Assembly: GCA_015233395.1 (NCBI GenBank) | Contig: JADFXV010000001.1 | Span: 1 to 64,000, forward strand | Origin: Desulfovibrionaceae bacterium | GTDB lineage: Bacteria; Desulfobacterota; Desulfovibrionia; Desulfovibrionales; Desulfovibrionaceae | Reading direction: 5' to 3' | Length of the DNA: 64,000 bases | Shown here: positions 1-64,000 of the stretch, in pieces | Numbering within the stretch: the first letter of the stretch is position 1 | How the letters are laid out: every line of letters begins with the position of its first letter | Notes under the pieces: generated by a model | Told to the model about the DNA's origin: nothing | Database searches by the model: none | The model's input: the letters and a program-made list of their open reading frames with translations, nothing else | Position numbers and translations under genes: made by a program

Positions 1-77
1 TTCCCTGGAGTACGCCTTCTGAGACGATTCAGGCCGTGGCCCGGGCCGTACGGGACGAAGGCAAAGAGAGATCATGA
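1..77 (+). CDS. C-terminal end of a uroporphyrinogen-decarboxylase/MtaA-like methyltransferase (partial)
   Basis: The window opens inside a reading frame (codons from base 3) that ends with TGA at 75-77 and overlaps the next ATG by four bases (ATGA). The visible tail contains STPSETIQAVARAVRDEG, which resembles the last helix of the URO-D superfamily, where a 'TPEeni.av..av.e.G' tail is common. Corrinoid methyltransferases of this family are often found next to DUF1638 proteins, and a DUF1638 gene follows here. Only about 24 residues are visible, so the family call rests on the tail motif and context. It could be another protein with a similar C-terminal helix. Confidence 0.45.
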   Translation, partial: PWSTPSETIQAVARAVRDEGKERS

Positions 78-667
78 ACACGCCCGCCGGAGAGACCCTG
101 CTCGTGAGCTGCGGCATCTTCCGAGAGGAGCTTGCCCGTCTCGGCCCGGCCGCGATGGGCCATGCGCGACCGGTATTCCTGGACTCCATGATGCACATGC
201 GGCCTGGCAAGCTCGACGAGAGACTCCAGGGTCTGGCCAAGGATGAGGACCGGCGCTTGCTGCTGGTGTATGGCGACTGCTGCCCTCACATGGGCGAGCT
301 GGCGGGAAGGCCGAACATCCGTAAGGTCAGGGGCGTCAACTGCTGTGATATCATCCTCGGCCATGACGCCTATCGGCAACTGAGGCGCGAGGGAGTGTTC
401 TTCTTCATGCCCGAATGGACCAAGCGCTGGGAGGAGGTCTTCCGGATTGAACTCGGTCTGAAAGACCAGTCGCTGGCCAGGGAGTTCATGCACGAGATGC
501 ACAAACGGCTCATGTATCTGGACACGGGCTTGGTCGAGGCGCCACACAAGACCTTGGCGGACATTGGACTTTTCTTCGACATGCCAGTGGAGATTCAGCC
601 CGTCGGGCTTGAACAACTCGAAACGGGCGTGCTCGATGGATTACGGAGGCTTGAACAGTATGACTGA
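74..667 (+). CDS. DUF1638 domain-containing protein
   Basis: This 197-residue protein has the features of the DUF1638 family: an opening SCGIFREEL segment, a central LLLVYGDCCPHM segment with paired cysteines, VNCCDIILG about 25 residues later, and FFMPEWTKRWEEVF. The conserved Cys-Cys and His residues suggest metal or corrinoid binding, but no member reaction is known to me. Family members commonly sit beside corrinoid-dependent methyltransferases and corrinoid proteins. Its start overlaps the stop of the preceding methyltransferase-like gene by ATGA, and its end overlaps the histidine kinase start by 8 bases, so the three genes are probably translated from one message. No signal peptide or membrane segment is visible, so it should be cytoplasmic. 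Confidence 0.8.
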   Translation: MNTPAGETLLVSCGIFREELARLGPAAMGHARPVFLDSMMHMRPGKLDERLQGLAKDEDRRLLLVYGDCCPHMGELAGRPNIRKVRGVNCCDIILGHDAYRQLRREGVFFFMPEWTKRWEEVFRIELGLKDQSLAREFMHEMHKRLMYLDTGLVEAPHKTLADIGLFFDMPVEIQPVGLEQLETGVLDGLRRLEQYD

Positions 668-3488
668 CAGGGGCCGTGAACACAAAGCGTTCGCCCTGCT
701 CTTCGAAGACTTGGTGACGAACATCATGGCCCTGGCCGATTCGCCAGGGAAGTACACGGACTATCTTGCCCGCCAAGTCCGCGAACTCATCGCCGTGCGC
801 ACCGTGGTCATCATGGAGTGCAGGCACTTCACCGGCGAGCTACACCATAAGCTTCTCAACGCCCACCCGGAGCGACGGCGCGATATCGGGCTTGCCCCAG
901 AGATTGAGCAACTCGCCGAACTCAGCCACGCCATGGACAAGGCCACCCTCATCACTCCCGACAGCGCCACCGGGGGAGAATCCTTGCGTTTGCTCGGTCT
1001 GGGCGCTTCCATTGTCGTGCCGCTCCAGTATGCCGGAAACCGTTTGGGCGTCATGTTCCTGCTGGATATCATGGATACGGAGAATGTCGAGGCGATCACA
1101 AGCAGTCTGGAAAAGCTCTCGCCAATCATGGCCCTTATATTGCGTAACGCCCACCTGTATCAGAACCTTGAGCAGGAGGTCGCCACCAGAACCCTGGAGT
1201 TGCGGGCCAACGAGGAGCGTTATCGAGCCATGTTCTCCTCCGTGAGTGACCCGGTCCTCGTGGCCGACAGAAACACTGGTATCCTGGTCGAGTGCAACGA
1301 GGCGGCGGAAATGTTTTTTGGGCGAACCAGGAAACAGTTGATTGGCCTGCCACAATGGGAATTGCACCCGAAAACTGCACCCAAGGTCAACGGCAAGACT
1401 GAGGATTTTCACGATGCTGTAGTTGCGCCTGGTAGGAGAAAAGATATCCCCCTCCTCGCCGCAGGTGGAAAAGTTCGGTTGGCAGAGATTCAAACAAAAA
1501 CTTTCGACATGCAGGGTCATGAATTGATCCTGGGCGTGTTCCGCGATGTCACCGATCGCAACCGAACCGAGCAAATTCTACGGGAAAGCGAGGAAAAGTA
1601 CCGGGCGCTGATCGAGACCACGGACACCGGCTTCGTCATTCTCGACCACCAGGGCCGGGTGCTGGAGGCGAACGAAGAGTATGTGCGACTTACCGGCTAT
1701 CGGCGACTGGACGAGATTCTTGGCCGCCGCGTGGTCGATTGGACCGCGCCTCACGAAAAGGAAAAGAATGCGAAAGCCGTGGCGCGTTGCCTGAGAGATA
1801 GGAGCATCCGTAACCTGGAGATTGATTATCTTTGGCCGGACGGCCGGATTATATCGGTCGAACTCAACGCCACCGTGCAGGGCGAGGGCGAGGCGTTGCA
1901 AATCATCACCCTCTGCCGTGACATCACCAAGCGCAAGCAGGATGAAGAGGTCTTGCGCCGGACCGAGGCCTTGTTGAGGGCAATGCTGATAAACCTCCCC
2001 TTGGACTTCTGGGCCAGGAAACCGTCAGGAGAAATAATCCTCCAGAGTGATGTCAGCCGGAGCATCTGGGGCGACCTCACACGCCTGCATCAGGATACCG
2101 TTGTGCCTGGGAAGACTCTGAACAGTTGGCAGTCCAACAACGCCCGAGCCTTGGCAGGCGAGAAGGTGGATTCCGAGGCCGAGTATGTGCTGCCCAACGG
2201 TGAACAGGCATACTACCATGAAATTCTGGCCCCCATCCGTGACCATGAGGAGATTCTCGGGGTTATGGGCGTGAACGTGGATCTAACGGAACACCGCCGG
2301 CTGATGCGGGAGCTGTATGACTCCAAAGAGAAGGCTGTGGTAGCCAACCGCACCAAATCCGAATTCCTGGCCAACATGAGTCATGAAATTCGTACCCCCC
2401 TTAACGGCGTGCTGGGCATGCTCCAACTCTTGCAGACCACGAGGCCGACCGTGGAGCAAAAGGAGTACCTCCTGGCTGCGATACAATCTTCCAGGCGTCT
2501 TACCCGGCTTTTGGGCGACATTCTCGACCTGTCCAGGATCGAAGCGGGCAAGCTGGTTATCCAAGAAGTCGAGTTCGAGTTATTAAGTCATCGGCTGTCC
2601 GTCATGGAACTCTTTGAAGAGTCTGCCAAGAAAAAGGGCCTGGAACTGACTTTTGTCATTGATGAACGTTTGCCCGCAAAGTTGATCGGAGACGATGCCC
2701 GACTGAGGCAGATTCTTTTCAATCTGGTCGGCAACGCGGTCAAGTTTACTGAAAAGGGCCGGGTGCGCGTCGAGGCTTCCCCCCTGGCGCTCGTGGATGG
2801 GAAGAGCTTACGCGTACTGTTCACTATACAAGATACCGGGATCGGCATCCCCGAAGATCGGCTACAGGACATCTTCGAGCCTTTTGTGCAGGCGGAAGGA
2901 GCGTACACCAAAAGTTTCCAAGGGGCTGGACTGGGTCTTTCAATCGTTCGCAAGCTCGTGGGTCTCCTGGGCGGCGACATCGCCATCGACAGCACTGAGG
3001 GAGACGGCACGACCTTTTGCCTGTCGCTGCCTTTTAAGCTCCAAAGCAGCAGCCAAACAGCCGAACAGCCGGCCGGTGTCGCAAGCCCCGCCGTCTCGGA
3101 ATGCTTGAGCGTGCTCTTCGCCGAAGACGACGAGGTGAACTTGATATCTGGCAAGCGGATGTTGGAGAAGTCCGGGTACTGCGTTACGACTGCCAGGGAT
3201 GGCCAAGAGACGCTCAGGCTGCTTGCTGAACAATATTTCGACTTGATCCTCATGGACGTCCAGATGCCCGTCATGAACGGCGTGGAGGCCACCAAACGCA
3301 TCCGTGCAGGTGAAGCCGGCGAGGCTAACAAATCGATCCCAATCATCGCCATGACCGCTTATGCCATGACTGGGGACAAGGAGAAATTCCTGGCTGCCGG
3401 AATGAACGACTACATCGCTAAACCGGTGGAGATGGAGGGGCTTCAAACATTGGTTGAAAGGGTTTTGACCGATAAGACGAGCTCATAA
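660..3488 (+). CDS. Hybrid sensor histidine kinase: GAF - PAS x3 - HisKA - HATPase - receiver
   Basis: A cytoplasmic hybrid kinase of 942 residues. I took the ATG at 660 because it overlaps the DUF1638 stop by 8 bases; the frame stays open upstream to 564, but that part lies inside DUF1638. Domains, with approximate residues: GAF-like (30-170); PAS (185-305, from NEERYRAMF); PAS (310-430, from SEEKYRALI); PAS (435-545); HisKA with phosphoacceptor His near 575 in SHEIRTPLNG; HATPase with N box NLVGNAVKFT, G1 DTGIGIPEDRL and G2 GAGLGLSIV; and a C-terminal receiver with acidic pair AEDDE, phosphoacceptor LILMDVQMP near 863 and switch Lys in IAKPVEM. No transmembrane segment is visible. Coupling to DUF1638 suggests that it senses something tied to corrinoid or methyl metabolism, which is inference. 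Confidence 0.9.
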   Translation: MTDRGREHKAFALLFEDLVTNIMALADSPGKYTDYLARQVRELIAVRTVVIMECRHFTGELHHKLLNAHPERRRDIGLAPEIEQLAELSHAMDKATLITPDSATGGESLRLLGLGASIVVPLQYAGNRLGVMFLLDIMDTENVEAITSSLEKLSPIMALILRNAHLYQNLEQEVATRTLELRANEERYRAMFSSVSDPVLVADRNTGILVECNEAAEMFFGRTRKQLIGLPQWELHPKTAPKVNGKTEDFHDAVVAPGRRKDIPLLAAGGKVRLAEIQTKTFDMQGHELILGVFRDVTDRNRTEQILRESEEKYRALIETTDTGFVILDHQGRVLEANEEYVRLTGYRRLDEILGRRVVDWTAPHEKEKNAKAVARCLRDRSIRNLEIDYLWPDGRIISVELNATVQGEGEALQIITLCRDITKRKQDEEVLRRTEALLRAMLINLPLDFWARKPSGEIILQSDVSRSIWGDLTRLHQDTVVPGKTLNSWQSNNARALAGEKVDSEAEYVLPNGEQAYYHEILAPIRDHEEILGVMGVNVDLTEHRRLMRELYDSKEKAVVANRTKSEFLANMSHEIRTPLNGVLGMLQLLQTTRPTVEQKEYLLAAIQSSRRLTRLLGDILDLSRIEAGKLVIQEVEFELLSHRLSVMELFEESAKKKGLELTFVIDERLPAKLIGDDARLRQILFNLVGNAVKFTEKGRVRVEASPLALVDGKSLRVLFTIQDTGIGIPEDRLQDIFEPFVQAEGAYTKSFQGAGLGLSIVRKLVGLLGGDIAIDSTEGDGTTFCLSLPFKLQSSSQTAEQPAGVASPAVSECLSVLFAEDDEVNLISGKRMLEKSGYCVTTARDGQETLRLLAEQYFDLILMDVQMPVMNGVEATKRIRAGEAGEANKSIPIIAMTAYAMTGDKEKFLAAGMNDYIAKPVEMEGLQTLVERVLTDKTSS

Positions 3489-3660
3489 CCCCTTGCCGCG
3501 CTGAGGATCCACCCGCTGACCATGTCCCCGGTATGTCACCCTCTTGCTATTTATTACGATTTTGAGAAAAATAAAAAAAGTCTTGAACCATGCACGAAAG
3601 AGTCGCCAAGATGACGGCCGACACAACCTCTTCTATTGCTCCCAATTCTGGCCTTCCCAA

Positions 3661-3972
3661 ATGCCATATAGGGTTTCGCTGGCCGAGACGGGTATCGAGG
3701 CGATCGAAAAGATCAAGGCCGGGAACTATGATTTGGTGCTCATGGACGTGCGCATGCCGGATTTGGGCGGAATCGAGGCGGCCCAGGCCATCCGTCGCGG
3801 AGAGGTTGGCCAAGACAAGGTTGGAATCAAAATGATTGCGCTCACCGCCTATGCTCTCAAGGGCGACCGAGAACGCCGCCTCGCTGCTGGGATGGATGAA
3901 TATCTGACCAAACCGCTAAAGTCTGAAGAACTTTACGGGATGCTACAAAATTTTAACGATGCGGAAAGTTGA
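3661..3972 (+). pseudogene. Truncated response-regulator receiver remnant
   Basis: The frame is open from 3544, but homology starts only around 3661 with YRVSLAETGIEAI. From there it runs as a normal receiver: LVLMDVRMPDLGGIEAA (phosphoacceptor Asp), ALTAYALKGDRER, and EYLTKPLKSEELY (switch Lys). The first beta strand and the acidic DD pair needed for magnesium binding are missing, and the upstream 117 bases of frame do not look like a receiver. It is most similar in style to C-terminal receivers of hybrid kinases, including that of the gene just upstream, so it is probably the tail of a lost kinase. A short protein could still be made from the ATG at 3661, but no convincing ribosome binding site precedes it. 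Confidence 0.65.
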
Positions 3973-4155
3973 GGATTAAACCGGCTCTGACTGGACTATC
4001 CATAACGTTAATGTTCGTGGGGGGGGCCGCAGGCCGATTAAAAAGTTGGCCGCCGCCCTAGCCCGGACAAGGCCATCGGTATCCGGATCGTCCCGCTTAA
4101 ACATCGGCTGAATCCCCCTCTCGAAGAGGGGAGATGTGGACAAGGTGTGGACCAA
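3973..4155. other. Intergenic stretch between receiver remnant and island edge
   Basis: I see no gene here. It contains a run of eight G residues at about 4019-4026 and a short CCCCTCTCGAAGAGGGG hairpin near 4113-4129. This stretch and 3489-3660 look like decayed sequence around the truncated receiver. Confidence 0.4.
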
Positions 4156-4190
4156 CGAAAAAGCGGTTTACATGTGTCGCGTAACCGCTG
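4156..4190 (-). terminator. Hairpin terminator downstream of the tRNA-Glu 3' fragment
   Basis: Read on the minus strand there is a 7-bp stem (AGCGGTT at 4183-4189 pairing with AACCGCT at 4162-4168), followed by a five-T run. It lies directly downstream of the duplicated tRNA-Glu 3' end. It looks like the native terminator of a tRNA gene whose 5' half is no longer adjacent. Confidence 0.6.
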
Positions 4191-4196
4191 AATTTC

Positions 4197-4243
4197 TTGG
4201 CGCCCCCAAGGGGATTTGAACCCCTGTCACCGGCGCGGAAGGC
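4197..4243 (-). other. Duplicated tRNA-Glu 3' fragment, candidate attachment site at the left island edge
   Basis: About 47 bases match the 3' half of the intact tRNA-Glu at 6312-6358 (TTGGCG.CCCCAAGGGG core, T-arm, variable region and part of the anticodon arm) with about four mismatches. The match breaks off inside the anticodon stem, and no 5' half follows. Both copies face the same way. A 3'-end copy on the far side of inserted DNA, with the intact gene on the other side, is the layout left by integrases that use tRNA 3' ends as attB. The fragment cannot itself be a working tRNA. Confidence 0.7.
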
Positions 4244-4292
4244 CTGGCGCCATACAACGGAAAGCGTTTTGCGCCTGACCCCGCCATTAGCT

Positions 4293-4318
4293 ATGAGTAT
4301 TCATGAGTGTGCATGAGT
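4293..4318. repeat. Three phased ATGAGT direct repeats
   Basis: ATGAGT occurs at 4293-4298, 4303-4308 and 4313-4318, with an exact 10-base period, so all three copies face the same side of the helix. They lie 50-75 bases inside the left attachment fragment, a usual place for integrase arm-type or excisionase sites. No coding frame explains them. Confidence 0.6.
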
Positions 4319-4383
4319 TACAAACAAGTTTGCTACCCTCTCACCTGCTCGGGGCAATTATTTTTGGCCAAATCACGCGCATC

Positions 4384-4435
4384 AAAAGTTCATAACCTGC
4401 CGGGCCAGATTCGCTTGGACCACAAAAAAGTTCAT
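4384..4435. repeat. Direct repeat AAAAGTTCAT, two copies
   Basis: AAAAGTTCAT occurs at 4384-4393 and again at 4426-4435, a 42-base period (four helical turns). It lies downstream of the AT-rich gene's stop. It could be part of the same recombination or regulatory region as the ATGAGT repeats, or chance in AT-rich DNA. Confidence 0.35.
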
Positions 4436-4449
4436 TAAAATAAGGGTCA

Positions 4450-4968
4450 TCAGCCTATTCCCTTCAAAAATAAATTGATTGAATCATCCAGATATTTAAA
4501 TCTCCATCTTTGTTTTGGACGCTCGGTGACGTAATAGACTTTGATTGAATATATCTTATAGTATATTAACCGGACAAGATCGGACGTCGAGTCGAGAGTC
4601 TCTATAGATTTTTTGTTTACAGAATCTAAATTAATCGTAGCTAAAGAGTTACCGATTTTTTCCTTGGCTGGTTTTTTGCCATCAAAAACTACAGAAAGTG
4701 GTATAAATGACTTTTTTATAGTTTCGTAAACCGCAGTCTGGTATTCAGCACAAAGATTTCTCACCAAGTCATCAGCCTTTTCGTACTCTCTTCCAATTAT
4801 TCCATAATATTTTAGAATCTCTAAATTGATCATCCTGTTGAATTTTAATTCTTCTCTTATCTGATCTACTATTGCAACATTTATAGTCTTGGATTCTTTA
4901 GACTTTATGTAGTAATCAAAACCATGTTCAAGAATTATTGCAGTGGCATTTTCAAAAAAATTTATCAT
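4450..4968 (-). CDS. AT-rich orphan protein of unknown function
   Basis: A 172-residue protein that I do not recognise. It is rich in Ile, Lys, Asn and Tyr, and its codons are mostly A/T-ending, quite unlike the surrounding genes, so recent acquisition is likely. A GGGGG-type ribosome binding site precedes the ATG at 4968 with about 7 bases spacing, which supports expression. It begins MINFFENATAIILEHGFDYY and contains an acidic-basic helical middle (REELKFNRMINLEILKYYG). No signal peptide, membrane segment, nucleotide-binding loop or metal motif is obvious. Cargo of the tRNA-Glu island is the best description; a defence or phage-related role is possible but not shown. Confidence 0.65.
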   Translation of the reverse strand: MINFFENATAIILEHGFDYYIKSKESKTINVAIVDQIREELKFNRMINLEILKYYGIIGREYEKADDLVRNLCAEYQTAVYETIKKSFIPLSVVFDGKKPAKEKIGNSLATINLDSVNKKSIETLDSTSDLVRLIYYKIYSIKVYYVTERPKQRWRFKYLDDSINLFLKGIG

Positions 4969-5332
4969 TTTATTGCCCCCGCCATAATAAAGATGACATC
5001 GTCCCGGCAGCGTGGAACCAAAACATTCAAAAAACGACGGCTGAAAAACTTGCCGGAAATCGGTCTAGCCCGTCTCCCGTTGCCCAAACGCGCCCGGGAT
5101 CCATAACGGCCTCTTTCCCTTCGGCGGCAGGATCTTCACTTCCATCCGGCGAAAAAATGCCGCGACAAGAGTCAGGCAAATGGCCCGGACTCTGCGCCAT
5201 GTCAACAAAAAAAACCGAAAAAGTCCAACAAAAACAGACATAAAAAGTAGAAATCTTCAGAAAAATACTTGATTGCCTCCACTGATCCTGGCATAGCCGG
5301 ATCAATACAAGCACTGGAGATTTAGCGTCATA
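4969..5332. other. 364-base stretch with no convincing gene
   Basis: This lies between the divergent AT-rich gene and the recombinase gene. Short frames exist on both strands (for example 4938-5243 plus and 5027-5389 minus), but they lack family resemblance and overlap each other or real starts. A/T-rich stretches near 5200-5270 may hold the promoter for the recombinase. I see no hairpin terminator. Confidence 0.4.
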
Positions 5333-5998
5333 ATGAAGGCCTTCGGATACATCAAAGCCCCGGTGGATGGCCCGGAGTTCACCCGGCAAGAAAACATCAT
5401 CCGGGTATTCTCCGTCTCAAACGGGATCGAGATCGTCTCGATTTTCCACGACGCGGGCGAATTGGGGACCAGCGAAGAGAACGAATGCAGTGGGTTCCAG
5501 GCAATGGTGCTCGCGATTCACGCCGACGGCGTCAGGACAATCGTCGTCGAAGGTCAGGAGAGGCTCGCCCGGAACAGGCAGATACTAGCATCCCTGCTCG
5601 TTTACCTCGGTTCAAAGGGAATCACCTTGATCGCCGCCGGGACGGGCAGGAATGTGACCGAAGCCGTCATGGCGGACCCTGCGGGGAAGACGCTGATTTT
5701 GATTCAGGGAGTCTTTGCCGGGCTGGAGAAGGACATGTTGGTGGCGAAGTTGCGCCGGGCCAGGGTGCGAACACGCGAAAAGAAAGGAAAGTGCGAGGGA
5801 CGCAAGAGCTTGAGCGAAACGTCGCCTCAGACCGTGGACGCGATCCGGCAACTTCGACGCAAGGTGCCCGGTTGCAAACGCATGACCGACGCCCAAGTTG
5901 CCGATGAACTCAACGATAATGGTATGGTCACGGCCTCCGGGAAAAAATGGAATCGCTTTCACGTCCAGAACGTCCGCAAGGCTCTGCAAATATCCTAA
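5333..5998 (+). CDS. Serine recombinase (resolvase)-like protein lacking the catalytic serine
   Basis: This 221-residue protein keeps the resolvase/invertase fold pattern: an N-terminal GYIKAPVDG strand, QERLARNRQILASLLVYL (the conserved 'DRLaR' helix, here with Glu for Asp), ITLIAAG, a long helix ending near LEKDMLVAKLRRARVRTREKKG, and a C-terminal helix-turn-helix-like part (MTDAQVADELNDNGMVTASG, then FHVQNVRKAL). In active members the first strand reads Y-x-R-V-S; here the serine position is Pro (YIKAP), so strand cleavage by the usual chemistry should be impossible. Some resolvase-like proteins act only as DNA-binding regulators. The frame is intact, so it may be a repurposed DNA binder rather than a plain pseudogene. 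It lies inside the tRNA-Glu island. Confidence 0.75.
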   Translation: MKAFGYIKAPVDGPEFTRQENIIRVFSVSNGIEIVSIFHDAGELGTSEENECSGFQAMVLAIHADGVRTIVVEGQERLARNRQILASLLVYLGSKGITLIAAGTGRNVTEAVMADPAGKTLILIQGVFAGLEKDMLVAKLRRARVRTREKKGKCEGRKSLSETSPQTVDAIRQLRRKVPGCKRMTDAQVADELNDNGMVTASGKKWNRFHVQNVRKALQIS

Positions 5999-6026
5999 TG
6001 GGTCGCTTCTCAGCTTAGTCGAAAAT

Positions 6027-6233
6027 CTATCCACGCTTCAAGCTGGTCGATCTCGATGCCAGTTCCACTTCCACCAGATTAAGCTCGGCCGGAAGACTAT
6101 CGACGACCGGGGGCAAGGCCATAGGATCAACAAGAGGAAGGTAGGAGGGCAAACCAGCCTGTGCATGAAAAACGAAGAAAGGTCGGGGAGAAAATTGGCC
6201 GGGACTAAAAAGTGGGCGATCTGCTTTCTCTAA
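6027..6233 (-). pseudogene. Open frame without a start, possible gene-tail remnant
   Basis: On the minus strand the frame from 6233 to the TAG at 6027-6029 is open for 68 codons after a TGA, with no good upstream start (an ATG occurs only near the middle). The encoded piece contains FHAQAGLPSYLPLVDPM and LPAELNLVEVELASRS, which read like real coding sequence. I cannot name the family. It may be the last piece of a gene truncated when the island formed or decayed. The competing plus-strand frame at 5898-6233 overlaps the recombinase and looks like a shadow. Confidence 0.3.
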
Positions 6234-6237
6234 TCAT

Positions 6238-6256
6238 GTGGGGTATAGCGTGGGGT
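6238..6256. repeat. GTGGGGT direct repeat, two copies
   Basis: GTGGGGT occurs at 6238-6244 and 6250-6256, a 12-base period, about 57 bases from the 3' end of tRNA-Glu on the island side. The position mirrors the ATGAGT repeats at the other edge, which fits an integrase arm-site region. The motif is short, so confidence is limited. Confidence 0.4.
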
Positions 6257-6265
6257 GCAATTCCC

Positions 6266-6303
6266 ATAAAAAAAAGAGGTTAAGCCTTGCGGCCCAACCT
6301 CTT
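6266..6303 (-). terminator. Intrinsic terminator of the tRNA-Gln/tRNA-Glu unit
   Basis: On the minus strand AAGAGGTT (6296-6303) pairs perfectly with AACCTCTT (6274-6281), followed by a run of T residues (6266-6275). It starts about 10 bases after the tRNA-Glu CCA end. This is a textbook Rho-independent terminator. Confidence 0.85.
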
Positions 6304-6312
6304 GATTTTGCT

Positions 6313-6390
6313 TGGCGTCCCCAAGGGGATTTGAACCCCTGTTACCGGCGTGAAAGGCCGATGTCCTGGACCAGGCTAGACGATGGGGAC
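6313..6390 (-). tRNA. tRNA-Glu (anticodon TTC)
   Basis: The minus strand folds into a full cloverleaf: acceptor arm starting GTCCCCA, D-loop with TAGCCTGGTCC, anticodon stem TCGGC/GCCGG around loop CTTTCAC (anticodon TTC), T-loop GTTCAAATC and an encoded CCA end. It lies 10 bases downstream of tRNA-Gln and is ended by the hairpin at 6266-6303. Its 3' half is duplicated at 4197-4243, marking it as the integration target of the neighbouring island. Confidence 0.95.
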
Positions 6391-6400
6391 AAATTCAAAT

Positions 6401-6474
6401 TGGCTGGGGGACTAGGATTCGAACCTAGGTTGATGGAGTCAGAGTCCATAGTCCTGCCGCTAGACGATCCCCCA
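6401..6474 (-). tRNA. tRNA-Gln (anticodon CTG)
   Basis: The minus-strand cloverleaf has acceptor TGGGGGA/TCCCCCA, D-arm with TCTAGCGGCAGGA, anticodon stem ATGGA/TCCAT around loop CTCTGAC (anticodon CTG), T-loop GTTCGAATC and encoded GCCA end. It is the first gene of a two-tRNA unit with tRNA-Glu, under the promoter at 6495-6523. The short plus-strand frame across both tRNAs is a shadow. Confidence 0.95.
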
Positions 6475-6494
6475 GCGGACAAAAGCGAGTCCGC

Positions 6495-6523
6495 CCTCTA
6501 AATTGCCCGGCGGTCCTTGTCAA
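6495..6523 (-). promoter_or_regulatory. Sigma-70-type promoter of the tRNA-Gln/tRNA-Glu unit
   Basis: On the minus strand a perfect TTGACA (6518-6523) is followed, after 17 bases, by TAGAGG (6495-6500), about 20 bases before the tRNA-Gln 5' end. Perfect -35 and spacing with a weaker -10 are typical of strong tRNA promoters. A GC-rich stretch follows the -10. Confidence 0.7.
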
Positions 6524-6544
6524 GAGGACGCCGGACATTGCTTG

Positions 6545-6892
6545 CTACACGGCCGCCAAACGCCGGGTGCGTTTCTTCAGTTTGTTGATTTTGCGGCGCA
6601 GGATCTCAACGTCGCCGCGCGAACCGCTCGCGGCAAGCTCGACTTTTTTCGCCCGCAATTCCTTGGCCTTGGCCTTGATGCTGCAAATTTGCGCCTTATA
6701 GGGCGAAACTTTTGGACCCTCGCCCGTAATGCCCAAGACTTCCTTGATTTTGGCGACCAGTTCGTCTTTGCCCATGGCCGAGGCGCCGGCGATCATCGGC
6801 ATCTGATTGATGATTACGTCGCGAAGTTCCTTCGCGGTCATCTTGTCCAGAGGCTTTTTGAGCTCCACGGTGACTTCAATTTCATCACTCAT
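6545..6892 (-). CDS. Small conserved protein with Rho-N/SAP-like N-terminus
   Basis: A 115-residue acidic-basic protein. Residues 15-55 (LDKMTAKELRDVIINQMP ... GKDELVAKIKEVLGI) resemble the helix-extended-helix of Rho N-terminal or SAP-type domains, where 'MTaKELrd' and 'KdELvakI' are typical. The C-terminal half (ICSIKAKAKELRAKKVELA ... ILRRKINKLKKRTRRLA) is a long, very basic helix suited to nucleic-acid binding. The start overlaps the stop of the upstream DUF721 gene by four bases, so the two are co-translated. The exact role is unknown; a nucleic-acid partner is inference. Confidence 0.7.
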   Translation of the reverse strand: MSDEIEVTVELKKPLDKMTAKELRDVIINQMPMIAGASAMGKDELVAKIKEVLGITGEGPKVSPYKAQICSIKAKAKELRAKKVELAASGSRGDVEILRRKINKLKKRTRRLAAV

Positions 6893-7368
6893 TGTCCGTT
6901 CTCCTTCATTCGTATCCCGGGTGCGCTCTCCCCCCGCCTCTCAGCCGCCAGCGCGATGTACTTGGCGTAGCACCGTCCGAGCGGAGTGTCCGGCGGTAAA
7001 TCGAGTCCGCCGACCCGTGGCAGCGGCGCAGGCCTACAGGGCTCACTGTCCGGCAAAGCCTGAGTTTCACCCAGGGAAGCTCGCCCGTGTATCAGTTCAA
7101 AGCGGACCTTGTCAAAGCATTGTTCGCCTAAAAATTCATTTGCCCGCGTAAGAATGTCCGTGCGGCCGAAACTGAGTTCCTGCATGGCCAAGGGATCTTC
7201 GACCCCGACCACGAGCACTCGGTCGCGCTCGCCCAAGGGCCGTCCCAGATCGAACGGCGCATCGGCGAAAAGCCGTGGCCACTCGCGCCACAGGGAGGCG
7301 ATCCTGAGCTTGCGTGCGACCTTCGGCCTGGCCGCGAACCGGGCGAAGAGCTGTGCGAAGCTCCTCAC
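6889..7368 (-). CDS. DUF721 (DciA-like) protein
   Basis: The core (SFAQLFARFAARPKVARKLRIASLWREWPRLF ... DRVLVVGVEDPLAMQEL) has the DUF721 layout: an N-terminal helical pair with the conserved Trp in 'LWREW', then a beta-rich half with 'L.V...dp....EL'. Some family members (DciA) help load the replicative helicase. The frame is open to 7461, but GTG at 7366-7368 has a GGAG ribosome site 6 bases upstream and begins where homology begins, so I prefer 159 residues; a longer start near 7461 cannot be excluded. It is divergent from the sulfur-carrier gene at 7483 and overlaps the next gene by ATGA. Confidence 0.75.
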   Translation of the reverse strand: MRSFAQLFARFAARPKVARKLRIASLWREWPRLFADAPFDLGRPLGERDRVLVVGVEDPLAMQELSFGRTDILTRANEFLGEQCFDKVRFELIHGRASLGETQALPDSEPCRPAPLPRVGGLDLPPDTPLGRCYAKYIALAAERRGESAPGIRMKENGQ

Positions 7369-7482
7369 CGGGCGCTCCGGGAGAAGGGGCCGCCTGCTTG
7401 CGAAGGCCGCGCCCCTGGGGTAGCATCGGACCGCAATAACGGCCGAATCGGCCGAAACCACATCAATTCAAGGCCGCTCGCC

Positions 7483-7680
7483 ATGATCACCGTCCATCTC
7501 GAACCCGAAGGGCAAACGCTGACCTTCGATACGCTCAATACCGTCTTGCAGCTTCTTCATAAGGTCGGCAAGCGGCAATCGCAAGCGCTGGTCATCCGGG
7601 GCGGCGAACTATTGACCCAGGATCGCAAACTGCACCGGGGCGACGAAATCGTGGTGCGCGGCGTGACCTCGCGAGGATAA
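7483..7680 (+). CDS. ThiS/MoaD/TtuB-like sulfur carrier protein
   Basis: A 65-residue ubiquitin-like protein. It opens with MITVHLEPEGQ, has a central VLQLLHKVGKRQSQALVIRGG, and ends in GDEIVVRGVTSRG. The GGELL...GDEI...V pattern matches small sulfur carriers. Active carriers usually end in Gly-Gly; this one ends Arg-Gly, keeping only the final Gly that is adenylated and thiocarboxylated. The stop is 3 bases before the TtuA-like thiolase gene, so it is almost certainly the sulfur donor for that enzyme, as TtuB is for TtuA. No E1-like activating enzyme lies next to it; it would have to be encoded elsewhere. Confidence 0.8.
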   Translation: MITVHLEPEGQTLTFDTLNTVLQLLHKVGKRQSQALVIRGGELLTQDRKLHRGDEIVVRGVTSRG

Positions 7681-7683
7681 GCC

Positions 7684-8643
7684 GTGAAATGCCGCGTCTG
7701 CAAGCAAACCGCCGCCGTGGCCTTGCCCAGCCACCACACCGCCTTTTGCCCGGCATGCTTTGCGGCCTACTTCGCAAGGCAGGTCGAACGCGCCGTCCAC
7801 AATCACAGACTCTTTACGCCGGAGGAACGGATCTTGGTCGCGGTCTCGGGCGGCAAGGATTCTTTGGCTCTGATCCATCAGCTCGCGGGCCAGGGCTACA
7901 ATGTCACCGCCCTGCACCTTGATCTCGGCATCCCGAATTCTTCCGGTCCGGCCCGCGAGATCGTCGCCGCTTTTTGCGCCGCGCACGGTTTCACCCTGCG
8001 CGTGGTTGATCCCGCTGAAATGGGCCTGTCCGTCCCCGAGGTCAAGGCGGCGGTCAAACGGCCGATCTGCTCGGTGTGCGGCAAGATCAAACGCCACTAT
8101 ATGAATAAAATCGCCTATGAAGAAGGCTACGACGCCCTGGCCACCGGTCACAACCTCGACGACGAGGTGGCCCGGCTCTTCGCCAACACCCTTCGCTGGG
8201 ACCGCGATTTTCTGGGTACGCAGGGGCCGCTCCTGCCGGCCCAAGGCAAATTCGCGCGCAAGGTCAAACCGTTGTGCCGTTTGAGCGAATTTGAGACCGC
8301 CGCGTACTGCTTCCTGCATGACCTGCGTCATGGCGCGACCGCCTGTCCCTACAGCAAGGGAGCCAGCTTCACCGGCCACAAAAAACTCTGGGAAGATTTG
8401 GAGCAGCGCAGTCCGGGCTCGAAAACGGCCTTTTACGAACACTTCCTGACCCACGGCAAAACCGCTTTTGCCCCCCTGGCGCACAAGGACCGGGAGCCGC
8501 TTCAAGATTGCCGCATCTGCGGCGCTCCTTCCAATCTGGAGACGTGCGGGGTCTGCCGCATCAGGGAGCAGGTCTTTGCGGTAAAAGAAAAGGCCGGGGC
8601 GGACCTGTGCGGGCAGGGGCGCGAAGCGAAAAATTCGCTTTAG
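7684..8643 (+). CDS. ttuA: TtuA/TtcA-family ATP-dependent tRNA thiolation enzyme
   Basis: A 319-residue PP-loop enzyme. It has an N-terminal zinc finger (CRVC ... CPAC), PP-loop SGGKDSLALIHQL near residue 58, the Fe-S or catalytic cysteines in PICSVCGKIKRHY, ATGHNLDDEVARLF, a third active-site Cys in ATACPYS, and a C-terminal zinc finger (CRICGAPS ... CGVCR). Two terminal zinc fingers point to the TtuA branch (2-thiolation of ribothymidine at tRNA position 54 in characterised members) rather than TtcA. It starts with GTG, with GAGGA six bases upstream, three bases after the carrier gene. In most bacteria with TtuA-like enzymes the precise tRNA position is not proven, so the target nucleotide is inferred. 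Confidence 0.85.
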   Translation: MKCRVCKQTAAVALPSHHTAFCPACFAAYFARQVERAVHNHRLFTPEERILVAVSGGKDSLALIHQLAGQGYNVTALHLDLGIPNSSGPAREIVAAFCAAHGFTLRVVDPAEMGLSVPEVKAAVKRPICSVCGKIKRHYMNKIAYEEGYDALATGHNLDDEVARLFANTLRWDRDFLGTQGPLLPAQGKFARKVKPLCRLSEFETAAYCFLHDLRHGATACPYSKGASFTGHKKLWEDLEQRSPGSKTAFYEHFLTHGKTAFAPLAHKDREPLQDCRICGAPSNLETCGVCRIREQVFAVKEKAGADLCGQGREAKNSL

Positions 8644-8720
8644 CGGTCCGTTGAAAAACGGGCTGCCAAAGAGCCAGGGATGGCGCGCCGGATTGCGGGC
8701 AATAGTCTGTTAAGCGGCGG

Positions 8721-11069
8721 TCAGCTCGCGGCCGGCGCGGCCGGACTTGCCGGCGCGGCTCCGAGCGGGGCGCGGCGATCATGTACAACGGAATTGCCTG
8801 GCTTGGACTTGGCGAACTTCTTCACTTCGGCCACCCGGTGGCTCAATTCTTCAAATGTCACCGCAGCTTGAAAGTCGCAATCCAATATGCCGATGGAGGC
8901 GCTGATCAGCGCAAAGCACTGCTCCACGCCATCGCGGCTTTTGCCGCATATGTACCCTCGTTCCCGGTCTTCCTTGGTGTAGAGTTTGGGCACCTCTTCG
9001 GCGAAGGATTCGATGACCGCGGCGGCGATGGCGTCGGAAACATCCTTGGCCGAGATGACCACAAAGTCGTCCCCGCCAACGTGGCCGATGAAATCTTGTG
9101 GCGCTCCGTGGCTATTGACGGCGTCGCGCAACACCTGGGCGGTGAGCAGGATGACCTTGTCGCCCTGGTTGAAGCCGTACACATCGTTGTAGACCTTGAA
9201 ATTGTCGAGATCGACATAGATCATGCTGGAAAAAACGCCGTCCTTGGCCCGGCGGTTGAACTCGCGCTCGATGGCCACGTTGCCGGGCAGACCGCTCAAG
9301 GGGTTTGAGCCCTTGGCCAACTCGACTTGGACCTTGGCCAGGCTGTCGAGCATCTTTTGCACCGAGACCGTGCCGATGAGCGCGCCGTCCCGGGTGACGA
9401 TGATGTCGTCGTAAATTTTGGCCGCGCCCCGGTTCATGGCCAGCCGGGCAGCCTCCTCGATGGGCATGCCGAACTCGACGCACAGCGGATTGGCGTCCAT
9501 GAGCTTGACCACCCGTTTCCTGTGGTACAGATCCACCCCAAATTTGGCGGAAAGCGCCTTGTCCAGACTGTAATTCATGAGCAATCCGGCCGGTTTGTCG
9601 CCCTCGACCACGACCACGCTGCTCATGGGCGGTTTGTCGGCCAGGAGCCGTTTGACATCACTGATCAACTTGTCGGACTCCATGACCAGACAGGGGGTCG
9701 TCAGGTCGCCAACCGGCGAGGAGCATTTCCATTCCCCTGCCGTGGCTTGGCTGAAACTGGCCTTGGGGGGGATGCGCACCGCATTGTCGGGCTTGGGATG
9801 GGCGGGCGCGCCCAGGTAGTAGCCTTGGCCGGCATGCACGCCCATGGACACCAGGGAGCTTAAGGCGAGTTCGGTTTCCACGCCCTCGGCGATGACTTTG
9901 GCGCCGGTTTTTTCGGCCATGAGCACCAACGTCTCGACCATCACCCGCTTGAAAGGGTTGGTCTCGACGTCGCGGACCAGGGAAATGTCGGCCTTGATGT
10001 AATCGGGACGGAAGCGGGCCAGAAACATCATGTTGGAATGCCCGGCGCCCACGTCGTCGATGGCCGTCAAGAAGCCGTGCGCGCGGTAGGCGTCGAGGCG
10101 TTCCGGCAGAGAGGCCAATTCGCCGGGTGAAAGTTTTTCGGAAAATTCGAGCACGACGTTGTGGGTTTCCAGATCGTAATCCTCCGCCAGCTTGGCGAAT
10201 TCCCCGGGGTGGTAGTGCTGGTCGGCCAGGCAAGCCGGGCTGACATTGAGAAACAGCTTCTGGCGCGATTGTAATTTGCCCACTCCGGCCAGGGCCAGGC
10301 GCCACAGGCCGCGTTCGAGATCCAGGGCCTTGTCGGTCGAGCCGGTCAGTTCGAAAAGCCGCAGGGCGTCCAGGATGGGAATGCCCGACTGGCTGCGGGC
10401 AAAGGCTTCCCAGCCGAGAATCAGACCGGTGGCCAGATCGACCACCGGTTGATACACCACGCCGGTTAAGCCCTGGGAGAGCATGGCGTTGAATTCCGAT
10501 TTCGAGGGATACACGGCCGCGTCGATTTTCTTCTGGGCCAAACGCTTGGCCTTGCATACGGCGGAAAACAGGGCCGTATTCGATTTGACGTCCTCCCCGC
10601 GCTCCAAACAAGCAAAGCCGGTCAATAGCTCCAGGCCCGCGCCGGTCACGAGATGCACCCGGCCGGAGACCGACCGGGAAACCGCGGCGCGGTACGCCAG
10701 ATAGGGACAAAACAGCTCGTCCTGGTCCTGAGCCGTATGCTCGAACATCATCACGTAATCGCCGGGCGAGGCCTCTTGGATGAAGATAATCTTGCAAGCC
10801 GGGAAAAAAGTGTCGAAATGAGCCACGGCTTCGTCCAGGCATATTTCCAGGCACTGCATGCCGGCGTCCATGCCGATCCCGGCGAATTTGAGATGAAAAT
10901 CGGCGAGTTGCAAGGTAATCAGGCCGATCTTCGCCTTTTGGCGGTTGGCCGTGAGCTCGATGAGCGAGGCGATGCGCGGCCGGACCTTGACGGCCTTGCC
11001 GGCCAGCGATTTATTTTGATCGAGCATGTGCTTGAACATGATCGATGAATCGATAAGGTTCTCGTTCAT
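8721..11069 (-). CDS. EAL - CBS pair - GGDEF cyclic-di-GMP protein
   Basis: A 782-residue cytoplasmic protein. I took the ATG at 11069 because GGAGGGGG lies just upstream; the longer open frame to 12068 overlaps the divergent PhnD-like gene. An N-terminal region (1-200) of unknown fold leads into EAL (200-440), two CBS domains (about 455-590) and GGDEF (about 595-765), then an Ala/Pro-rich tail. The EAL part reads EAF instead of EAL but keeps NVSP, LEFSE, AIDDVGAGHS, YIKAD and AEGVET, so it may still hydrolyse c-di-GMP. The GGDEF signature is GGDDF. CBS domains usually bind adenine nucleotides, so energy-state control is plausible. It is divergent from the PhnD-like/GGDEF-EAL pair, which suggests a shared c-di-GMP circuit. 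Confidence 0.85.
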   Translation of the reverse strand: MNENLIDSSIMFKHMLDQNKSLAGKAVKVRPRIASLIELTANRQKAKIGLITLQLADFHLKFAGIGMDAGMQCLEICLDEAVAHFDTFFPACKIIFIQEASPGDYVMMFEHTAQDQDELFCPYLAYRAAVSRSVSGRVHLVTGAGLELLTGFACLERGEDVKSNTALFSAVCKAKRLAQKKIDAAVYPSKSEFNAMLSQGLTGVVYQPVVDLATGLILGWEAFARSQSGIPILDALRLFELTGSTDKALDLERGLWRLALAGVGKLQSRQKLFLNVSPACLADQHYHPGEFAKLAEDYDLETHNVVLEFSEKLSPGELASLPERLDAYRAHGFLTAIDDVGAGHSNMMFLARFRPDYIKADISLVRDVETNPFKRVMVETLVLMAEKTGAKVIAEGVETELALSSLVSMGVHAGQGYYLGAPAHPKPDNAVRIPPKASFSQATAGEWKCSSPVGDLTTPCLVMESDKLISDVKRLLADKPPMSSVVVVEGDKPAGLLMNYSLDKALSAKFGVDLYHRKRVVKLMDANPLCVEFGMPIEEAARLAMNRGAAKIYDDIIVTRDGALIGTVSVQKMLDSLAKVQVELAKGSNPLSGLPGNVAIEREFNRRAKDGVFSSMIYVDLDNFKVYNDVYGFNQGDKVILLTAQVLRDAVNSHGAPQDFIGHVGGDDFVVISAKDVSDAIAAAVIESFAEEVPKLYTKEDRERGYICGKSRDGVEQCFALISASIGILDCDFQAAVTFEELSHRVAEVKKFAKSKPGNSVVHDRRAPLGAAPASPAAPAAS

Positions 11070-11192
11070 ATCCCCCTCCACGGTTCTCGCATGATGATGC
11101 GTTTCCCGTTTTCTTTTTAGCCCGGCCGGGCAAGGGAAAGCCAGTGACGTTTTGTCGACAAATGCGTGTCGAACGCCACGGAAGGCGCTTTT

Positions 11193-12203
11193 ATGGTAGT
11201 CCCCGGGGCGATGCGAAAAATAATTGCCTTCGTGGTCTCTTTCCCTTTGATTTGCGCCGCCATGAGCGCGGCCCCTTCCGCAGTCTCGGCTGAAGGCTTG
11301 GGCTTCGGGCTTCTTTCCGTCGCCTCGGCCGAGGCCGTGACCGGCTATTGGCGTCCGCTGCTCGACGCCCTGGGCGACCGGCTTGGCCTCAAGGTCGAAC
11401 CGCGCATGTACGACGATTACGCCGGGGTGATCTGGGCCATGAAGTCGGGTGAGGTCCAAATCGCCATGTTGGGCAACAAGTCCGCGATCGAGGCGGTGGA
11501 CCGGGCCGGAGGCGAAGTTGCCTTTCAAGCCGAGGATCTTGGCGGACAGACACAATATTTTTCGCACCTCATCGCCGGCTCCGGCTCGCAATTGTCCAGC
11601 GTCGAAGACGTCTTCTCCAAGGCCTGCGAACTCACCTTCGGAGACGGGGACATCAACTCCACTTCCGGGCACGTGATTCCCGGATATTATCTCTTCACCA
11701 CCCGGGGGGTCGATCCGAGGGAAATATTCAAGCGGGTGGTCCAAAACAACCACGAAAACAATTTTTTGGGGGTGGCCGAGGGGCGCATCGACGTAGCTAC
11801 AAGCAACAATGTCGAGCTCGAACGGTATCTGGCCAGTCATCCCAATCGGAGCAAGGAAGTCAAAATCATCTGGACGTCTCCGGCGATTCCTTCCGACCCG
11901 ATCGTCTGGCGCGCCGACCTGCCCGGCGAACTCAAGGCCAGGATCAAGGACTTCCTTTTGGATTACGGCCGCCCTTCGCCCGGGAAGCCGCCGGCGAGGC
12001 TCGCCAAGGAAAAAGAGATTCTGGCGCGCATGGCCAGGGCCGGCTTCAGGGAATCGGATAACCGGCAACTCGCGCCGATCCGGATCATAGAGCTTTCACG
12101 CCAACGCTCCCACATTCTGACGAACGACGCCATTGATCCCGAAGAACGCCTGAGGCGGCTCGACGATATCGACGAAAAAATGCAGGCGCTGGAAAACCGG
12201 TAG
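11193..12203 (+). CDS. PhnD-like periplasmic substrate-binding protein
   Basis: About 336 residues with a cleavable signal peptide (MRKIIAFVVSFPLICAAMSA, cleavage near AVSAEG), so periplasmic. It follows the PhnD/SsuA-like pattern: FGLLSVASAEAVTGYWRPL, the MKSGEVQIAMLGNKSAI hinge, FGDGDINSTSGHVIPGYYL and GVAEGRIDVATSN. The frame is open from 11166; I chose the ATG at 11193 because GGAAGG precedes it, with 11211 as an alternative. No permease or ATPase follows; instead a membrane GGDEF-EAL protein starts 14 bases after its stop. The binding protein therefore probably works as a ligand sensor for that enzyme rather than in import. The C-terminal 60 residues are charged and helical, beyond the usual fold. 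Confidence 0.8.
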   Translation: MVVPGAMRKIIAFVVSFPLICAAMSAAPSAVSAEGLGFGLLSVASAEAVTGYWRPLLDALGDRLGLKVEPRMYDDYAGVIWAMKSGEVQIAMLGNKSAIEAVDRAGGEVAFQAEDLGGQTQYFSHLIAGSGSQLSSVEDVFSKACELTFGDGDINSTSGHVIPGYYLFTTRGVDPREIFKRVVQNNHENNFLGVAEGRIDVATSNNVELERYLASHPNRSKEVKIIWTSPAIPSDPIVWRADLPGELKARIKDFLLDYGRPSPGKPPARLAKEKEILARMARAGFRESDNRQLAPIRIIELSRQRSHILTNDAIDPEERLRRLDDIDEKMQALENR

Positions 12204-12217
12204 GCGGGGTTCATGCC

Positions 12218-14686
12218 GTGGCAATGTTGGAGTTCAATTTAATCAAGCGTCCGCGCATCGGGCTGGCGACCAAGATTCTTCTGCCCGCCTTGGCCATATC
12301 CCTTGCCGTGGCTGCGGGGATCTACATCTTTTTCTCGGCTAAATTAGCCCGTCAGGCCGAGGCGGATTTGCGCAACAGGCTGGAACATTTCATCTCCTCC
12401 CAGGCCGCCGAATTGGCTGGGCCGGTCTGGGAGTTCGACCAGGAAACGATCGAAAGGCTGTTTCGCGGTTATGCCCAAAACAGCGATCTTCAATGGATCC
12501 GCCTGTACGACGCCAATGGCGGCTTGCTCGCCCAAGCGGGGGAGGGCGCAGCCGAAACCGGCCGCGTTTTTACGGCCGAACGCCTGCTTTCGCGCCGGGC
12601 CAGCGGCGAATCCCTTGCCATCGGCCGGCTTGAAGCCGCCTTTCACGACGCGAGGATACGGCAGACTGTCGCTTCCGGCCGGCTGATCGATCTGCCGGCC
12701 GCGGCGGTGCTGCTTTTTTTTCTTGCCTGCGCCCTCGGGTTGGCGGTCAACTGGCAAATCGGCAAGCCGCTTCGCCTGCTGCGCGAGTCGTTGGAGCGCA
12801 ACGCAGCCTCTGGTCTGCGCGAGCCGCTCCCCTGGACGAGCCGGGACGAACTTGGGCAAGTCGTGGAGGCCTACAACACTCTGCTTGCCGAAATCAACCA
12901 GCACACCGAAAAACTCGAAAAAACCAACGCCGACCTGTTGGCGGAAATAGCCCAACGCCTCCAAGTCGAAAAGCGGCTGCTGCTTTTCAAGACAGTGGTT
13001 GAAGCCACCGACGCGGCCGTGGTGATCACCGACCGTCATTTCACGGTCCTGGAAATCAACGCGGCTTGCCAACGCATCACGGGGTTTACGGCCGATCAGA
13101 TATTGGGGCGCTCCATCCGGGCGAGCTTTTTGTCGGCGCACGACGGCAAGGAGCACCAGGCGATTGTTGACAGCATCGCTCGCCAAACTTCCTGGTCGGG
13201 CGAGTTGTGGGGCTTTAGCCGCTCGGGCAAACCCCTGCCGCTTCGCGCCACCATCAACGCCCTTACGCACGACGGCGGCGCGATCAGCTACCATGTGCTC
13301 GTCTTTTCCGACATCACCAAGCTCAAGGCCACGGAAAGGCTTTTGAAGAACTTGGCCTATTCCGACAGCCTGACCGGTCTTCCCAACCGCGCCTTGTTCA
13401 TGGACCGCCTGGAGCAGGAGATATCAATCGATTCAAGGCGAGCGCGAGGGTTTACCCTGATGTTCATCGATATCGACCAGTTCAAGAACATCAACGACAG
13501 CCTCGGGCACTCCGCCGGCGACCAGGTGCTGGAGGACTTGGCCAAACGCATGCGCCAATGCCTGAGAGAGGAAGACACCCTGGCCCGCATGGGCGGCGAC
13601 GAATTCACCGTGATCGTGCGCGAGACGGTGGAAGTCGAGGTGGTCCAGCGCCTGGCCGAAAAACTGATCAGTCACATCGCATTGCCGTTGGAACTCGACG
13701 GGGTCGTCCTGGAGATCGGCGCCAGCATCGGCATGGCGCTTTTTCCGCAAGACGGCCCGGACTCCGACGCTTTGATGAAAAACGCGGACACGGCAATGTA
13801 CAGCGCCAAGGCCGAGGGCGGCGGCAAGGCCAGATTTTTCGAACCGGACATCGCCGCCAAGGCCAAGGCGCAGTTCGACTTGAAGAGCAAGCTCAAGCGG
13901 GCGATCAGTGAAAACGAATTCGTGCTGCACTACCAGCCGATAGTGGATATGGGGTCGGGGACCACGGTGCACCATGAAGCCCTGATCCGCTGGAACCATC
14001 ATGGTTCGCTGGTCTATCCCAACGATTTCATCTTTTTCGCCGAAGAAGCGGGGCTGATCACGCAAATCGGCCGTCTGGCCCTGGACATGGCTTTCGCCCA
14101 GATGCGGGACTGGTCCGGCGACGGAATTCCGCTGCGGCTTTCTATCAACGTCTCCAGAAATCAGTTCCAGGACGAGGATTTCCTCGACGATTTGATCGAA
14201 CGCGCGGAGAAGTGCGGCATCGATCCCGGCATGGTGGTGCTCGAAATCACCGAGTCCATGATCATCGCCGATCCGGTCGTCGCCAAGGTCATCATCGGCC
14301 GGCTCATATCCAGCGGGTTTCGGATCGCCGTGGACGATTTCGGAGTAGGCTATTCGTCCCTGAGCGTACTGGTGGAATATCCGGTGCATATCGTCAAGCT
14401 CGACCGCTCCCTGATCAAGACCCTGGAGCACGATTCCCGGGCGCGGTCGATGATTTCGGGCTTCATCGAGCTGTTTCAGCGCCTGGGACTGGAAGTGGTC
14501 GCCGAAGGGGTCGAAACCGCCATGCAGCACGAGTTCCTTTCGGTGGCCGGCTGCGATTTCGCCCAGGGCTGGTTGTATGGAAAACCCATGCCCGCTCATG
14601 CCGCATTGAAGTCTGCGCGGTCCAAGGAAAATCGCTTTTCGGCCCGTCTCGCCCAAGACGTCCTGGCCAATCCCTTGAAACAATGA
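12218..14686 (+). CDS. Membrane HAMP - PAS - GGDEF - EAL cyclic-di-GMP enzyme
   Basis: About 822 residues. TM1 is at 19-40 and TM2 at about 155-178, enclosing a periplasmic sensor of about 115 residues (WEFDQETIERLFRGYAQ, IRLYDANGGLLAQ). HAMP (178-232) is followed by a coiled-coil linker, PAS (255-370), GGDEF with intact MGGDEF near 460, and EAL with intact HHEALIRW near 587 plus NVSRNQF, LEITES, DDFGVGYSS, KLDRSLI and AEGVET. Both catalytic domains look functional. The start is GTG at 12218 or ATG at 12224. The periplasmic domain likely contacts the PhnD-like protein encoded immediately upstream, so ligand binding outside could set c-di-GMP inside. Confidence 0.9.
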   Translation: MAMLEFNLIKRPRIGLATKILLPALAISLAVAAGIYIFFSAKLARQAEADLRNRLEHFISSQAAELAGPVWEFDQETIERLFRGYAQNSDLQWIRLYDANGGLLAQAGEGAAETGRVFTAERLLSRRASGESLAIGRLEAAFHDARIRQTVASGRLIDLPAAAVLLFFLACALGLAVNWQIGKPLRLLRESLERNAASGLREPLPWTSRDELGQVVEAYNTLLAEINQHTEKLEKTNADLLAEIAQRLQVEKRLLLFKTVVEATDAAVVITDRHFTVLEINAACQRITGFTADQILGRSIRASFLSAHDGKEHQAIVDSIARQTSWSGELWGFSRSGKPLPLRATINALTHDGGAISYHVLVFSDITKLKATERLLKNLAYSDSLTGLPNRALFMDRLEQEISIDSRRARGFTLMFIDIDQFKNINDSLGHSAGDQVLEDLAKRMRQCLREEDTLARMGGDEFTVIVRETVEVEVVQRLAEKLISHIALPLELDGVVLEIGASIGMALFPQDGPDSDALMKNADTAMYSAKAEGGGKARFFEPDIAAKAKAQFDLKSKLKRAISENEFVLHYQPIVDMGSGTTVHHEALIRWNHHGSLVYPNDFIFFAEEAGLITQIGRLALDMAFAQMRDWSGDGIPLRLSINVSRNQFQDEDFLDDLIERAEKCGIDPGMVVLEITESMIIADPVVAKVIIGRLISSGFRIAVDDFGVGYSSLSVLVEYPVHIVKLDRSLIKTLEHDSRARSMISGFIELFQRLGLEVVAEGVETAMQHEFLSVAGCDFAQGWLYGKPMPAHAALKSARSKENRFSARLAQDVLANPLKQ

Positions 14687-14761
14687 GCCGCAGGCCAAAT
14701 TCGTTTGCGGCCAGATCAGGCTCGCGACACTGCCGAATAATCGGCCAAAAGGTTGAGGGAT

Positions 14762-14797
14762 TCCAAAGGGTGTAGCCCTTTGGCCGCCGGAGGCGCT
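14762..14797. repeat. Intergenic double-hairpin repeat, copy 1
   Basis: TCCAAAGGG (14762-14770) pairs with CCCTTTGG (14776-14783), followed by a second small palindrome, CCGCCGGAGGCGCT. The same two-part element occurs inverted at 30319-30356. Such intergenic palindromes are common, REP-like elements in this group. Here it also lies where the c-di-GMP gene and the convergent FliD-like gene should terminate. Confidence 0.6.
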
Positions 14798-14852
14798 AAA
14801 AACCAATATTTCTCGGGTCTCTCGGGAAAGTTTTCTTGCGCTCTTTCTTTGC

Positions 14853-16949
14853 CTACCCCAACAGATTCACCAGCCGGTGTTTTCGCTCCAGGTCGAATTC
14901 GCTTTGCACCGTATCCGGCGGCAGACCGAGCGGGGACGCGGTATTGAGATACCCGTCGAGACCATTCCGGCGTATGCTGGCCACGGCTTGCCGCCAAGCC
15001 GGAATAAGGCCGCCCGGCGAACTCGCGAGGGTTGCCGCCGCGCGCGCCGGATCGGTGACGAGGGCGTCGAAGAACGGCTGCCCTTGCGTCCAGAGTTGAT
15101 TGGTCTTGGCGGAGCCGCTCACGCCCATCCAGGCGAGATTGCTCGCTTGGTTCGCGACCGGGGCGGCCAGGGTCCGGCTCAGAGAGTTTTTCCAACTCCC
15201 CTTGTTCTTGTTGAGGAATGATTGGAGGTCGTTGTAGCTATTTATTATATCGTTGAATCCATTGGTTATTTGGTCCATGGTTCGGACCACTTTGACCGGC
15301 AGGGAACTTGCAAAAGTTGATCGCAGGCCCAATTGCAAGCGGCCCTGGTCCACCGCAAAGGTGTTGTTCTCCGAAACCTGGGCTTGGCCGTCCACGGAAA
15401 TCTTGCCGTCTTGGCCCGGGACGGCGGCGGCCATGCCCAGAGACGACAGCAAACCGGTGGCGCCGTCGTTTAACGTCATGCGCCGGCCGATGCGTGGATC
15501 GGCGATGGTGACGTTTATCCCTGTTCCTTGGCTGTTGACGATGGTTTTGCCGGGCACGGCCGAGGAATAAAAGCTTTGGTCGGAAGCCTGCGCCGCGACT
15601 CCCGGGACGCTTGAGCCGATCGTGTTGGCCACGCTCGACAGCACGTCGCCCCAGGTCCAGCCGCTTTGCACCGTGACCGAGAGCGGTGTGCCCGTCAGCT
15701 TGGCCGTGAGCCCCACCGAAGCCAGAAGCCCGCCCGAGCCGTCGGAAAGGCTGAAATTTTGTCCGGCAAAGGGCGCCGTGGTCGCGATTTGCAGCACCTC
15801 GCCGTTTGTGAACGTTCCTTGGGCGGTAGCCGACGGTATGGGCGATGACTGCACCGTGGCGACCAGGCCGGGTTGGGAAAACGAAGATTGGCCCGCCGGC
15901 AGGGTCTTTGACGCCGAGGTCCAGACGGCCTGGCCGTTGATGCCGGCGGCGACGGCCTGCAAGAGGTCGTTCCAGGTCCAGCCGTTCTTGACGCTCACGG
16001 TCAGGGTTTTGTTCTCCTGCCCAAAGCGGTAGCTGAAGGTGTAGTTTCCGGGCGTGAGCGTGGTCGCGGCGCTCGGGTCGTAGGCCTTGGAGACATACGT
16101 GGTCTGTTGGCCCGCCGCGCCGCTCGTGGACAGGTTGACGGCGAAGTCGTGGCGGCCAAGAGCCAGGGTGGCGGGTGCGTTGGCGTCAAAGGAGCTGGAA
16201 CTCACGCTCGATGGCGTAGCCAGCTGCATTCCTTGGACGAAATGGTTCCCCAGCGTCGCTGGGGTAGCCGGATTTAACGTTGCTTGAAGCCCCAGGGCGC
16301 TCAAAAGATGGCCGGAGGCGTCGGCCAGGCTGACGGTTTGATCCGGCCGGCCGGGATTGACCGAGAGCGCCAGCACCTGACCCGTGGCCGCCAGGTCCGG
16401 TTCGCTTGAAAACGGCGTCTGTTGCGAGATCACGGTGGCCTGGACCGGCAGTGACGCGGTGTTGACGGCCGCTTGCACGCTTCCCAGGACATCGTTCCAG
16501 GTGTCGCGCGCGCTCACGGAAACATTGATCGTTTCCCGGGCCGCGCCGATGGTCAAGTTGAAGGAGTAATTGCCGGCTGCAATGCCGCTTGGCCGCTCCC
16601 CGCTGCCGCCCTTGGAATAAAATTTGTTGGGATTGGAAACCGTGTCAAGCTGCGGAACATTCGCTGCAATGACGCCATGCAGAGCGGTATTCTGGACGGC
16701 CAGACGCGACTGGAACCAGGCGTCGGTTTTGCTCGGCCAGGAGAATGAAGCCAAGGCGTTCTGAAAGGAGGTCAGGCGGCGGTCCAGGGCGCTCACCTGC
16801 GGGCTTGTCAGGCCGCCGCCGGACTGCCCCGGGTTATTTTGGCCTTCGCCGGTCCCCGGCGTTCGTGAGATCCGGGGCGCGGGCGCACCGGTCCCGCTCG
16901 CCGTCTGGCTCGCCGGGGGAAGGATGTCCAAGTACCAATCGCCTGTCAC
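14853..16949 (-). CDS. FliD-like flagellar hook-associated protein with flagellin-hook IN repeats
   Basis: A 698-residue, Ser/Thr/Ala/Gly-rich, Cys-free protein, as expected for an exported flagellar structural protein. At least three segments repeat the same pattern, GNYSF(N/S)...ETINVSVSARDTWNDVLGSV, KTLTVSVKNGWTWNDLLQAV and SVTVQSGWTWGDVLSSV, which matches flagellin-hook IN motifs of FliD and FlgK/L proteins. The C-terminus (ITNGFNDIINSYNDLQSFLNKN ... WRQAVASIRRNGL) resembles the FliD end. It starts with GTG at 16949 (GGAG 6 bases upstream) inside the last 116 bases of truA. FliD caps normally have about 450-650 residues, and this gene is away from a flagellar operon, so cap versus hook-associated variant is open. 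Confidence 0.65.
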   Translation of the reverse strand: MTGDWYLDILPPASQTASGTGAPAPRISRTPGTGEGQNNPGQSGGGLTSPQVSALDRRLTSFQNALASFSWPSKTDAWFQSRLAVQNTALHGVIAANVPQLDTVSNPNKFYSKGGSGERPSGIAAGNYSFNLTIGAARETINVSVSARDTWNDVLGSVQAAVNTASLPVQATVISQQTPFSSEPDLAATGQVLALSVNPGRPDQTVSLADASGHLLSALGLQATLNPATPATLGNHFVQGMQLATPSSVSSSSFDANAPATLALGRHDFAVNLSTSGAAGQQTTYVSKAYDPSAATTLTPGNYTFSYRFGQENKTLTVSVKNGWTWNDLLQAVAAGINGQAVWTSASKTLPAGQSSFSQPGLVATVQSSPIPSATAQGTFTNGEVLQIATTAPFAGQNFSLSDGSGGLLASVGLTAKLTGTPLSVTVQSGWTWGDVLSSVANTIGSSVPGVAAQASDQSFYSSAVPGKTIVNSQGTGINVTIADPRIGRRMTLNDGATGLLSSLGMAAAVPGQDGKISVDGQAQVSENNTFAVDQGRLQLGLRSTFASSLPVKVVRTMDQITNGFNDIINSYNDLQSFLNKNKGSWKNSLSRTLAAPVANQASNLAWMGVSGSAKTNQLWTQGQPFFDALVTDPARAAATLASSPGGLIPAWRQAVASIRRNGLDGYLNTASPLGLPPDTVQSEFDLERKHRLVNLLG

Positions 16950-17724
16950 CGCAGTCTCCGTAGAATACCCGTTCCAAGCACAGACCCTGGGCCGGCGCCG
17001 TGGCCGGAAGCCTGGTCCTGTCCTTCATCTCAAGACATGATCGGACGTCCTCTGCATTCACTTTACCCCTGCCCGCCGCGACCATGGTTCCCATGAGGTT
17101 GCGCACCATCTGCTTGAGAAAACCTTCGCCCTCGAACTCGAAGACCAGTTCGTCCGGGAATTGGCCGTCCCTGGTCCGGATGGAGGTTACGTTCCTGACG
17201 GTGTCGCGCACGTCCGAGCCGCTGTTGGCGAAGGCGGCGAAATCGTGTCGCCCGGCCAGGATTTCTGCGATTTTGCGCATTTCGTCCACGTTTAGTTCCC
17301 CAGTTTGCCATATAAATTGTCGTCTTTGAGGTATGACAAAACGTGAATTGGTCCAGAGAGTGTAGGCGTAGCGTTTGCCCAGGGCGTCAAAACGGGCGTG
17401 GAAGCCGCTCGGGGCGGCCGTGGCCTCCAAAATCGCCATGTCTCGGGGAACCAAGGCGTCAAGGGCGCGTCGCCAGGGCAGCCCGGCGCGACCGATAGGC
17501 ACGTCGGCGTGGGCCACCTGTTCCAGGGCGTGGACCCCGGAGTCGGTGCGGGCCGAGCCGTGCGCCCGGACCGGGACTTGGGCCAAAGTGGTCAGCGCCT
17601 CTTCCAAACAGCCCTGAACGGTGCGGGCCGGCCGGCTTCCGGCTTGGAGTTGCCAGCCCTCGAAATCCGTACCCTGGTAAGCCATGGTGATTTTGAGTCG
17701 AACGGTCTGCGTGTCGCGCTGCAT
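16834..17724 (-). CDS. truA: tRNA pseudouridine(38-40) synthase TruA
   Basis: A 296-residue TruA. It isomerises uridine at tRNA positions 38-40. Visible motifs: MAYQGTDFEGWQ, the catalytic region HGSARTDSGVHALEQVAH (Asp in RTDSGVHA), FHARFDALGKRYAYTLW, GRHDFAAFANSG, FEFEGEGFLKQMVRNLMGTM and PAQGLCLERVFY near the usual end. About 40 residues continue after that (GDCGDRRLV onward), which is long for TruA. This extension lies entirely in the region shared with the start of the FliD-like gene, so it may be a by-product of the overlap. A 5' ATG at 17724 gives a short N-terminal extension before the core. Confidence 0.9.
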   Translation of the reverse strand: MQRDTQTVRLKITMAYQGTDFEGWQLQAGSRPARTVQGCLEEALTTLAQVPVRAHGSARTDSGVHALEQVAHADVPIGRAGLPWRRALDALVPRDMAILEATAAPSGFHARFDALGKRYAYTLWTNSRFVIPQRRQFIWQTGELNVDEMRKIAEILAGRHDFAAFANSGSDVRDTVRNVTSIRTRDGQFPDELVFEFEGEGFLKQMVRNLMGTMVAAGRGKVNAEDVRSCLEMKDRTRLPATAPAQGLCLERVFYGDCGDRRLVLGHPSPGEPDGERDRCARAPDLTNAGDRRRPK

Positions 17725-17887
17725 GTCCTGCGGCTATCAAAAATCGTGCGGCAAGAACAGAGCGGCGTCAGGGGACGCCTACGCCCGGGCGCGTCCCGGA
17801 TCAGGCGCGCGCTGACGCCACAGGTTGTTTTTCCTCAATCGAACGACCCGAGCGGGTATGGTGTTCGGCGGCTTGAAATTTTGCGGG

Positions 17888-17928
17888 ACGGGTGGAAAAC
17901 CTTTTGCGAACAATGGTTTTCCACCCGT
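17888..17928 (-). terminator. Strong hairpin downstream of the fliJ-motE unit
   Basis: ACGGGTGGAAAACC (17888-17901) pairs with GGTTTTCCACCCGT (17915-17928), a 14-bp perfect stem 11 bases past the motE-like stop on the minus strand. The T-run is short, so it may be a terminator or mRNA-end stabiliser. The remaining 150 bases to truA hold no gene that I can see. Confidence 0.6.
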
Positions 17929-17938
17929 TAGCGCGGCG

Positions 17939-18628
17939 TTATGGCGTCAATTGCATTTTTGTCAGGTCCTCGGACAGGCGGGCGGCCTTTCTCGGGTTGA
18001 CGCTGGAGAGGATCTCGCCTGCTTGGCGTCCGCTCATGCCGGCCAAAATTTTGACTGCGGTGATTTCGTCCAAGGTTTCGAGGACTTGGGCGGCTTGCTT
18101 GGCCTTCATGTTGACGTAAACGCCGATCAGGTGCTTGAGTTTTTCATCCTTTAAGGCGTTGGCTTGGTCGATCAAACTTTTGACCTGCGCTTCCAGGGCG
18201 GTCAAGCGCTGCTGCCTGGCGTTCAGATCGGTTTCCAGGGTCTTGAGAGCCGCTTCCCTGGCCGCGAGTTCCTCTTGTTTTTGTTTGAGCATTTGCCAAT
18301 TGAGCGGTTGCTCGCCCTGGCCTTGCGCGGCGGTTTGGGCGGCAACGGCTTGCGCGGGCGCGACGGGAGGCGTTTTGGCTTGGCCGGCGGCAGCTTGGGA
18401 CGGAGCCTGGGCTGGAGTTTGGGCGGGCGTCTGGGCCGGAGCCTGAGCTTGGGCTAAGTTGTCTCCGGCAACGGCTGCCAAGCTTGCGGCAGGGGCGTTC
18501 CGAAGACCGAATCCGGCTGTTTCAAATCCCATGACAGCCAGGGCTCCGACCTTGACCAGAGCCAAAAAAAGCAAGGCGCACAGCAGGCTAGACAGCTTGA
18601 GGTTGGTAACGGATCGTGGCCATTTCAT
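17939..18628 (-). CDS. MotE-like protein (MgtE-N domain), flagellar motor chaperone type
   Basis: 229 residues from the ATG at 18628; the open frame to 18772 lies inside fliJ. An N-terminal membrane segment (about 12-34, SSLLCALLFLALVKVGALAV) is followed by an Ala/Gln/Pro-rich linker (70-110, with repeated APAQTPAQ-type units), a coiled coil (QKQEELAAREAALKTLETDL ... LIDQANAL), and a C-terminal MgtE-N/FliG-like domain (HLIGVYVNMKAKQAAQVLETL ... ILAGMSGRQAGEILSSVNPRKAA). The layout matches MotE, a periplasmic chaperone for the stator protein MotC in polar flagella. The start overlaps fliJ by 41 bases, consistent with a flagellar operon. Confidence 0.75.
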   Translation of the reverse strand: MKWPRSVTNLKLSSLLCALLFLALVKVGALAVMGFETAGFGLRNAPAASLAAVAGDNLAQAQAPAQTPAQTPAQAPSQAAAGQAKTPPVAPAQAVAAQTAAQGQGEQPLNWQMLKQKQEELAAREAALKTLETDLNARQQRLTALEAQVKSLIDQANALKDEKLKHLIGVYVNMKAKQAAQVLETLDEITAVKILAGMSGRQAGEILSSVNPRKAARLSEDLTKMQLTP

Positions 18629-19028
18629 CGAATTCTTTTTGCTCTCTGAGGTTTTGCTCTCGAACATATTTGACCGCCTGTGTGGATTTGAGTTTTTCGA
18701 GCAGTTTGCGTTCCTTGGCGCGTTCCACCGCGTGCTTGCGGCATCTGGCGACCTCGATCTCGATACGGGCAACGGCGAACCGGGCTTCCTCCAGTTCCGT
18801 CGCCAGGCGTTCCTTGTAAGTCCGCCACAGCCACAATTCCGCCGAGGTCATGGATACGGCTTCAGCCATGCGCTCGGTCAGCTCTTCAAACCGCGCTTCG
18901 AGATCTTTGACCCTGGCGCACAGCAAGTCGCGTTCGCGCAGGGCCTTGGCAAGCTCCATCTTGGCCTGCTCTTCGAGCTGGCGGCGGTATTCGAGCACCT
19001 TTTCGAGCCGGAACTTGAAGGGTTTCAA
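18588..19028 (-). CDS. fliJ: Flagellar export chaperone-like protein FliJ
   Basis: A 146-residue, almost entirely helical, charged protein. FliJ features are the opening KPFKFRLEKVLEYRRQLEE, a long coiled coil (ALRERDLLCARVKDLEARFEEL) and the C-terminal LEKLKSTQAVKYVREQNLREQKEFDEMATIRY, close to the family's 'ldeia..r'. FliJ is the soluble stalk-like component of the type III flagellar export ATPase complex. The start is TTG at 19028, with AAGGATGG about 9 bases upstream. No other export gene (fliH, fliI) lies in the window, so the operon upstream has either ended or been split; the upstream side is divergent to the FecR gene. Confidence 0.85.
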   Translation of the reverse strand: MKPFKFRLEKVLEYRRQLEEQAKMELAKALRERDLLCARVKDLEARFEELTERMAEAVSMTSAELWLWRTYKERLATELEEARFAVARIEIEVARCRKHAVERAKERKLLEKLKSTQAVKYVREQNLREQKEFDEMATIRYQPQAV

Positions 19029-19052
19029 TGGTGAGCCATCCTTATTGCCGCC

Positions 19053-19075
19053 AGCCCCGGCGCATGTCCGGGGCT
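19053..19075. other. Small perfect hairpin between divergent fliJ and FecR genes
   Basis: AGCCCCGG (19053-19060) pairs with CCGGGGCT (19068-19075) around a 7-base loop, 25 bases before the fliJ start. It could be an operator or an mRNA 5' structure. The rest of the 220-base divergent region shows no clear promoter. Confidence 0.35.
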
Positions 19076-19250
19076 CGTGGAGGCAGCCGTGGCCATGTCA
19101 CTGCAAATACCGCGCCGAGTAAACGCCACGCCCGTGCGGCCCGGGAACAAGGCGGTCCGGGCAAAGAATTCTTGAGGCAATGTATTTGCCATGGAGCGAA
19201 GCGACATGTATGGAATGGTCAATGTCCATCCCTGCAACCGGAGAAAGGTC

Positions 19251-19955
19251 ATGAAGCTCCATATTGCATTCGCTTGCCTGTCGCCACTGCTGCTCATGTC
19301 CGTCCTGGCCGCGCCCGTCCGCGCCCAGCCCGCGGCGGCGAGCCCCGGCCTGGTCCTGAACATCCGCAACGGCAATCTTGAACGGCGCTCCCAAGAATCC
19401 TGGGAGACGCTGGTCGTGGGCGATCCCGTCACCGTCAAGCAACGCCTGAAAACCGGCCCGGCCGCCTTGGCCGTGCTTGAGCTGCCGCAACTGGGCCGCT
19501 ACATCCTGGGGCCGGACACCGATGTGGAACTCGGCCAAGGCGGACAAAACGCCACCGACAGTCTGAAAAAGGGCGCCCTGTGGATCTCGGCCAAGCTTCC
19601 GCCCGGCAACAGCCTGACCGTGCAGACCGCCCTGGCCTCCTCCGGCGTGCGCGGCACGATGTTCACGGTCATTGCCGGCAAAGACGGCATGGATTTATGC
19701 ACCTGCAACGGCAACGTCGATGTAACCCTGAAAGACGGCACGGTGGTGAAAGTGGGCACCGGCTCATCCTGCAAGCTCGACGTCCGGGGCAAGCCCATGG
19801 GGCCGGTCACCAAGGGCGCGCTCGTGCTGGCGAAATACTCCGCATCTTCCAAGGCGTACGGCATCTGTTACGGTTGCCACACCAAAACGGGGCTGAGAAA
19901 AGACTGGAACGAAAACACGTTGTCGCTCGCGGCGAGTTCCGCCAAGGACAAATAG
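19251..19955 (+). CDS. Exported FecR-domain protein with a CxxCH motif
   Basis: About 234 residues from the ATG at 19251 (GGAGAAAGG upstream; the frame is open to 19191). Signal peptide MKLHIAFACLSPLLLMSV, cleavage near VRAQ. The FecR core is visible: VLNIRNGNLERRSQESWETL, GDPVTVKQRLKTGP, LGRYILGPDTDVELG, LKKGALWISAKL, VQTALASSGVRGTMFTV and GNVDVTLKDGT. Two extra features are the cysteine pair LCTCNG in the core and ICYGCHTKTG near residue 205, an exact CxxCH (codons 19866-19880), as in c-type haem attachment sites. The CHASE2-cyclase gene begins 24 bases later, so the pair probably forms an envelope-sensing module. Haem attachment is possible but unproven; a single CxxCH could also bind metal or form a disulfide. 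Confidence 0.75.
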   Translation: MKLHIAFACLSPLLLMSVLAAPVRAQPAAASPGLVLNIRNGNLERRSQESWETLVVGDPVTVKQRLKTGPAALAVLELPQLGRYILGPDTDVELGQGGQNATDSLKKGALWISAKLPPGNSLTVQTALASSGVRGTMFTVIAGKDGMDLCTCNGNVDVTLKDGTVVKVGTGSSCKLDVRGKPMGPVTKGALVLAKYSASSKAYGICYGCHTKTGLRKDWNENTLSLAASSAKDK

Positions 19956-19979
19956 CCCGCGCCGGACGACCCGCATATC

Positions 19980-22325
19980 GTGAGCGCGATTTTCAAAGCC
20001 GTTTTCGACCGGGCCGGCCACCTGCTCTGGCCGGCCGGCCTGGGGCTTTGTCTTGCCGCGTTGTGTCTGCTTGATCCGGGCGGACAGATCGGCTCCCTGG
20101 AACTTAAGACCCAAGACGCCCGGGCGCGGGCGTACGCCGCGCCCACGACCCATTCCGGAGAGATCGTCCTGCTCGACATCTCCGAGCAGTCGCTGCGCCG
20201 CTTGGAACCGGTGTTCGGCCGATGGCCCTGGCCGCGCTCGGCCCACGGCGAGGTCGTCGAATATCTTGCCCGAGACGGCGCCAAGGCCGTGGCCTTCGAC
20301 ATCATTTTCTCGGAGCGCAACCGCGCCGTCCAACTCGACGAAGCCGCTCTGCGCGATCTGACCGTCTTTGCCGGCAACGCCGACATACCCGAGGTGCGAG
20401 ACGAATTGCTCACCCGGTTGGCCGCGTTGAAACCCTCGGGCGGAGACGATTTTTTGGCGCAAAAGACGGCTGCGGCCGGAAACGTCGTCAGCCCGGTAGT
20501 CTTTTACGTCGATGACGGCGAAGCGCGCGTTTCACCCGGCATGGCCGCGCAGGGATCGGACCTGGTCGCCGCTCTTCAGGCGCTTGCGGGCTCGGGCGCG
20601 CCTTCGCCGGCATCCGGCCCGGCCTTCCCCCGCTTCCACACCGCCATCACGCCATTTGCGGAGTTGGCCAAGGCCTCAAAAAGCCTCGGGCACATCAATT
20701 TCCTACCGGACGCCGACGGCTTGTGCCGCCGCTTCAGACCCCTGGTCCGTTTCGACGGGTCGCGCGCTCTGTATCCCTCTTTGTCCTTGGCCGTGGCCGC
20801 CACGGCGCTCGGGATCGCCCCCTCCGGCATCGCCGTCGCCGCGGATCATATTCAAATCGGCGATCGCGCCCTGCCGCTTGCGGCCGACGGGACGGCTTTC
20901 ATCAAGTTCCAGGGCGGTCCCGGGGCGGTCGCGCCCGGAAAAAACGAGGCGACGCCCACCTATGCCTACGAATCGTACGAGGCGGTCTTATCCAGCGCCC
21001 ATCAGGCCGCCCGAGGGCTGGAAACGGCGACGCCCAAGGGCCGGTTCAAGGACAAGATCGTCATTGTCGGCACGACCGCAGTGGGCCTCAAGGACGTGCG
21101 TTCGACCCCGTTTAGCCCGGTCAGCCCGAGTTTTGAAATCCACGCCAATATCATCGACGCGATTTTGACCGGCGACACCCCGCGCGGCCTGCCCATGGTC
21201 TGGGTTGTGTTTCTGGTCCCGGTCCTGTGTCTGGCCGCCGCTTTGCTGGTCAGCGTCGCCAAAGCCGCCGTCGGCGTCCCGGCAAGCCTGGCTTTGGCCG
21301 TCGGCGCGCCAGCGGCGGCCTGGATGCTTTACGGCCAGGGGATAGTGGCTCCCATGGCCGGGCCGGGGTTGGCCGTGCTTGCTTCAGCCATCGCCGGCGG
21401 GGCGCACAAATATTACCGGCAATCCCGGGAAAAGGCCCGGATCAAGTCGGCCTTCGGCCAATACCTCGCCCCGGCGGTCATGGAGGAAATTCTGAAACAT
21501 CCGGAAAATCTGCGCCTGGGCGGCGCCAAACGCGTCCTGACGGTGCTTTTTTCCGACATCAAGGGCTTCACCACGTTTGCGGAAAATCTGCCGGCCGAAG
21601 AAGTGGCCTCGATGCTCAACACATATTTTACCCGTATGGCCGCTTGTGTCACCCAAACCGGCGGCATCGTGGACAAATTCATCGGCGACGCCCTGATGGC
21701 CGAATGGAACGCCCCGGGGCTGGCCCCGGACCACGCCGCCAGAGCTTGCCGGGCCGCCTTGCTCATGCGCGACGGGCTTATTGCCCTCAACCGGAATTGG
21801 CGAGCTCTGGGCAAGCCGGAACTGACCATGCGCATCGGGATCAACACCGGCGAGATGATCGTGGGCAACATGGGCGCCGAAAACATATTCGACTATTCGG
21901 TCATCGGCGACGAGGTGAACACCGGCTCGCGCATTGAAGCCCTGGGAAAGCTCTTCGGGGTCCAAGTCCTGACCGCCGAGGCGACTGCGGCCGCGGCCCG
22001 GCTGCACGCCCCGGACGATTTCGTCTTTCGCCGTCTGGGCCGGGTGCGCATCAAGGGCCGGGCCAAGGAGCTCTCCGTCTTCGAGCTGGCCGGATCGCCC
22101 CCGGAGCTTGGGGAGCAAACCATCAGCGGCCTGCGGGCCTATGAAGACGCCCTCGGCCTGTATGAAGCCGGACGCATGAAGGAGGCCATCGCGGCGTTCG
22201 AGGGCGTAGCGCGGTTGATCCCCGGCGACGGACCGGCGGCCCTGCTGACGCGCTTATGCCGTGAGCGCCAGGCCGAAGCCGAAACGGATAATTTCACCGG
22301 AATCATTGAGCAAAAAGAAAAATAG
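19980..22325 (+). CDS. CHASE2-domain class III adenylate/guanylate cyclase
   Basis: A 781-residue membrane protein. TM1 (about 14-31) is followed by a periplasmic CHASE2 domain (about 35-375: VLLDISEQSLRRLEP, WPWPRSAHGEVVEYL, VAFDIIFSER, KDKIVIVGTTAVGLKD), several TM segments (about 400-470), a class III cyclase domain (about 515-695), and a C-terminal TPR-like helical tail (YEDALGLYEAGRMKEAIAAFE). The cyclase has the metal Asp residues in LFSDIKGFT and KFIGDALM, the Lys of VDKFIGD, and NIFDYSVIGDEVNTGSR. It starts with GTG. FecR-domain and CHASE2-cyclase genes are frequent neighbours in bacteria, so the upstream FecR protein is the likely periplasmic partner. cAMP is the likely product; the base specificity is not proven. 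Confidence 0.9.
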   Translation: MSAIFKAVFDRAGHLLWPAGLGLCLAALCLLDPGGQIGSLELKTQDARARAYAAPTTHSGEIVLLDISEQSLRRLEPVFGRWPWPRSAHGEVVEYLARDGAKAVAFDIIFSERNRAVQLDEAALRDLTVFAGNADIPEVRDELLTRLAALKPSGGDDFLAQKTAAAGNVVSPVVFYVDDGEARVSPGMAAQGSDLVAALQALAGSGAPSPASGPAFPRFHTAITPFAELAKASKSLGHINFLPDADGLCRRFRPLVRFDGSRALYPSLSLAVAATALGIAPSGIAVAADHIQIGDRALPLAADGTAFIKFQGGPGAVAPGKNEATPTYAYESYEAVLSSAHQAARGLETATPKGRFKDKIVIVGTTAVGLKDVRSTPFSPVSPSFEIHANIIDAILTGDTPRGLPMVWVVFLVPVLCLAAALLVSVAKAAVGVPASLALAVGAPAAAWMLYGQGIVAPMAGPGLAVLASAIAGGAHKYYRQSREKARIKSAFGQYLAPAVMEEILKHPENLRLGGAKRVLTVLFSDIKGFTTFAENLPAEEVASMLNTYFTRMAACVTQTGGIVDKFIGDALMAEWNAPGLAPDHAARACRAALLMRDGLIALNRNWRALGKPELTMRIGINTGEMIVGNMGAENIFDYSVIGDEVNTGSRIEALGKLFGVQVLTAEATAAAARLHAPDDFVFRRLGRVRIKGRAKELSVFELAGSPPELGEQTISGLRAYEDALGLYEAGRMKEAIAAFEGVARLIPGDGPAALLTRLCRERQAEAETDNFTGIIEQKEK

Positions 22326-22420
22326 CCGAGTCCTCGCTTGCCGATTTCCCTTTGATCCGATTTACGGTATCGACGAGTCCCATGGTACGTCGCGGTAACC
22401 CCATCAACCCAGGAGGCTGT

Positions 22421-23578
22421 ATGAAAAAAATCGTCTTGGCAGCGCTGTGTTTCCTCTTTCTCGCCGCACCGGCGGCGTTTGGCGCCGACACCCTGAAAAT
22501 CGGCTTCAACATCCCCTTGACCGGCGATATCCCCGATGTCGGCGAATCTTCGAAAAATGCGGCCGAATTGCTCAAGAAGCAGGTCAACGCGGCCGGGGGC
22601 GTGGAAATCGGCGGCAAGAAGTACACCCTGGACTTCGTATACGAAGACAACGAGTCCAAGGCCGAATCCGCCCTGTCCGCCGCCCGCAAGCTCATCACCC
22701 AGGACAAGGTCATCGGCATGGTCGGCCCTCAGTCCAGCAAGCAGGCCGTCCCGGCCGGCGAAACCGCCAACGAGCTCAAGACCCCGATGATCGCCCCCTG
22801 GTCCACCAACCCCAACACCACCAAGAACAGGCCCTACGTCTTTAGGGCCTGCTTCCTGGACACCTTCCAGGGTCCGGTGGCGGCCATGTTCGCCAAGCAG
22901 GAATTTTCCGCCAAAAAAGCTGCCGTGCTTTACGACATCGCCTCGGATTACCCCAAGGGCCTGGCCGAAGACTTCAAGGCCGCCTTTGAAAAGATCAACG
23001 GACCGGGCTCGGTCGTGGCCTTTGAGACCTTCACCACCAAGGATGTGGACTTCTCCGCCCAGTTGACCAATATCGTCAAATCCGGGGCCGACGTCCTGTT
23101 TGTGCCGCAATACTACAACGAAGTGCCGCTGATCGTGAAACAGGCCAAGGCCCTGGGCTGGAAAAATCCCATCCTTGGCTCCGACTCCTGGGGCAGCGGC
23201 GATCTGATGGGCCTGTGCGGCGACGACTGCAAGGGCTTTTTCTTCGTGACCCACTACGCCGCCGCCGGAGCCCAAGGCGCCACCAAGGACTTCATCGACA
23301 AGTACCAGGCCGCCTATACGAAGACTCCGGACGATGTCGCCGCCCTGACCTGGGACGCCATCAACCTGCTGTTGACCGGAATCAAAAACGCCGGAGTGAC
23401 CGGCGACGTGGCCAAGGATCGCGAGGCCGTCAAGGACGCCTTGCAGAAGGTCAAAGACTTCGACGGCATCACCGGCAAGATGAGCTTCCCCTCGGGCGGC
23501 GATCCGGTGAAATGCGCCGTGGTCGTGAAAATCGACGAACAAGGCAAGTTCAGCTTCTTCAAATCCGTGTGCCCGTAA
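22421..23578 (+). CDS. livK: Branched-chain amino-acid-type ABC transporter substrate-binding protein
   Basis: 385 residues from an ATG with a perfect AGGAGG. Signal peptide MKKIVLAALCFLFLAAPAAFGA, so periplasmic. It has the Leu/Ile/Val-binding pattern: KIGFNIPLTGDIPDVGES, VDLVYEDNES-like ending, VIGMVGPQSSKQAVPAGE, a middle hinge, and NPILGSDSWGSGDL. It is first in the livKHMGF operon. In sulfate reducers such importers are often for branched-chain amino acids, but related binding proteins take other amino acids or amides, so the substrate is inferred. A strong hairpin follows the stop, which could raise livK levels over the membrane components. Confidence 0.9.
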   Translation: MKKIVLAALCFLFLAAPAAFGADTLKIGFNIPLTGDIPDVGESSKNAAELLKKQVNAAGGVEIGGKKYTLDFVYEDNESKAESALSAARKLITQDKVIGMVGPQSSKQAVPAGETANELKTPMIAPWSTNPNTTKNRPYVFRACFLDTFQGPVAAMFAKQEFSAKKAAVLYDIASDYPKGLAEDFKAAFEKINGPGSVVAFETFTTKDVDFSAQLTNIVKSGADVLFVPQYYNEVPLIVKQAKALGWKNPILGSDSWGSGDLMGLCGDDCKGFFFVTHYAAAGAQGATKDFIDKYQAAYTKTPDDVAALTWDAINLLLTGIKNAGVTGDVAKDREAVKDALQKVKDFDGITGKMSFPSGGDPVKCAVVVKIDEQGKFSFFKSVCP

Positions 23579-23589
23579 GAGCGAAAGCC

Positions 23590-23624
23590 TTGGGGGAAAC
23601 TTTTTCGAAAAAAGTTTCCCCCAA
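23590..23624 (+). terminator. Strong hairpin between livK and livH
   Basis: TTGGGGGAAACTTTTT (from 23590) pairs with the AAAAAAGTTTCCCCCAA arm ending at 23624 across a two-base loop. There is no T-run beyond, so it probably acts as an mRNA-stabilising or partial terminator hairpin that sets a high livK to livHMGF ratio, as is usual for binding-protein operons. Confidence 0.65.
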
Positions 23625-23768
23625 ACCCCTTTCAAAAACTTCCATCATTCAAACCAGATAATCCTGGCGGCACCGGCCGCGTCCATGACGGGACAGGGGC
23701 TTGGGCTTGTCCGCAAGCCTGCCCTGCGGTATGCAAACCAATCATTCGGACCGGCGAGGGTGGCTTTT

Positions 23769-24692
23769 TTGGAATCACTCATCCAAAATATCTTGAACGC
23801 CCTGCAATGGGGTAGTTTTTACTCCCTGATCGCCCTGGGCTACTGCCTGGTCTACGGCGTGCTTTCGCTGATCAACTTCGCCCACGGCGACATCTTCATG
23901 GCCGGGGCCTATTTCGCTTTCTTCGGCGCCACCTTTCTGCTGGGCAAGACCGGGGTCATTCCCCCGGGCATGCCCGGCTGGGCCGTGCTCGCTTTGACCA
24001 TCCCCATTTCCATGATCCTGACTTCGGCGCTCGGCGTCACGCTGGAGCGGGTGGCCTACCGGCCGTTGCGGCGCAAGGGAGCGCACAAGCTTTACGTGGT
24101 CATCACCGCCTTGATGTGCGGGCTGGTCCTGGAAAACGGCAACTTGGCCCTGTTCGGCGCCAGCCGCAAAAATTTCCCCACCCTCGTGCCGCAAATCGTG
24201 TATTCGTTGGGCGGGGTGAGCGTCACCAATCTTAAAGTCGCCGTCATTCTGGTGGCCGTGCTCTCGTTTCTGTTTCTGCACTACGTGGTCGGCAAGACCA
24301 AGATCGGCATGGCCATGCAGGCCATCTCCTACGACCGCTTCGCCGTGCCGCTCATGGGCATCCCGACCGACACGGTCATCGTCTTCACCTTCGTCCTGGG
24401 TTCGAGCTTCGCCGCCTTGGCCGGGGTGCTCTTCGCCATGTCCTACCCGGTGCTCGACCCGTTCATGGGGGCGCTCATCGGCTGGAAAGCCTTTATCGCC
24501 GCCGTGGTCGGCGGCATCGGCTCGATCCGGGGCGCCTTTGCCGGCGGTTTCCTGCTCGGCTTCGTGGAAATCATGGTCGTGGCCTTTTTCCCTTCCACCT
24601 TCCGCGATCTGATCGCCTTCTCCATCCTGCTGCTGATCCTCTCGCTCAAACCCACGGGGCTGTTCGGCGTGGCCCGTCGAACCAAGATCTGA
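23769..24692 (+). CDS. livH: Branched-chain amino-acid ABC transporter permease LivH
   Basis: About 307 residues and 8 or so membrane segments. The LivH-type signature regions are visible: SLIQNILNALQWGSFYSLIALGY at the start, LINFAHGDIFMAGAY, LGVTLERVAYRPLRRKGAHKL, the loop MQAISYDRFAVPLMGIPTDTVI (the permease 'EAA'-like contact), and FIAAVVGGIGSIRGAFAGG. The frame is open from 23685; TTG at 23769, 8 bases after GAGGG and at the start of homology, is the best start, with GTG at 23760 as the alternative. It forms the inner-membrane channel with LivM. Confidence 0.88.
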   Translation: MESLIQNILNALQWGSFYSLIALGYCLVYGVLSLINFAHGDIFMAGAYFAFFGATFLLGKTGVIPPGMPGWAVLALTIPISMILTSALGVTLERVAYRPLRRKGAHKLYVVITALMCGLVLENGNLALFGASRKNFPTLVPQIVYSLGGVSVTNLKVAVILVAVLSFLFLHYVVGKTKIGMAMQAISYDRFAVPLMGIPTDTVIVFTFVLGSSFAALAGVLFAMSYPVLDPFMGALIGWKAFIAAVVGGIGSIRGAFAGGFLLGFVEIMVVAFFPSTFRDLIAFSILLLILSLKPTGLFGVARRTKI

Positions 24693-24697
24693 CGGAC

Positions 24698-25723
24698 ATG
24701 CGGCGCTGCATCGTTCCCCTGGTCACGGTTTCGCTCTTGGGCCTGATCCTCGCCGCCTCGGTCACCGACGCCATCAATTTCTATTGGCAGTCGGTGCTCA
24801 TGTTCATGGGCATCAACATCATCCTTTCCACCAGCCTGAACCTGGTCAACGGCAACATGGGCGAATTTTCGTGCGGCCACGCGGGGTTTATGGCCGTGGG
24901 GGCGTATGTCTCCTCGGTCCTGGCCGTAGCCCTTTTCGCGCCCGGAGGCTTCCTCGGCGGCCCGTACCTGCCGGGCTATCTGACCGTCTTCGCCTTCCCG
25001 CTTCTGCTCCTGGCCGGAGGGCTGGCCGCGGCCGTAACCGGCCTGCTCGTCGCCCTGCCGTCGTTTAAGACCCGGGGCGATTACCTGGCCATCATCACCA
25101 TCGCCGCCAGCTACATCATCAAGAGCACCATCGAGAACGTCGGCGCCGTCGGCGGCGCCCGGGGGTTCATGGGCATGGCCAAGATCACCTCGGCCATGAC
25201 CGAGGTCTGGAACATCCCCTGGATGATGCTCTGGGTGTTCGCCGCCGTAGTCTTCACCCTGGTCGTGATCCGGCGCTACGTCTCGTCCACCTTCGGCAAG
25301 GGCGTGGACGCCGTGCGCCAGGATGAAATCGCCGCCGAGATCATGAGCGTCGACACCGACCGGGTCAAACTGGTCACCTTCATGCTCTCCTCGGGTCTGG
25401 CCGGCATCGCGGGCGGGCTGTTCGCCTTCGTGCTCGGCTACATCAACCCGGGTTCGTTCACCATCATCAAATCCACCGAGGCCATGGTCATGGTCTATCT
25501 CGGCGGCATGGGCTCGATTTCCGGGGCCGCGCTGTCGGCGGTCGCCTTCACCCTGCTCATGGAAGTATTGCGGCCCATGCAGGTGGGCAAATGGGTCATC
25601 ATCCCCATGATGCTCATCCTGCTCATGCAGTTCCGGCCGGAAGGCTTTTTCGGCCACCGCGAACTCACCGACATCTTCCCGGGGCTGCGCCGTCTGCTCG
25701 GCCGCGAAGAAAGCGGGAAATAG
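24698..25723 (+). CDS. livM: Branched-chain amino-acid ABC transporter permease LivM
   Basis: 341 residues with about 9 hydrophobic segments. LivM motifs: LNLVNGNMGEFSCGHAGFM, PSFKTRGDYLAIITIAASYI, GARGFMGM, a cytoplasmic loop VRQDEIAAEIMSVDTDRVKL, and GMGSISGAALSA. It begins 5 bases after livH and ends 3 bases before livG. It pairs with LivH to form the translocation pore. The C-terminus is short and basic (GLRRLLGREESGK). Confidence 0.9.
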   Translation: MRRCIVPLVTVSLLGLILAASVTDAINFYWQSVLMFMGINIILSTSLNLVNGNMGEFSCGHAGFMAVGAYVSSVLAVALFAPGGFLGGPYLPGYLTVFAFPLLLLAGGLAAAVTGLLVALPSFKTRGDYLAIITIAASYIIKSTIENVGAVGGARGFMGMAKITSAMTEVWNIPWMMLWVFAAVVFTLVVIRRYVSSTFGKGVDAVRQDEIAAEIMSVDTDRVKLVTFMLSSGLAGIAGGLFAFVLGYINPGSFTIIKSTEAMVMVYLGGMGSISGAALSAVAFTLLMEVLRPMQVGKWVIIPMMLILLMQFRPEGFFGHRELTDIFPGLRRLLGREESGK

Positions 25724-25726
25724 ACC

Positions 25727-26494
25727 ATGGCCCTGCTGGACGTCGTCAACCTCACCCGCGATTTCGGCGGCCTGCGAGCGGTCTGCGAGTTCGAGACCAG
25801 GTTCGAGGGACGCGAACTCCTGGGGCTGATCGGACCCAACGGCGCGGGTAAAACTACGGTCTTCAACGTGGTCAGCGGTTTTTACGCCCCAAGCGCCGGC
25901 GAAATTCTGTTTCAGGGAAAAAGCACCGCCGGCCTCAAGCCGCACAAGGTCACCGCCCTGGGGATCGCCCGCACCTTCCAGAACATCCGCCTGTGGTTCG
26001 ATCTGTCCGTGCTCGACAATATCCGGGTCAGCCAATATTACCATTTGGAATACGGGCTTTGGGACTGCTTTCTGCGCACCGAGCGCTATAAACGGCGAGA
26101 GGCGGCCATCGCGGCCAACGCCCATGAGATCCTCGAAGCCCTGAACCTGGCCGAATACGCGGGCGAATTGCCCAAGAATCTACCCTACGGCCTGCAACGC
26201 CGCGTGGAGATCGCCCGGGCGCTGTCGGTCAAACCCAAGCTGCTCATGCTCGACGAACCGGCCGCCGGGCTCTCCAGCGCCGACGTGGACGACCTGATCA
26301 AGCTCATCGGCTGGATCCACAAGGAATTTGATCTGGCCATCTGGATGATCGAACACCAGATGGACGTGGTCATGAAACTGTGCACCCGGATTCAGGTCAT
26401 CGACTTCGGCCAGACCATCGCCGACGGGACGCCCCTGGAAATCCAGGCCAACCCGGACGTGATCAAGGCCTACCTGGGAGACGACGCAATCTGA
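25727..26494 (+). CDS. livG: Branched-chain amino-acid ABC transporter ATP-binding protein LivG
   Basis: A 255-residue ABC ATPase of the LivG type. Walker A is GPNGAGKTT, Q-loop and contact region TFQNIRLW, signature LPYGLQRRVEIARAL (LSGGQ replaced by PYGLQ, common in LivG), Walker B LLMLDEPAAGLS, switch His in MIEHQMDVV, and the LivG-type tail VIKAYLGDD. It overlaps livF by one base (TGATG), so the two ATPases are translationally coupled and should form a heterodimer. Confidence 0.92.
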   Translation: MALLDVVNLTRDFGGLRAVCEFETRFEGRELLGLIGPNGAGKTTVFNVVSGFYAPSAGEILFQGKSTAGLKPHKVTALGIARTFQNIRLWFDLSVLDNIRVSQYYHLEYGLWDCFLRTERYKRREAAIAANAHEILEALNLAEYAGELPKNLPYGLQRRVEIARALSVKPKLLMLDEPAAGLSSADVDDLIKLIGWIHKEFDLAIWMIEHQMDVVMKLCTRIQVIDFGQTIADGTPLEIQANPDVIKAYLGDDAI

Positions 26495-27222
26495 TGCTGC
26501 TCGAAATCCGCGACCTTCGGGTCAAATACGGCAACATCGAAGCCCTCCACGGAATCAGCTTCCACGTGGAAAAGGGCGAAATCGTCACGCTCATCGGCGC
26601 CAACGGCGCGGGCAAGACCACCACGTTGCATTCCATCATGCGCCTGCCCCCGCCCGAAGCGCCGAAAGTCCTCTCCGGCGACATTCTCTTTGAAGGAATG
26701 AGCCTTCTTTCCACCGAGCCCCACGACGTGGTCCGCAAGCTGCATGTGGCCCTGGTGCCCGAAGGGCGGCACATTTTCGGCAACCTGACGGTCATGGAGA
26801 ACCTGACGCTCGCCACTTACGCCCGCAAGGACGGCGCGAGCGCCATCAGCGCCGATCTGGACCGGGTCTTCGACCTGTTTCCGCGCCTGGCCGAACGCCG
26901 CAACCAGCGGAGCGAATCCCTGTCCGGCGGCGAACAGCAGATGCTCGCCCTGGGGCGGGCGCTGATGAGCAAATGCCAGACCCTGCTCCTGGACGAACCG
27001 TCCATGGGATTGTCGCCGCTGCTGATGTACGAGATGTTTCGCACACTCAAAAGACTCAACGAACAAGGCCTGACTATCCTGCTCATCGAACAAAACGCCC
27101 GCCTGGCGTTGCGCTTCGCCCACCGGGGTTACGTCCTGGACACCGGAGAAATTGTGGCCTCCGGATCAAGCGCGGAACTGGCCGCAGACCCGGCGGTCAA
27201 GAAAGCCTACTTGGGAGGCTAG
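26494..27222 (+). CDS. livF: Branched-chain amino-acid ABC transporter ATP-binding protein LivF
   Basis: 242 residues from the ATG overlapping the livG stop; the longer open frame upstream lies inside livG. Walker A is GANGAGKTT, signature SLSGGEQQMLALGRALM, Walker B LLLDEPSMGLSP, switch region LLIEQNARLAL, and it ends VKKAYLGG. It is the last gene of the livKHMGF operon. Beyond it a CTCCGTT/AACGGAG hairpin near 27249-27268 may stop transcription, though it lacks a T-run. Confidence 0.92.
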   Translation: MLLEIRDLRVKYGNIEALHGISFHVEKGEIVTLIGANGAGKTTTLHSIMRLPPPEAPKVLSGDILFEGMSLLSTEPHDVVRKLHVALVPEGRHIFGNLTVMENLTLATYARKDGASAISADLDRVFDLFPRLAERRNQRSESLSGGEQQMLALGRALMSKCQTLLLDEPSMGLSPLLMYEMFRTLKRLNEQGLTILLIEQNARLALRFAHRGYVLDTGEIVASGSSAELAADPAVKKAYLGG

Positions 27223-27360
27223 ACCAGAGGAAAGTCGAGGCCCGCGCGCTCCGTTCGCGAGAACGGAGGCGGCGTGCCGGCCTTGGCCGTCCGGTTGGCC
27301 GGAATATCCATCGATTCTATCCTGAAAAACGGACAGATACGGGCGCAGTCCTGTTTTCCG

Positions 27361-27437
27361 GATGCGCCTGAATCAAATAACTTTCCGCAATAATTTGATT
27401 TTCCTGTGGAACAAAAGTTGAATCAGGCAGGCGCATC
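27361..27437. promoter_or_regulatory. Large inverted repeat upstream of the lactate utilisation genes
   Basis: In the 315-base gap between livF and lutC, GATGCGCCTGAATCAA (27361-27376) is matched in inverse by TTGAATCAGGCAGGCGCATC (27418-27437, with a small insert). A second inverted pair, AATCAAAT (27371-27378) and ATTTGATT (27393-27400), shares the AATCAA arm, so the two pairings compete. This could be a dimeric or tetrameric regulator operator, or alternative 5' RNA structures. The rest of the gap (27223-27360, 27438-27537) shows only the CTCCGTT hairpin. Confidence 0.55.
27407..27422 (+). promoter_or_regulatory. Possible sigma-54 promoter for lutC-ldhH
   Basis: TGGAAC, five bases, then TTGAA (27407-27422) has the spacing of the sigma-54 consensus TGGCAC-N5-TTGCA, but the important GC of the -12 element is GA. 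Lactate operons of some Desulfovibrio species are under sigma-54-dependent activators, which makes the site worth listing. It lies inside the inverted repeat, about 115 bases before the lutC start. Confidence 0.3.
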
Positions 27438-27537
27438 GCCGCTTCGCAGCAATTTCTGAAAAGGATGTATTCCGGTTGTCGTGCGGACATGCTATTTGGC
27501 TAACACTTTCATCCAGAAACGCCCAAGGTGGTATGGT

Positions 27538-28167
27538 ATGAGCTCAAAAAATGCTCTTGCGGACGAATTCACGGCCAAAGCTCAAGCTGTCTCGGCTTTC
27601 GTAAGCCGCGTGTCCTCGCCCGAGGAGGCTTTGGAGAAGATCATGGCGCTGTGCCTGGAAAGGTCCGCCTGCGAATTGCTGGCCACGGGCTGCGAGCTGC
27701 CTCTGTCCGGGGACGCCGCGCGGCTGTGCGACGGCAAGCAGCAAAAAGTGGTGGCCGCGCCCGGACTGAAAAAGGATTTGTCCAAGAAGCTGGCCAAGCT
27801 CTGCGCGGACTTGGGCGTGCGTTACGTGACCGAGGGAATGCGCGAGTACGTCGCCGGAGTGGACATCGGTTTCACCGTGGCCGACCGGGCCATCGCCGAG
27901 ACCGGCACCATGGTTTTCAATTCCGACTCGGAGGAGCTGCGCCTGGCCACCATGGTCAGTGAAATCCACGCCGCGCTCGTGCCGGTTTCACGCATCGTCC
28001 CCACGGCCATGGATATGGCCCCGGAGCTGCGCAAGACTTTTTCGGGGGCGCCCAATTACACCGCCTTTGTCACCGGCGCGAGCCGGACCGCCGATATCGA
28101 GCGGGTGCTGACCTTGGGCGTGCACGGGCCCTTGGAACTGCACATTTACCTCTGGGAGGACAAATAA
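27538..28167 (+). CDS. lutC: LutC-type LUD-domain protein, small subunit of lactate dehydrogenase (quinone)
   Basis: 209 residues from the ATG at 27538, with AAGG upstream (the frame is open to 27481). It is a LUD-domain protein: LGVRYVTEGMREYVAGVDIGFT, AIAETGTMVFNSDSEELRLATM, PVSRIVPTAMDMAPEL and TGASRTADIERVLTLGVHGPLELHIYLW. In LutABC and the Desulfovibrio lactate dehydrogenases the LUD protein is a required subunit of L-lactate oxidation to pyruvate, with electrons passed to the quinone pool. Its stop overlaps the ldhH-like start by one base (TAATG). Confidence 0.85.
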   Translation: MSSKNALADEFTAKAQAVSAFVSRVSSPEEALEKIMALCLERSACELLATGCELPLSGDAARLCDGKQQKVVAAPGLKKDLSKKLAKLCADLGVRYVTEGMREYVAGVDIGFTVADRAIAETGTMVFNSDSEELRLATMVSEIHAALVPVSRIVPTAMDMAPELRKTFSGAPNYTAFVTGASRTADIERVLTLGVHGPLELHIYLWEDK

Positions 28168-30317
28168 TGCAAACCGCCAAGAATCTCGGCGAATACCGAA
28201 GCGAACTGCGGGAAGCCTTAAGCGACGATTTTCTGCGCAAGGCCATGGACAATTTCGCCGTGGCCTACCGGGTGTCAAGGGAAAAGGCCTTTGCCGGCAT
28301 GGACATCGAGGCGGTGGTGCAGGCCATCGCCACGGCCAAGGACAACGCCGTGGCCCGGATGGACGAGCTCTACGCCGAGTTCAAGCAAAAGGCCGAGGCG
28401 GCCGGAGCCACGGTGCACCTGGCCAAAACCGCCGGCGAGGCCAACGAGCTTGTCGCCTCCATCGCCCGTAAGGCCGGGGTCAAAAGGGTGCTCAAATCCA
28501 AGTCCATGACCGCCGAGGAAACCCACCTCAATCATCACCTCGAAGCGGCCGGACTGGAAGTCACCGAGACCGATCTCGGCGAATTCATCATCCAGCTGCG
28601 TGGCGAAGGCCCGACCCACATGGTCATGCCGGCCATTCACCTTTCCCGCTACGAGGTAGCCGATCTGTTCGCGGACGTAACCAAGAAAAAGCAGGACTCC
28701 GAGATCGAAAAACTGGTCAAGGTCGCCCGGCGCGAACTGCGGGCCAAATTCAACCAGGCCGAGATGGGCGTGTCCGGAGCCAATTTCGCCATCAGCGAAA
28801 CCGGCACCCTGGCCGTGCTCACCAACGAGGGCAACGCCAGGCTCACGGCCACGTTGCCGCGCGTTCACGTCTTCATGGTCGGCCTGGACAAGCTCACCCC
28901 AACCGTCGAGGACGCCCTGACCGCGATCCGGGGGCTGCCGCGAAACGCCACCGGTCAAGCGATCACCTCCTACGTCTCCTGGATCACCGGGCCGGCCCAG
29001 TGCGCCGCCGCGCCGGGCGGCAAGAAAGAGTTGCACATCATCCTGCTGGACAACGGCCGTTCGGCCATCGCCAAGGATCCGCTTTTTGCCCAGGCGCTTC
29101 GCTGCGTGCGCTGCGGCGCCTGCGCCAACGTCTGCCCGGTCTACCGCATGGTCGGCGGGCACAAGTACGGCCATGTCTACATCGGCGCTATCGGCCTGAT
29201 CCTGACGTATTTCTACCACGGCCGCGACAAAGCCAAAAATTTGGTGCAGAATTGCATCAACTGCGGAGCCTGCAAGGCCGTGTGCATCGCCGGCATCGAT
29301 CTGCCGCGCCTGATCAAAGAGGTGTACGCCCGCATCCAGGACGAGGAAGGGCACTCCCTGCCCAACGCCATGCTGGGCAGAGTTCTGCAAAACCGCAGCC
29401 TGTTTCATGGTTTGCTGCGGGCGGCCAAATTGGTCCAGCGGCCGGTCACCGGAGGCACGCCGTATCTGCGCCACCTGCCCCAGTTCTTCGCCAGGGACCA
29501 CGGTTTCAGGGCGTTGCCGGCCATCGCTGAAAAACCCTTCCGCGACATGTGGCCGGCCCTCAAGCCGAGAGTCGACGCGCCCAAGGCGTCGGTCGCCCTG
29601 TTCGCTGGCTGCGTCCAGGATTTCGTCTACCCGGAACAGGCTGTGGCGATGGTGAAGGTGCTCGCCGCCGGCGGCGCGGCCGTGGAATTCCCCATGGGCC
29701 AGTCCTGTTGCGGTCTGCCGGTCGAGATGATGGGTGAGAAAAAAGCCGCCCGCGACGTGGCCGTCCAAAACATCAAGGCTCTGGACCCGGCTGTGTTCGA
29801 CTATATCGTCTGCGGCTGCGCCTCCTGCGCCTCGCATCTCAAAAAAGCCTATCCGCGCCTGCTGGCCGACGACCCGGGGCTGGCTCTGACCGCCCAGCGC
29901 TTCGCCGACAAGGTTATCGACTTTTCCTCCTTTGTCCGCGACGTGCTCGGCATGGACGCCGAATCCTTCAAGAACGACGCGGTCCAGACAGCCTATCACT
30001 CTCCCTGCCATCTGTGCCGGGGTCTCGGAGTGACCAAGCCGCCCAGAGAGCTTATCGCCATGGCCGGGCAGTACGCCCCGGCCGCCGAAGAAGACGTCTG
30101 CTGCGGTTTTGGCGGCACTTATTCCTCGAAATTCCCGGAAGTCTCGGCCGAGATCCTGGCCAAGAAGTTAAGCCACGTCGAAGCCGCCGGCGCGGCCCGG
30201 CTGGTCACCGACTGCCCCGGTTGCGTCATGCAACTGCGCGGGGGCATGGAAAAACGCGGCGCGGGGACGGTCGTGCGCCATATCGCCGAAGTGTTGGCCG
30301 AGAATTTGAAAGGATAA
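28167..30317 (+). CDS. ldhH: LdhH-like L-lactate dehydrogenase (quinone) large subunit: LutB-LutA fusion
   Basis: 716 residues joining LutB- and LutA-type parts. Residues 60-300 are a LUD domain (ARRELRAKFNQAEMGVSGANFAISETGTLAVLTNEGN). Two 4Fe-4S clusters follow (CVRCGACANVCP near 313, CINCGACKAVC near 362). The C-terminal half has two cysteine-rich CCG domains (SCCGLPVEMMGEKKA with CGCASC near 512-555; CCGFGGTYS with CPGC near 644-690), as in LutA/GlpC-type subunits. It is coupled to lutC. The pair should oxidise lactate to pyruvate at the inner face of the membrane, feeding the ferredoxin-dependent oxidoreductases. A terminator follows at 30379. Confidence 0.88.
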   Translation: MQTAKNLGEYRSELREALSDDFLRKAMDNFAVAYRVSREKAFAGMDIEAVVQAIATAKDNAVARMDELYAEFKQKAEAAGATVHLAKTAGEANELVASIARKAGVKRVLKSKSMTAEETHLNHHLEAAGLEVTETDLGEFIIQLRGEGPTHMVMPAIHLSRYEVADLFADVTKKKQDSEIEKLVKVARRELRAKFNQAEMGVSGANFAISETGTLAVLTNEGNARLTATLPRVHVFMVGLDKLTPTVEDALTAIRGLPRNATGQAITSYVSWITGPAQCAAAPGGKKELHIILLDNGRSAIAKDPLFAQALRCVRCGACANVCPVYRMVGGHKYGHVYIGAIGLILTYFYHGRDKAKNLVQNCINCGACKAVCIAGIDLPRLIKEVYARIQDEEGHSLPNAMLGRVLQNRSLFHGLLRAAKLVQRPVTGGTPYLRHLPQFFARDHGFRALPAIAEKPFRDMWPALKPRVDAPKASVALFAGCVQDFVYPEQAVAMVKVLAAGGAAVEFPMGQSCCGLPVEMMGEKKAARDVAVQNIKALDPAVFDYIVCGCASCASHLKKAYPRLLADDPGLALTAQRFADKVIDFSSFVRDVLGMDAESFKNDAVQTAYHSPCHLCRGLGVTKPPRELIAMAGQYAPAAEEDVCCGFGGTYSSKFPEVSAEILAKKLSHVEAAGAARLVTDCPGCVMQLRGGMEKRGAGTVVRHIAEVLAENLKG

Positions 30318-30318
30318 G

Positions 30319-30356
30319 AGCGCCTTCGGCGGCCGAAAGGGCAATGTCCCTTTGGA
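30319..30356. repeat. Intergenic double-hairpin repeat, copy 2 (inverted)
   Basis: AGCGCCTTCGGCGGCC followed by GAAAGGG ... CCCTTTGGA is the reverse complement of the element at 14762-14797, with a few substitutions and a slightly different loop. It sits directly after the ldhH stop and before the true terminator. Confidence 0.6.
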
Positions 30357-30378
30357 AATCCATGTCCGCTGGGAATAT

Positions 30379-30419
30379 CGGCCGGCAACCTCTTTTTCGG
30401 GGTTGCCGGCCGTTTTTTT
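30379..30419 (+). terminator. Intrinsic terminator of the lactate utilisation unit
   Basis: CGGCCGGCAACC (30379-30390) pairs with GGTTGCCGGCCG (30401-30412), a 12-bp perfect stem, followed by seven T residues. It closes the plus-strand genes just before the convergent epimerase gene. Confidence 0.9.
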
Positions 30420-30422
30420 GGA

Positions 30423-31406
30423 TCAAGATTTTGGAGGCCGGTTGGACAAATACCAATCCACCGAAGCGGCCAGCCCTTGCATGAGGGAAAAACGCGGCGT
30501 CCAGTCCAGTTCGCGCATCGCCTTGGATGGGTCGATGCAAAGCCGCCCGCACAGGCTCTCGAAGGTTTTTTTCGCCCCGATGGCGGTCGCCGCGGCCCGC
30601 AGAACGGGCTGGGGAAAACGGAACAGATTCTTGCGTTTGCCCATCATGTCCCGCAGCGCCCCGATGAGACCGGGCGTGGAGATGTCCTCGTTGTCGCTGA
30701 CCAGGTAGACGCCGTAGCCTGGATGCGGCCGGTCGAGGCAGGCGGTGATGAGATCCACGAGATTGTCCACGTAAATGAAGCTGCGCAGGTTGCGCAGATT
30801 GGCCAGCGGCAAGGGAATGCCCGATTCGGCCAAGCGCAAAAGCCGGGGGAAATTGCCTTTCAGACTTGGGCCGTAGACCATGGGCGGGCGCAAGACGGTC
30901 ACGGGTAGTCCGCTGCGCGTATGTTCAGTGAAAAGGGCCTCTTCGGCCGCGAGCTTGGACCGACCATAGCTGTTGCGCGGCTTCGGGGGGTCGAGTTCGG
31001 TTAAGGGGGTATCGCGGACGGGGAGGCCGTTGACCGCGATGGAGCTGATAAAAACAAGGCGAGAAATACCCAAGTCTCCGGCTGCCCGAGCCAGCTTGGC
31101 GGTCGCCCGGGCGTTGACTTCCATGAAGGCCTTTTCCGGATCGGCGGCGCTTTCGCGCAGGACATGCGCCCTGCCTGCCAAATGGACCACGGCGTCGACG
31201 CCGGAAAGCATTTGGGAATAGTCTGTTATCGCCTCAATGGGGCCGCAAGCCAATATTTCAAGCAACTCGTGTTCGCTACGCCGGTCTTTGGCCGGCATGG
31301 CCCGTTGCACGGCCAGGACGCGGCGACCTTGGGAGAGCAGGCGCGCTTGAAGCCGCCGGCCGAGAAAACCGCCAGCGCCGGTAAGCAGAAGACGTTTGTG
31401 GATCAT
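30423..31406 (-). CDS. NAD-dependent sugar epimerase/dehydratase (extended SDR)
   Basis: A 327-residue extended short-chain dehydrogenase. It has the NAD-binding TGAGGFLGRRL at the start, VVHLAGRAHVL, the active-site segment NSYGRSKLAAEEAL (Tyr and Lys), LRPPMVYGPSLKGNF and SFIYVDNLVDLI. This pattern is typical of nucleotide-sugar 4-epimerases and UDP-GlcNAc epimerase-like proteins in O-antigen loci. It is divergent from the Wzz-like gene across a region holding direct repeats at 31475-31506. The exact sugar cannot be set from sequence. Confidence 0.82.
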   Translation of the reverse strand: MIHKRLLLTGAGGFLGRRLQARLLSQGRRVLAVQRAMPAKDRRSEHELLEILACGPIEAITDYSQMLSGVDAVVHLAGRAHVLRESAADPEKAFMEVNARATAKLARAAGDLGISRLVFISSIAVNGLPVRDTPLTELDPPKPRNSYGRSKLAAEEALFTEHTRSGLPVTVLRPPMVYGPSLKGNFPRLLRLAESGIPLPLANLRNLRSFIYVDNLVDLITACLDRPHPGYGVYLVSDNEDISTPGLIGALRDMMGKRKNLFRFPQPVLRAAATAIGAKKTFESLCGRLCIDPSKAMRELDWTPRFSLMQGLAASVDWYLSNRPPKS

Positions 31407-31474
31407 GTCATTGCGCCAGTGTACGCTGAGTAAACTACCAGATTACCTTCCGCCAAGCCAGGGGTCTCCCGGCG

Positions 31475-31506
31475 CGCGAGAGTGCTCATGTCGCGAGAGT
31501 GCTCAT
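31475..31506. promoter_or_regulatory. Tandem 15-base direct repeats, candidate operator
   Basis: CGCGAGAGTGCTCAT occurs twice without mismatch (31475-31489 and 31492-31506), a 17-base period, in the divergent region between the epimerase and Wzz-like genes. The second copy runs into TTGACT (31506-31511), a good -35-like hexamer, although no clear -10 is found at 17 bases. Two perfect copies overlapping a probable promoter suggest a binding site for a regulator of polysaccharide genes. Confidence 0.6.
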
Positions 31507-31592
31507 TGACTTTCCGGGCGTTTCCGAAGAAGTTTACTTTTTTGATGAACGCTCCGGCCTTGCCGGATATTTTGATTCCAGGAGTATTGTTC

Positions 31593-32945
31593 ATGCAATG
31601 CGCCGATGCTGACCACAATAACGATTCGGAAGAAAAGCCTATTCTTTTCGAGGCGATGTATATCATTTGGCGGCAGAAAATATTCATCGCCTGCGGTTTG
31701 GCCGTGTTTATGGCCCTGGTCTACGCGGTGTTGTCGATGGCGCCCAGGACCGTCACGGCCAAAGGCTTTTACCAGCTTTCGCGCCAAGTCAAGGATTTTG
31801 CTCCCGAGTCCGCTTACCGGGAAAACAAGATCGTCAACCTTCAGGCAGTATTGCCGGACAAGGCGCGGGAGGGCAATGGCCAAGAATCCGGCGGGATGCA
31901 AAACGTCCAAGGCGTCACCATTTTCCAGCCGGTCGACCGCAAGGTGGCCAATTTCAGTTGGGAACAGTCGGATACTGAATTTTTCATAACCTATGACGTG
32001 TATGGTTTCCTGATCCGGTCGATGGCCAACGCCTCCTTCATCGAGCGCTTCCTCGCGCACGACGGGAAAAAGACCGTGGACGGCAAGACGCTCGCCTCGG
32101 TCGTCTCGGCCGTCAAGAATTTCAAACCGGTTTACGCCTATAGCGAAGACCGCAAAATTCCCAACCAATCCTACCGCGACGCCGTGAACTATGTCATGGG
32201 CGTCGAGATCGCGGCTTCCGGGATTTCTCCCGACACGGCCGTGGCCGCGGCGGAGAATGCCGGACGCTTTTTGAGGGACAGGCTGTTGTATGACTGCCTC
32301 AACACCTATTTCGACAGCGAATACCGGTTGCTCAAGACCAGATCCTTTGACCTGGAAAACCAGTCCTTGGACCTGGGGCGTAAAATCGCGTTGTTGGAGC
32401 GCGAGCGTAGTGAACTGGCCGTATTATCGGCCAAACTGCCGCAAGCGGGAAAGACGGAATCGATCCCGCCCGTGAACGTCAGCGAGGGCAAGCTGGCCTA
32501 TGGCAACGTGGCCGCCAGGACCATGGCCCTTGAGACCTCGCTCATGGAAGCCAGGCAAAAGGCCGATTCTCTGGCCCACGAGAGGAAGGTGGCCGCCGTG
32601 GCGCTGAGCGTTTTCGAACCGCTGAAATTTCTTTCCGACAAGACCGATTCCGGCGAGGAACTCCAAGAGGCCTTCCGCAATGCCGCCGATGAATTCGCCG
32701 CCAAGGCGGATAATGACTCGGCGGCAGTTCACGTGCGCAACCGGCTGGCCATGGCTGGCCGTAATTTTGATTATTATTTCAGTGATATCGTTGGTTTTAA
32801 CGGGAGCTTGGTCGCCGAAGGTCCTTCCAGCAGGATCGGCATTGTGGCTGCGGCCGGGTTTGCTGGATTCGTCGTCCTGCTGATCGTCGCCTATCTGCGC
32901 GAATCTTTTGCCACATATATGCGGCGGCGCCGGACGGGTTCATAA
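31593..32945 (+). CDS. Wzz-like chain-length determinant / polysaccharide co-polymerase
   Basis: 450 residues from the ATG at 31593, with AGGAG upstream; the open frame to 31482 would include the repeat region. It has a membrane segment at about 30-50 (IFIACGLAVFMALVYAVL), a long mostly periplasmic middle with coiled coil (SFDLENQSLDLGRKIALLER and neighbouring helices), and a second membrane segment near 417-437 (IGIVAAAGFAGFVVLLIVAYL), then a short basic tail. This two-TM plus coiled-coil layout is that of Wzz-type co-polymerases, although the classic proline-rich second segment is not obvious, so it is a divergent member. No kinase domain is fused. It probably sets polymer length for the nearby surface polysaccharide. 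Confidence 0.65.
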   Translation: MQCADADHNNDSEEKPILFEAMYIIWRQKIFIACGLAVFMALVYAVLSMAPRTVTAKGFYQLSRQVKDFAPESAYRENKIVNLQAVLPDKAREGNGQESGGMQNVQGVTIFQPVDRKVANFSWEQSDTEFFITYDVYGFLIRSMANASFIERFLAHDGKKTVDGKTLASVVSAVKNFKPVYAYSEDRKIPNQSYRDAVNYVMGVEIAASGISPDTAVAAAENAGRFLRDRLLYDCLNTYFDSEYRLLKTRSFDLENQSLDLGRKIALLERERSELAVLSAKLPQAGKTESIPPVNVSEGKLAYGNVAARTMALETSLMEARQKADSLAHERKVAAVALSVFEPLKFLSDKTDSGEELQEAFRNAADEFAAKADNDSAAVHVRNRLAMAGRNFDYYFSDIVGFNGSLVAEGPSSRIGIVAAAGFAGFVVLLIVAYLRESFATYMRRRRTGS

Positions 32946-33147
32946 CGGGAGCAGAAAATTTCTTCCTTTTCGTGCTCCCTGGCATAGTGTCGACGCCCCG
33001 TGTCTCTTGAGCGGTCGCGCGCTGCCTGGGAAGGTCTGCGGCCCGCAAGACCGGATTTGCGCCAAGCGCGTCCGTCGCCTGTTTCGCCAAACGCCGATGG
33101 AACGGAACCGGTCAAAACCGGCTTCGGCCCCATAATAGGAATCCGGC

Positions 33148-35052
33148 ATGCTGCAAGGACTACGCAACACCAGAATCTATTCCATGATTTTGGTCGATTT
33201 GCTGCTATTTTCGATCTCCCTGTTCGCTGCCTACGCTTTTCGGTTCGACTTTACTTTGTCGTCCGAGAACCAGGGGCAGATTCTGGCCGTGTTGCGGTGG
33301 ACCCTGCCGCTGAAGTGCCTGGTGTTTTATTTCTTCGGCCAGTACCACGGCATGTGGCGCTACAGCGGCCTTTCCGACGCTCTTCGGTTGCTTCAGGCCG
33401 CAGCCATGTCCACTCTGATCATCGCCGGAGCCTTGCTCTTCTGGCATCGCTTCGCGGGATATTCCCGCGCGGTTTTTCTGCTTGACGGCATCCTCACGTT
33501 TCTCCTGACCGGCGGCGCGCGCGTGGCCATCCGGTATTTCTTTTCTTTGCGAATGCAAAACAAGGAGCAAAGTTTTTGGCGTCTCCCCTGGATAAAGGCC
33601 AAGAATCAAAAAGAGGTCTTGATCGTCGGAGCCGGCAACGCCGGGGAGAAGATTCTGCGCGAGATCATGGACAACCCGGACCTGCCCTATGACGTCCTGG
33701 GTTTTCTCGACGACGATCCGGCCAAGTGGAACCGCACCGTGCATGGGGTTCCCGTGCTCGGAGGCGTCGACTTGCTGCCCGAAATCAACGAGGGCCATCG
33801 CGGAGTGGAAGTGTACATCGCCATTCCCTCGGCCAGCGGAGCCCAGATGCGCCGCATCGTGGGCATGTGCGAAAAAGCCCAGGCCCTGTCCAAAACCCTG
33901 CCCGGCATCGCCGAAATCATCGACGGCAAGGTGACCTTCAATTCGCTGCGCAAGGTCGATTACCAGGACCTGCTCGGACGTCCGGCGGTGAGGCTGGACA
34001 AAACCGGCATCAGCGGTTCCATCACCGGCAAGACCGTCATGGTCACCGGCTGCGGCGGCTCGATCGGGTCTGAGCTCTGCCGCCAGATCATCCGTTTTAG
34101 CCCCAAAAAATTGCTTCTGGTGGATTCCAGCGAGGTCAATCTGTACACCGTGCAGATGGAACTCCATCACGAAAAGAATTTCCGCGACTACCACACCATC
34201 CTGGGGCAGGTGCAGGACGAGCCGCTCATGGAAGAGGTCTTTTCCCGGTTCGCCCCCCAGGCGGTTTTCCATGCAGCCGCGTATAAGCATGTTCCCATGC
34301 TGGAGAAAAATCCTTGGCAGGCGGTTTATTCCAATGTCTTGGGCAGCAAGACCGTCATGGAAGCGGCCGTGCGCCACAAGGTGGAGCGGTTCGTGTTCGT
34401 GTCCACGGACAAGGCCGTCAGGCCGACCAATGTCATGGGCGCAAGCAAGCGCGTGGCCGAAATGCTCATGCGGGCCATGCCGTGCGGGCAAACCAAATTT
34501 ATGGCCGTGCGGTTCGGCAACGTGGTCGGCTCCTCGGGCTCGGTCATTCCGCTTTTCCAGCGCCAGATCGAGCGCGGCGGCCCGGTGACCGTGACCCATC
34601 CCGAGGTCATGCGGTATTTCATGACCATCTCCGAGGCCTGTCAATTGATCCTTCAAGCCGGAGCCCAGGGCCAGGGCGGGGAAATCTTCATTTTGGAGAT
34701 GGGCGATCCGGTCAACATCGCCGAGATGGCCCGGGATCTGATTCACCTTTCCGGCAAGGAGCCGGGAGTCGATATCGAGATCGTCTTCACCGGCCTGCGC
34801 GATGGGGAAAAACTCTATGAGGAGCTCATCACCGCCGCCGAGGACGTGGCGCCCACCAAGCACGAGAAGATCAAGGCCCTGCGTGAGGAATCCTGCGCCG
34901 ACCGGGCCGGCCAGATGGCCGCTTTGCATGCCGGCGTGGCCGAACTCGCGGCGCGGGCGCTTGCCCATGACGGGCCCGGTATCAAAGAAGCCTTGCGACG
35001 GATCGTGCCGGAATATTCCGTCAAGCCAACCCAGAGCGTCCTGGAATCGTAA
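33148..35052 (+). CDS. WbpM/CapD-like nucleotide-sugar 4,6-dehydratase (membrane)
   Basis: 634 residues. About four N-terminal membrane segments (10-120) are followed by a first NAD-binding region (VLIVGAGNAGEKIL near 155) and a catalytic SDR half starting VMVTGCGGSIGSELCRQI near 293, with Cys where most members have Ala. Next come VFHAAAYKHVPMLE, FVSTDKAVRPTNVMGASKR (Met in place of the usual SDR Tyr, normal for this family), FGNVVGSSGSVIP and GLRDGEKLYEEL. The family makes UDP-4-keto-6-deoxy sugars from UDP-GlcNAc, the first step to bacillosamine- or QuiNAc/FucNAc-type sugars. AGGA precedes the ATG. The 200 bases before the gene show nothing clear. Confidence 0.9.
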   Translation: MLQGLRNTRIYSMILVDLLLFSISLFAAYAFRFDFTLSSENQGQILAVLRWTLPLKCLVFYFFGQYHGMWRYSGLSDALRLLQAAAMSTLIIAGALLFWHRFAGYSRAVFLLDGILTFLLTGGARVAIRYFFSLRMQNKEQSFWRLPWIKAKNQKEVLIVGAGNAGEKILREIMDNPDLPYDVLGFLDDDPAKWNRTVHGVPVLGGVDLLPEINEGHRGVEVYIAIPSASGAQMRRIVGMCEKAQALSKTLPGIAEIIDGKVTFNSLRKVDYQDLLGRPAVRLDKTGISGSITGKTVMVTGCGGSIGSELCRQIIRFSPKKLLLVDSSEVNLYTVQMELHHEKNFRDYHTILGQVQDEPLMEEVFSRFAPQAVFHAAAYKHVPMLEKNPWQAVYSNVLGSKTVMEAAVRHKVERFVFVSTDKAVRPTNVMGASKRVAEMLMRAMPCGQTKFMAVRFGNVVGSSGSVIPLFQRQIERGGPVTVTHPEVMRYFMTISEACQLILQAGAQGQGGEIFILEMGDPVNIAEMARDLIHLSGKEPGVDIEIVFTGLRDGEKLYEELITAAEDVAPTKHEKIKALREESCADRAGQMAALHAGVAELAARALAHDGPGIKEALRRIVPEYSVKPTQSVLES

Positions 35053-35087
35053 GGAAGGGCGCGCCGTTTCGCCTCGCGACTCACGAT

Positions 35088-37694
35088 ATGCAGTCATTTG
35101 AACACGGCGGCAACATCCGCGTCCTGGCTGATTTGTCGCAGCGCGATCCGCAAGACGTCCTGGATTTTTCCGCCAATATCAACCCGCTGGGCGCCCCACC
35201 CTGGCTGCGTCAGGTCATAAGCTCCGCCGTCAGCTCCCTGCGCCACTATCCCGATCCCGAGGCCCACGGCCTGCGCATCGCCGCGGCCGGGTATCTGGAC
35301 CTTGACCCCGGTGAAATTCTGGCAGGCAACGGCGCCAGCGACCTGCTCTACGCCCTGGTCAGAGCCTGCGGCCTGAGCCGGGCGGTGATCCCGGCGCCGA
35401 GTTTTGGGGATTATGCCCGGGCCTGTGAGGCCGCCGGGCTCGAAACGATACCGGTGGCGACCGGCCCGGACTCGGCGTTCACCCCGGACCTGAAAGACAT
35501 CGCCGCGCGCCTTTCTTCCGAAGCCGCCCCGGCCCTGGTCATTTTGGGCCGTCCCAACAATCCGGCGGGTATGATCGCGGACGCCGGCGCGATCAGAGAA
35601 CTGGCCATACGCCATCCTGAAAGCCATTTCTGCGTGGACGAGGCCTTTGGCTGGTTTGTCGAGGGCTTTACAAGCATGTGCCGTGACCGGCCGTCCAACG
35701 TCAGTGTTCTGCATTCTCTCACCAAGATACTGGCTATCCCGGGACTGCGGCTTGGGCTTATGGTCGCAAGCGGGGTCATCTTGGATGCGATGAGGGCGAT
35801 CCTGCCGCCCTGGTCGGTCAATACCTTGGCTCAGGCCGTGGGCGAGAGAGCGTTCGCGGACAAGGATTTCTTCACCCGGTCGGCGGAGCTGACGTCTTGC
35901 CTGCGGACGCGGTTGCTGGCCGATTTGAGCGAATTTTCCGAACTGATCCTCTATCCCGGCCCGGCCAATTTCATCCTGTGCCGCCTGGATAGGCCGGGCC
36001 TGGACGCCAAGGGGCTCTTTGCGGCCCTGCTCAAGGAAGGGGTGGCCATCCGGGTGTGCGACAATTTCACCGGGCTTGACGCCCGCTATTTCCGCGTCGC
36101 CGTGCGGCCGAGCGAGGAAAACGCCGTTTTCCTTGGCGCCTTGCGGCGCGTCCTGAAAACCCGGCCCGGCCGGCAAGCGAGCCGGGTCAAAAGCCTTCCG
36201 CCGGCGGTCATGTTCCTCGGGACAAGCTCCAACGCGGGCAAGAGTCTCCTGGCCGCAGCAATGGGCCGCATTATGCTGGAAGACGGTTTTCACCCGGCGC
36301 CGTTTAAGGCCCAGAATATGGCGCTCAATTCCGGGGTCACGGCGGACGGCAAGGAAATGGGCCGGGCCCAGATCCTCCAGGCTCAGGCGTGCGGGCTTGC
36401 GCCCGATGTCCGCATGAACCCGGTTTTGCTCAAGCCCTCCTCGGATACGGGTTCGCAGGTGATCGTCCTGGGCGAGCCGGTCGGCAACATGAACGCGGCC
36501 GCCTACGCCGCGTACAAGGCCACGCTCTGGCCGGTGGTCTGCCGCACTTACGTCGAGCTGGCCGCCGAGCATGACGTGATGATCCTGGAAGGGGCGGGCA
36601 GTCCGGCCGAGATCAATCTCAAGGCCCACGACATCGTCAACACGGCCATGGCCCGCGAGGCCCACGCCAAGGCGCTTGTGGTCGGCGACATCGACCGGGG
36701 GGGAGTCTTCGCGGGCCTTGCAGGAACCATGGAGCTTCTGGAGGAATGGGAAAGGCGGCTGGTTGCGGGCCTGATCCTCAACAAATTTCGCGGCGATCCC
36801 GGGCTGCTCGGCGACGGGCCGGAATGCATCGCGCGCCTGACCGGCGCGCCGGTGCTGGGAGTGGTGCCGTTTATCAAGGATTTGGAACTGCCCGAGGAAG
36901 ACTCGGTGAATTTCAAGCAGTCCGGATTTGGCCGGGGATCCGGCGCCGGCCATGACGCCGCCGTAGACGTGGCCGTCGTCGATTTGGCCCACATCTCCAA
37001 CTTCACGGACTTCGACGCCCTGCGGATGGAGCCGGACGTCAGTTTGCGCACGGTGCGCTCGCCTTCGGAGTTGGGCAGGCCGGACGCTGTGATTGTGCCC
37101 GGCAGCAAGAACGTTCCGGCCGACTTGCGCGGACTGCGAGAGAACGGCCTGGCCGAGGCGATCGTTCGCCTGGCGAGCCAAGGGGCGGAAGTGGTCGGGG
37201 TCTGCGCCGGATTGCAGATCCTCGGGCAGACGGTGCGCGACCCAAGCGGCGTCGAATCCGCACATCGAGAGGATACGTCGGGCCTTGGACTTTTGCCCGT
37301 GGACACGGAACTTATGCCGGGCAAAACCCTGGCCCGGGTTCGGGCCAGGCACGAGGTTTCAGGACTGGCGCTCTCTGGCTATGAAATCCACCACGGCGTC
37401 ACCCGCCTGTGCGGCAAAGGCGCGCAGGCTGCGGTTGTCCGCGAGGACGGGGAAGCGATAGGGTATCGCCTGCGGTCCGGACTCGTCTGGGGTTCCTATC
37501 TGCACGGGATTTTCGACGCCGACGCCTTCCGCCGCTGGTGGATCGATCGCGCCCGCGAACGCAAGGGGCTCGCTCCCCTGGCCGGCGGGGGGGCTCGTTT
37601 CGACATCGAGCCGGCGCTCAATCGCCTAGCCGCCGTGGCCAGAGATCACCTGGACATTCCATCAATATACCGGATACTTGGGCTGTCTCGGTAG
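35088..37694 (+). CDS. Fused threonine-phosphate decarboxylase - cobyric acid synthase (CobD-CbiP)
   Basis: 868 residues joining two cobalamin enzymes. Residues 1-360 form a PLP-dependent class I/II aminotransferase fold of the CobD (CobC) type (FSANINPLGAP, ILAGNGASDLLYAL, GRPNNPAGM, PLP Lys in LHSLTKILAIPGLRLGL). Residues 370-868 form cobyric acid synthase (FLGTSSNAGKSLLAAAMGRI P-loop, PFKAQNMALNSGVT, EGAGSPAEINL, GDIDRGGVFA, and a C-terminal glutaminase with nucleophile Cys in VVGVCAGLQILG and His in SYLHGIFD). CobD supplies aminopropanol phosphate for the lower-ligand arm and CbiP amidates the corrin ring. No other cob/cbi gene lies nearby. Confidence 0.92.
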   Translation: MQSFEHGGNIRVLADLSQRDPQDVLDFSANINPLGAPPWLRQVISSAVSSLRHYPDPEAHGLRIAAAGYLDLDPGEILAGNGASDLLYALVRACGLSRAVIPAPSFGDYARACEAAGLETIPVATGPDSAFTPDLKDIAARLSSEAAPALVILGRPNNPAGMIADAGAIRELAIRHPESHFCVDEAFGWFVEGFTSMCRDRPSNVSVLHSLTKILAIPGLRLGLMVASGVILDAMRAILPPWSVNTLAQAVGERAFADKDFFTRSAELTSCLRTRLLADLSEFSELILYPGPANFILCRLDRPGLDAKGLFAALLKEGVAIRVCDNFTGLDARYFRVAVRPSEENAVFLGALRRVLKTRPGRQASRVKSLPPAVMFLGTSSNAGKSLLAAAMGRIMLEDGFHPAPFKAQNMALNSGVTADGKEMGRAQILQAQACGLAPDVRMNPVLLKPSSDTGSQVIVLGEPVGNMNAAAYAAYKATLWPVVCRTYVELAAEHDVMILEGAGSPAEINLKAHDIVNTAMAREAHAKALVVGDIDRGGVFAGLAGTMELLEEWERRLVAGLILNKFRGDPGLLGDGPECIARLTGAPVLGVVPFIKDLELPEEDSVNFKQSGFGRGSGAGHDAAVDVAVVDLAHISNFTDFDALRMEPDVSLRTVRSPSELGRPDAVIVPGSKNVPADLRGLRENGLAEAIVRLASQGAEVVGVCAGLQILGQTVRDPSGVESAHREDTSGLGLLPVDTELMPGKTLARVRARHEVSGLALSGYEIHHGVTRLCGKGAQAAVVREDGEAIGYRLRSGLVWGSYLHGIFDADAFRRWWIDRARERKGLAPLAGGGARFDIEPALNRLAAVARDHLDIPSIYRILGLSR

Positions 37695-37702
37695 GTCGTA
37701 AA

Positions 37703-37735
37703 TTGAAAAAGGCGAACCGGGTGGCTCGCCTTTGC
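37703..37735. terminator. Bidirectional terminator between convergent genes
   Basis: AAAGGCGA (37708-37715) pairs with TCGCCTTT (37726-37733) with a short internal extension (CC/GG). An A-run on the left provides a five-T tail for the minus-strand receiver gene; the plus-side tail is weaker. It sits between the convergent cobD-cbiP and receiver genes. Confidence 0.7.
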
Positions 37736-37765
37736 TCTTGACTCTTTCCGCCCGGCTAACGCTGC

Positions 37766-38545
37766 TCAGGATTGCTTTGAAGCGGCATTGCCCCGGCACC
37801 CCTCGACGATATCCAATATGTCGGCCTGTTGATTGACCCGGCAATAGAATTCTTCGACCTCGAAGGGTTTGGTCAAAAAGTCGTTGGCTCCGTGCTTGAG
37901 AAATTTGGCCACGGAGTGGCCGCCCTGGCCGGAGACGCCGATGATGGCCAGCTTGTCCCGGCGATGGTTTTTGCGCACTTCGGTAATCAGGTCGTAGCCG
38001 TCGAGCTTGGGCATGTTGTAATCGGTGATGAGGATTTTGACGTCCGGATTTTCCTGGAGCTTTACGAGTGCGTCCATCCCGTCCACGGCCTCGACGGTTT
38101 GATAATTCTGGTTGGCCAGAAGCTTGACGATGTGCGCCCTGGCCACCCGGGAATCGTCGGCCACCAGGACTTTGACCTGCAAATTTTTGTAAAGCCTCTC
38201 CACGAGATTTTCCAGGTTGGCCAGTTCCGCCACGCTTTTGAAGAAATAATCGACGACATTGTGCGCAATGAGTTTTTCCCTGACTTTTTCGTCGAACGAG
38301 GCGGTCATGACCACCGAAGGCACGCCCTTTGCCGAAGCGATTTCCGTTATCTGGCTGTCCGGATCGTCGGGCAGGTTCAGATCCAGCACGGCGAGGAAGA
38401 TGTCCTCGCCTTCCCGGTCCATGGCCATGACCGTTTCGGCCAAGGAGTGGGCGATGACGGTTTCAAAAGGTGTCACCGTCCGGATGTGGTCGCTCATGAT
38501 TTTGGCCTGGACCCGGCTGTCTTCGACGATCAGAACTTTTTTCAT
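37766..38545 (-). CDS. Tandem-receiver response regulator without output domain
   Basis: 259 residues made of two receivers. The first (1-115) has VLIVEDSRVQ, LAVLDLNLPDD and DYFFKSVAEL; the second (123-240) has VLVADDSRVARAHIVKLL, ILITDYNMPKLDGYDL, IIGVSGQGG and NDFLTKPFEVEEF. Phosphoacceptor Asp and switch Lys are present in both, although the residue after Lys in the first is Ser instead of Pro. There is no DNA-binding, GGDEF or HD domain, so it must act through protein contacts, for example in a phosphorelay. A GAGGTG ribosome site precedes the ATG. It is divergent from ppsA. Confidence 0.85.
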   Translation of the reverse strand: MKKVLIVEDSRVQAKIMSDHIRTVTPFETVIAHSLAETVMAMDREGEDIFLAVLDLNLPDDPDSQITEIASAKGVPSVVMTASFDEKVREKLIAHNVVDYFFKSVAELANLENLVERLYKNLQVKVLVADDSRVARAHIVKLLANQNYQTVEAVDGMDALVKLQENPDVKILITDYNMPKLDGYDLITEVRKNHRRDKLAIIGVSGQGGHSVAKFLKHGANDFLTKPFEVEEFYCRVNQQADILDIVEGCRGNAASKQS

Positions 38546-38710
38546 GCTCGCACCTCGCTTGCGGATGAAGATGAAACCTGCTGGCGGTGCTCGCGTCGCG
38601 GCGATGCACTGTAATTATTTTCTATTTGAACAGGAAAGGAAAATCCAGTAGTTTATCTATAAGCCTTTTATTCGGCGCACAGGGGTTCCAAGGCAACAAG
38701 GAGAAGCTCC

Positions 38711-41128
38711 ATGAGCAAGGACACGGAATTCGTTTTGTGGTTCGACCGCCTGGCCATTGAGGACGTCCCCTTGGTCGGCGGCAAGACCGCGAGTTTGGGC
38801 GAAATGCACCAGGCCTTGACCTCCAAGGGCGTCTGTGTCCCTGACGGCTTCGCCATCACCGCCCATGCCTATAGGCATCTGCTGGAATCGTCCCAAGCCA
38901 TGGACAAGATAAGAGAGATCCTGGCCGATTTGGACACTCGCGACATGGAAAACTTGGCCAACCGTGGCCGCCGCATCCGCTCGCTCATCCGGAATTTGGA
39001 ATTTCCCCAGGATTTGCGCCAGTCCATCGCCCAAGCGTACCGGGAGCTTGAAACGAAGTACGGGAAAAATTGCGACGTGGCCGTGCGTTCCAGCGCCACG
39101 GCCGAGGACTTGCTGGATGCGAGTTTCGCCGGGCAACAGGAAACGTATTTGAATATCCACGGCATCGAAGAAGTCATCGAGGCCTGCCAGCGCTGTTTTG
39201 CGTCGCTCTTCACCAACCGGGCCATCTCCTACCGCGTGGACAAGGGGTTCGACCATTTTTCCGTGGCCCTGACGGTGGCCGTGCAGAAGATGGTGCGCAG
39301 CGATCTCGCCTGCAGCGGCGTCATGTTCAGCATCGACACGGAAACCGGCTTCAAGGACGCGGTGTATATCACCGGCGCGTACGGCCTGGGCGAGAACGTG
39401 GTCCAGGGGGCGGTCAATCCGGACGAGTGGTATGTCTTCAAGCCGACTCTCAAACAGGGCTTCAAGCCCATCATCATGAAGAAGGTCGGCGAAAAGGCCA
39501 TCAAGATGGTCTACACCGCGGACGCCAAGCAACCCACCAAGAACGTGGCCGTGCCGGAAGCCGACCGCAAGCGCCTGGTGCTCATGGACGCCGAAGTCCT
39601 GGAGCTGGCCCGCATGGCCTGCACCATCGAGGACCATTATTCCGCCAAGGCCGGGGGCCACAAACCGATGGATATCGAGTGGGCCAAAGACGGCCTGACC
39701 GGGGAGCTCTATATCGTCCAGGCCCGGCCGGAAACGGTCCATTCCCAAAAGGACATGAGCACCTTGAAAAAATACGTCCTGACCGGGACCGGCGAGGTTC
39801 TGGTCACGGGCAAGTCCGTGGGCGAACTGATCGGCCGGGGCAAGGCGCATATCATCAAGGATTCTCAGATGATCAAGGATTTCAGCAAAGGCGAGGTGCT
39901 GGTCACGGACATGACCGATCCTGACTGGGAACCGATCATGAAGATCGCCTCGGCGATCGTCACCAACCGGGGCGGCCGGACCTGCCACGCGGCCATCATC
40001 AGCCGTGAACTGGGCATACCGTGCGTCGTCGGCACGTTGCGCGGAACCGACGCGATTTTAAGCGGCGAGGATGTCACCGTGGATTGTTCTCAGGGAGGCA
40101 GCGGGACCGTCTACCGGGGGCTGATCGACTTCGTTGTCGAAGAAACCGACCTGCAAAATCTGCCCCGGACCCGGACCCAGATCATGATGAATCTGGCCAG
40201 CCCGGAACAGGCCTTTGAGAAAAGCTTCATCCCCAACCAGGGCGTCGGCCTGGCCCGGGAGGAGTTCATCATCAGCTCCTATATTAGGGTCCATCCCCTG
40301 GCGCTCTTGCGTTTTGGAGAACTGAAGGATGCCGAGGTCAAGCGGCAGATTTATGAATTGACTGCGGGATATGAGCGCAAGATCGATTATTTCGTGGACA
40401 AGCTGGCCGAAGGCGTGGGCATGATCGCCGCAGCCTTTTTCCCGAAAAAGGTCATCGTCCGGTTGTCCGATTTCAAGACCAACGAATACGCCAACCTGAT
40501 CGGCGGCGCTCAATTCGAGCCACATGAGGAAAATCCCATGATCGGTTGGCGCGGGGCTTCGCGCTACCATTCCGAGGCGTACAAGGACGCTTTTGCCCTG
40601 GAATGCAGGGCCATGAAAAAAATTCGTGAAGAAATGGGGCTGACCAACCTGGAAATCATGATCCCCTTTCCGCGCACCGTCGAGGAAGCAAGGCAAGTCG
40701 TCGCCACCATGGCCGAATACGGCCTGAAGCAGGGCGAAAACGGGCTCAAGATCATCGGGATGTGCGAAATTCCCGCCAACGTCATCCTGGCCGAAGAATT
40801 TCTGGAAGTGTTCGACGGATTTTCGATCGGGACCAATGATTTGACCCAGCTACTCCTCGGCGTGGACCGGGATTCCGCTCTGGTGGCCCATGTTTACGAC
40901 GAACGCAACGAGGCGGTGAAACGCTTCGTCAAACAGGTCATCGTAACGACGCTCGGGAAAGGCAAATACATCGGCATTTGCGGCCAGGCGCCGAGCGATT
41001 ATCTGGATTTCGCGGAGTTCGTGGTCGAATGCGGCATCGAGTCCATGTCGCTCAACCCAGATACGGTCATCAAAACCACTCTGGCCGTGGCCGCGCTTGA
41101 GAAAAAAATGGGGATCGCTCTCGAATAG
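38711..41128 (+). CDS. ppsA: Phosphoenolpyruvate synthase
   Basis: 805 residues, the normal length. It makes phosphoenolpyruvate from pyruvate and ATP, releasing AMP and phosphate, needed for gluconeogenesis when growing on lactate or pyruvate. The N-terminal ATP-grasp-like domain has VPLVGGKTASLGEM, VRSSATAEDLLDASFAGQQ and GAYGLGENVVQGAVNPDEW. The phosphohistidine domain has GGRTCHAAIISRELGIPCVVG, with His near 426. The PEP/pyruvate barrel has GVGLAREEFII, GWRGASRYHSE, MIPFPRTVEEA, FSIGTNDLTQLLLGVDRDS and Cys in GICGQAPSD. AAGGAG precedes the ATG. The genome's lactate dehydrogenase upstream fits the pathway. Confidence 0.93.
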   Translation: MSKDTEFVLWFDRLAIEDVPLVGGKTASLGEMHQALTSKGVCVPDGFAITAHAYRHLLESSQAMDKIREILADLDTRDMENLANRGRRIRSLIRNLEFPQDLRQSIAQAYRELETKYGKNCDVAVRSSATAEDLLDASFAGQQETYLNIHGIEEVIEACQRCFASLFTNRAISYRVDKGFDHFSVALTVAVQKMVRSDLACSGVMFSIDTETGFKDAVYITGAYGLGENVVQGAVNPDEWYVFKPTLKQGFKPIIMKKVGEKAIKMVYTADAKQPTKNVAVPEADRKRLVLMDAEVLELARMACTIEDHYSAKAGGHKPMDIEWAKDGLTGELYIVQARPETVHSQKDMSTLKKYVLTGTGEVLVTGKSVGELIGRGKAHIIKDSQMIKDFSKGEVLVTDMTDPDWEPIMKIASAIVTNRGGRTCHAAIISRELGIPCVVGTLRGTDAILSGEDVTVDCSQGGSGTVYRGLIDFVVEETDLQNLPRTRTQIMMNLASPEQAFEKSFIPNQGVGLAREEFIISSYIRVHPLALLRFGELKDAEVKRQIYELTAGYERKIDYFVDKLAEGVGMIAAAFFPKKVIVRLSDFKTNEYANLIGGAQFEPHEENPMIGWRGASRYHSEAYKDAFALECRAMKKIREEMGLTNLEIMIPFPRTVEEARQVVATMAEYGLKQGENGLKIIGMCEIPANVILAEEFLEVFDGFSIGTNDLTQLLLGVDRDSALVAHVYDERNEAVKRFVKQVIVTTLGKGKYIGICGQAPSDYLDFAEFVVECGIESMSLNPDTVIKTTLAVAALEKKMGIALE

Positions 41129-41305
41129 ACGCCAGGGGCGAAGTCCCCAAACAACCACACTACAACAAGAAACAACAATTTTTTCCGTTCGCTGGACGCC
41201 TCCAAAGCATTGTCAATCGCGGTGTCTGGTAGTACAATGCGCGTAGCGCTCTCCCGCAGGAATGCGGAAATTATTGTGTAATCAATTCGGAGCAAAGGCC
41301 CGCGT

Positions 41306-41911
41306 ATGTCCCAGACCAGGCTCCTTTCCATCTCGGCGATCGCCAAAGACCTGGGCCAGCCAGAGTCCACGCTGCACTACTGGAAAAACCGGTTTGAACC
41401 GTTTTTGCCGAGCATGGGGCAGGGACGCCACAAACGTTTCCGGACGCAAGCCGTGGAAGTGTTTCGTCGCATCGGCGAGCTTTTACGCTCGGGCATGTCG
41501 ACCGAGGATGTGCGCGAGGAACTCGGCCGCAGCTTCCCGGTCAATGTGGAAACCGGAGGAATGCCGGACGGACTGCCGGACCGCCAGGGGCAGGGCCAGG
41601 CCCAGGCCATGGCCGAGATGGCCGCCGCGATCGGGATGGAGATCGCCAAGGCCATCGGTTCGCATTTGAGCGGGCTTTTGGCGGGTGGCCCCCAGACTGC
41701 ATTGGCCCCGGCCGACGCCGAGGGGCTTGGAGACGAGCTGGACATGGCCAGGGAAGAACTCGCCGCATTGAAATCGCAAAACCGCGATATGGAAAGCAAG
41801 CTCGCGGTATTTGAGGCGGAATTGGTGCGGCTGCGCAAGGACTCCCGGGAGATGGAGAAATACCTGCTGTCAAAAATCAAGCTGGCCCCGAAGAGCCCCC
41901 AGGAATCTTAG
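41306..41911 (+). CDS. MerR-family-like transcriptional regulator
   Basis: 201 residues. An N-terminal MerR-type winged helix (LLSISAIAKDLGQPESTLHYWKNRFEPFLP, then GRHKRFRTQAVEVFRRIGELL) is followed by a glutamine/alanine-rich middle (QGQGQAQAMAEMAAAIGMEI) and a C-terminal coiled coil (DELDMAREELAALKSQNRDMES ...), which would dimerise it. No metal- or ligand-binding cysteine cluster is seen, so the signal is unknown. GGAG lies upstream of the ATG. In Desulfovibrio genomes, small MerR proteins of this kind often stand alone. It follows ppsA by 177 bases. Confidence 0.82.
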   Translation: MSQTRLLSISAIAKDLGQPESTLHYWKNRFEPFLPSMGQGRHKRFRTQAVEVFRRIGELLRSGMSTEDVREELGRSFPVNVETGGMPDGLPDRQGQGQAQAMAEMAAAIGMEIAKAIGSHLSGLLAGGPQTALAPADAEGLGDELDMAREELAALKSQNRDMESKLAVFEAELVRLRKDSREMEKYLLSKIKLAPKSPQES

Positions 41912-42002
41912 GCCGATAGGATTTCTCTGTAAGCCCGGCGCCCGGCGCCCGGCCGCTGGCCCGAAGCCGCGCCGGTTCGCCAAAAAAATACGCCTTGCGC
42001 GG

Positions 42003-43307
42003 TCAGTTTGAATGCCCGCGTTCTTTTTCCGGTAAAAAAGCCGCCAAAGTGTCTTCTATCTGCCTCACCGCGAGCAGGGCCGCCTTGTCGAGGGCTTCCT
42101 TGGACAGGCGCAAGGGCAGCCTAATCCCGGGAGCCAGCGGGGGGACGAGGCATTCGGCGCTTGAACCGATTTCCAGGGCGTTGGCCAGGATGTCGGCTAC
42201 ATGGATGAGGCAAGATTCCGGCGCAGCCGTCGCGTCCGGATTGTGATGGAGGTTCACGGTGTTTTCCAGTGTCGCCGGGAATCGCCAACTGGCCATCAGC
42301 GCCGCGCCGGCATGGGCGTGGTTGTAGCCGAAGACTTCATTTTCGGCGTCGAACAAGAGACGGGATTGGACTTTGGCCAGGCACTGGGCTTTATAGCAAG
42401 GCCCGGGCTGGCCGGCGATCATGACCAGGCGTCCGATGTCGTGAAGCAGCCCGCTGACGAAGGCGCGCTCGGCGATGTTCTTGTCGATCATGGCGGCCAG
42501 GGTGCCGGCGATGATGCCGCAAGCCACGCTGTGTTTCCAAAATTCCCGCGGATCGAGCAGTCCGGGCGGGATATTGCGAAACATCGACGTCACCGACAGG
42601 CCCATGGCCAAAGTCCCCAACTGCTTACTGCCGACGATGGTCACGGCCCGCGACAGCGTGTCCACTTTCGCCACAAAGCCGTAATAGGAGCTGTTGACCA
42701 AGCGCAAGAGTTTGGCGGACAGTCCGGGATCAAGCGCGATGGCCTCGGCCGCCTCTTCCGGCGTGCTCAGGGGATTTTGCACAACGGCGTTGATCTTGGC
42801 CAGCACGCTGGGCAGGGACAAGATGTTGCTGCGGCTGTCGATCAAATCGGCCAAAGCCGGCGGAGCGGAGGTCAGGGCGACGCAGGCTTTGGCTTCAATG
42901 TCCGTGGGTATAAGACAGGAATCGTCGATGGCCGTCTGTTTGTTCAAATACATGCTTTTGGCTTTGTGAGCCACGGCCAGACGAAAGATCTCGCGCATGA
43001 TTTCGTCGCGCAGGTCGGTCTTTTTGAAGCGTTTGACTGCATGCGCCTTGGCTGCGGCGATGATTTCCGGCGGTATCTTGGTCTTGCGCCCCGGGGCTTT
43101 TCCCGCACTGGCCGGGCCTGCATGCTCTTGAAGACTTTCGGCGCTGGGTTCTATGTCGGCCTCGATGACCCCCCAGCGCTTGAGGTTGCCGAGATGGGCC
43201 TCGGTCAACACCGTTGCCTTGGGCAGCAGAAAAACTCCTTTTTCGTTGAGCAGGTCGCTAGCCAGCGTCATACCCGGTTTGAGCCGGGATATCGGGGTGA
43301 TGACCAT
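42003..43307 (-). CDS. HDOD-domain signalling protein
   Basis: 434 residues. The N-terminal region (MVITPISRLKPGMTLASDLLNEKGVFLLPKA) is the short domain often found before HD-type phosphodiesterases. The HDOD domain (about 160-360) has LPSVLAKINAVVQNPLST, AIALDPGLSAKLLRLVNSSYYG, VGSKQLGTLAMGL, FWKHSVACGII and FVSGLLHDIGRLV. HDOD domains resemble HD-GYP domains but generally bind signals or protein partners instead of hydrolysing c-di-GMP; several metal-ligand positions are kept here (HDIG), so activity cannot be ruled out. The gene is convergent with the MerR-like gene and divergent from purA. Confidence 0.85.
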   Translation of the reverse strand: MVITPISRLKPGMTLASDLLNEKGVFLLPKATVLTEAHLGNLKRWGVIEADIEPSAESLQEHAGPASAGKAPGRKTKIPPEIIAAAKAHAVKRFKKTDLRDEIMREIFRLAVAHKAKSMYLNKQTAIDDSCLIPTDIEAKACVALTSAPPALADLIDSRSNILSLPSVLAKINAVVQNPLSTPEEAAEAIALDPGLSAKLLRLVNSSYYGFVAKVDTLSRAVTIVGSKQLGTLAMGLSVTSMFRNIPPGLLDPREFWKHSVACGIIAGTLAAMIDKNIAERAFVSGLLHDIGRLVMIAGQPGPCYKAQCLAKVQSRLLFDAENEVFGYNHAHAGAALMASWRFPATLENTVNLHHNPDATAAPESCLIHVADILANALEIGSSAECLVPPLAPGIRLPLRLSKEALDKAALLAVRQIEDTLAAFLPEKERGHSN

Positions 43308-43348
43308 GCGGCCAACCTATTCCGTTTAAAGCCAACTTGCAACGGTCA

Positions 43349-44726
<1,378 letters not shown>

Positions 44727-44759
44727 ACGGCCGGCGGACGACGGCCGGGCGCAAAACGT

Positions 44760-45716
44760 ATGGACCGGGAACAACTTGTCGTAAGCCCTGGCGGGCAAGC
44801 CTCGCTGACAACCCTGGACAGCGAGCCGGCTATACGCAAATCGTCCCCGCCGTCCCCGTGGGCGATCCCGCCGCGTTTGTCGGTTCTCGCCGGCCGGCTG
44901 GACAGGCTCGCCTTTTCGCCTCCTCAGGCCATGCTTTTTGAAGGCGGGGACGCCGATGACCGCATATTCATGGCGCTCTACTGGGCCGCGCGCCTGAATT
45001 GTCAGGCTGAAGTCCCTCCATGCGGCCTTTGCGCCTCGTGCATCCAGATTGCTCAAAAGGTGCATCTCGACCTGATCGTGTTCGACGGCCGCGAAGGCGC
45101 GATCAAGGTCGATCATGTCCGCGATATCCGGATCAAAGCGCTCGAACCGCCTCGCGGTCCGGGCGCCCGGGTGATTGTTCTGGCCGAGGCCCAGGAGTTG
45201 ACCATCGAAGCGGCCAACGCGCTGCTCAAGTCCATGGAAGAGCCCAGGCCCGGCAACTGTTTCGTTCTGCTCGCGCCGCTTCGCGAGCGGCTCTTGCCGA
45301 CGCTGGTTTCCAGATCCTGGGTCATGAGCCTGCCCTGGGCGCTCAACCTGGATGGCGCCGCGAGCCCGGCCGCGTCCGAGGAAATGGACCAGTGGCTTGC
45401 GGCCTTCGCCGGTTTCGTGCGCTCCGGGACGGGTTGGTTTGAACGGACCGCGATCAAGGGCAGAGTGCCTAGGCAAACGGCGGCGGGCATATTGCTGGCA
45501 ATGGAGCGCGAAGTGGCCAGGGCCTTGATCGGAGGCCATCCCCCTTCCGGGGCGGGAGATTTTTTCGCCTGCCTGGAAGCCCGCGAACTGCGCCGTTTGG
45601 ACGAGATCTTGCGCGAATCCCAGGAGGCGGTCACGGCCATGGTCAATCCCTCTCTTGTCCTGGATCGCTTGGCGGTGCGCGTTTATAACTGGACACGGGA
45701 CTTTTCTTCCGATTAA
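44760..45716 (+). CDS. holB: DNA polymerase III delta-prime subunit
   Basis: 318 residues. It belongs to the clamp-loader AAA+ family: zinc module CGLCASC near residue 88, VDHVRDIRIKALEPPRGPGARVIVLAEAQELTIEAANALLKSMEEP, NCFVLLAPLRERLLPTLVSRSW. The nucleotide-binding loop is degenerate (FEGGDADDRIF lacks GKT), which is normal for delta-prime, a rigid stator without ATPase activity. The C-terminal third (about 220-318) is the collar-type helical domain. It lies between purA and the LytTR gene, 8 bases before the latter. Confidence 0.88.
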   Translation: MDREQLVVSPGGQASLTTLDSEPAIRKSSPPSPWAIPPRLSVLAGRLDRLAFSPPQAMLFEGGDADDRIFMALYWAARLNCQAEVPPCGLCASCIQIAQKVHLDLIVFDGREGAIKVDHVRDIRIKALEPPRGPGARVIVLAEAQELTIEAANALLKSMEEPRPGNCFVLLAPLRERLLPTLVSRSWVMSLPWALNLDGAASPAASEEMDQWLAAFAGFVRSGTGWFERTAIKGRVPRQTAAGILLAMEREVARALIGGHPPSGAGDFFACLEARELRRLDEILRESQEAVTAMVNPSLVLDRLAVRVYNWTRDFSSD

Positions 45717-45724
45717 GTTTTTCC

Positions 45725-46591
45725 ATGACTCAACTCAGGACACTTCTGCTCCACCCAAGTGAGGACGTGCGCGGGACCTTGCGCCTGATGCTGCGTCGCG
45801 CCGAGTTCATCAAAGTGTTGGGAGAGGCCGTGTCCGCCTTCGAGGCCATGGAGCTTCTGGAGGCGATCCCATATTCCCTTTTTTTCGTGGGCGTGGACTT
45901 GCCGGACGGGGTCAGCGGCCTGGAACTGGCTCAGATGCTCCACAAGCGCAAAAGCAAGCCAGCCTTGGTTTTTATCGCCCCGGACGAAAGTTTGGCCTAC
46001 CGGGCTTTTGAACTCGGGGCCCTGGATTATCTGCTGTATCCTTTTTCCGAGGAACGCCTGGCCGGGGCCATTGAGCGCCTGCGCCAACTGCGGCCGGGCT
46101 TTCGGCAAGCGGCGCAGCCGTATGCCTGGCCCGAACCGGTCTCGGACGACGAGGAGGAAATGGTCAAGCTGCCGCTTACGGACGATGAAAGCGAGGACCG
46201 CTTCATCTCGGCTTTGCGGCAGGCCTGGGACTTCAAACAGCGCGAAAAGCCCCGGGAGATGGATAAGCTCCCCATCAGCCTCGACGGCCGCACCATTTTT
46301 TTACCCTACAGCGAGATCGTCTTTGTCGAGGCCAACGAGGACTATTCCTATATCCACACGGGAGCCCAGAAGTATCTCACTTCCTACCGGGTCAAGAATC
46401 TCGAAGAGCGCTTCAAACCCCACCGGTTTTTCAGGGTGCACCGGAAATATTTGGTCAATCTGGACATGGTGACCGAGATCGCTTCCCTGCCCGGGAGCAA
46501 CTTCATGCTGCGCACGACGGGCAAAACCCGGCTGGAGCTTCCTGTCGGCCGCCGCCGGGTGGCGGAGCTTAAGCAGATCCTCGGACTGTAA
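45725..46591 (+). CDS. LytTR-type response regulator with an atypical receiver
   Basis: 288 residues: receiver (1-120), a linker rich in acidic residues (130-165), and a C-terminal LytTR DNA-binding domain (about 180-288: ISLDGRTIFLPYSEIVFVEANEDYSYIHT, LEERFKPHRFFRVHRKYLVNL). The receiver is degenerate: HPSED stands where the acidic pair should be, the presumed phosphoacceptor is in VDLPDG, and the switch Lys is replaced by Tyr in LLYPFSEE. Control by phosphorylation is therefore doubtful. No kinase gene is adjacent. It sits inside the purA-queA run with 8- and 9-base gaps, which is unusual for a regulator. Confidence 0.85.
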   Translation: MTQLRTLLLHPSEDVRGTLRLMLRRAEFIKVLGEAVSAFEAMELLEAIPYSLFFVGVDLPDGVSGLELAQMLHKRKSKPALVFIAPDESLAYRAFELGALDYLLYPFSEERLAGAIERLRQLRPGFRQAAQPYAWPEPVSDDEEEMVKLPLTDDESEDRFISALRQAWDFKQREKPREMDKLPISLDGRTIFLPYSEIVFVEANEDYSYIHTGAQKYLTSYRVKNLEERFKPHRFFRVHRKYLVNLDMVTEIASLPGSNFMLRTTGKTRLELPVGRRRVAELKQILGL

Positions 46592-46600
46592 GACCTTTTC

Positions 46601-47698
46601 ATGCCGCATTCTTCCCCTATACCGGCCTTCGATCTCGAGGCCTATGATTTCGACTTGCCCGCGCAGTCCATCGCCGCCTACCCCAGCGCCGAGCGTGAGG
46701 ACTCAAGGCTCATGGTGCTGCGCCGGGGGGGCGGGGTGGAGGCCGAGGCGGCCGTTGCCGATTTGGCCGGTTTCTTGCCGCCCGAATGCTTGCTCGTGGC
46801 CAACAATACAAAGGTCGTGCCCGCCAGGGTCAGGGGGCGAAGGCCCAGCGGCGGGGCGGTCGAATTTTTGCTCTTGACGCCGCCCGTCCTGCTTACGCCG
46901 GAGGCAAGTTCGCAAACCGGCCGGCATCGGGCTCACGCGCAAGGGCTCGTGCGCGCCTCCAGGGGCCCAAGGCGAGGGGAGGTCATCGAATTTTCCTCTG
47001 AGTTCGCCGTGGAGATCGCCGTCTCTCTCGGCTTCGGTCGCTTCGAGGTCATCTTGCATTGGTCCGGGGATTTGGTCGCGATATTGGAGCGTATCGGGAG
47101 CGTCCCCTTGCCGCCGTATATCCGGCGCGAAGCCGAAGAGCGCGACAAGGCCAGGTACCAGACGATCTACGCCCGGGACGATAAGGCCGGCTCGTCCGCC
47201 GCGCCGACCGCCGGCCTGCATTTTTCTCCGAGGCTGCGCCGGGAACTTGAAGGGCGCGGTATCGGCTGGGCCGAAGTCACCTTGCATGTGGGCTACGGCA
47301 CGTTTTCGCCGGTCCGCGCTCGGGACATCCGCGAACACGCCATGCACCGCGAGCATATCGAGATTTCCCGGGAGACGGCCCAAGCGGTCGCGCTGGCCAA
47401 AACCCAGGGCCGCCCGGTGGTCGCGGTCGGCACCACCAGTGTAAGGGCCCTGGAGGGCGCGTACCGGGCCTGCGGGGAATTGCGGGAGTACCGGGGCGAG
47501 ACGGATATTTTCATCTCGCCTGGATATGAGTTCGGAGTCGTCGACCAGTGCATTACAAATTTCCATTTGCCTAAATCCTCGCTGCTCATTATGGTGTGCG
47601 CCCTGGCCGGCAGGCAAACCGTTCTGAGCGGCTATGACCGGGCCGTCCGCTCGGGCTACCGATTTTTTTCCTACGGAGACGCCATGCTGATCCTGTGA
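46601..47698 (+). CDS. queA: S-adenosylmethionine:tRNA ribosyltransferase-isomerase
   Basis: 365 residues. QueA uses SAM to make epoxyqueuosine at tRNA wobble positions. Motifs: YDFDLPAQSIAAYP, DSRLMVL, LLVANNTKVVPARVRGRRPSGG, PLPPYIRREAEERDKARYQTIYA, SAAPTAGLHFSPRLRRELE, LHVGYGTFSPVRARDIREHAMH and ITNFHLPKSSLLIMVCALAG. It begins 9 bases after the LytTR stop. No other queuosine gene is nearby. A GC-rich palindrome follows at 47711-47745 that may end the unit. Confidence 0.93.
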   Translation: MPHSSPIPAFDLEAYDFDLPAQSIAAYPSAEREDSRLMVLRRGGGVEAEAAVADLAGFLPPECLLVANNTKVVPARVRGRRPSGGAVEFLLLTPPVLLTPEASSQTGRHRAHAQGLVRASRGPRRGEVIEFSSEFAVEIAVSLGFGRFEVILHWSGDLVAILERIGSVPLPPYIRREAEERDKARYQTIYARDDKAGSSAAPTAGLHFSPRLRRELEGRGIGWAEVTLHVGYGTFSPVRARDIREHAMHREHIEISRETAQAVALAKTQGRPVVAVGTTSVRALEGAYRACGELREYRGETDIFISPGYEFGVVDQCITNFHLPKSSLLIMVCALAGRQTVLSGYDRAVRSGYRFFSYGDAMLIL

Positions 47699-47796
47699 TT
47701 CAGGAGCCTGGCGGCGCCAAGGCGCACGGCGCCCTTGGTCGGCAAAGCTGACCGGGGAGGCTGCGAATGCGTCGCCCAAGGAGCAAAGGAGCGCAC

Positions 47797-48072
47797 ATGT
47801 CACGCGTTGTATTTTTGAAAGAGCGTTGCAAAGGGTGTTTGCTGTGCACCCAGGTCTGTCCGAAGGGGATCATCGCCCTTTCCGGCGAGATGAACCAGCA
47901 GGGCTACAAGATCGTGGAAGTCGCTCCCGGGAAAATGGAGCAGTGCACGGGTTGCGCCAGTTGCGCCATGATCTGCCCGGATACGGTCATCACCGTGTAC
48001 AAGACGGTCAAGCCCGGCCAGCCGGTCAAGCCGGGCGAGCCAGGCGAGGAGGTCGCTCGTGTCAACGGGTAA
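47797..48072 (+). CDS. Two-cluster 4Fe-4S ferredoxin subunit (delta) of 2-oxoacid:ferredoxin oxidoreductase
   Basis: 91 residues from the ATG at 47797, with AAGGAG upstream. Two complete 4Fe-4S motifs are visible: CKGCLLCTQVCPKGII and CTGCASCAMICPDTVI. The tail is basic and proline-rich (KPGQPVKPGEPGEE). It is the electron-relay subunit of the following alpha, beta and gamma genes; its stop overlaps the alpha start (48059) by 14 bases, so all four are translated together. Similar genes are called vorD or korD in related genomes. Confidence 0.88.
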   Translation: MSRVVFLKERCKGCLLCTQVCPKGIIALSGEMNQQGYKIVEVAPGKMEQCTGCASCAMICPDTVITVYKTVKPGQPVKPGEPGEEVARVNG

Positions 48073-49120
48073 AAAACTGTTCATCAAGGGCAACGAGGCC
48101 GTGGCGTACGGCGCCTTGGCCGCGGGCTGCAAGTGCTTCTTCGGTTATCCCATCACGCCCCAGAACGACATTCCGGAGTTCATGTCGAAGGCCATGCCGA
48201 AGGCCGGCGGACAGTTCGTCCAGGCCGAGAGCGAGGTGGCCGCGGCCAACATGCTGCTCGGCGCGGCCGCCTGCGGCGTCCGGGCCATGACCTCTTCGTC
48301 GAGCCCGGGCGTTTCGCTCAAGCAGGAAGCCATTTCCTATATGGCCGGCAGCGAACTGCCCGGGGTCATCGTCAACATGAACCGGGGGGGACCTGGCCTG
48401 GGCGACATCGGCCCGAGCCAGGGCGATTATTTCCAGTCGGTCAAGGGCGGCGGCCACGGCGACTACCGCACCCTGGTGCTGGCCCCGGGCAACTGCCAGG
48501 AAGCCTACGATCTGACCATGCTGGCCTTTGATCTGGCCTACAAGTACACCAACCCGGTCTTGATCCTGGGCGACGCCATTTTGGGCCAGATGAAGGAGCC
48601 GGTGTCCGTGGGCGAGCCGATCGCCGTGGACGAGGCCGAGGGCGGCGACTGGAAGCTGACCGGCGCCAAGGGCCGGCCGTACCGAATTCTCAAATCCCTG
48701 CACCTGGAAGAAGGCTCGCTTGCCGAGCACAACCTGAAACTCGCCGCCAAATACGAATCCATGCGAGGCGAAGTCCGCTTCGAGTCCTTCGAGACCAAGG
48801 ACGCGGAACTTGTCGTCGTGGCCTATGGCTCCATCGGCCGGATCGTCAAAACAGTGGTGCGCAAACTGCGCCAGGAAGGGCTCAAGGTCGGCCTGTTTAG
48901 GCCGATCACGCTCTATCCCTATCCGAGCGCGGCGCTGGTCGAACTGGCTCAAGAGGGCAAACGCTTTTTGACCGTCGAACACAACATGGGTCAGATGATC
49001 GAAGACGTCCGCCTGAGCCTCTGCGGCCTGGCCGATTCGGCCTTCTTCGGCTTTCCGCCGGGCAACATGCCCACGCCCGAAGACTTCGAGCAACCCGTGC
49101 GCCAGGCCCTTGGGAGGTAA
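48059..49120 (+). CDS. vorB: 2-oxoacid:ferredoxin oxidoreductase alpha subunit (VorB/KorA type)
   Basis: 353 residues with a GTG start behind GAGGAGG. Alpha-subunit features: KLFIKGNEAVAYGALAAGCKCFFGYPITPQNDIPE, FVQAESEVAAANMLLGAAACGVRAMTSSSSPG, NMNRGGPGLGDIGPSQGDYFQ, and a C-terminal domain with VAYGSIGRIVK and EHNMGQMIEDVR. The subunit pairs with beta to bind thiamine diphosphate and the 2-oxoacid. VorB (branched-chain) and KorA (2-oxoglutarate) are close; the gene size and ferredoxin-first order favour the Vor type, but substrate is not proven. Confidence 0.87.
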   Translation: MSTGKKLFIKGNEAVAYGALAAGCKCFFGYPITPQNDIPEFMSKAMPKAGGQFVQAESEVAAANMLLGAAACGVRAMTSSSSPGVSLKQEAISYMAGSELPGVIVNMNRGGPGLGDIGPSQGDYFQSVKGGGHGDYRTLVLAPGNCQEAYDLTMLAFDLAYKYTNPVLILGDAILGQMKEPVSVGEPIAVDEAEGGDWKLTGAKGRPYRILKSLHLEEGSLAEHNLKLAAKYESMRGEVRFESFETKDAELVVVAYGSIGRIVKTVVRKLRQEGLKVGLFRPITLYPYPSAALVELAQEGKRFLTVEHNMGQMIEDVRLSLCGLADSAFFGFPPGNMPTPEDFEQPVRQALGR

Positions 49121-49121
49121 C

Positions 49122-49883
49122 ATGACCGAGAAAATCGCTTTTGAGCGGCCAAAGCCCTTGGCCGACCGGGCCACGCATTACTGCCCGGGATGCTCCCACG
49201 GCATCGTCCACCGGCTGGTGGCCGAGACTCTCCAGGACATGGATCTGGTGGAAAACACCATCGCCGTGAGCGCCATCGGCTGTTCCGTGTTTTTATACAA
49301 CTACATCATGGTCGATACCGTCGAAGCCCCGCACGGCCGCGCCCCGGCCGTGGCCACCGGCGTCAAGCGCGCCCGGCCGGACCGCTTCGTCTTCACCTAC
49401 CAGGGCGACGGCGATCTGGCCTCCATCGGCATGGCCGAGATCATGCACTGCGCCAATCGAGGCGAACGGGTCTCGGTGGTGTTCGTCAACAACACCATCT
49501 ACGGAATGACCGGAGGCCAGATGGCCCCGACCACCCTGGTCGGCCAGAAGACCACCACCTGCCCCTCGGGCCGCTGCCGCGACAGCGAAGGCATGCCCAT
49601 CCGCATGGCCGAGATCATCGCCTCGCTCGGCGGCACGGCCTACGCGTCGCGCGTGGCCGTGGACACCATCAAACATCTGAACCAAGCCAAGAAGGCCCTG
49701 CGCAAGGCCTTCGAGGTCCAGGTCAACGGGCTGGGATTTGGCTTCGTGGAATTTCTCGCCACCTGCCCGACCAACTGGAAAATGAGTTCGATTGACGCCA
49801 ATAAGCGTATCGCCGAGGAAATGATCCCCTATTTCCCTTTGGGCGATTTCAAGGACGTCACCACCGGCAAGGGGGTGTGCTAA
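49122..49883 (+). CDS. 2-oxoacid:ferredoxin oxidoreductase beta subunit, thiamine-diphosphate binding
   Basis: 253 residues from the ATG at 49122, with GGGAGG upstream. The ThDP motif is clear: YQGDGDLASIGMAEIMHCANRGERVSVVF ending NNTIYGMTGGQMAPTT. Cluster cysteines include HYCPGCSHG and GCSVF, plus a cysteine pair in TTTCPSGRCRD. It catalyses oxidative decarboxylation of the 2-oxoacid to its CoA ester together with the alpha subunit. It starts one base after the alpha stop and ends one base before the gamma start. Confidence 0.88.
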   Translation: MTEKIAFERPKPLADRATHYCPGCSHGIVHRLVAETLQDMDLVENTIAVSAIGCSVFLYNYIMVDTVEAPHGRAPAVATGVKRARPDRFVFTYQGDGDLASIGMAEIMHCANRGERVSVVFVNNTIYGMTGGQMAPTTLVGQKTTTCPSGRCRDSEGMPIRMAEIIASLGGTAYASRVAVDTIKHLNQAKKALRKAFEVQVNGLGFGFVEFLATCPTNWKMSSIDANKRIAEEMIPYFPLGDFKDVTTGKGVC

Positions 49884-49884
49884 C

Positions 49885-50427
49885 ATGTACCAGGATGTCA
49901 TCATCGCCGGTTTCGGCGGCCAGGGCGTGCTCCTGATCGGCAACCTGCTGGCCTATGCGGCCATGGACCAGGGTCTGAACGTGACCTACATACCGGTTTA
50001 CGGCGCGGAGATGCGCGGCGGTACGGCCAACTGCACCGTGGTGATCTCCGATGAGGAAATCGGTTCGCCAATCATCCACCGTCCCATCGGCCTGATCGCC
50101 ATGAACCGCCCGTCGCTCGACAAGTTTCAGGCCCGGCTCAAAGATGGCGGCGTCATGATCGTCAACAGCTCGCTGATCGACCCGGGGCTGGCCGAAAAGA
50201 CGCGCATCAAGACGTTTATGGTCCCCATGAACCAGATCGCCGATTCGATGGGCAATCCCAGGCTGGTCAATATGGTGGCCATCGGCGCATTTATCCAGGC
50301 TTCGGGCGCCATGCCGGTGGAAACCGTGGTCAAGAGTCTTGGCCAGGTGATTTCGCCCCACTACAAACATATGATTCCTCAAAACGCCGAGGCCATCGAG
50401 GCTGGCGCCAAGGCGGCCAGGGGATAA
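49885..50427 (+). CDS. 2-oxoacid:ferredoxin oxidoreductase gamma subunit
   Basis: 180 residues, the normal gamma size. [59 protein letters not shown] is the family core; [24 protein letters not shown] is the typical middle. It completes the delta-alpha-beta-gamma operon, whose enzyme breaks down branched-chain or other 2-oxoacids to CoA thioesters while reducing ferredoxin, a fit with the branched-chain-type importer in this window. The 262 bases that follow hold GC-rich palindromes and T-tracts but no gene I trust. Confidence 0.88.
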
Positions 50428-50689
50428 GTTTTATTTGCCGGCTTGTGGCCGCGCGCCGCCGCGCGCCGGCTGGTCTCCGGCCAGGTCGACAGGCAAGCTC
50501 CGGGCAGTTGGATTTGGCCTGCCCGGGCAAGAACCTGGATCGTGGCTTGGGCGGCGAGCCCCCGTGTCCCCTTGCTTTTTTTCTTTTTTTCCGCCACCGC
50601 CTGTCAAGGCGGCCGGCCATGGCCGATCGTCCCGGCCCAACTCGAAATATTTAGCGCCCGCTTAAGGGCCAAGCCTCCGACCTGGGGCT

Positions 50690-52102
50690 ATGCCGGACAT
50701 GATGATGCAAAATAATCCTCACGCTGCGGGCAAAGCGCCCGTCCCGGCGGCAGGCGCAGAGTGCGACCTGCGCGTCGACAGATTGGCCATCGGCGGCAAG
50801 GGCGTGGCCAGACGCGACGGCCTGGTGTATTTTGTGGAGCGCGGATTGCCGGGCCAACTGGTCAGGGGGAAAGTCACGGCGGTCAAAAAACGCTTTGCCG
50901 AGGCTAAGATTGTGACCGTGCTGGAAGAATCGCCGGACCACGCCAAACCGTTTTGTCCGCATTTTCACGAATGCGGCGGCTGTTCCTGGCAGCATCTGCG
51001 TTACGACGCCCAGCTTGAGGCCAAACGCGCGCTTCTGGCGGAAACTTTCGCTCGCCTTGCCTCGTCCAGGGACATCAAGATCGCCACGACTCTCGCTTCG
51101 CCGCACACCCGTCATTTCCGCAATAAGATGGAATTCGCCTTTGGCGGCAATCTCCATTTGGGGTTGCATGCGCTGGGCGACCCGGGTGTGGTTCTGGACA
51201 ATACAACCTGTTTTCTCATGCCGGAGACAGGCGTGGAAATGATGCGCGAGGCCGGCCGCTGGTGCCGCGATTCCGGCGCGTCGGCCTTTGATGCGGCCAG
51301 CGGCCAGGGATTTTGGCGTCACCTGGTGGTGCGCCACGGTTTTGCCGCCGGGCAGTGGATGATCCAGTTGATCACCGCGCCCCACCCCCGGGCCAAAGGC
51401 GTCGGCCGGGCGCTCGCGGCCCACCTGCGCTCCGTGTTTCCCGGGCTGACGGTCTTCGCTCACCACATCCGCCGCGCCAAGACGCCGGTCGCCATCGGCG
51501 AGACGTTGATTTTCAACGACGGCGCTGGGTTTATCGAGGAGACCATCGGCAAGGTCAGCTACCGCATCTCGCCGGGAACGTTCTTCCAGACCAACACTGC
51601 CGCAGCCGGAGTCCTGTACGATCTCATCGTCGAGCGGGCGGAGCTTTCCGGCGTCGAGACGGTCTTTGACCTGTACTGCGGCGGCGGCGGGATCGCTCTG
51701 CAACTGGCCTCCAAGGCGGCCTCGGTGATCGGCTTTGAATCCAGCCCCGAATCCGTGGCCGACGCCGAAGCCAGCGCCGCGCGAAACGGCTTGGACAACT
51801 GCGTCTTCGTTCATGGGGAAGTGCTCGGCGCCTTGCGCCGCAGCGAGCAGCGCCCGGATGTGGTGGTCGTCGATCCGCCGCGCCACGGGGCGCATCCGGA
51901 CATCATGCGTCTGCTCGCCGATATCGGCCCGCGCCGCATTTGTTACGTCTCGTGCGATCCGGCCACCCTGGCGCGCGACGCGAATTTGGCCTTGGACCAT
52001 TATGAGATAAGCTCCATCAGTCCCGTGGACATGTTTCCCCATAGCCATCACGTGGAATGCCTGGTGGTCCTGGATAAAAAAAGCCGGACCAGACAGGCAT
52101 GA
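50690..52102 (+). CDS. rlmD: 23S rRNA (uracil-5-)-methyltransferase, RlmD/TrmA family
   Basis: 470 residues. It opens with a TRAM domain (CDLRVDRLAIGGKGVARRDGLVYFVERGLPG), then has the 4Fe-4S cysteines CPHFHECGGCSW, SPHTRHFRNKMEFAFG, the SAM motif VFDLYCGGGGIALQL, VVVDPPRHGAHP and the catalytic region ICYVSCDPATLARD (nucleophile Cys). The iron-sulfur cluster points to RlmD (m5U1939) or RlmC-like enzymes rather than TrmA. Several ATG codons cluster near the start (50690-50704). It begins the long plus-strand operon that continues into the polysaccharide genes; the next gene overlaps its stop by ATGA. Confidence 0.88.
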   Translation: MPDMMMQNNPHAAGKAPVPAAGAECDLRVDRLAIGGKGVARRDGLVYFVERGLPGQLVRGKVTAVKKRFAEAKIVTVLEESPDHAKPFCPHFHECGGCSWQHLRYDAQLEAKRALLAETFARLASSRDIKIATTLASPHTRHFRNKMEFAFGGNLHLGLHALGDPGVVLDNTTCFLMPETGVEMMREAGRWCRDSGASAFDAASGQGFWRHLVVRHGFAAGQWMIQLITAPHPRAKGVGRALAAHLRSVFPGLTVFAHHIRRAKTPVAIGETLIFNDGAGFIEETIGKVSYRISPGTFFQTNTAAAGVLYDLIVERAELSGVETVFDLYCGGGGIALQLASKAASVIGFESSPESVADAEASAARNGLDNCVFVHGEVLGALRRSEQRPDVVVVDPPRHGAHPDIMRLLADIGPRRICYVSCDPATLARDANLALDHYEISSISPVDMFPHSHHVECLVVLDKKSRTRQA

Positions 52103-52941
52103 ATTCAGCCTCGAACATCAGCGCCGTGGTTCTGACCCTCAACGAGGCCGCGAATCTGCCGCGCTGCCTGGCATCGCTTGCGTTTTCGCGGGAGATTGTT
52201 GTGGTCGACTCCGGAAGTTGCGACGCGACCGCTGCGATTGCCGCCTCGCTCGGAGCCAAGGTTTTCACCCATGTCCCGGACGGCGGTTTCCAATTCGCCG
52301 CGCAACGCAATTGGGCCCTGGATCATTGCGGCTTAAGCGGCGACTGGGTCTTTTTTTTGGACGCCGACGAAGTCGCGCCCGAGGACTTGGCCCGTGAACT
52401 CACCCGGATTTGCGCCCCGGGGGAAACCGATTTTGACGCCTTTGAACTGACGCCAAGGTATCTCTTTTGGGGCAAATGGCTCAAGCGCACGCAGGGTTAT
52501 CCCAACTGGCACCCCAGGCTGGTCCGGCGCGGCCGGGCGCGCTTCGCCGGTGAAATCTGGGAGCATTTTTCCGAAGGCGTGCGCGTCGGACGCATCGATG
52601 TCCCGTACGACCACTACGCCAATTCCAAGGGCTTTGGCGACTGGCTTGCCCGCCATGACCGCTATTCCACCCAGGATGCGGCGAAAATCGTTGATTTTCT
52701 GTCCGCCCCGGACCGGGGGCAGGTTCTCGGCACCGCCCGCAAACTGAGGCTGCGCAAATTGGCCGCCAGGCTCTGGCCGCTGCGCCCGTTCGCGCGTTTT
52801 TTTCTCATGTACGTACTGCGGGGCGGCTTTCTGGAGGGCTTTGCGGCCTTGATGTTTTGCCTTATGTATTTTTTCTACGAACTGATGATCGTCATCAAGA
52901 TCATCGAGCAAAAGCGCCTGCGGCGCGGCGAAGCTCTTTAG
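52099..52941 (+). CDS. Glycosyltransferase family 2 (WaaE/KdtX-like)
   Basis: 280 residues of GT-A fold: ISAVVLTLNEAANLPRCLASL, IVVVDSGSCDATAAIA (nucleotide-sugar site), WVFFLDADEVAPEDL (DxD-like), and LFWGKWLKRTQGYPNWHPRLVRRGRARF, a segment typical of LPS-core beta-glucosyltransferases of the WaaE/KdtX type. Two hydrophobic segments near the end (RFFLMYVLRGGFLEGFAAL, MFCLMYFFYELMIVI) suggest membrane attachment. Coupled to rlmD by ATGA, it starts the surface-polysaccharide part of the operon. Confidence 0.87.
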   Translation: MNSASNISAVVLTLNEAANLPRCLASLAFSREIVVVDSGSCDATAAIAASLGAKVFTHVPDGGFQFAAQRNWALDHCGLSGDWVFFLDADEVAPEDLARELTRICAPGETDFDAFELTPRYLFWGKWLKRTQGYPNWHPRLVRRGRARFAGEIWEHFSEGVRVGRIDVPYDHYANSKGFGDWLARHDRYSTQDAAKIVDFLSAPDRGQVLGTARKLRLRKLAARLWPLRPFARFFLMYVLRGGFLEGFAALMFCLMYFFYELMIVIKIIEQKRLRRGEAL

Positions 52942-52962
52942 CCCGTGCGGCGCTGTATCCAC

Positions 52963-53991
52963 ATGAAAAAAAAGCTCCTGTTTCTTGGCGACGACTCGCC
53001 TCTGACCAATTCCTGGTACCGGACGAAAAGCCTCGCTCGCATTGGCTTCGATGTCGTCCATCTCAATCCCCGCAATTTCACTCCTCGCCTGTACCCCGTG
53101 CCCGGACTGTGCAACCGCCTGGGAAATCCGGTCCTGCCTCGTCTGGTCGAATACGGGGTGATGTCGCGCATCGGGGGAGCGCATTTTGATTGCGTCTGGG
53201 TGGACAACGGCGAGCTGGTCGGCCCCGGGCTCTTGCGAAAACTCGCCAAGCAGGCCGGTTTTCTGGTCAATTACAATGTGGATGATCCTTACGGAACCCG
53301 CGACGGCCGGATGTGGCGCGTCTATCTGCACGCCGTGCCGTATTACGACTTGGTCATGGTGGTGCGTCAGGAAAACGTGGCCGAAGCCGAAGCTGCGGGG
53401 GCGAAAAAGGTCCGGCTCGTGTATCGGTTTTACGACCCCGTGGCCTACGCGCAAAGGACCCTGACGAAGGAACTCTCAGCAGCCTGGGCGAGCGAAGTCC
53501 TGTTCGTGGGCACCTGGATGCCCGAGCGAGGGCCGTTTATGACGCGGCTGCTCGATTTGGGCGTGCCGCTGACCATCTGCGGCAACGACTGGAATTTGGC
53601 TCCGCAGCGCGAGCGCTTGAAACCCGTCTGGAAGCGGCGCGGGCTGATGGGCGACGATTACGCCTACGCCATCCAGTGCGCCAAGGTGAATCTGGGGCTG
53701 TGCTCCAAGGGCAATCGCGACCGTCACACCACCAGGTCGCTTGAGATACCGGCTCTGGGAGGGCTGTTGTGCGCTGTGCGCACCGATGAGCACCTCCGGC
53801 TTTATCAAGAAGACGTGGAAGCCCTGTTCTGGGACGGCCCGGAGGAATGCGCCGCCAAGTGCCAAAAAGCCCTTGCCGATCCGGGGGGCGCTGCGGCCGT
53901 GGCCGCCGCCGGGACGAGCAAATTGGGAAGTCTCGGCCTGGACAGCGATACGGTGATGGCCGCCATCCTGCGGGAACACAATGTGCTGTAA
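52963..53991 (+). CDS. Glycosyltransferase of the CgeB/GT-B type
   Basis: 342 residues from the ATG at 52963; a GTG at 52945 gives six more. It has a GT-B style opening (MKKKLLFLGDDSPLTNSWYR), FDCVWVDNGELVGPGLL, NYNVDDPYGTRDGRMW, YYDLVMVVRQENVAEAE, VLFVGTWMPERGPFM and a C-terminal nucleotide-sugar region (CAKVNLGLCSKGNRDRHTTRSLEIPALGG). The C-terminal part resembles the glycosyltransferase domain of spore maturation protein CgeB-type enzymes. The acceptor and sugar are unknown. The gene follows family 2 transferase 52099-52941 by 21 bases. Confidence 0.7.
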   Translation: MKKKLLFLGDDSPLTNSWYRTKSLARIGFDVVHLNPRNFTPRLYPVPGLCNRLGNPVLPRLVEYGVMSRIGGAHFDCVWVDNGELVGPGLLRKLAKQAGFLVNYNVDDPYGTRDGRMWRVYLHAVPYYDLVMVVRQENVAEAEAAGAKKVRLVYRFYDPVAYAQRTLTKELSAAWASEVLFVGTWMPERGPFMTRLLDLGVPLTICGNDWNLAPQRERLKPVWKRRGLMGDDYAYAIQCAKVNLGLCSKGNRDRHTTRSLEIPALGGLLCAVRTDEHLRLYQEDVEALFWDGPEECAAKCQKALADPGGAAAVAAAGTSKLGSLGLDSDTVMAAILREHNVL

Positions 53992-54030
53992 GCGTCTGTC
54001 CATTCCGGTTATAGAGGCGAGGGCGGGGGC

Positions 54031-55224
54031 ATGAGCAAGGCGAAGTTGCGCCTGGCCGCTCTGGCCACTCACCCGGTCCAGTATTTCGCTCCGGTTTTTC
54101 GCGCCCTGGCGGCGCAAAGCGACCTGGAGCTGAAGGTGTTTTTTGGCTGCCCGCATGGGCTCGCCGGCGAGATCGACCCTTTTTTCAAAACGCCCGTGGC
54201 CTGGGACAGCGCTCCGGTTGCGGGGTTCGCGCACGCTTTTGTGTCCGGGGAGCCGCTTACGGCGCTCACGGGGCGCTGCGGAGCGGCCCTGGGACTGCGC
54301 GCCGCGCGTCAGATTGCGGACTTTAAGCCGGACGGGGTGCTGATTTTCAGCTATTCGCCCGCGTTTATCACCGCAGCCACCTGTTTTTTGGCGGCCAGGG
54401 GGCGCCGGCTGTTTCTTCGCGCCGAAACCACGGACGTGGACCACGACCGAACGGGCGCGAAAAACGCCCTGCGCGATTTTTTACTGCGGGGCTATTACCG
54501 CTTGTTCGAGCATGTCTTTCCGATCGGAACGCATTCCCGGGAACATTACCTGCGCCTTGGAGTGAGTCCCTCGCGCATGACCACGGCCAGGTATGCCGTT
54601 GACTTCGATTTTTTTCAGGGCCAGACGGCAATCTGGAATCCCAGGCGCGAGGCGCTGCGCGCCGAGGCCGGGATCGCCCCGGGAGACAAGGCGCTGCTTT
54701 TTTGCGGTAAACTGCACAAGCCCAAAGATCCGCTTTTGATCGCCCGGGCGCTCGCGCTTCTTTCTCCGGAGACGGCGGGCCGCACGTGGCTCTATGTGGT
54801 CGGCGACGGCGACTTGCGTGACGCGCTCACGGCGGAATCCCGGGCTGTGTTGGGGGAGCGGGCGGTTTTCGTGGGATTTAAGAATCAGACCGAACTCGGC
54901 CGGTACTACGCCTTGTGCGACGCTTTGGTGCTGCCTTCGCAAACCGGGGAAACCTGGGGCTTGGTGGTCAATGAAGCGCTTGAGTTCGGTCTGTATGTCC
55001 TGGCCAGCTCCCGGGTCGGCTGCGCGCCGGATCTTATTGTCGATGGCCAGACCGGTTTCGTCTTTCCCGCTGGCGACGAACGCGCTTTGGCTGAGGCCAT
55101 CGAGAAGCTGCCCGCGCTTGCGGCCATGGTTTGTTTGCAGGCCCCGTTGCCTCGTCCCGGCGATTTGGCCCGGGCGGTCTCCCTGGCGCTTGGCGGCGCG
55201 AGCCGAACGGGGGCTGCGGAATAA
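54031..55224 (+). CDS. Glycosyltransferase family 4
   Basis: 397 residues, GT-B. N-terminal half: AALATHPVQYFAPVFRALA, GVLIFSYSPAFITAAT. C-terminal half: ALLFCGKLHKPKDPLLIARAL, LYVVGDGDLRDAL, VFVGFKNQTELGRYYALCDALVLPSQTGETWGLVVNEALEFGLYVLAS, the typical E-x7-E retaining motif region. Its stop overlaps the flippase start by one base (TAATG). The specific sugar is not predictable. Confidence 0.85.
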   Translation: MSKAKLRLAALATHPVQYFAPVFRALAAQSDLELKVFFGCPHGLAGEIDPFFKTPVAWDSAPVAGFAHAFVSGEPLTALTGRCGAALGLRAARQIADFKPDGVLIFSYSPAFITAATCFLAARGRRLFLRAETTDVDHDRTGAKNALRDFLLRGYYRLFEHVFPIGTHSREHYLRLGVSPSRMTTARYAVDFDFFQGQTAIWNPRREALRAEAGIAPGDKALLFCGKLHKPKDPLLIARALALLSPETAGRTWLYVVGDGDLRDALTAESRAVLGERAVFVGFKNQTELGRYYALCDALVLPSQTGETWGLVVNEALEFGLYVLASSRVGCAPDLIVDGQTGFVFPAGDERALAEAIEKLPALAAMVCLQAPLPRPGDLARAVSLALGGASRTGAAE

Positions 55225-56450
55225 TGCGCAAGCTTGCAAGCAGCGACATGCGCCGGGCCTTCTGGCGGTCGATCAGCTGGGAATTTTTTCTGGCCGCGCT
55301 GACAGTGCCGGCCTCCATCCTGCTCAACCGCTCACTCGGCGCGGAAGGCAGGGGGCTTTTGACCCTTGTCCAACTCGTGCCGACCACGATTTTCACCCTG
55401 GGCACCTGCCAATGGGACCGGCTGGCCAAGGGGGCGATCACCTCGGGCCAGATGACCAGCGCCGAAGCCTGGCGCCGGACAAAATATTACGCCGTCATCT
55501 TGTCGGCAGTGTTCATCCCGGTGAGCATCGTGGGAAGTTTGTTCTATGAAGCCGTGCCTCTTGAAAGCCGCTGGTTGTCGGTGCTCTATTCCTTCAATTT
55601 TCCTTTGTATTTTCTCAAGGGTTCTCTCGGAGCGATCTTCCTGGCCGCCGGGAGCATCACCGGGCAGTACCGGATGAACGTCGGCTATCAGGGAGGCTAT
55701 CTGGTTTTGCTCACGCTGTATTTTCTGACTGGGACCATCAGCGTGGAAGGCATGCTGGTGATCTACGTGCTCATCTACGCGTTGTCTTACTGGATCGGTC
55801 TGGCCATGAAAAAAGAGATTCTGCGCGGCGCCGTCGAAACGACCAAGCCGACCTTGTCGCCACTGCGTAAGGGATTTATCCCCTTCGCCCTGGAGACCCT
55901 GGGAGGACGGGCCGACGACTGGGCATTTTCCTTCTTCGCCGATCTCGCCACATTGGGCTCTTACGCCGCCATCACAGCCTTGATGATGCCCATGAATCTC
56001 ATTTCCAACGCCATGCTCAACGCAGCCACCGCCAAGCTCAATTGGAGCGACCGGGCCGCCGTGCTGCGGTACTTGGTCAAGAGCATACTCATTCTGCTCG
56101 GCTTTACGGTCCTGGTCTCGGTCCTGGGTTTGGCTTTCGGGAAGTCGACCTTATATTTCGTCTTGGGCAAGAGCTTCGCCGATGCGGCCTGGATGATACC
56201 GTGGGTGGCCGGTATCGTGCTGGCCAACGCAGCGGGCTTCCAGTTTCACATCGCCCTGCAACTTTCCGGGCGAGAGAAAGAATATCTCGTCATCCAGGCG
56301 GCGACCCCGGCGGCGCGGCTTGTTCTCGCATTGGCCTGCGGGGCCATGTTCGGATCGATGGGCATAGTGATCGGACTGATAGCCAACGGGATCATCCGCA
56401 CGGCGCTTTGCGCGGGCGTCATGTTCGGCAAGGGGGCTCGGGCGTCATGA
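55224..56450 (+). CDS. Polysaccharide flippase (Wzx/oligosaccharide exporter type)
   Basis: 408 residues from the ATG overlapping the upstream stop; the open frame to 55131 lies inside that transferase. About 12 hydrophobic segments fill the length, with short charged loops. The early segment SWEFFLAALTVPASILLNRSLGAEGRGLLTLVQLVP is typical of polysaccharide transporters (MOP superfamily: 'a..lGaegrG...l'). It should flip undecaprenyl-linked repeat units across the inner membrane for the polymerase downstream. Its stop overlaps the next ATG by four bases. Confidence 0.82.
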   Translation: MRKLASSDMRRAFWRSISWEFFLAALTVPASILLNRSLGAEGRGLLTLVQLVPTTIFTLGTCQWDRLAKGAITSGQMTSAEAWRRTKYYAVILSAVFIPVSIVGSLFYEAVPLESRWLSVLYSFNFPLYFLKGSLGAIFLAAGSITGQYRMNVGYQGGYLVLLTLYFLTGTISVEGMLVIYVLIYALSYWIGLAMKKEILRGAVETTKPTLSPLRKGFIPFALETLGGRADDWAFSFFADLATLGSYAAITALMMPMNLISNAMLNAATAKLNWSDRAAVLRYLVKSILILLGFTVLVSVLGLAFGKSTLYFVLGKSFADAAWMIPWVAGIVLANAAGFQFHIALQLSGREKEYLVIQAATPAARLVLALACGAMFGSMGIVIGLIANGIIRTALCAGVMFGKGARAS

Positions 56451-57631
56451 AGATCACGATCATAGTCGGCGGACGCTGGCATGCTTTCGATCTGGCCCGG
56501 GAACTGCATAAACAGGGGTGCCTCCACCGCTTGATTACTAATTATTTCACGAGCAAAACCAGGCAGTTCGGCATTCCCGACGACAAAGTCGTCAGCCTGC
56601 CCTCGACGTATTTTCTTGAAAAGGCAATCGATAGGCTGGCCCGGGGACGTTTAAACGTTCCGATGCAATACTTCCGACATGTGGTTTTTGCGCGCCAAGC
56701 CGTCAAATTCCTGGAGGGAAGCGACCTGGTCCATGCCTGGGCGAGCTTTGCCGCCCCGGCTATCGGTTGGTGCGGCGAACGCGGAGTTCCGGTTGTTCTG
56801 GAGCGGGGGTCGTCGCACATCGGCTATCAAACCGAGATACTCGGCGAAGAGCAGCGGCTTTTGGGGCTTGATTGTCCGATCACCCATCCCAGAATCGTGG
56901 CCATGGAGCATGACGAGTACCGGACCGCCGACCGGATCGCCGTGCCGAGCGGTTTTGTCCGCGAGAGTTTTTTGGCCAAGGGGACTCCACGTGAGAAACT
57001 GGCCTATAATCCGTACGGCGTCAGTCTCGATCTGTTCCGGCCCGGGGCGAGAAGAACGGGGCCGTTTCGGATCATTTTCGCGGGCTCCTTGAGCTACCGC
57101 AAAGGAATCCATTACCTGAAAGAAGGATTCTTACGAGCCGGCTTGGCCGACGCCGAATTGCGACTCATCGGCGGAGCGGCCAAGGAAACGCCGTTGCTTC
57201 TCAAGGGAGCGGGCGAGCGGGTAATCACCGCCGGGCATGTCCCTCAGGCAGACTTGGTGCGGCATTACCAAGCGGGCGACGTCTTCGCCATCGCCAGCAT
57301 CGAGGAGGGCCTGGCCATGGTCCAGGCCCAGGCCCTGGCCAGCGGCCTGCCCCTGATCTGCACGACTAACACCGGCGGGGAAGACCTGTTGCGGCTTTGC
57401 ACCGATGAGGCGCCCCGCGAACAGCAAGGCGGGATACGGGAATACCCGGCGGGATACGTTGTGCCTATACGCGACCCCGGGGCTATTGCCTGGTGTCTGC
57501 GGGCGCTTTATGAAGACAGGCGGCTGCTTGAAGAGAAACGGGAGGCCGCCTTGCAAATCCACGAAAAACGCCTGGATTGGACCGCCTATGCCACGCGCAA
57601 CGTGGCTTTGTACGAAACCCTGCTGCACTGA
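56447..57631 (+). CDS. Glycosyltransferase family 4
   Basis: 394 residues from the ATG at 56447 (ATGA overlap); the longer open frame lies within the flippase. GT-B signatures: ITIIVGGRWHAFDLARELHKQG, LVHAWASFAAPAIGW, VVLERGSSHIGYQ, IAVPSGFVRESFLAKG, FRIIFAGSLSYRKGIHYL and EEGLAMVQAQALASGLPLICTTNTGGEDLL (E-x7-E region). It may add a residue to the repeat unit; sugar unknown. Confidence 0.87.
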   Translation: MKITIIVGGRWHAFDLARELHKQGCLHRLITNYFTSKTRQFGIPDDKVVSLPSTYFLEKAIDRLARGRLNVPMQYFRHVVFARQAVKFLEGSDLVHAWASFAAPAIGWCGERGVPVVLERGSSHIGYQTEILGEEQRLLGLDCPITHPRIVAMEHDEYRTADRIAVPSGFVRESFLAKGTPREKLAYNPYGVSLDLFRPGARRTGPFRIIFAGSLSYRKGIHYLKEGFLRAGLADAELRLIGGAAKETPLLLKGAGERVITAGHVPQADLVRHYQAGDVFAIASIEEGLAMVQAQALASGLPLICTTNTGGEDLLRLCTDEAPREQQGGIREYPAGYVVPIRDPGAIAWCLRALYEDRRLLEEKREAALQIHEKRLDWTAYATRNVALYETLLH

Positions 57632-57658
57632 GGGGAACCACGAATTGGGAACCATCTT

Positions 57659-59185
57659 GTGATTGCCGCGCGCGGAACCCAAGCAAGTCCAAGCCGGCGG
57701 CTTGAACTGCGGCGTTTGGGCGGACCGCTTGGCGTAATGGCTCTGGCGGTTTTGGTCTGCGCCGTCGTGTGCGCCTGCTTGGCCCTGGCTGAGATATCCC
57801 TCGGACTCTTCGCCTTGGGGGTCACGCTGAGCTTTTTTCGGCTCGCCCTGAGGTCGGATCGCCCGGAAGCGAGATTTCTGCTCCTGGCCTGGCTGTCCGG
57901 ACAAAATCTCGCCTGGGTCATCGGTTTTTTGGGTTATTATTATCTCCCCAGACCCGAAGACTTTGAACTTGGCCTGCAGACAAGCCTGAGTTTGTATTTG
58001 GTCAATCTTTCGATCTGGGGGGCGATTTTGGGTGGTTTGGCGGCCATGCCCCCAAGAAAGGCGCTTGGGCCGGCAACAGCCTTTTTCTCCCTGCCCAAGG
58101 CCGGACTCCGGCAGCTGGCGTACGTCTTCGGAGGCGTCAGCCTGTGCTACGCGCTGCTTTCCCTGGCGGCCGGGGCCATAAACGCCCGCTGGAGCCATCT
58201 TGAGACCGGGAGCATCCGCTATTATCTCGATGCGGTATTTATTGTGCTCTATTGTTTTTATTTCTTTCTCGGGGCGTCGATGCGCCCGGGTTTGGGCAGT
58301 CGCGCCAACCTAACTCGTCTGGGGCTTTTGGCGGCAGGTTTGGCCATCATCGGTTTTTCCGGAAGCCGGGCCTTCGGTCTTCGCCTCGGCATTTATTTTC
58401 TGGCCGGCCTGCTTTTCAGTCCCTTGCCTTTGCGGCGAATACTGTCCGGGCTGGCGAAATTTTTACCCTGGGCTCTGGTGTTCACGTTCGTTATCGGAGC
58501 GGCGAGGGGCGGAACGAATTTCTCGGAAGTCGGATTGCAGGAACGCCTCGTCCTGATGGTTGATGCGCTTACAGGCAAACTGGAGGCCAAAGGCGAGTTG
58601 CAGAATTATCCGGTCTTTTCCATTTTTGAGCGCCTGGCCACGCCCCAGGGCCAAACGGTCATCGACGATGTGGTCGAAACGGGGAAAATGCGCGGATTTC
58701 TCAATTTCGAACGCATTTGGACTTTTTTCCTGCCCAAGGTGGTCGTGGGGGAGAAAAAACCGGCAGACGACGGCTACGAAAGGCTCATTGAGCACCACAA
58801 TTTCCGTGACGATCCCGGGACCAGCGCGCCGATTACGTTTTTGGCCGACGCGTTTGAGCGGGGAGGCGAATTGTGGGTTTTCATTAGTGCGCTGCTGCTT
58901 GGCTTTTGGTTGACCGCGTTGGGTAGGCTTATTACCCGGATGGGCGATCCCTGCTTGCGCGCTATTGTGCTGATGCATTGCGCTATTGTGAGCCTGGAAA
59001 TGTATCCGCGCTCGCTGCTTGGGACGCTCAGCGCGGTAACGTATGGTTTTGGCCGGGACGCGATTATCATTTTGGGTGTCGCTGCAATCGGTTTGGCGCT
59101 CTGGTATCTGACCGGCAAGATCCTTCGAGAAGTTTTTGAGTATTTGGCCGAACGCGCGGACGCAACGCCTGGTGGGCGTATATGA
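57659..59185 (+). CDS. O-antigen polymerase-like integral membrane protein (Wzy-like)
   Basis: 508 residues with a GTG start (a later ATG at about residue 27 is an alternative). It has about 11 or 12 hydrophobic segments and one large loop of about 100 residues (from RGGTNFSEVGLQERL through FLPKVVVGEKKPADDGYERLIEHHNFRDDP). This layout, and the cluster context with flippase, transferases and a distant Wzz-like gene, fits a repeat-unit polymerase. Sequence conservation among polymerases is poor, so the call rests on topology and context. Its stop overlaps the next gene by ATGA. Confidence 0.65.
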   Translation: MIAARGTQASPSRRLELRRLGGPLGVMALAVLVCAVVCACLALAEISLGLFALGVTLSFFRLALRSDRPEARFLLLAWLSGQNLAWVIGFLGYYYLPRPEDFELGLQTSLSLYLVNLSIWGAILGGLAAMPPRKALGPATAFFSLPKAGLRQLAYVFGGVSLCYALLSLAAGAINARWSHLETGSIRYYLDAVFIVLYCFYFFLGASMRPGLGSRANLTRLGLLAAGLAIIGFSGSRAFGLRLGIYFLAGLLFSPLPLRRILSGLAKFLPWALVFTFVIGAARGGTNFSEVGLQERLVLMVDALTGKLEAKGELQNYPVFSIFERLATPQGQTVIDDVVETGKMRGFLNFERIWTFFLPKVVVGEKKPADDGYERLIEHHNFRDDPGTSAPITFLADAFERGGELWVFISALLLGFWLTALGRLITRMGDPCLRAIVLMHCAIVSLEMYPRSLLGTLSAVTYGFGRDAIIILGVAAIGLALWYLTGKILREVFEYLAERADATPGGRI

Positions 59186-60276
59186 TACTGTGCCCGGAGT
59201 TTTTTGACGGACGCGCCAATGGCGTCGGCCGTGTCAGCGGCGTTTTTTTCGACTGTCTCCGCGAGACGGGCCGGACGCCTTTGGTCTGGTCGGCCAACGA
59301 ACCGGACGCTCATTGCCGGGGACAAGGCGGCCGGGGCTTTGGGCGCAATTATATCAAGATGATGGCCGCCGCTGCTTGCGGTCGTATCGCCAAGCCCGCC
59401 CCAGCGGTCATCGCCTGTATGCATCTGGGCCTGTCCCCGGCGGCCCGGCTCCTGGCCGCCAGAACCGGCGCGCCCTACGTTGTTTTTCTCCACGGGGTCG
59501 AGGCCTGGAGGCCGCTTCGCGGCCGGAGCCGCTGGGGGCTCGCCAAAGCGGCTTTGCTCATGGCCAATTCCCGGTTCACCTTACGCGGTTTCGTTCAGGC
59601 CAATCCCGAGTGCGCCAGCCTGCCTTCCGTCATTACCGCGCTTGGCGTCGGCGAGCCCGGAGAAGCGCCGCCGGAAGGCCAGACGCCAAACCGCGGCATC
59701 CTTATCGTGTCCCGGATGGACAAGGCCGACGACTACAAGGGGCACCGCGTTTTGATTCAAGCCTTGGGGCTTTTGGTCGGCCGGTTTCCGGACGTCCGGC
59801 TCACGGTTTCCGGCGACGGCGATGACCGGGCCGGCATCGAAGCCTACGCCGCCTCCATGCCCTATGCCGGGCATATCGAATTTGTCGGCCGCGTGCCGGA
59901 CGACCGGCTTGACCGCTTGTACGCGCAAAGCGCCGTCTTCGCCATGCCTTCGGCCGGCGAAGGGTTCGGCTTAGTGTTTTTGGAGGCCATGGCCCACGGC
60001 TTGCCGTGTATCTGCGGCGACCGGGACGCTTCCGGGGAGGTGGTGGCGGACGGTCTGACCGGGTATTGCCTGCCGCCTGGCGATCCCGCAGCGGTCGCCG
60101 AAGGGGTGGGGCGCTTGCTGGCCGATGAGAGCTTGCGCCGCCGTTTCGGCGAGGCCGGGCGTTCGCGCTACCTTGCCGAATTTACCGGTGAACATTTCAA
60201 GCGTCGTATCCGGAGCGCCCTTGCCTTGGCGACCGGGCGGCCCTCCTGGCCGGAGTCGAAAGCGTGTGCGGCATAG
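59182..60276 (+). CDS. Glycosyltransferase family 4
   Basis: 364 residues, GT-B. It starts MILCPEFFDGRANGVGRVSGVFF, with a glycine-rich N-terminal loop, followed by PYVVFLHGVEAWRPL, LLMANSRFTL, GILIVSRMDKADDYKGHRVLIQAL, LTVSGDGDDRAGIEAY, EFVGRVPDDRLDRLYAQSAVFAMPSAGEGFGLVFLEAMAHGLPCICG, and a strongly conserved C-terminal EGFGLVFLE nucleotide-sugar site. It overlaps both neighbours (ATGA at the start, 13 bases at the end), so translation is coupled. Confidence 0.9.
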   Translation: MILCPEFFDGRANGVGRVSGVFFDCLRETGRTPLVWSANEPDAHCRGQGGRGFGRNYIKMMAAAACGRIAKPAPAVIACMHLGLSPAARLLAARTGAPYVVFLHGVEAWRPLRGRSRWGLAKAALLMANSRFTLRGFVQANPECASLPSVITALGVGEPGEAPPEGQTPNRGILIVSRMDKADDYKGHRVLIQALGLLVGRFPDVRLTVSGDGDDRAGIEAYAASMPYAGHIEFVGRVPDDRLDRLYAQSAVFAMPSAGEGFGLVFLEAMAHGLPCICGDRDASGEVVADGLTGYCLPPGDPAAVAEGVGRLLADESLRRRFGEAGRSRYLAEFTGEHFKRRIRSALALATGRPSWPESKACAA

Positions 60277-62195
60277 CCGGCATCGTCGGGGATGCGAACC
60301 CCTCCGAACTCGCCGAGGCGACGGACCGATTGTTGCGCTCATTGGCGCACCGGGGACCGGACTCTCAAGGAACCTGGAGCGCGTCGCGGGCCCAAGACCG
60401 GCTGCGCCTGGTCCACACCCGGCTGGCCATCATCGATTTGTCGCCGGCCGCAGCCCAGCCCATGGCCGATCCGGCCACCGGCAACGTGATTGTTTTCAAC
60501 GGCGAGATCTACAATTTTCGGGAGTTGCGGCGCGACATCGAGGCGGCCAGACCGGCCAGACCGGCCGGCCCGGCTGAAAGAGGAGCGGCCTTTTTTTCCA
60601 AGTCCGACACCGAGGTCCTGCTTCGAGGCTACGCGTTGTGGGGAGAGAGCCTTTTTTCGCGACTCGACGGCATGTTCGCTCTGTTGCTCTACGATCACGG
60701 CGGCCGCAAGCTGATCGTCGCTCGCGACCATGTGGGAATCAAGCCCTTGTATTACGCCCGGACCGCCAGCGGCGGGCTTTTGTTCGCCTCCGAGGTCAGG
60801 GCGATCAAGAACAGCGGACTGTGGAGCGGCAGTGTCCGCGCCGAGAGCCTGGGCGATTATCTTGTCTCCGGGGCGGTCCGCGAGCCATACACCATCTTGA
60901 CCGGGGTCTACGCCTTTCCACCGGCGCATTACGCCGTGGTGGATCTGGCCGTTCCCGGTCCGGAGCTTGGCCAGGCCGTATGCTATTGGGATGTGGCCGC
61001 CGCCTGCCGGGGTGAACTTCCAGCCGGTTCGTCCAGATCGCTCGAAACGGATCATGCCGGACTCTTGGCGGCGACGGTCGAGGATCAACTGGTCGCCGAT
61101 GTGCCGGTGGGCATTTTTCTCTCGGCCGGGATCGATTCCACGGCTCTGGCCGAGGCCGCGCCACTGAGCGTCAGGCCCCGTTTGCACGCCTTCACCGTGT
61201 CCCGCAGATCGGCCGGCGTAAGCGAAGCGCGCCTGGCGGCCCTGACGGCGGCGAATTTAGGCATCCGCCATACCGTCTGCGACCTGAGCGAAGAAGACGT
61301 CCTGGCCTGGACGCGCGAGGGCTTGGCGGCCATGGACCAGCCTTCGCACGACGGGGTCAACGTTTTTTTGGTCTCCAAGGCCTCCAAACAGACCGGCATC
61401 ATCGTGGCCCTGTGCGGCGCCGGAGCCGACGAGCTCCACGGCGGCTACGGACATTTTGCGACCCTGGCCGGACTTGCCGCAGCCGCCCGAGTGCCGGGTC
61501 TGTTGCCCTTGATGCGCGCAGTCGTCCCGGCAATGGCCAATCTCCGGGCAGGCCGGGCCATGGCCGACCGGGCCGGGCTTCTGCTTTCCGCCGCTCCGGA
61601 TATTGCCGCCATGGTGGCGGAAAAACGCCGGTTTTTCACACCTGGCCAGATCGCTGCGCTCTGGCCGGACCACGGCCGATTTCGCGACCGGGCCGAGGCC
61701 GAGCAGACGAGCCAGACAGGCCGGGCGGGCGCATTGCCCCTACTGAGCCAAATATCCTTGGCCGAAATCTCGGGTTACCTCAAGAACACGCTGCTGCGCG
61801 ACGCCGACTGGGCGGCCATGGCCAACCACCAGGAATTGCGCGTCCCTTACCTGGGAAAAGCGTATATGGAGCTGGTCCTGAGCGTGCCTTGGCGGCTCAA
61901 GGCCAGGCAGGGCAAAATCAACAAGCCGCTGCTTGCCGGCGTGATTTCCGGCCAAAACCGGCATGTGATCAACCGGCCCAAGACCGGTTTCGAACTGGAC
62001 TACGGCCTGATGTTGACCGGGCCGTTGCGCGGGGAGTTCGTTCAAGCCGCCGCGACCCTGAACTCGGGCTACGGGTTCACTCTAAAGCCCGAAACCATGC
62101 TGCGCGGCCTGGGCGACCCGGGCGCGGACAAGTTGGCCCGGCGGGTCTTCGCCCTGTACGCCTTGGGCAGCTATCTCAGCCGCCACGGACTGTGA
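60264..62195 (+). CDS. Asparagine synthase (glutamine-hydrolysing)-like protein in the polysaccharide locus
   Basis: 643 residues with a GTG start. The N-terminal class II glutaminase has Cys2 directly after the start (MCGIAGIVG), RGPDSQGTW, RLAIIDLSPAAAQPM, VFNGEIYNFRELR. The C-terminal synthetase has the PP-loop-like FLSAGIDSTAL, ALCGAGADELHGGYGHF and ELRVPYLGKAYMEL. It differs from housekeeping AsnB in a Pro/Ala-rich insert (about 92-105) and sits among glycosyltransferases. Such AsnB relatives may amidate sugar acids or other carboxyls of surface polysaccharides; free asparagine synthesis is the alternative. Confidence 0.85.
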   Translation: MCGIAGIVGDANPSELAEATDRLLRSLAHRGPDSQGTWSASRAQDRLRLVHTRLAIIDLSPAAAQPMADPATGNVIVFNGEIYNFRELRRDIEAARPARPAGPAERGAAFFSKSDTEVLLRGYALWGESLFSRLDGMFALLLYDHGGRKLIVARDHVGIKPLYYARTASGGLLFASEVRAIKNSGLWSGSVRAESLGDYLVSGAVREPYTILTGVYAFPPAHYAVVDLAVPGPELGQAVCYWDVAAACRGELPAGSSRSLETDHAGLLAATVEDQLVADVPVGIFLSAGIDSTALAEAAPLSVRPRLHAFTVSRRSAGVSEARLAALTAANLGIRHTVCDLSEEDVLAWTREGLAAMDQPSHDGVNVFLVSKASKQTGIIVALCGAGADELHGGYGHFATLAGLAAAARVPGLLPLMRAVVPAMANLRAGRAMADRAGLLLSAAPDIAAMVAEKRRFFTPGQIAALWPDHGRFRDRAEAEQTSQTGRAGALPLLSQISLAEISGYLKNTLLRDADWAAMANHQELRVPYLGKAYMELVLSVPWRLKARQGKINKPLLAGVISGQNRHVINRPKTGFELDYGLMLTGPLRGEFVQAAATLNSGYGFTLKPETMLRGLGDPGADKLARRVFALYALGSYLSRHGL

Positions 62196-62216
62196 GCCGG
62201 AGCCGGTGAACGAGAC

Positions 62217-63395
62217 GTGAAAATCATCCATTACATCCCCGTCTATGCCCCGGCTTGGGAATTCGGCGGGCCGGTGCTGAGCGTCAGCCAGTTGTGCGAG
62301 GCCTTGGCCGGGCAAGGCCATGAAGTGGAGGTCGTGACCAGCGACGCGGGAATCGCCCCGGAAGAGGGCGTATCCTCCGGCGCGCGGCTTGTCCGCAACG
62401 GGGTCGCGGTGACGTATTATCAACGCGTCCCGGGCCTGGGCGTCAAAAGCCCGGACATGGAGGCGGCCATCCGGGCGCGCGCCGGCTGGGCCGACATCAT
62501 CCATGTCACCGGAGTCTGGCAGCGGGTGAGCCGCGCCGCCCGCGCGGCCGCCCAGGCGGAGAAAACGCCATATGTCGTCTCGCCGCGAGGCGCGCTCGGG
62601 GTCTATTCCTGGGGCCAAAAAAGACTCAAAAAGAGCCTGTACTATCTGCTTGCCGAGCGCGCCAACATGCGCGCCGCTTCGGGGGTGCATTATACTTCGG
62701 AAATGGAGCGTCTGGAGTGCGCCCACTTTCGTTTCCCGGGCCTGGCCCGGGTCATTCCCAACGGCATCGACACGGCGCTGTGGCGGCGCGACGCCCCCGG
62801 CGGGGAAGCCTGGCGCCGGGACAAGGGTTTCGGCCCCGAGGTCTGCGTCATCTTAAGCGCCGGCAGACTGCATCACAAAAAAGGCCTGGATCTCTTGCCC
62901 GAGACGCTCAATCGACTTTCGGAGATCGATTTCAGGATGGTTTTCGTGGGCGGCGACGACGACGGAACCAGGGCTGCGCTTCAAACCGCCTTTGACCGGC
63001 TCGGCGTGTCCGGGCGAGTGTTTTTTTATGACCGGCTGCCTCCCGAGACGCTGCGCGCGGTGTATTCGGCCGCCGATATTTTCGTCTTGCCAAGCCGCCA
63101 CGAGAATTTCGGCAACGTCGTGCTGGAGGCCATGGCCTGCGGCTGTACGGCGCTGATTTCGGACATGGTCGGGTTTCACCTTGAGGCGCAAACCACGGGG
63201 CTTGCCCATGTCTTGCCGCGCGACCCAGCCCGGTGGGCGGCAAAACTGGCCGAGCTCGCCCGGGCGTCCATGCCGGCGCGCGAGCGCCAGGAGCGAACGG
63301 AAACCTTGCGGGAGCGTTTCGACATCAGACGTTCGGCCGAAGGCATGGCGGCGTTTTATCGACAGATTCTGGCCGGAAGGCGCTGCGCTCCATGA
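62217..63395 (+). CDS. Glycosyltransferase family 4
   Basis: 392 residues with a GTG start 21 bases after the asnB-like stop. GT-B features: PVYAPAWEFGGPVLSVSQLCEALAGQGHEVEVVT, ADIIHVTGVWQRVSRAA, PYVVSPRGALGVYSWGQK, RVIPNGIDTALW, VILSAGRLHHKKGLDLLPE, MVFVGGDDDGTRAAL and FVLPSRHENFGNVVLEAMACGCTALIS. The stop overlaps the next gene by ATGA. Confidence 0.9.
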   Translation: MKIIHYIPVYAPAWEFGGPVLSVSQLCEALAGQGHEVEVVTSDAGIAPEEGVSSGARLVRNGVAVTYYQRVPGLGVKSPDMEAAIRARAGWADIIHVTGVWQRVSRAARAAAQAEKTPYVVSPRGALGVYSWGQKRLKKSLYYLLAERANMRAASGVHYTSEMERLECAHFRFPGLARVIPNGIDTALWRRDAPGGEAWRRDKGFGPEVCVILSAGRLHHKKGLDLLPETLNRLSEIDFRMVFVGGDDDGTRAALQTAFDRLGVSGRVFFYDRLPPETLRAVYSAADIFVLPSRHENFGNVVLEAMACGCTALISDMVGFHLEAQTTGLAHVLPRDPARWAAKLAELARASMPARERQERTETLRERFDIRRSAEGMAAFYRQILAGRRCAP

Positions 63396-64000
63396 AACTC
63401 AAGGATTTCATGACGCTTTCGTTTTACGCTGCGGCCCAGGTTCTGGCTCTGTGCCTGTGTTTCCTGCAACTGGCCGGGTTTGTCCTGCAAAATCCGTATC
63501 AGACACCCAGCCCCTGGTTGCGGCTCGGTCTGGCGGGGGGGCTTTTTTTTGTCGGCTGGCGTTTTGCCGTTGCCGGTCTGATCGGTTTTTTCCTTTTTAT
63601 TCCGGTCAGCGGTTTTATGCACTTGCGGCTGGGCCTTGAAAACATCCTTCTGGAGACGCTTTTTTGCGGCATGTACCTGGGGTGGGCTGCGCGCAAAGCC
63701 GTTTCCAGGGAGCTCTTTGGCCGGGACATGCCTCTGGCGGCAGTGTGTTCCCATGGCCTGATTATCGTGGTCTTTTGTTCGATGCTGGGAGTATTGCGTT
63801 TTTTTACGCCCGATTTTTTTATCTATCGCATTCTCTTTACTCAGCCGCTTGACCAGATCGACGTGCTGTTTTCTTACCGGGCTGGCTTGACCTTGATCTG
63901 CGCGCTGTGCCTTTTTGAAATGGTTCGGCGCGAAAGCCCGAGCTTGCTTCCCAGTGGGCGTCTTTACCGGATTATTGTCTTGCAGGCCGGGCTCATTGCC
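63392..64000 (+). CDS. Integral membrane protein, O-antigen ligase/polymerase-like (partial)
   Basis: An open frame of 203 codons runs from the ATG overlapping the previous stop to the window edge without a stop. It starts MKLKDFMTLSFYAAAQVLAL and contains about five or six hydrophobic segments (for example RLGLAGGLFFVGWRFAVAGLIGFFLF and SHGLIIVVFCSMLGVLRFF) separated by short charged loops. Position in the operon and topology suggest an O-antigen ligase- or polymerase-like protein. I do not see the signature loop of either, which could be beyond the edge. Confidence 0.6.
   Translation, partial: MKLKDFMTLSFYAAAQVLALCLCFLQLAGFVLQNPYQTPSPWLRLGLAGGLFFVGWRFAVAGLIGFFLFIPVSGFMHLRLGLENILLETLFCGMYLGWAARKAVSRELFGRDMPLAAVCSHGLIIVVFCSMLGVLRFFTPDFFIYRILFTQPLDQIDVLFSYRAGLTLICALCLFEMVRRESPSLLPSGRLYRIIVLQAGLIA

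Follow-up and report, generated by a model that had tools for sequence, protein, structure and literature searches.

A FecR-domain protein and a CHASE2 cyclase are encoded as a gene pair

Two adjacent genes on the forward strand of the window, the whole 64-kb stretch of DNA analysed here, encode a FecR-domain protein and a CHASE2 cyclase. They are neighboured by a FliJ gene and a periplasmic binding protein gene. The first gene (19251..19955) runs from an ATG at 19251 to a TAG ending at 19955 and encodes 234 amino acids with a CxxCH motif in the C-terminal tail. A good ribosome-binding site (GGAGAAAGG) precedes this ATG, and initiation there gives a hydrophobic, signal-peptide-like N-terminus by hydropathy; an alternative in-frame start at 19191 would give a longer product and has neither the ribosome-site nor the signal-peptide support of 19251. 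The predicted signal peptide spans residues 1–25 (19251..19325), with a hydrophobic window score of 2.35 from residue 5 and a cleavage site placed by eye between VRA and Q, and export of the protein is predicted from hydropathy. Residues 65–156 (19443..19718) form a FecR domain (Pfam PF04773, 34.6 bits against a curated cut-off of 24), which assigns the protein to this family and is its sole Pfam match at E values up to 1.

The second gene (19980..22325) starts with a GTG at 19980, leaving 24 bp after the FecR stop codon, and encodes a 781-residue protein. A CHASE2 extracytoplasmic domain (residues 27–413, 20058..21218; 179.6 bits, E = 1.1e-52) is followed by a membrane-spanning region, with hydrophobic segments within residues 400–473 (21177..21398) by hydropathy, and a Guanylate_cyc catalytic domain (residues 520–698, 21537..22073; 87.6 bits, E = 1e-24). 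The catalytic residues D526, K566, D570, D638, N647 and R651 are intact; we take them to be the two metal-binding aspartates, the adenine-specifying Lys/Asp pair and the transition-state Asn/Arg pair. Together with the Pfam domains, they identify the protein as a CHASE2 class III nucleotidyl cyclase. The Lys/Asp specificity pair is that expected of an adenylate cyclase, which makes cAMP the probable product. The base composition of the gene pair is ordinary, and a scan of the locus for promoters and terminators returned nothing above chance. The genome also encodes a second CHASE2 cyclase (G000:C67, L082:4289-6676), 33% identical to the first; no FecR gene was detected in the stretch examined around it, which lies near a contig end.

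Orthologues of the FecR protein are few and scattered

The FecR protein of the window is the only FecR-domain match in its own genome. Searches with it found no orthologue in 79 relatives, where the best matches were near E = 4e-4, nor on plasmids; in a set of 348 genomes of its class, no protein other than the window's own passed. A search of 85,000 species genomes with the protein's own peptides likewise yielded no orthologue. A phylum-wide sample of 395 genomes contained two clear orthologues, in G483 (E = 3.3e-38) and G335 (E = 2.6e-34), the next matches being near 1e-6. A third (L147, from the same genome as G700) was recovered when the 85,000 species genomes were scanned with a three-row alignment, by way of two peptide patterns that were taken from the FecR core and did not include CxxCH. 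A fourth came from G704 (E = 4.8e-86), which belongs to the class of G483.

These four orthologues (L142:5530-6213, L143:5869-6585, L147:119-790 and L181:6530-7213) all come from other classes of the same phylum, and at least two of their genomes are named as groundwater MAGs. They share 30–35% identity with the window protein and 44–58% among themselves, and three of them score 30.2–41 bits against Pfam FecR. With the window protein, the FecR family with a CxxCH tail has five known members, and the sampled genomes contain the FecR–CHASE2 pair bearing this motif only rarely and sporadically. That the pair stands alone among the 348 genomes of the class may reflect horizontal transfer or loss.

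The CTC and CxxCH motifs are invariant across the family

Two cysteine motifs reported in the preliminary description of this DNA are exact: CTC at residues 150–152 (19698..19706) and CYGCH, a c-type haem attachment motif, at residues 206–210 (19866..19880). Open frames of 80 amino acids or more in the window contain no other CxxCH, and shuffling the FecR protein's own residues produced a CxxCH in 0.11% of trials. That description had also held that absence of CxxCH from close homologues would speak against its reading, and the motif proved to be present in four of four other orthologues. Counting the window protein, the variants are CYGCH, CFNCH, CFTCH, CFNCH and CFNCH, embedded in a tail element CxxCH...L..DW (19866..19907) with the family consensus CFNCHxxGGxGxLxxDW. 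Both CTC and the C-terminal CxxCH are thus kept in all five proteins at 30–58% identity. This conservation is not biased by the search, because the orthologues were found through whole-protein or FecR-core matches and not through CxxCH.

The five-sequence alignment has 40 invariant columns among 215 ungapped ones. In its last 36 alignable columns, the only invariant residues are the two cysteines and the histidine of CxxCH (C206, C209 and H210 in the window protein) and one leucine. If invariant columns were spread evenly and shared ancestry is ignored, all three CxxCH residues of the tail would be invariant by chance with a probability of about 6e-4, and the cysteines and histidine of CTC and CxxCH together with one of about 2e-4 under the same assumption. 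A third cysteine (CxCTC) is present in the four other orthologues; the window protein lacks this first Cys.

Other FecR proteins served as controls. None of about 50 FecR homologues from many loci has a C-terminal CxxCH. Around 60 CHASE2 loci of the window's family, a home-made FecR profile, which may miss diverged members, detected an open frame for FecR, no more than a few kb away, in eight cases, none with CxxCH. An apparent CxxCH at L037 was rejected, as it sits upstream of the protein's likely start. Some FecR matches contained an in-frame TAG; in the one case opened (L061), this codon simply terminates a short FecR gene. At that locus, on the reverse strand in another genus of the family, the short FecR gene is followed by an OmpA-like gene and then a CHASE2-like protein, an order that was read by eye from the translation and differs from the pair in the window.

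Two distant FecR proteins, L135:1264-2037 (YLCTCYG) and L151:6001-6633 (YLCVCEG), carry YLC[TV]CxGxV at the CTC position without any CxxCH. Because CxC occurs there without CxxCH, CTC may be a separate, older trait, and this CxC-only class of FecR proteins may bind something on its own.

The paired cyclases form their own clade

In all five genomes, the gene immediately downstream of FecR encodes a CHASE2 cyclase, the two genes overlap slightly or lie no more than about two dozen bases apart, and the surrounding genes differ. A tree of 65 CHASE2 cyclases places the five FecR-paired enzymes in one clade (SH-aLRT 100) against 60 others, a comparison set drawn from the window's family only and including the second copy of the genome. 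The branch of the window cyclase is long (0.96), which makes its exact placement less sure. Two histidines of the window cyclase, H89 (20244-20246) and H238 (20691-20693), are invariant in the five paired enzymes and absent from the 60 others. They are possible contact or ligand residues, in a clade that has many specific residues. The constant pairing, in gene order and co-occurrence, suggests that the FecR protein may contact and regulate the cyclase.

Could the FecR tail carry haem?

Attachment of c-type haem calls for an exported protein with a conserved CxxCH, and this is what the FecR family offers, export being read from hydropathy only. The cell also appears equipped for the task. A search for CcmF and Cytochrom_C_asm proteins, the only cytochrome c maturation genes sought, found that the genome encodes CcmF (CcmF_C, E = 7.3e-43) and, a few kb from it, another Cytochrom_C_asm protein, with a third elsewhere, so that haem could be attached to the FecR protein. 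The invariant CxxCH, the predicted export and the maturation genes together suggest that the tail carries a haem.

Against a haem-carrying tail, no cytochrome c family in Pfam matches the FecR protein or its orthologues, and the tails alone gave a single match, at E = 0.11, to a CXXCH family. A profile of the five members had nine sub-threshold matches in the PDB; four of the nine were c-type cytochromes, with a best E value of 0.18, which is weak support for haem. AlphaFold models of the FecR protein (four or five sequences) were poor, reaching mean pLDDT values of 58.5 and 55.8 and showing the tail as disordered, so that no haem pocket, second ligand or CTC–CxxCH distance can be named. Foldseek searches with the model returned nothing at E ≤ 0.001, the top two weak matches being a cell-surface anchoring domain and a PupR signalling domain.

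A proposed haem-dependent switch and its alternatives

We propose that the two genes form a unit in which a secreted FecR protein bearing one c-type haem acts on the CHASE2 cyclase and tunes cAMP, a reading to which we give a probability of roughly 60%. The FecR-type protein would be secreted and would bear a single c-type haem on its short C-terminal CxxCH tail. A redox change, or a small ligand such as NO, would alter at this haem the contact between FecR and the large CHASE2 domain, and the changed contact would change the rate of cytoplasmic cAMP synthesis.

The main rival to haem is a metal or thiol site. Here CxCTC and CxxCH together would form a site for zinc, an iron–sulphur cluster or copper, or a thiol–disulphide switch, and the protein would sense metal or thiol redox state without haem. 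CTC is as invariant as CxxCH, a third cysteine accompanies it in four of the five proteins, and CxC alone stands at the same place in the FecR proteins L135 and L151; these observations suit such a site. The histidine after CxxC is nevertheless invariant, and a disulphide switch needs none. The CxxCH of an exported protein is, moreover, normally loaded with haem where the cell has Ccm. Since CxC exists without CxxCH, the two motifs do not have to belong to a single site, and in the window protein the first Cys of CxCTC is missing. On balance, we regard this alternative as unlikely, though it deserves to be taken seriously.

It is also conceivable, if improbable, that FecR is a small haem-bearing electron carrier and that the cyclase is merely co-transcribed, in which case cAMP would not be regulated by haem. 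In its favour, the link between FecR and the cyclase is one of gene order and co-occurrence, and stand-alone Cache-haem domains look redox-related, unlike gas sensors (PMC12889525). However, the pair keeps its gene order in five genomes whose neighbouring genes differ, its cyclases fall into a separate clade, and FecR–CHASE2 linkage recurs elsewhere (PMC9239204, PMC5192318). A further idea, that an ordinary FecR–CHASE2 pair has its CxxCH by chance, is very hard to credit: single cases do arise, as in the roughly 0.1% of shuffles with an exact CxxCH, but its retention in five of five orthologues, down to 30% identity, already contradicts this explanation.

To return to the haem-bearing FecR unit, the preliminary description had suggested that the exported protein could carry haem, which would make the pair a redox- or gas-sensing cAMP system. 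What stands of that reading is the conserved CxxCH, the separate clade of the cyclases and the presence of maturation genes; that the signal is redox or NO is conjecture, drawn from the analogy with sCache_heme.

Relation to known systems

Pairs of FecR proteins and CHASE2 receptors are known. In Campylobacterota, FecR proteins are clustered with CHASE2 adenylate cyclases (PMC9239204), and in Burkholderia, FecR/LysM proteins are in an operon with CHASE2 histidine kinases (PMC5192318). Both systems resemble the window in that the gene for a CHASE2 receptor lies next to one for an exported protein with a FecR domain. The Campylobacterota clusters add a phosphodiesterase and a TPR protein (PMC9239204) and the Burkholderia operon adds a response regulator and DUF4136 (PMC5192318), whereas the window has two genes only. 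The accessible text makes no mention of CxxCH for either system (PMC9239204, PMC5192318), in contrast to the FecR protein of the window, and that of the Burkholderia paper calls the CHASE2 signal unknown (PMC5192318). In the open-licence literature, we found no paper joining FecR, CHASE2 and CxxCH, and a literature search gave no known ligand for FecR proteins beside CHASE2 receptors. The pairing itself is therefore known, and the CxxCH-bearing version is apparently undescribed.

The classical FecR anti-sigma regulator (FecI-FecR-FecA) shares the FecR domain with the window protein and differs in its partners, a sigma factor and a TonB receptor instead of a cyclase. The window protein shows no sign of an anti-sigma or transmembrane domain, only the N-terminal signal-type stretch, and no ECF sigma factor gene is among its neighbours.

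In mechanism, the nearest parallel is the family of Cache sensors that carry c-type haem. Proteins of the sCache_heme type (DUF3365; Tll0287) bind haem c through a CxxCH segment of cytochrome origin that sits in an extracytoplasmic Cache domain, and the signalling member that was examined binds NO (PMC12889525). As in the window, an extracytoplasmic sensor scaffold that is not itself a cytochrome bears an added CxxCH fragment, with links in part to cyclic nucleotide enzymes (PMC12889525). The window protein is no member of that family, having no DUF3365 or Cache domain in Pfam to E = 1: its fold is FecR with the motif in the C-terminal tail, whereas sCache_heme has a Cache fold with the motif inserted, and, unlike in sCache_heme, sensor and cyclase are separate proteins.

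We tentatively put forward, at somewhat less than even odds, an undescribed class of cAMP sensors in which a separate, exported FecR protein with a c-type haem on its tail would control a CHASE2 adenylate cyclase from the outer side of the membrane by redox state or NO binding, which would be the first chemically defined CHASE2 signal. The conserved haem-attachment motif in the FecR partner offers a concrete and cheaply testable candidate cofactor for CHASE2 signalling. If the proposal is true, an extracytoplasmic sensor would for a second time, independently of sCache_heme and on another fold, have acquired a CxxCH piece resembling that of cytochromes.
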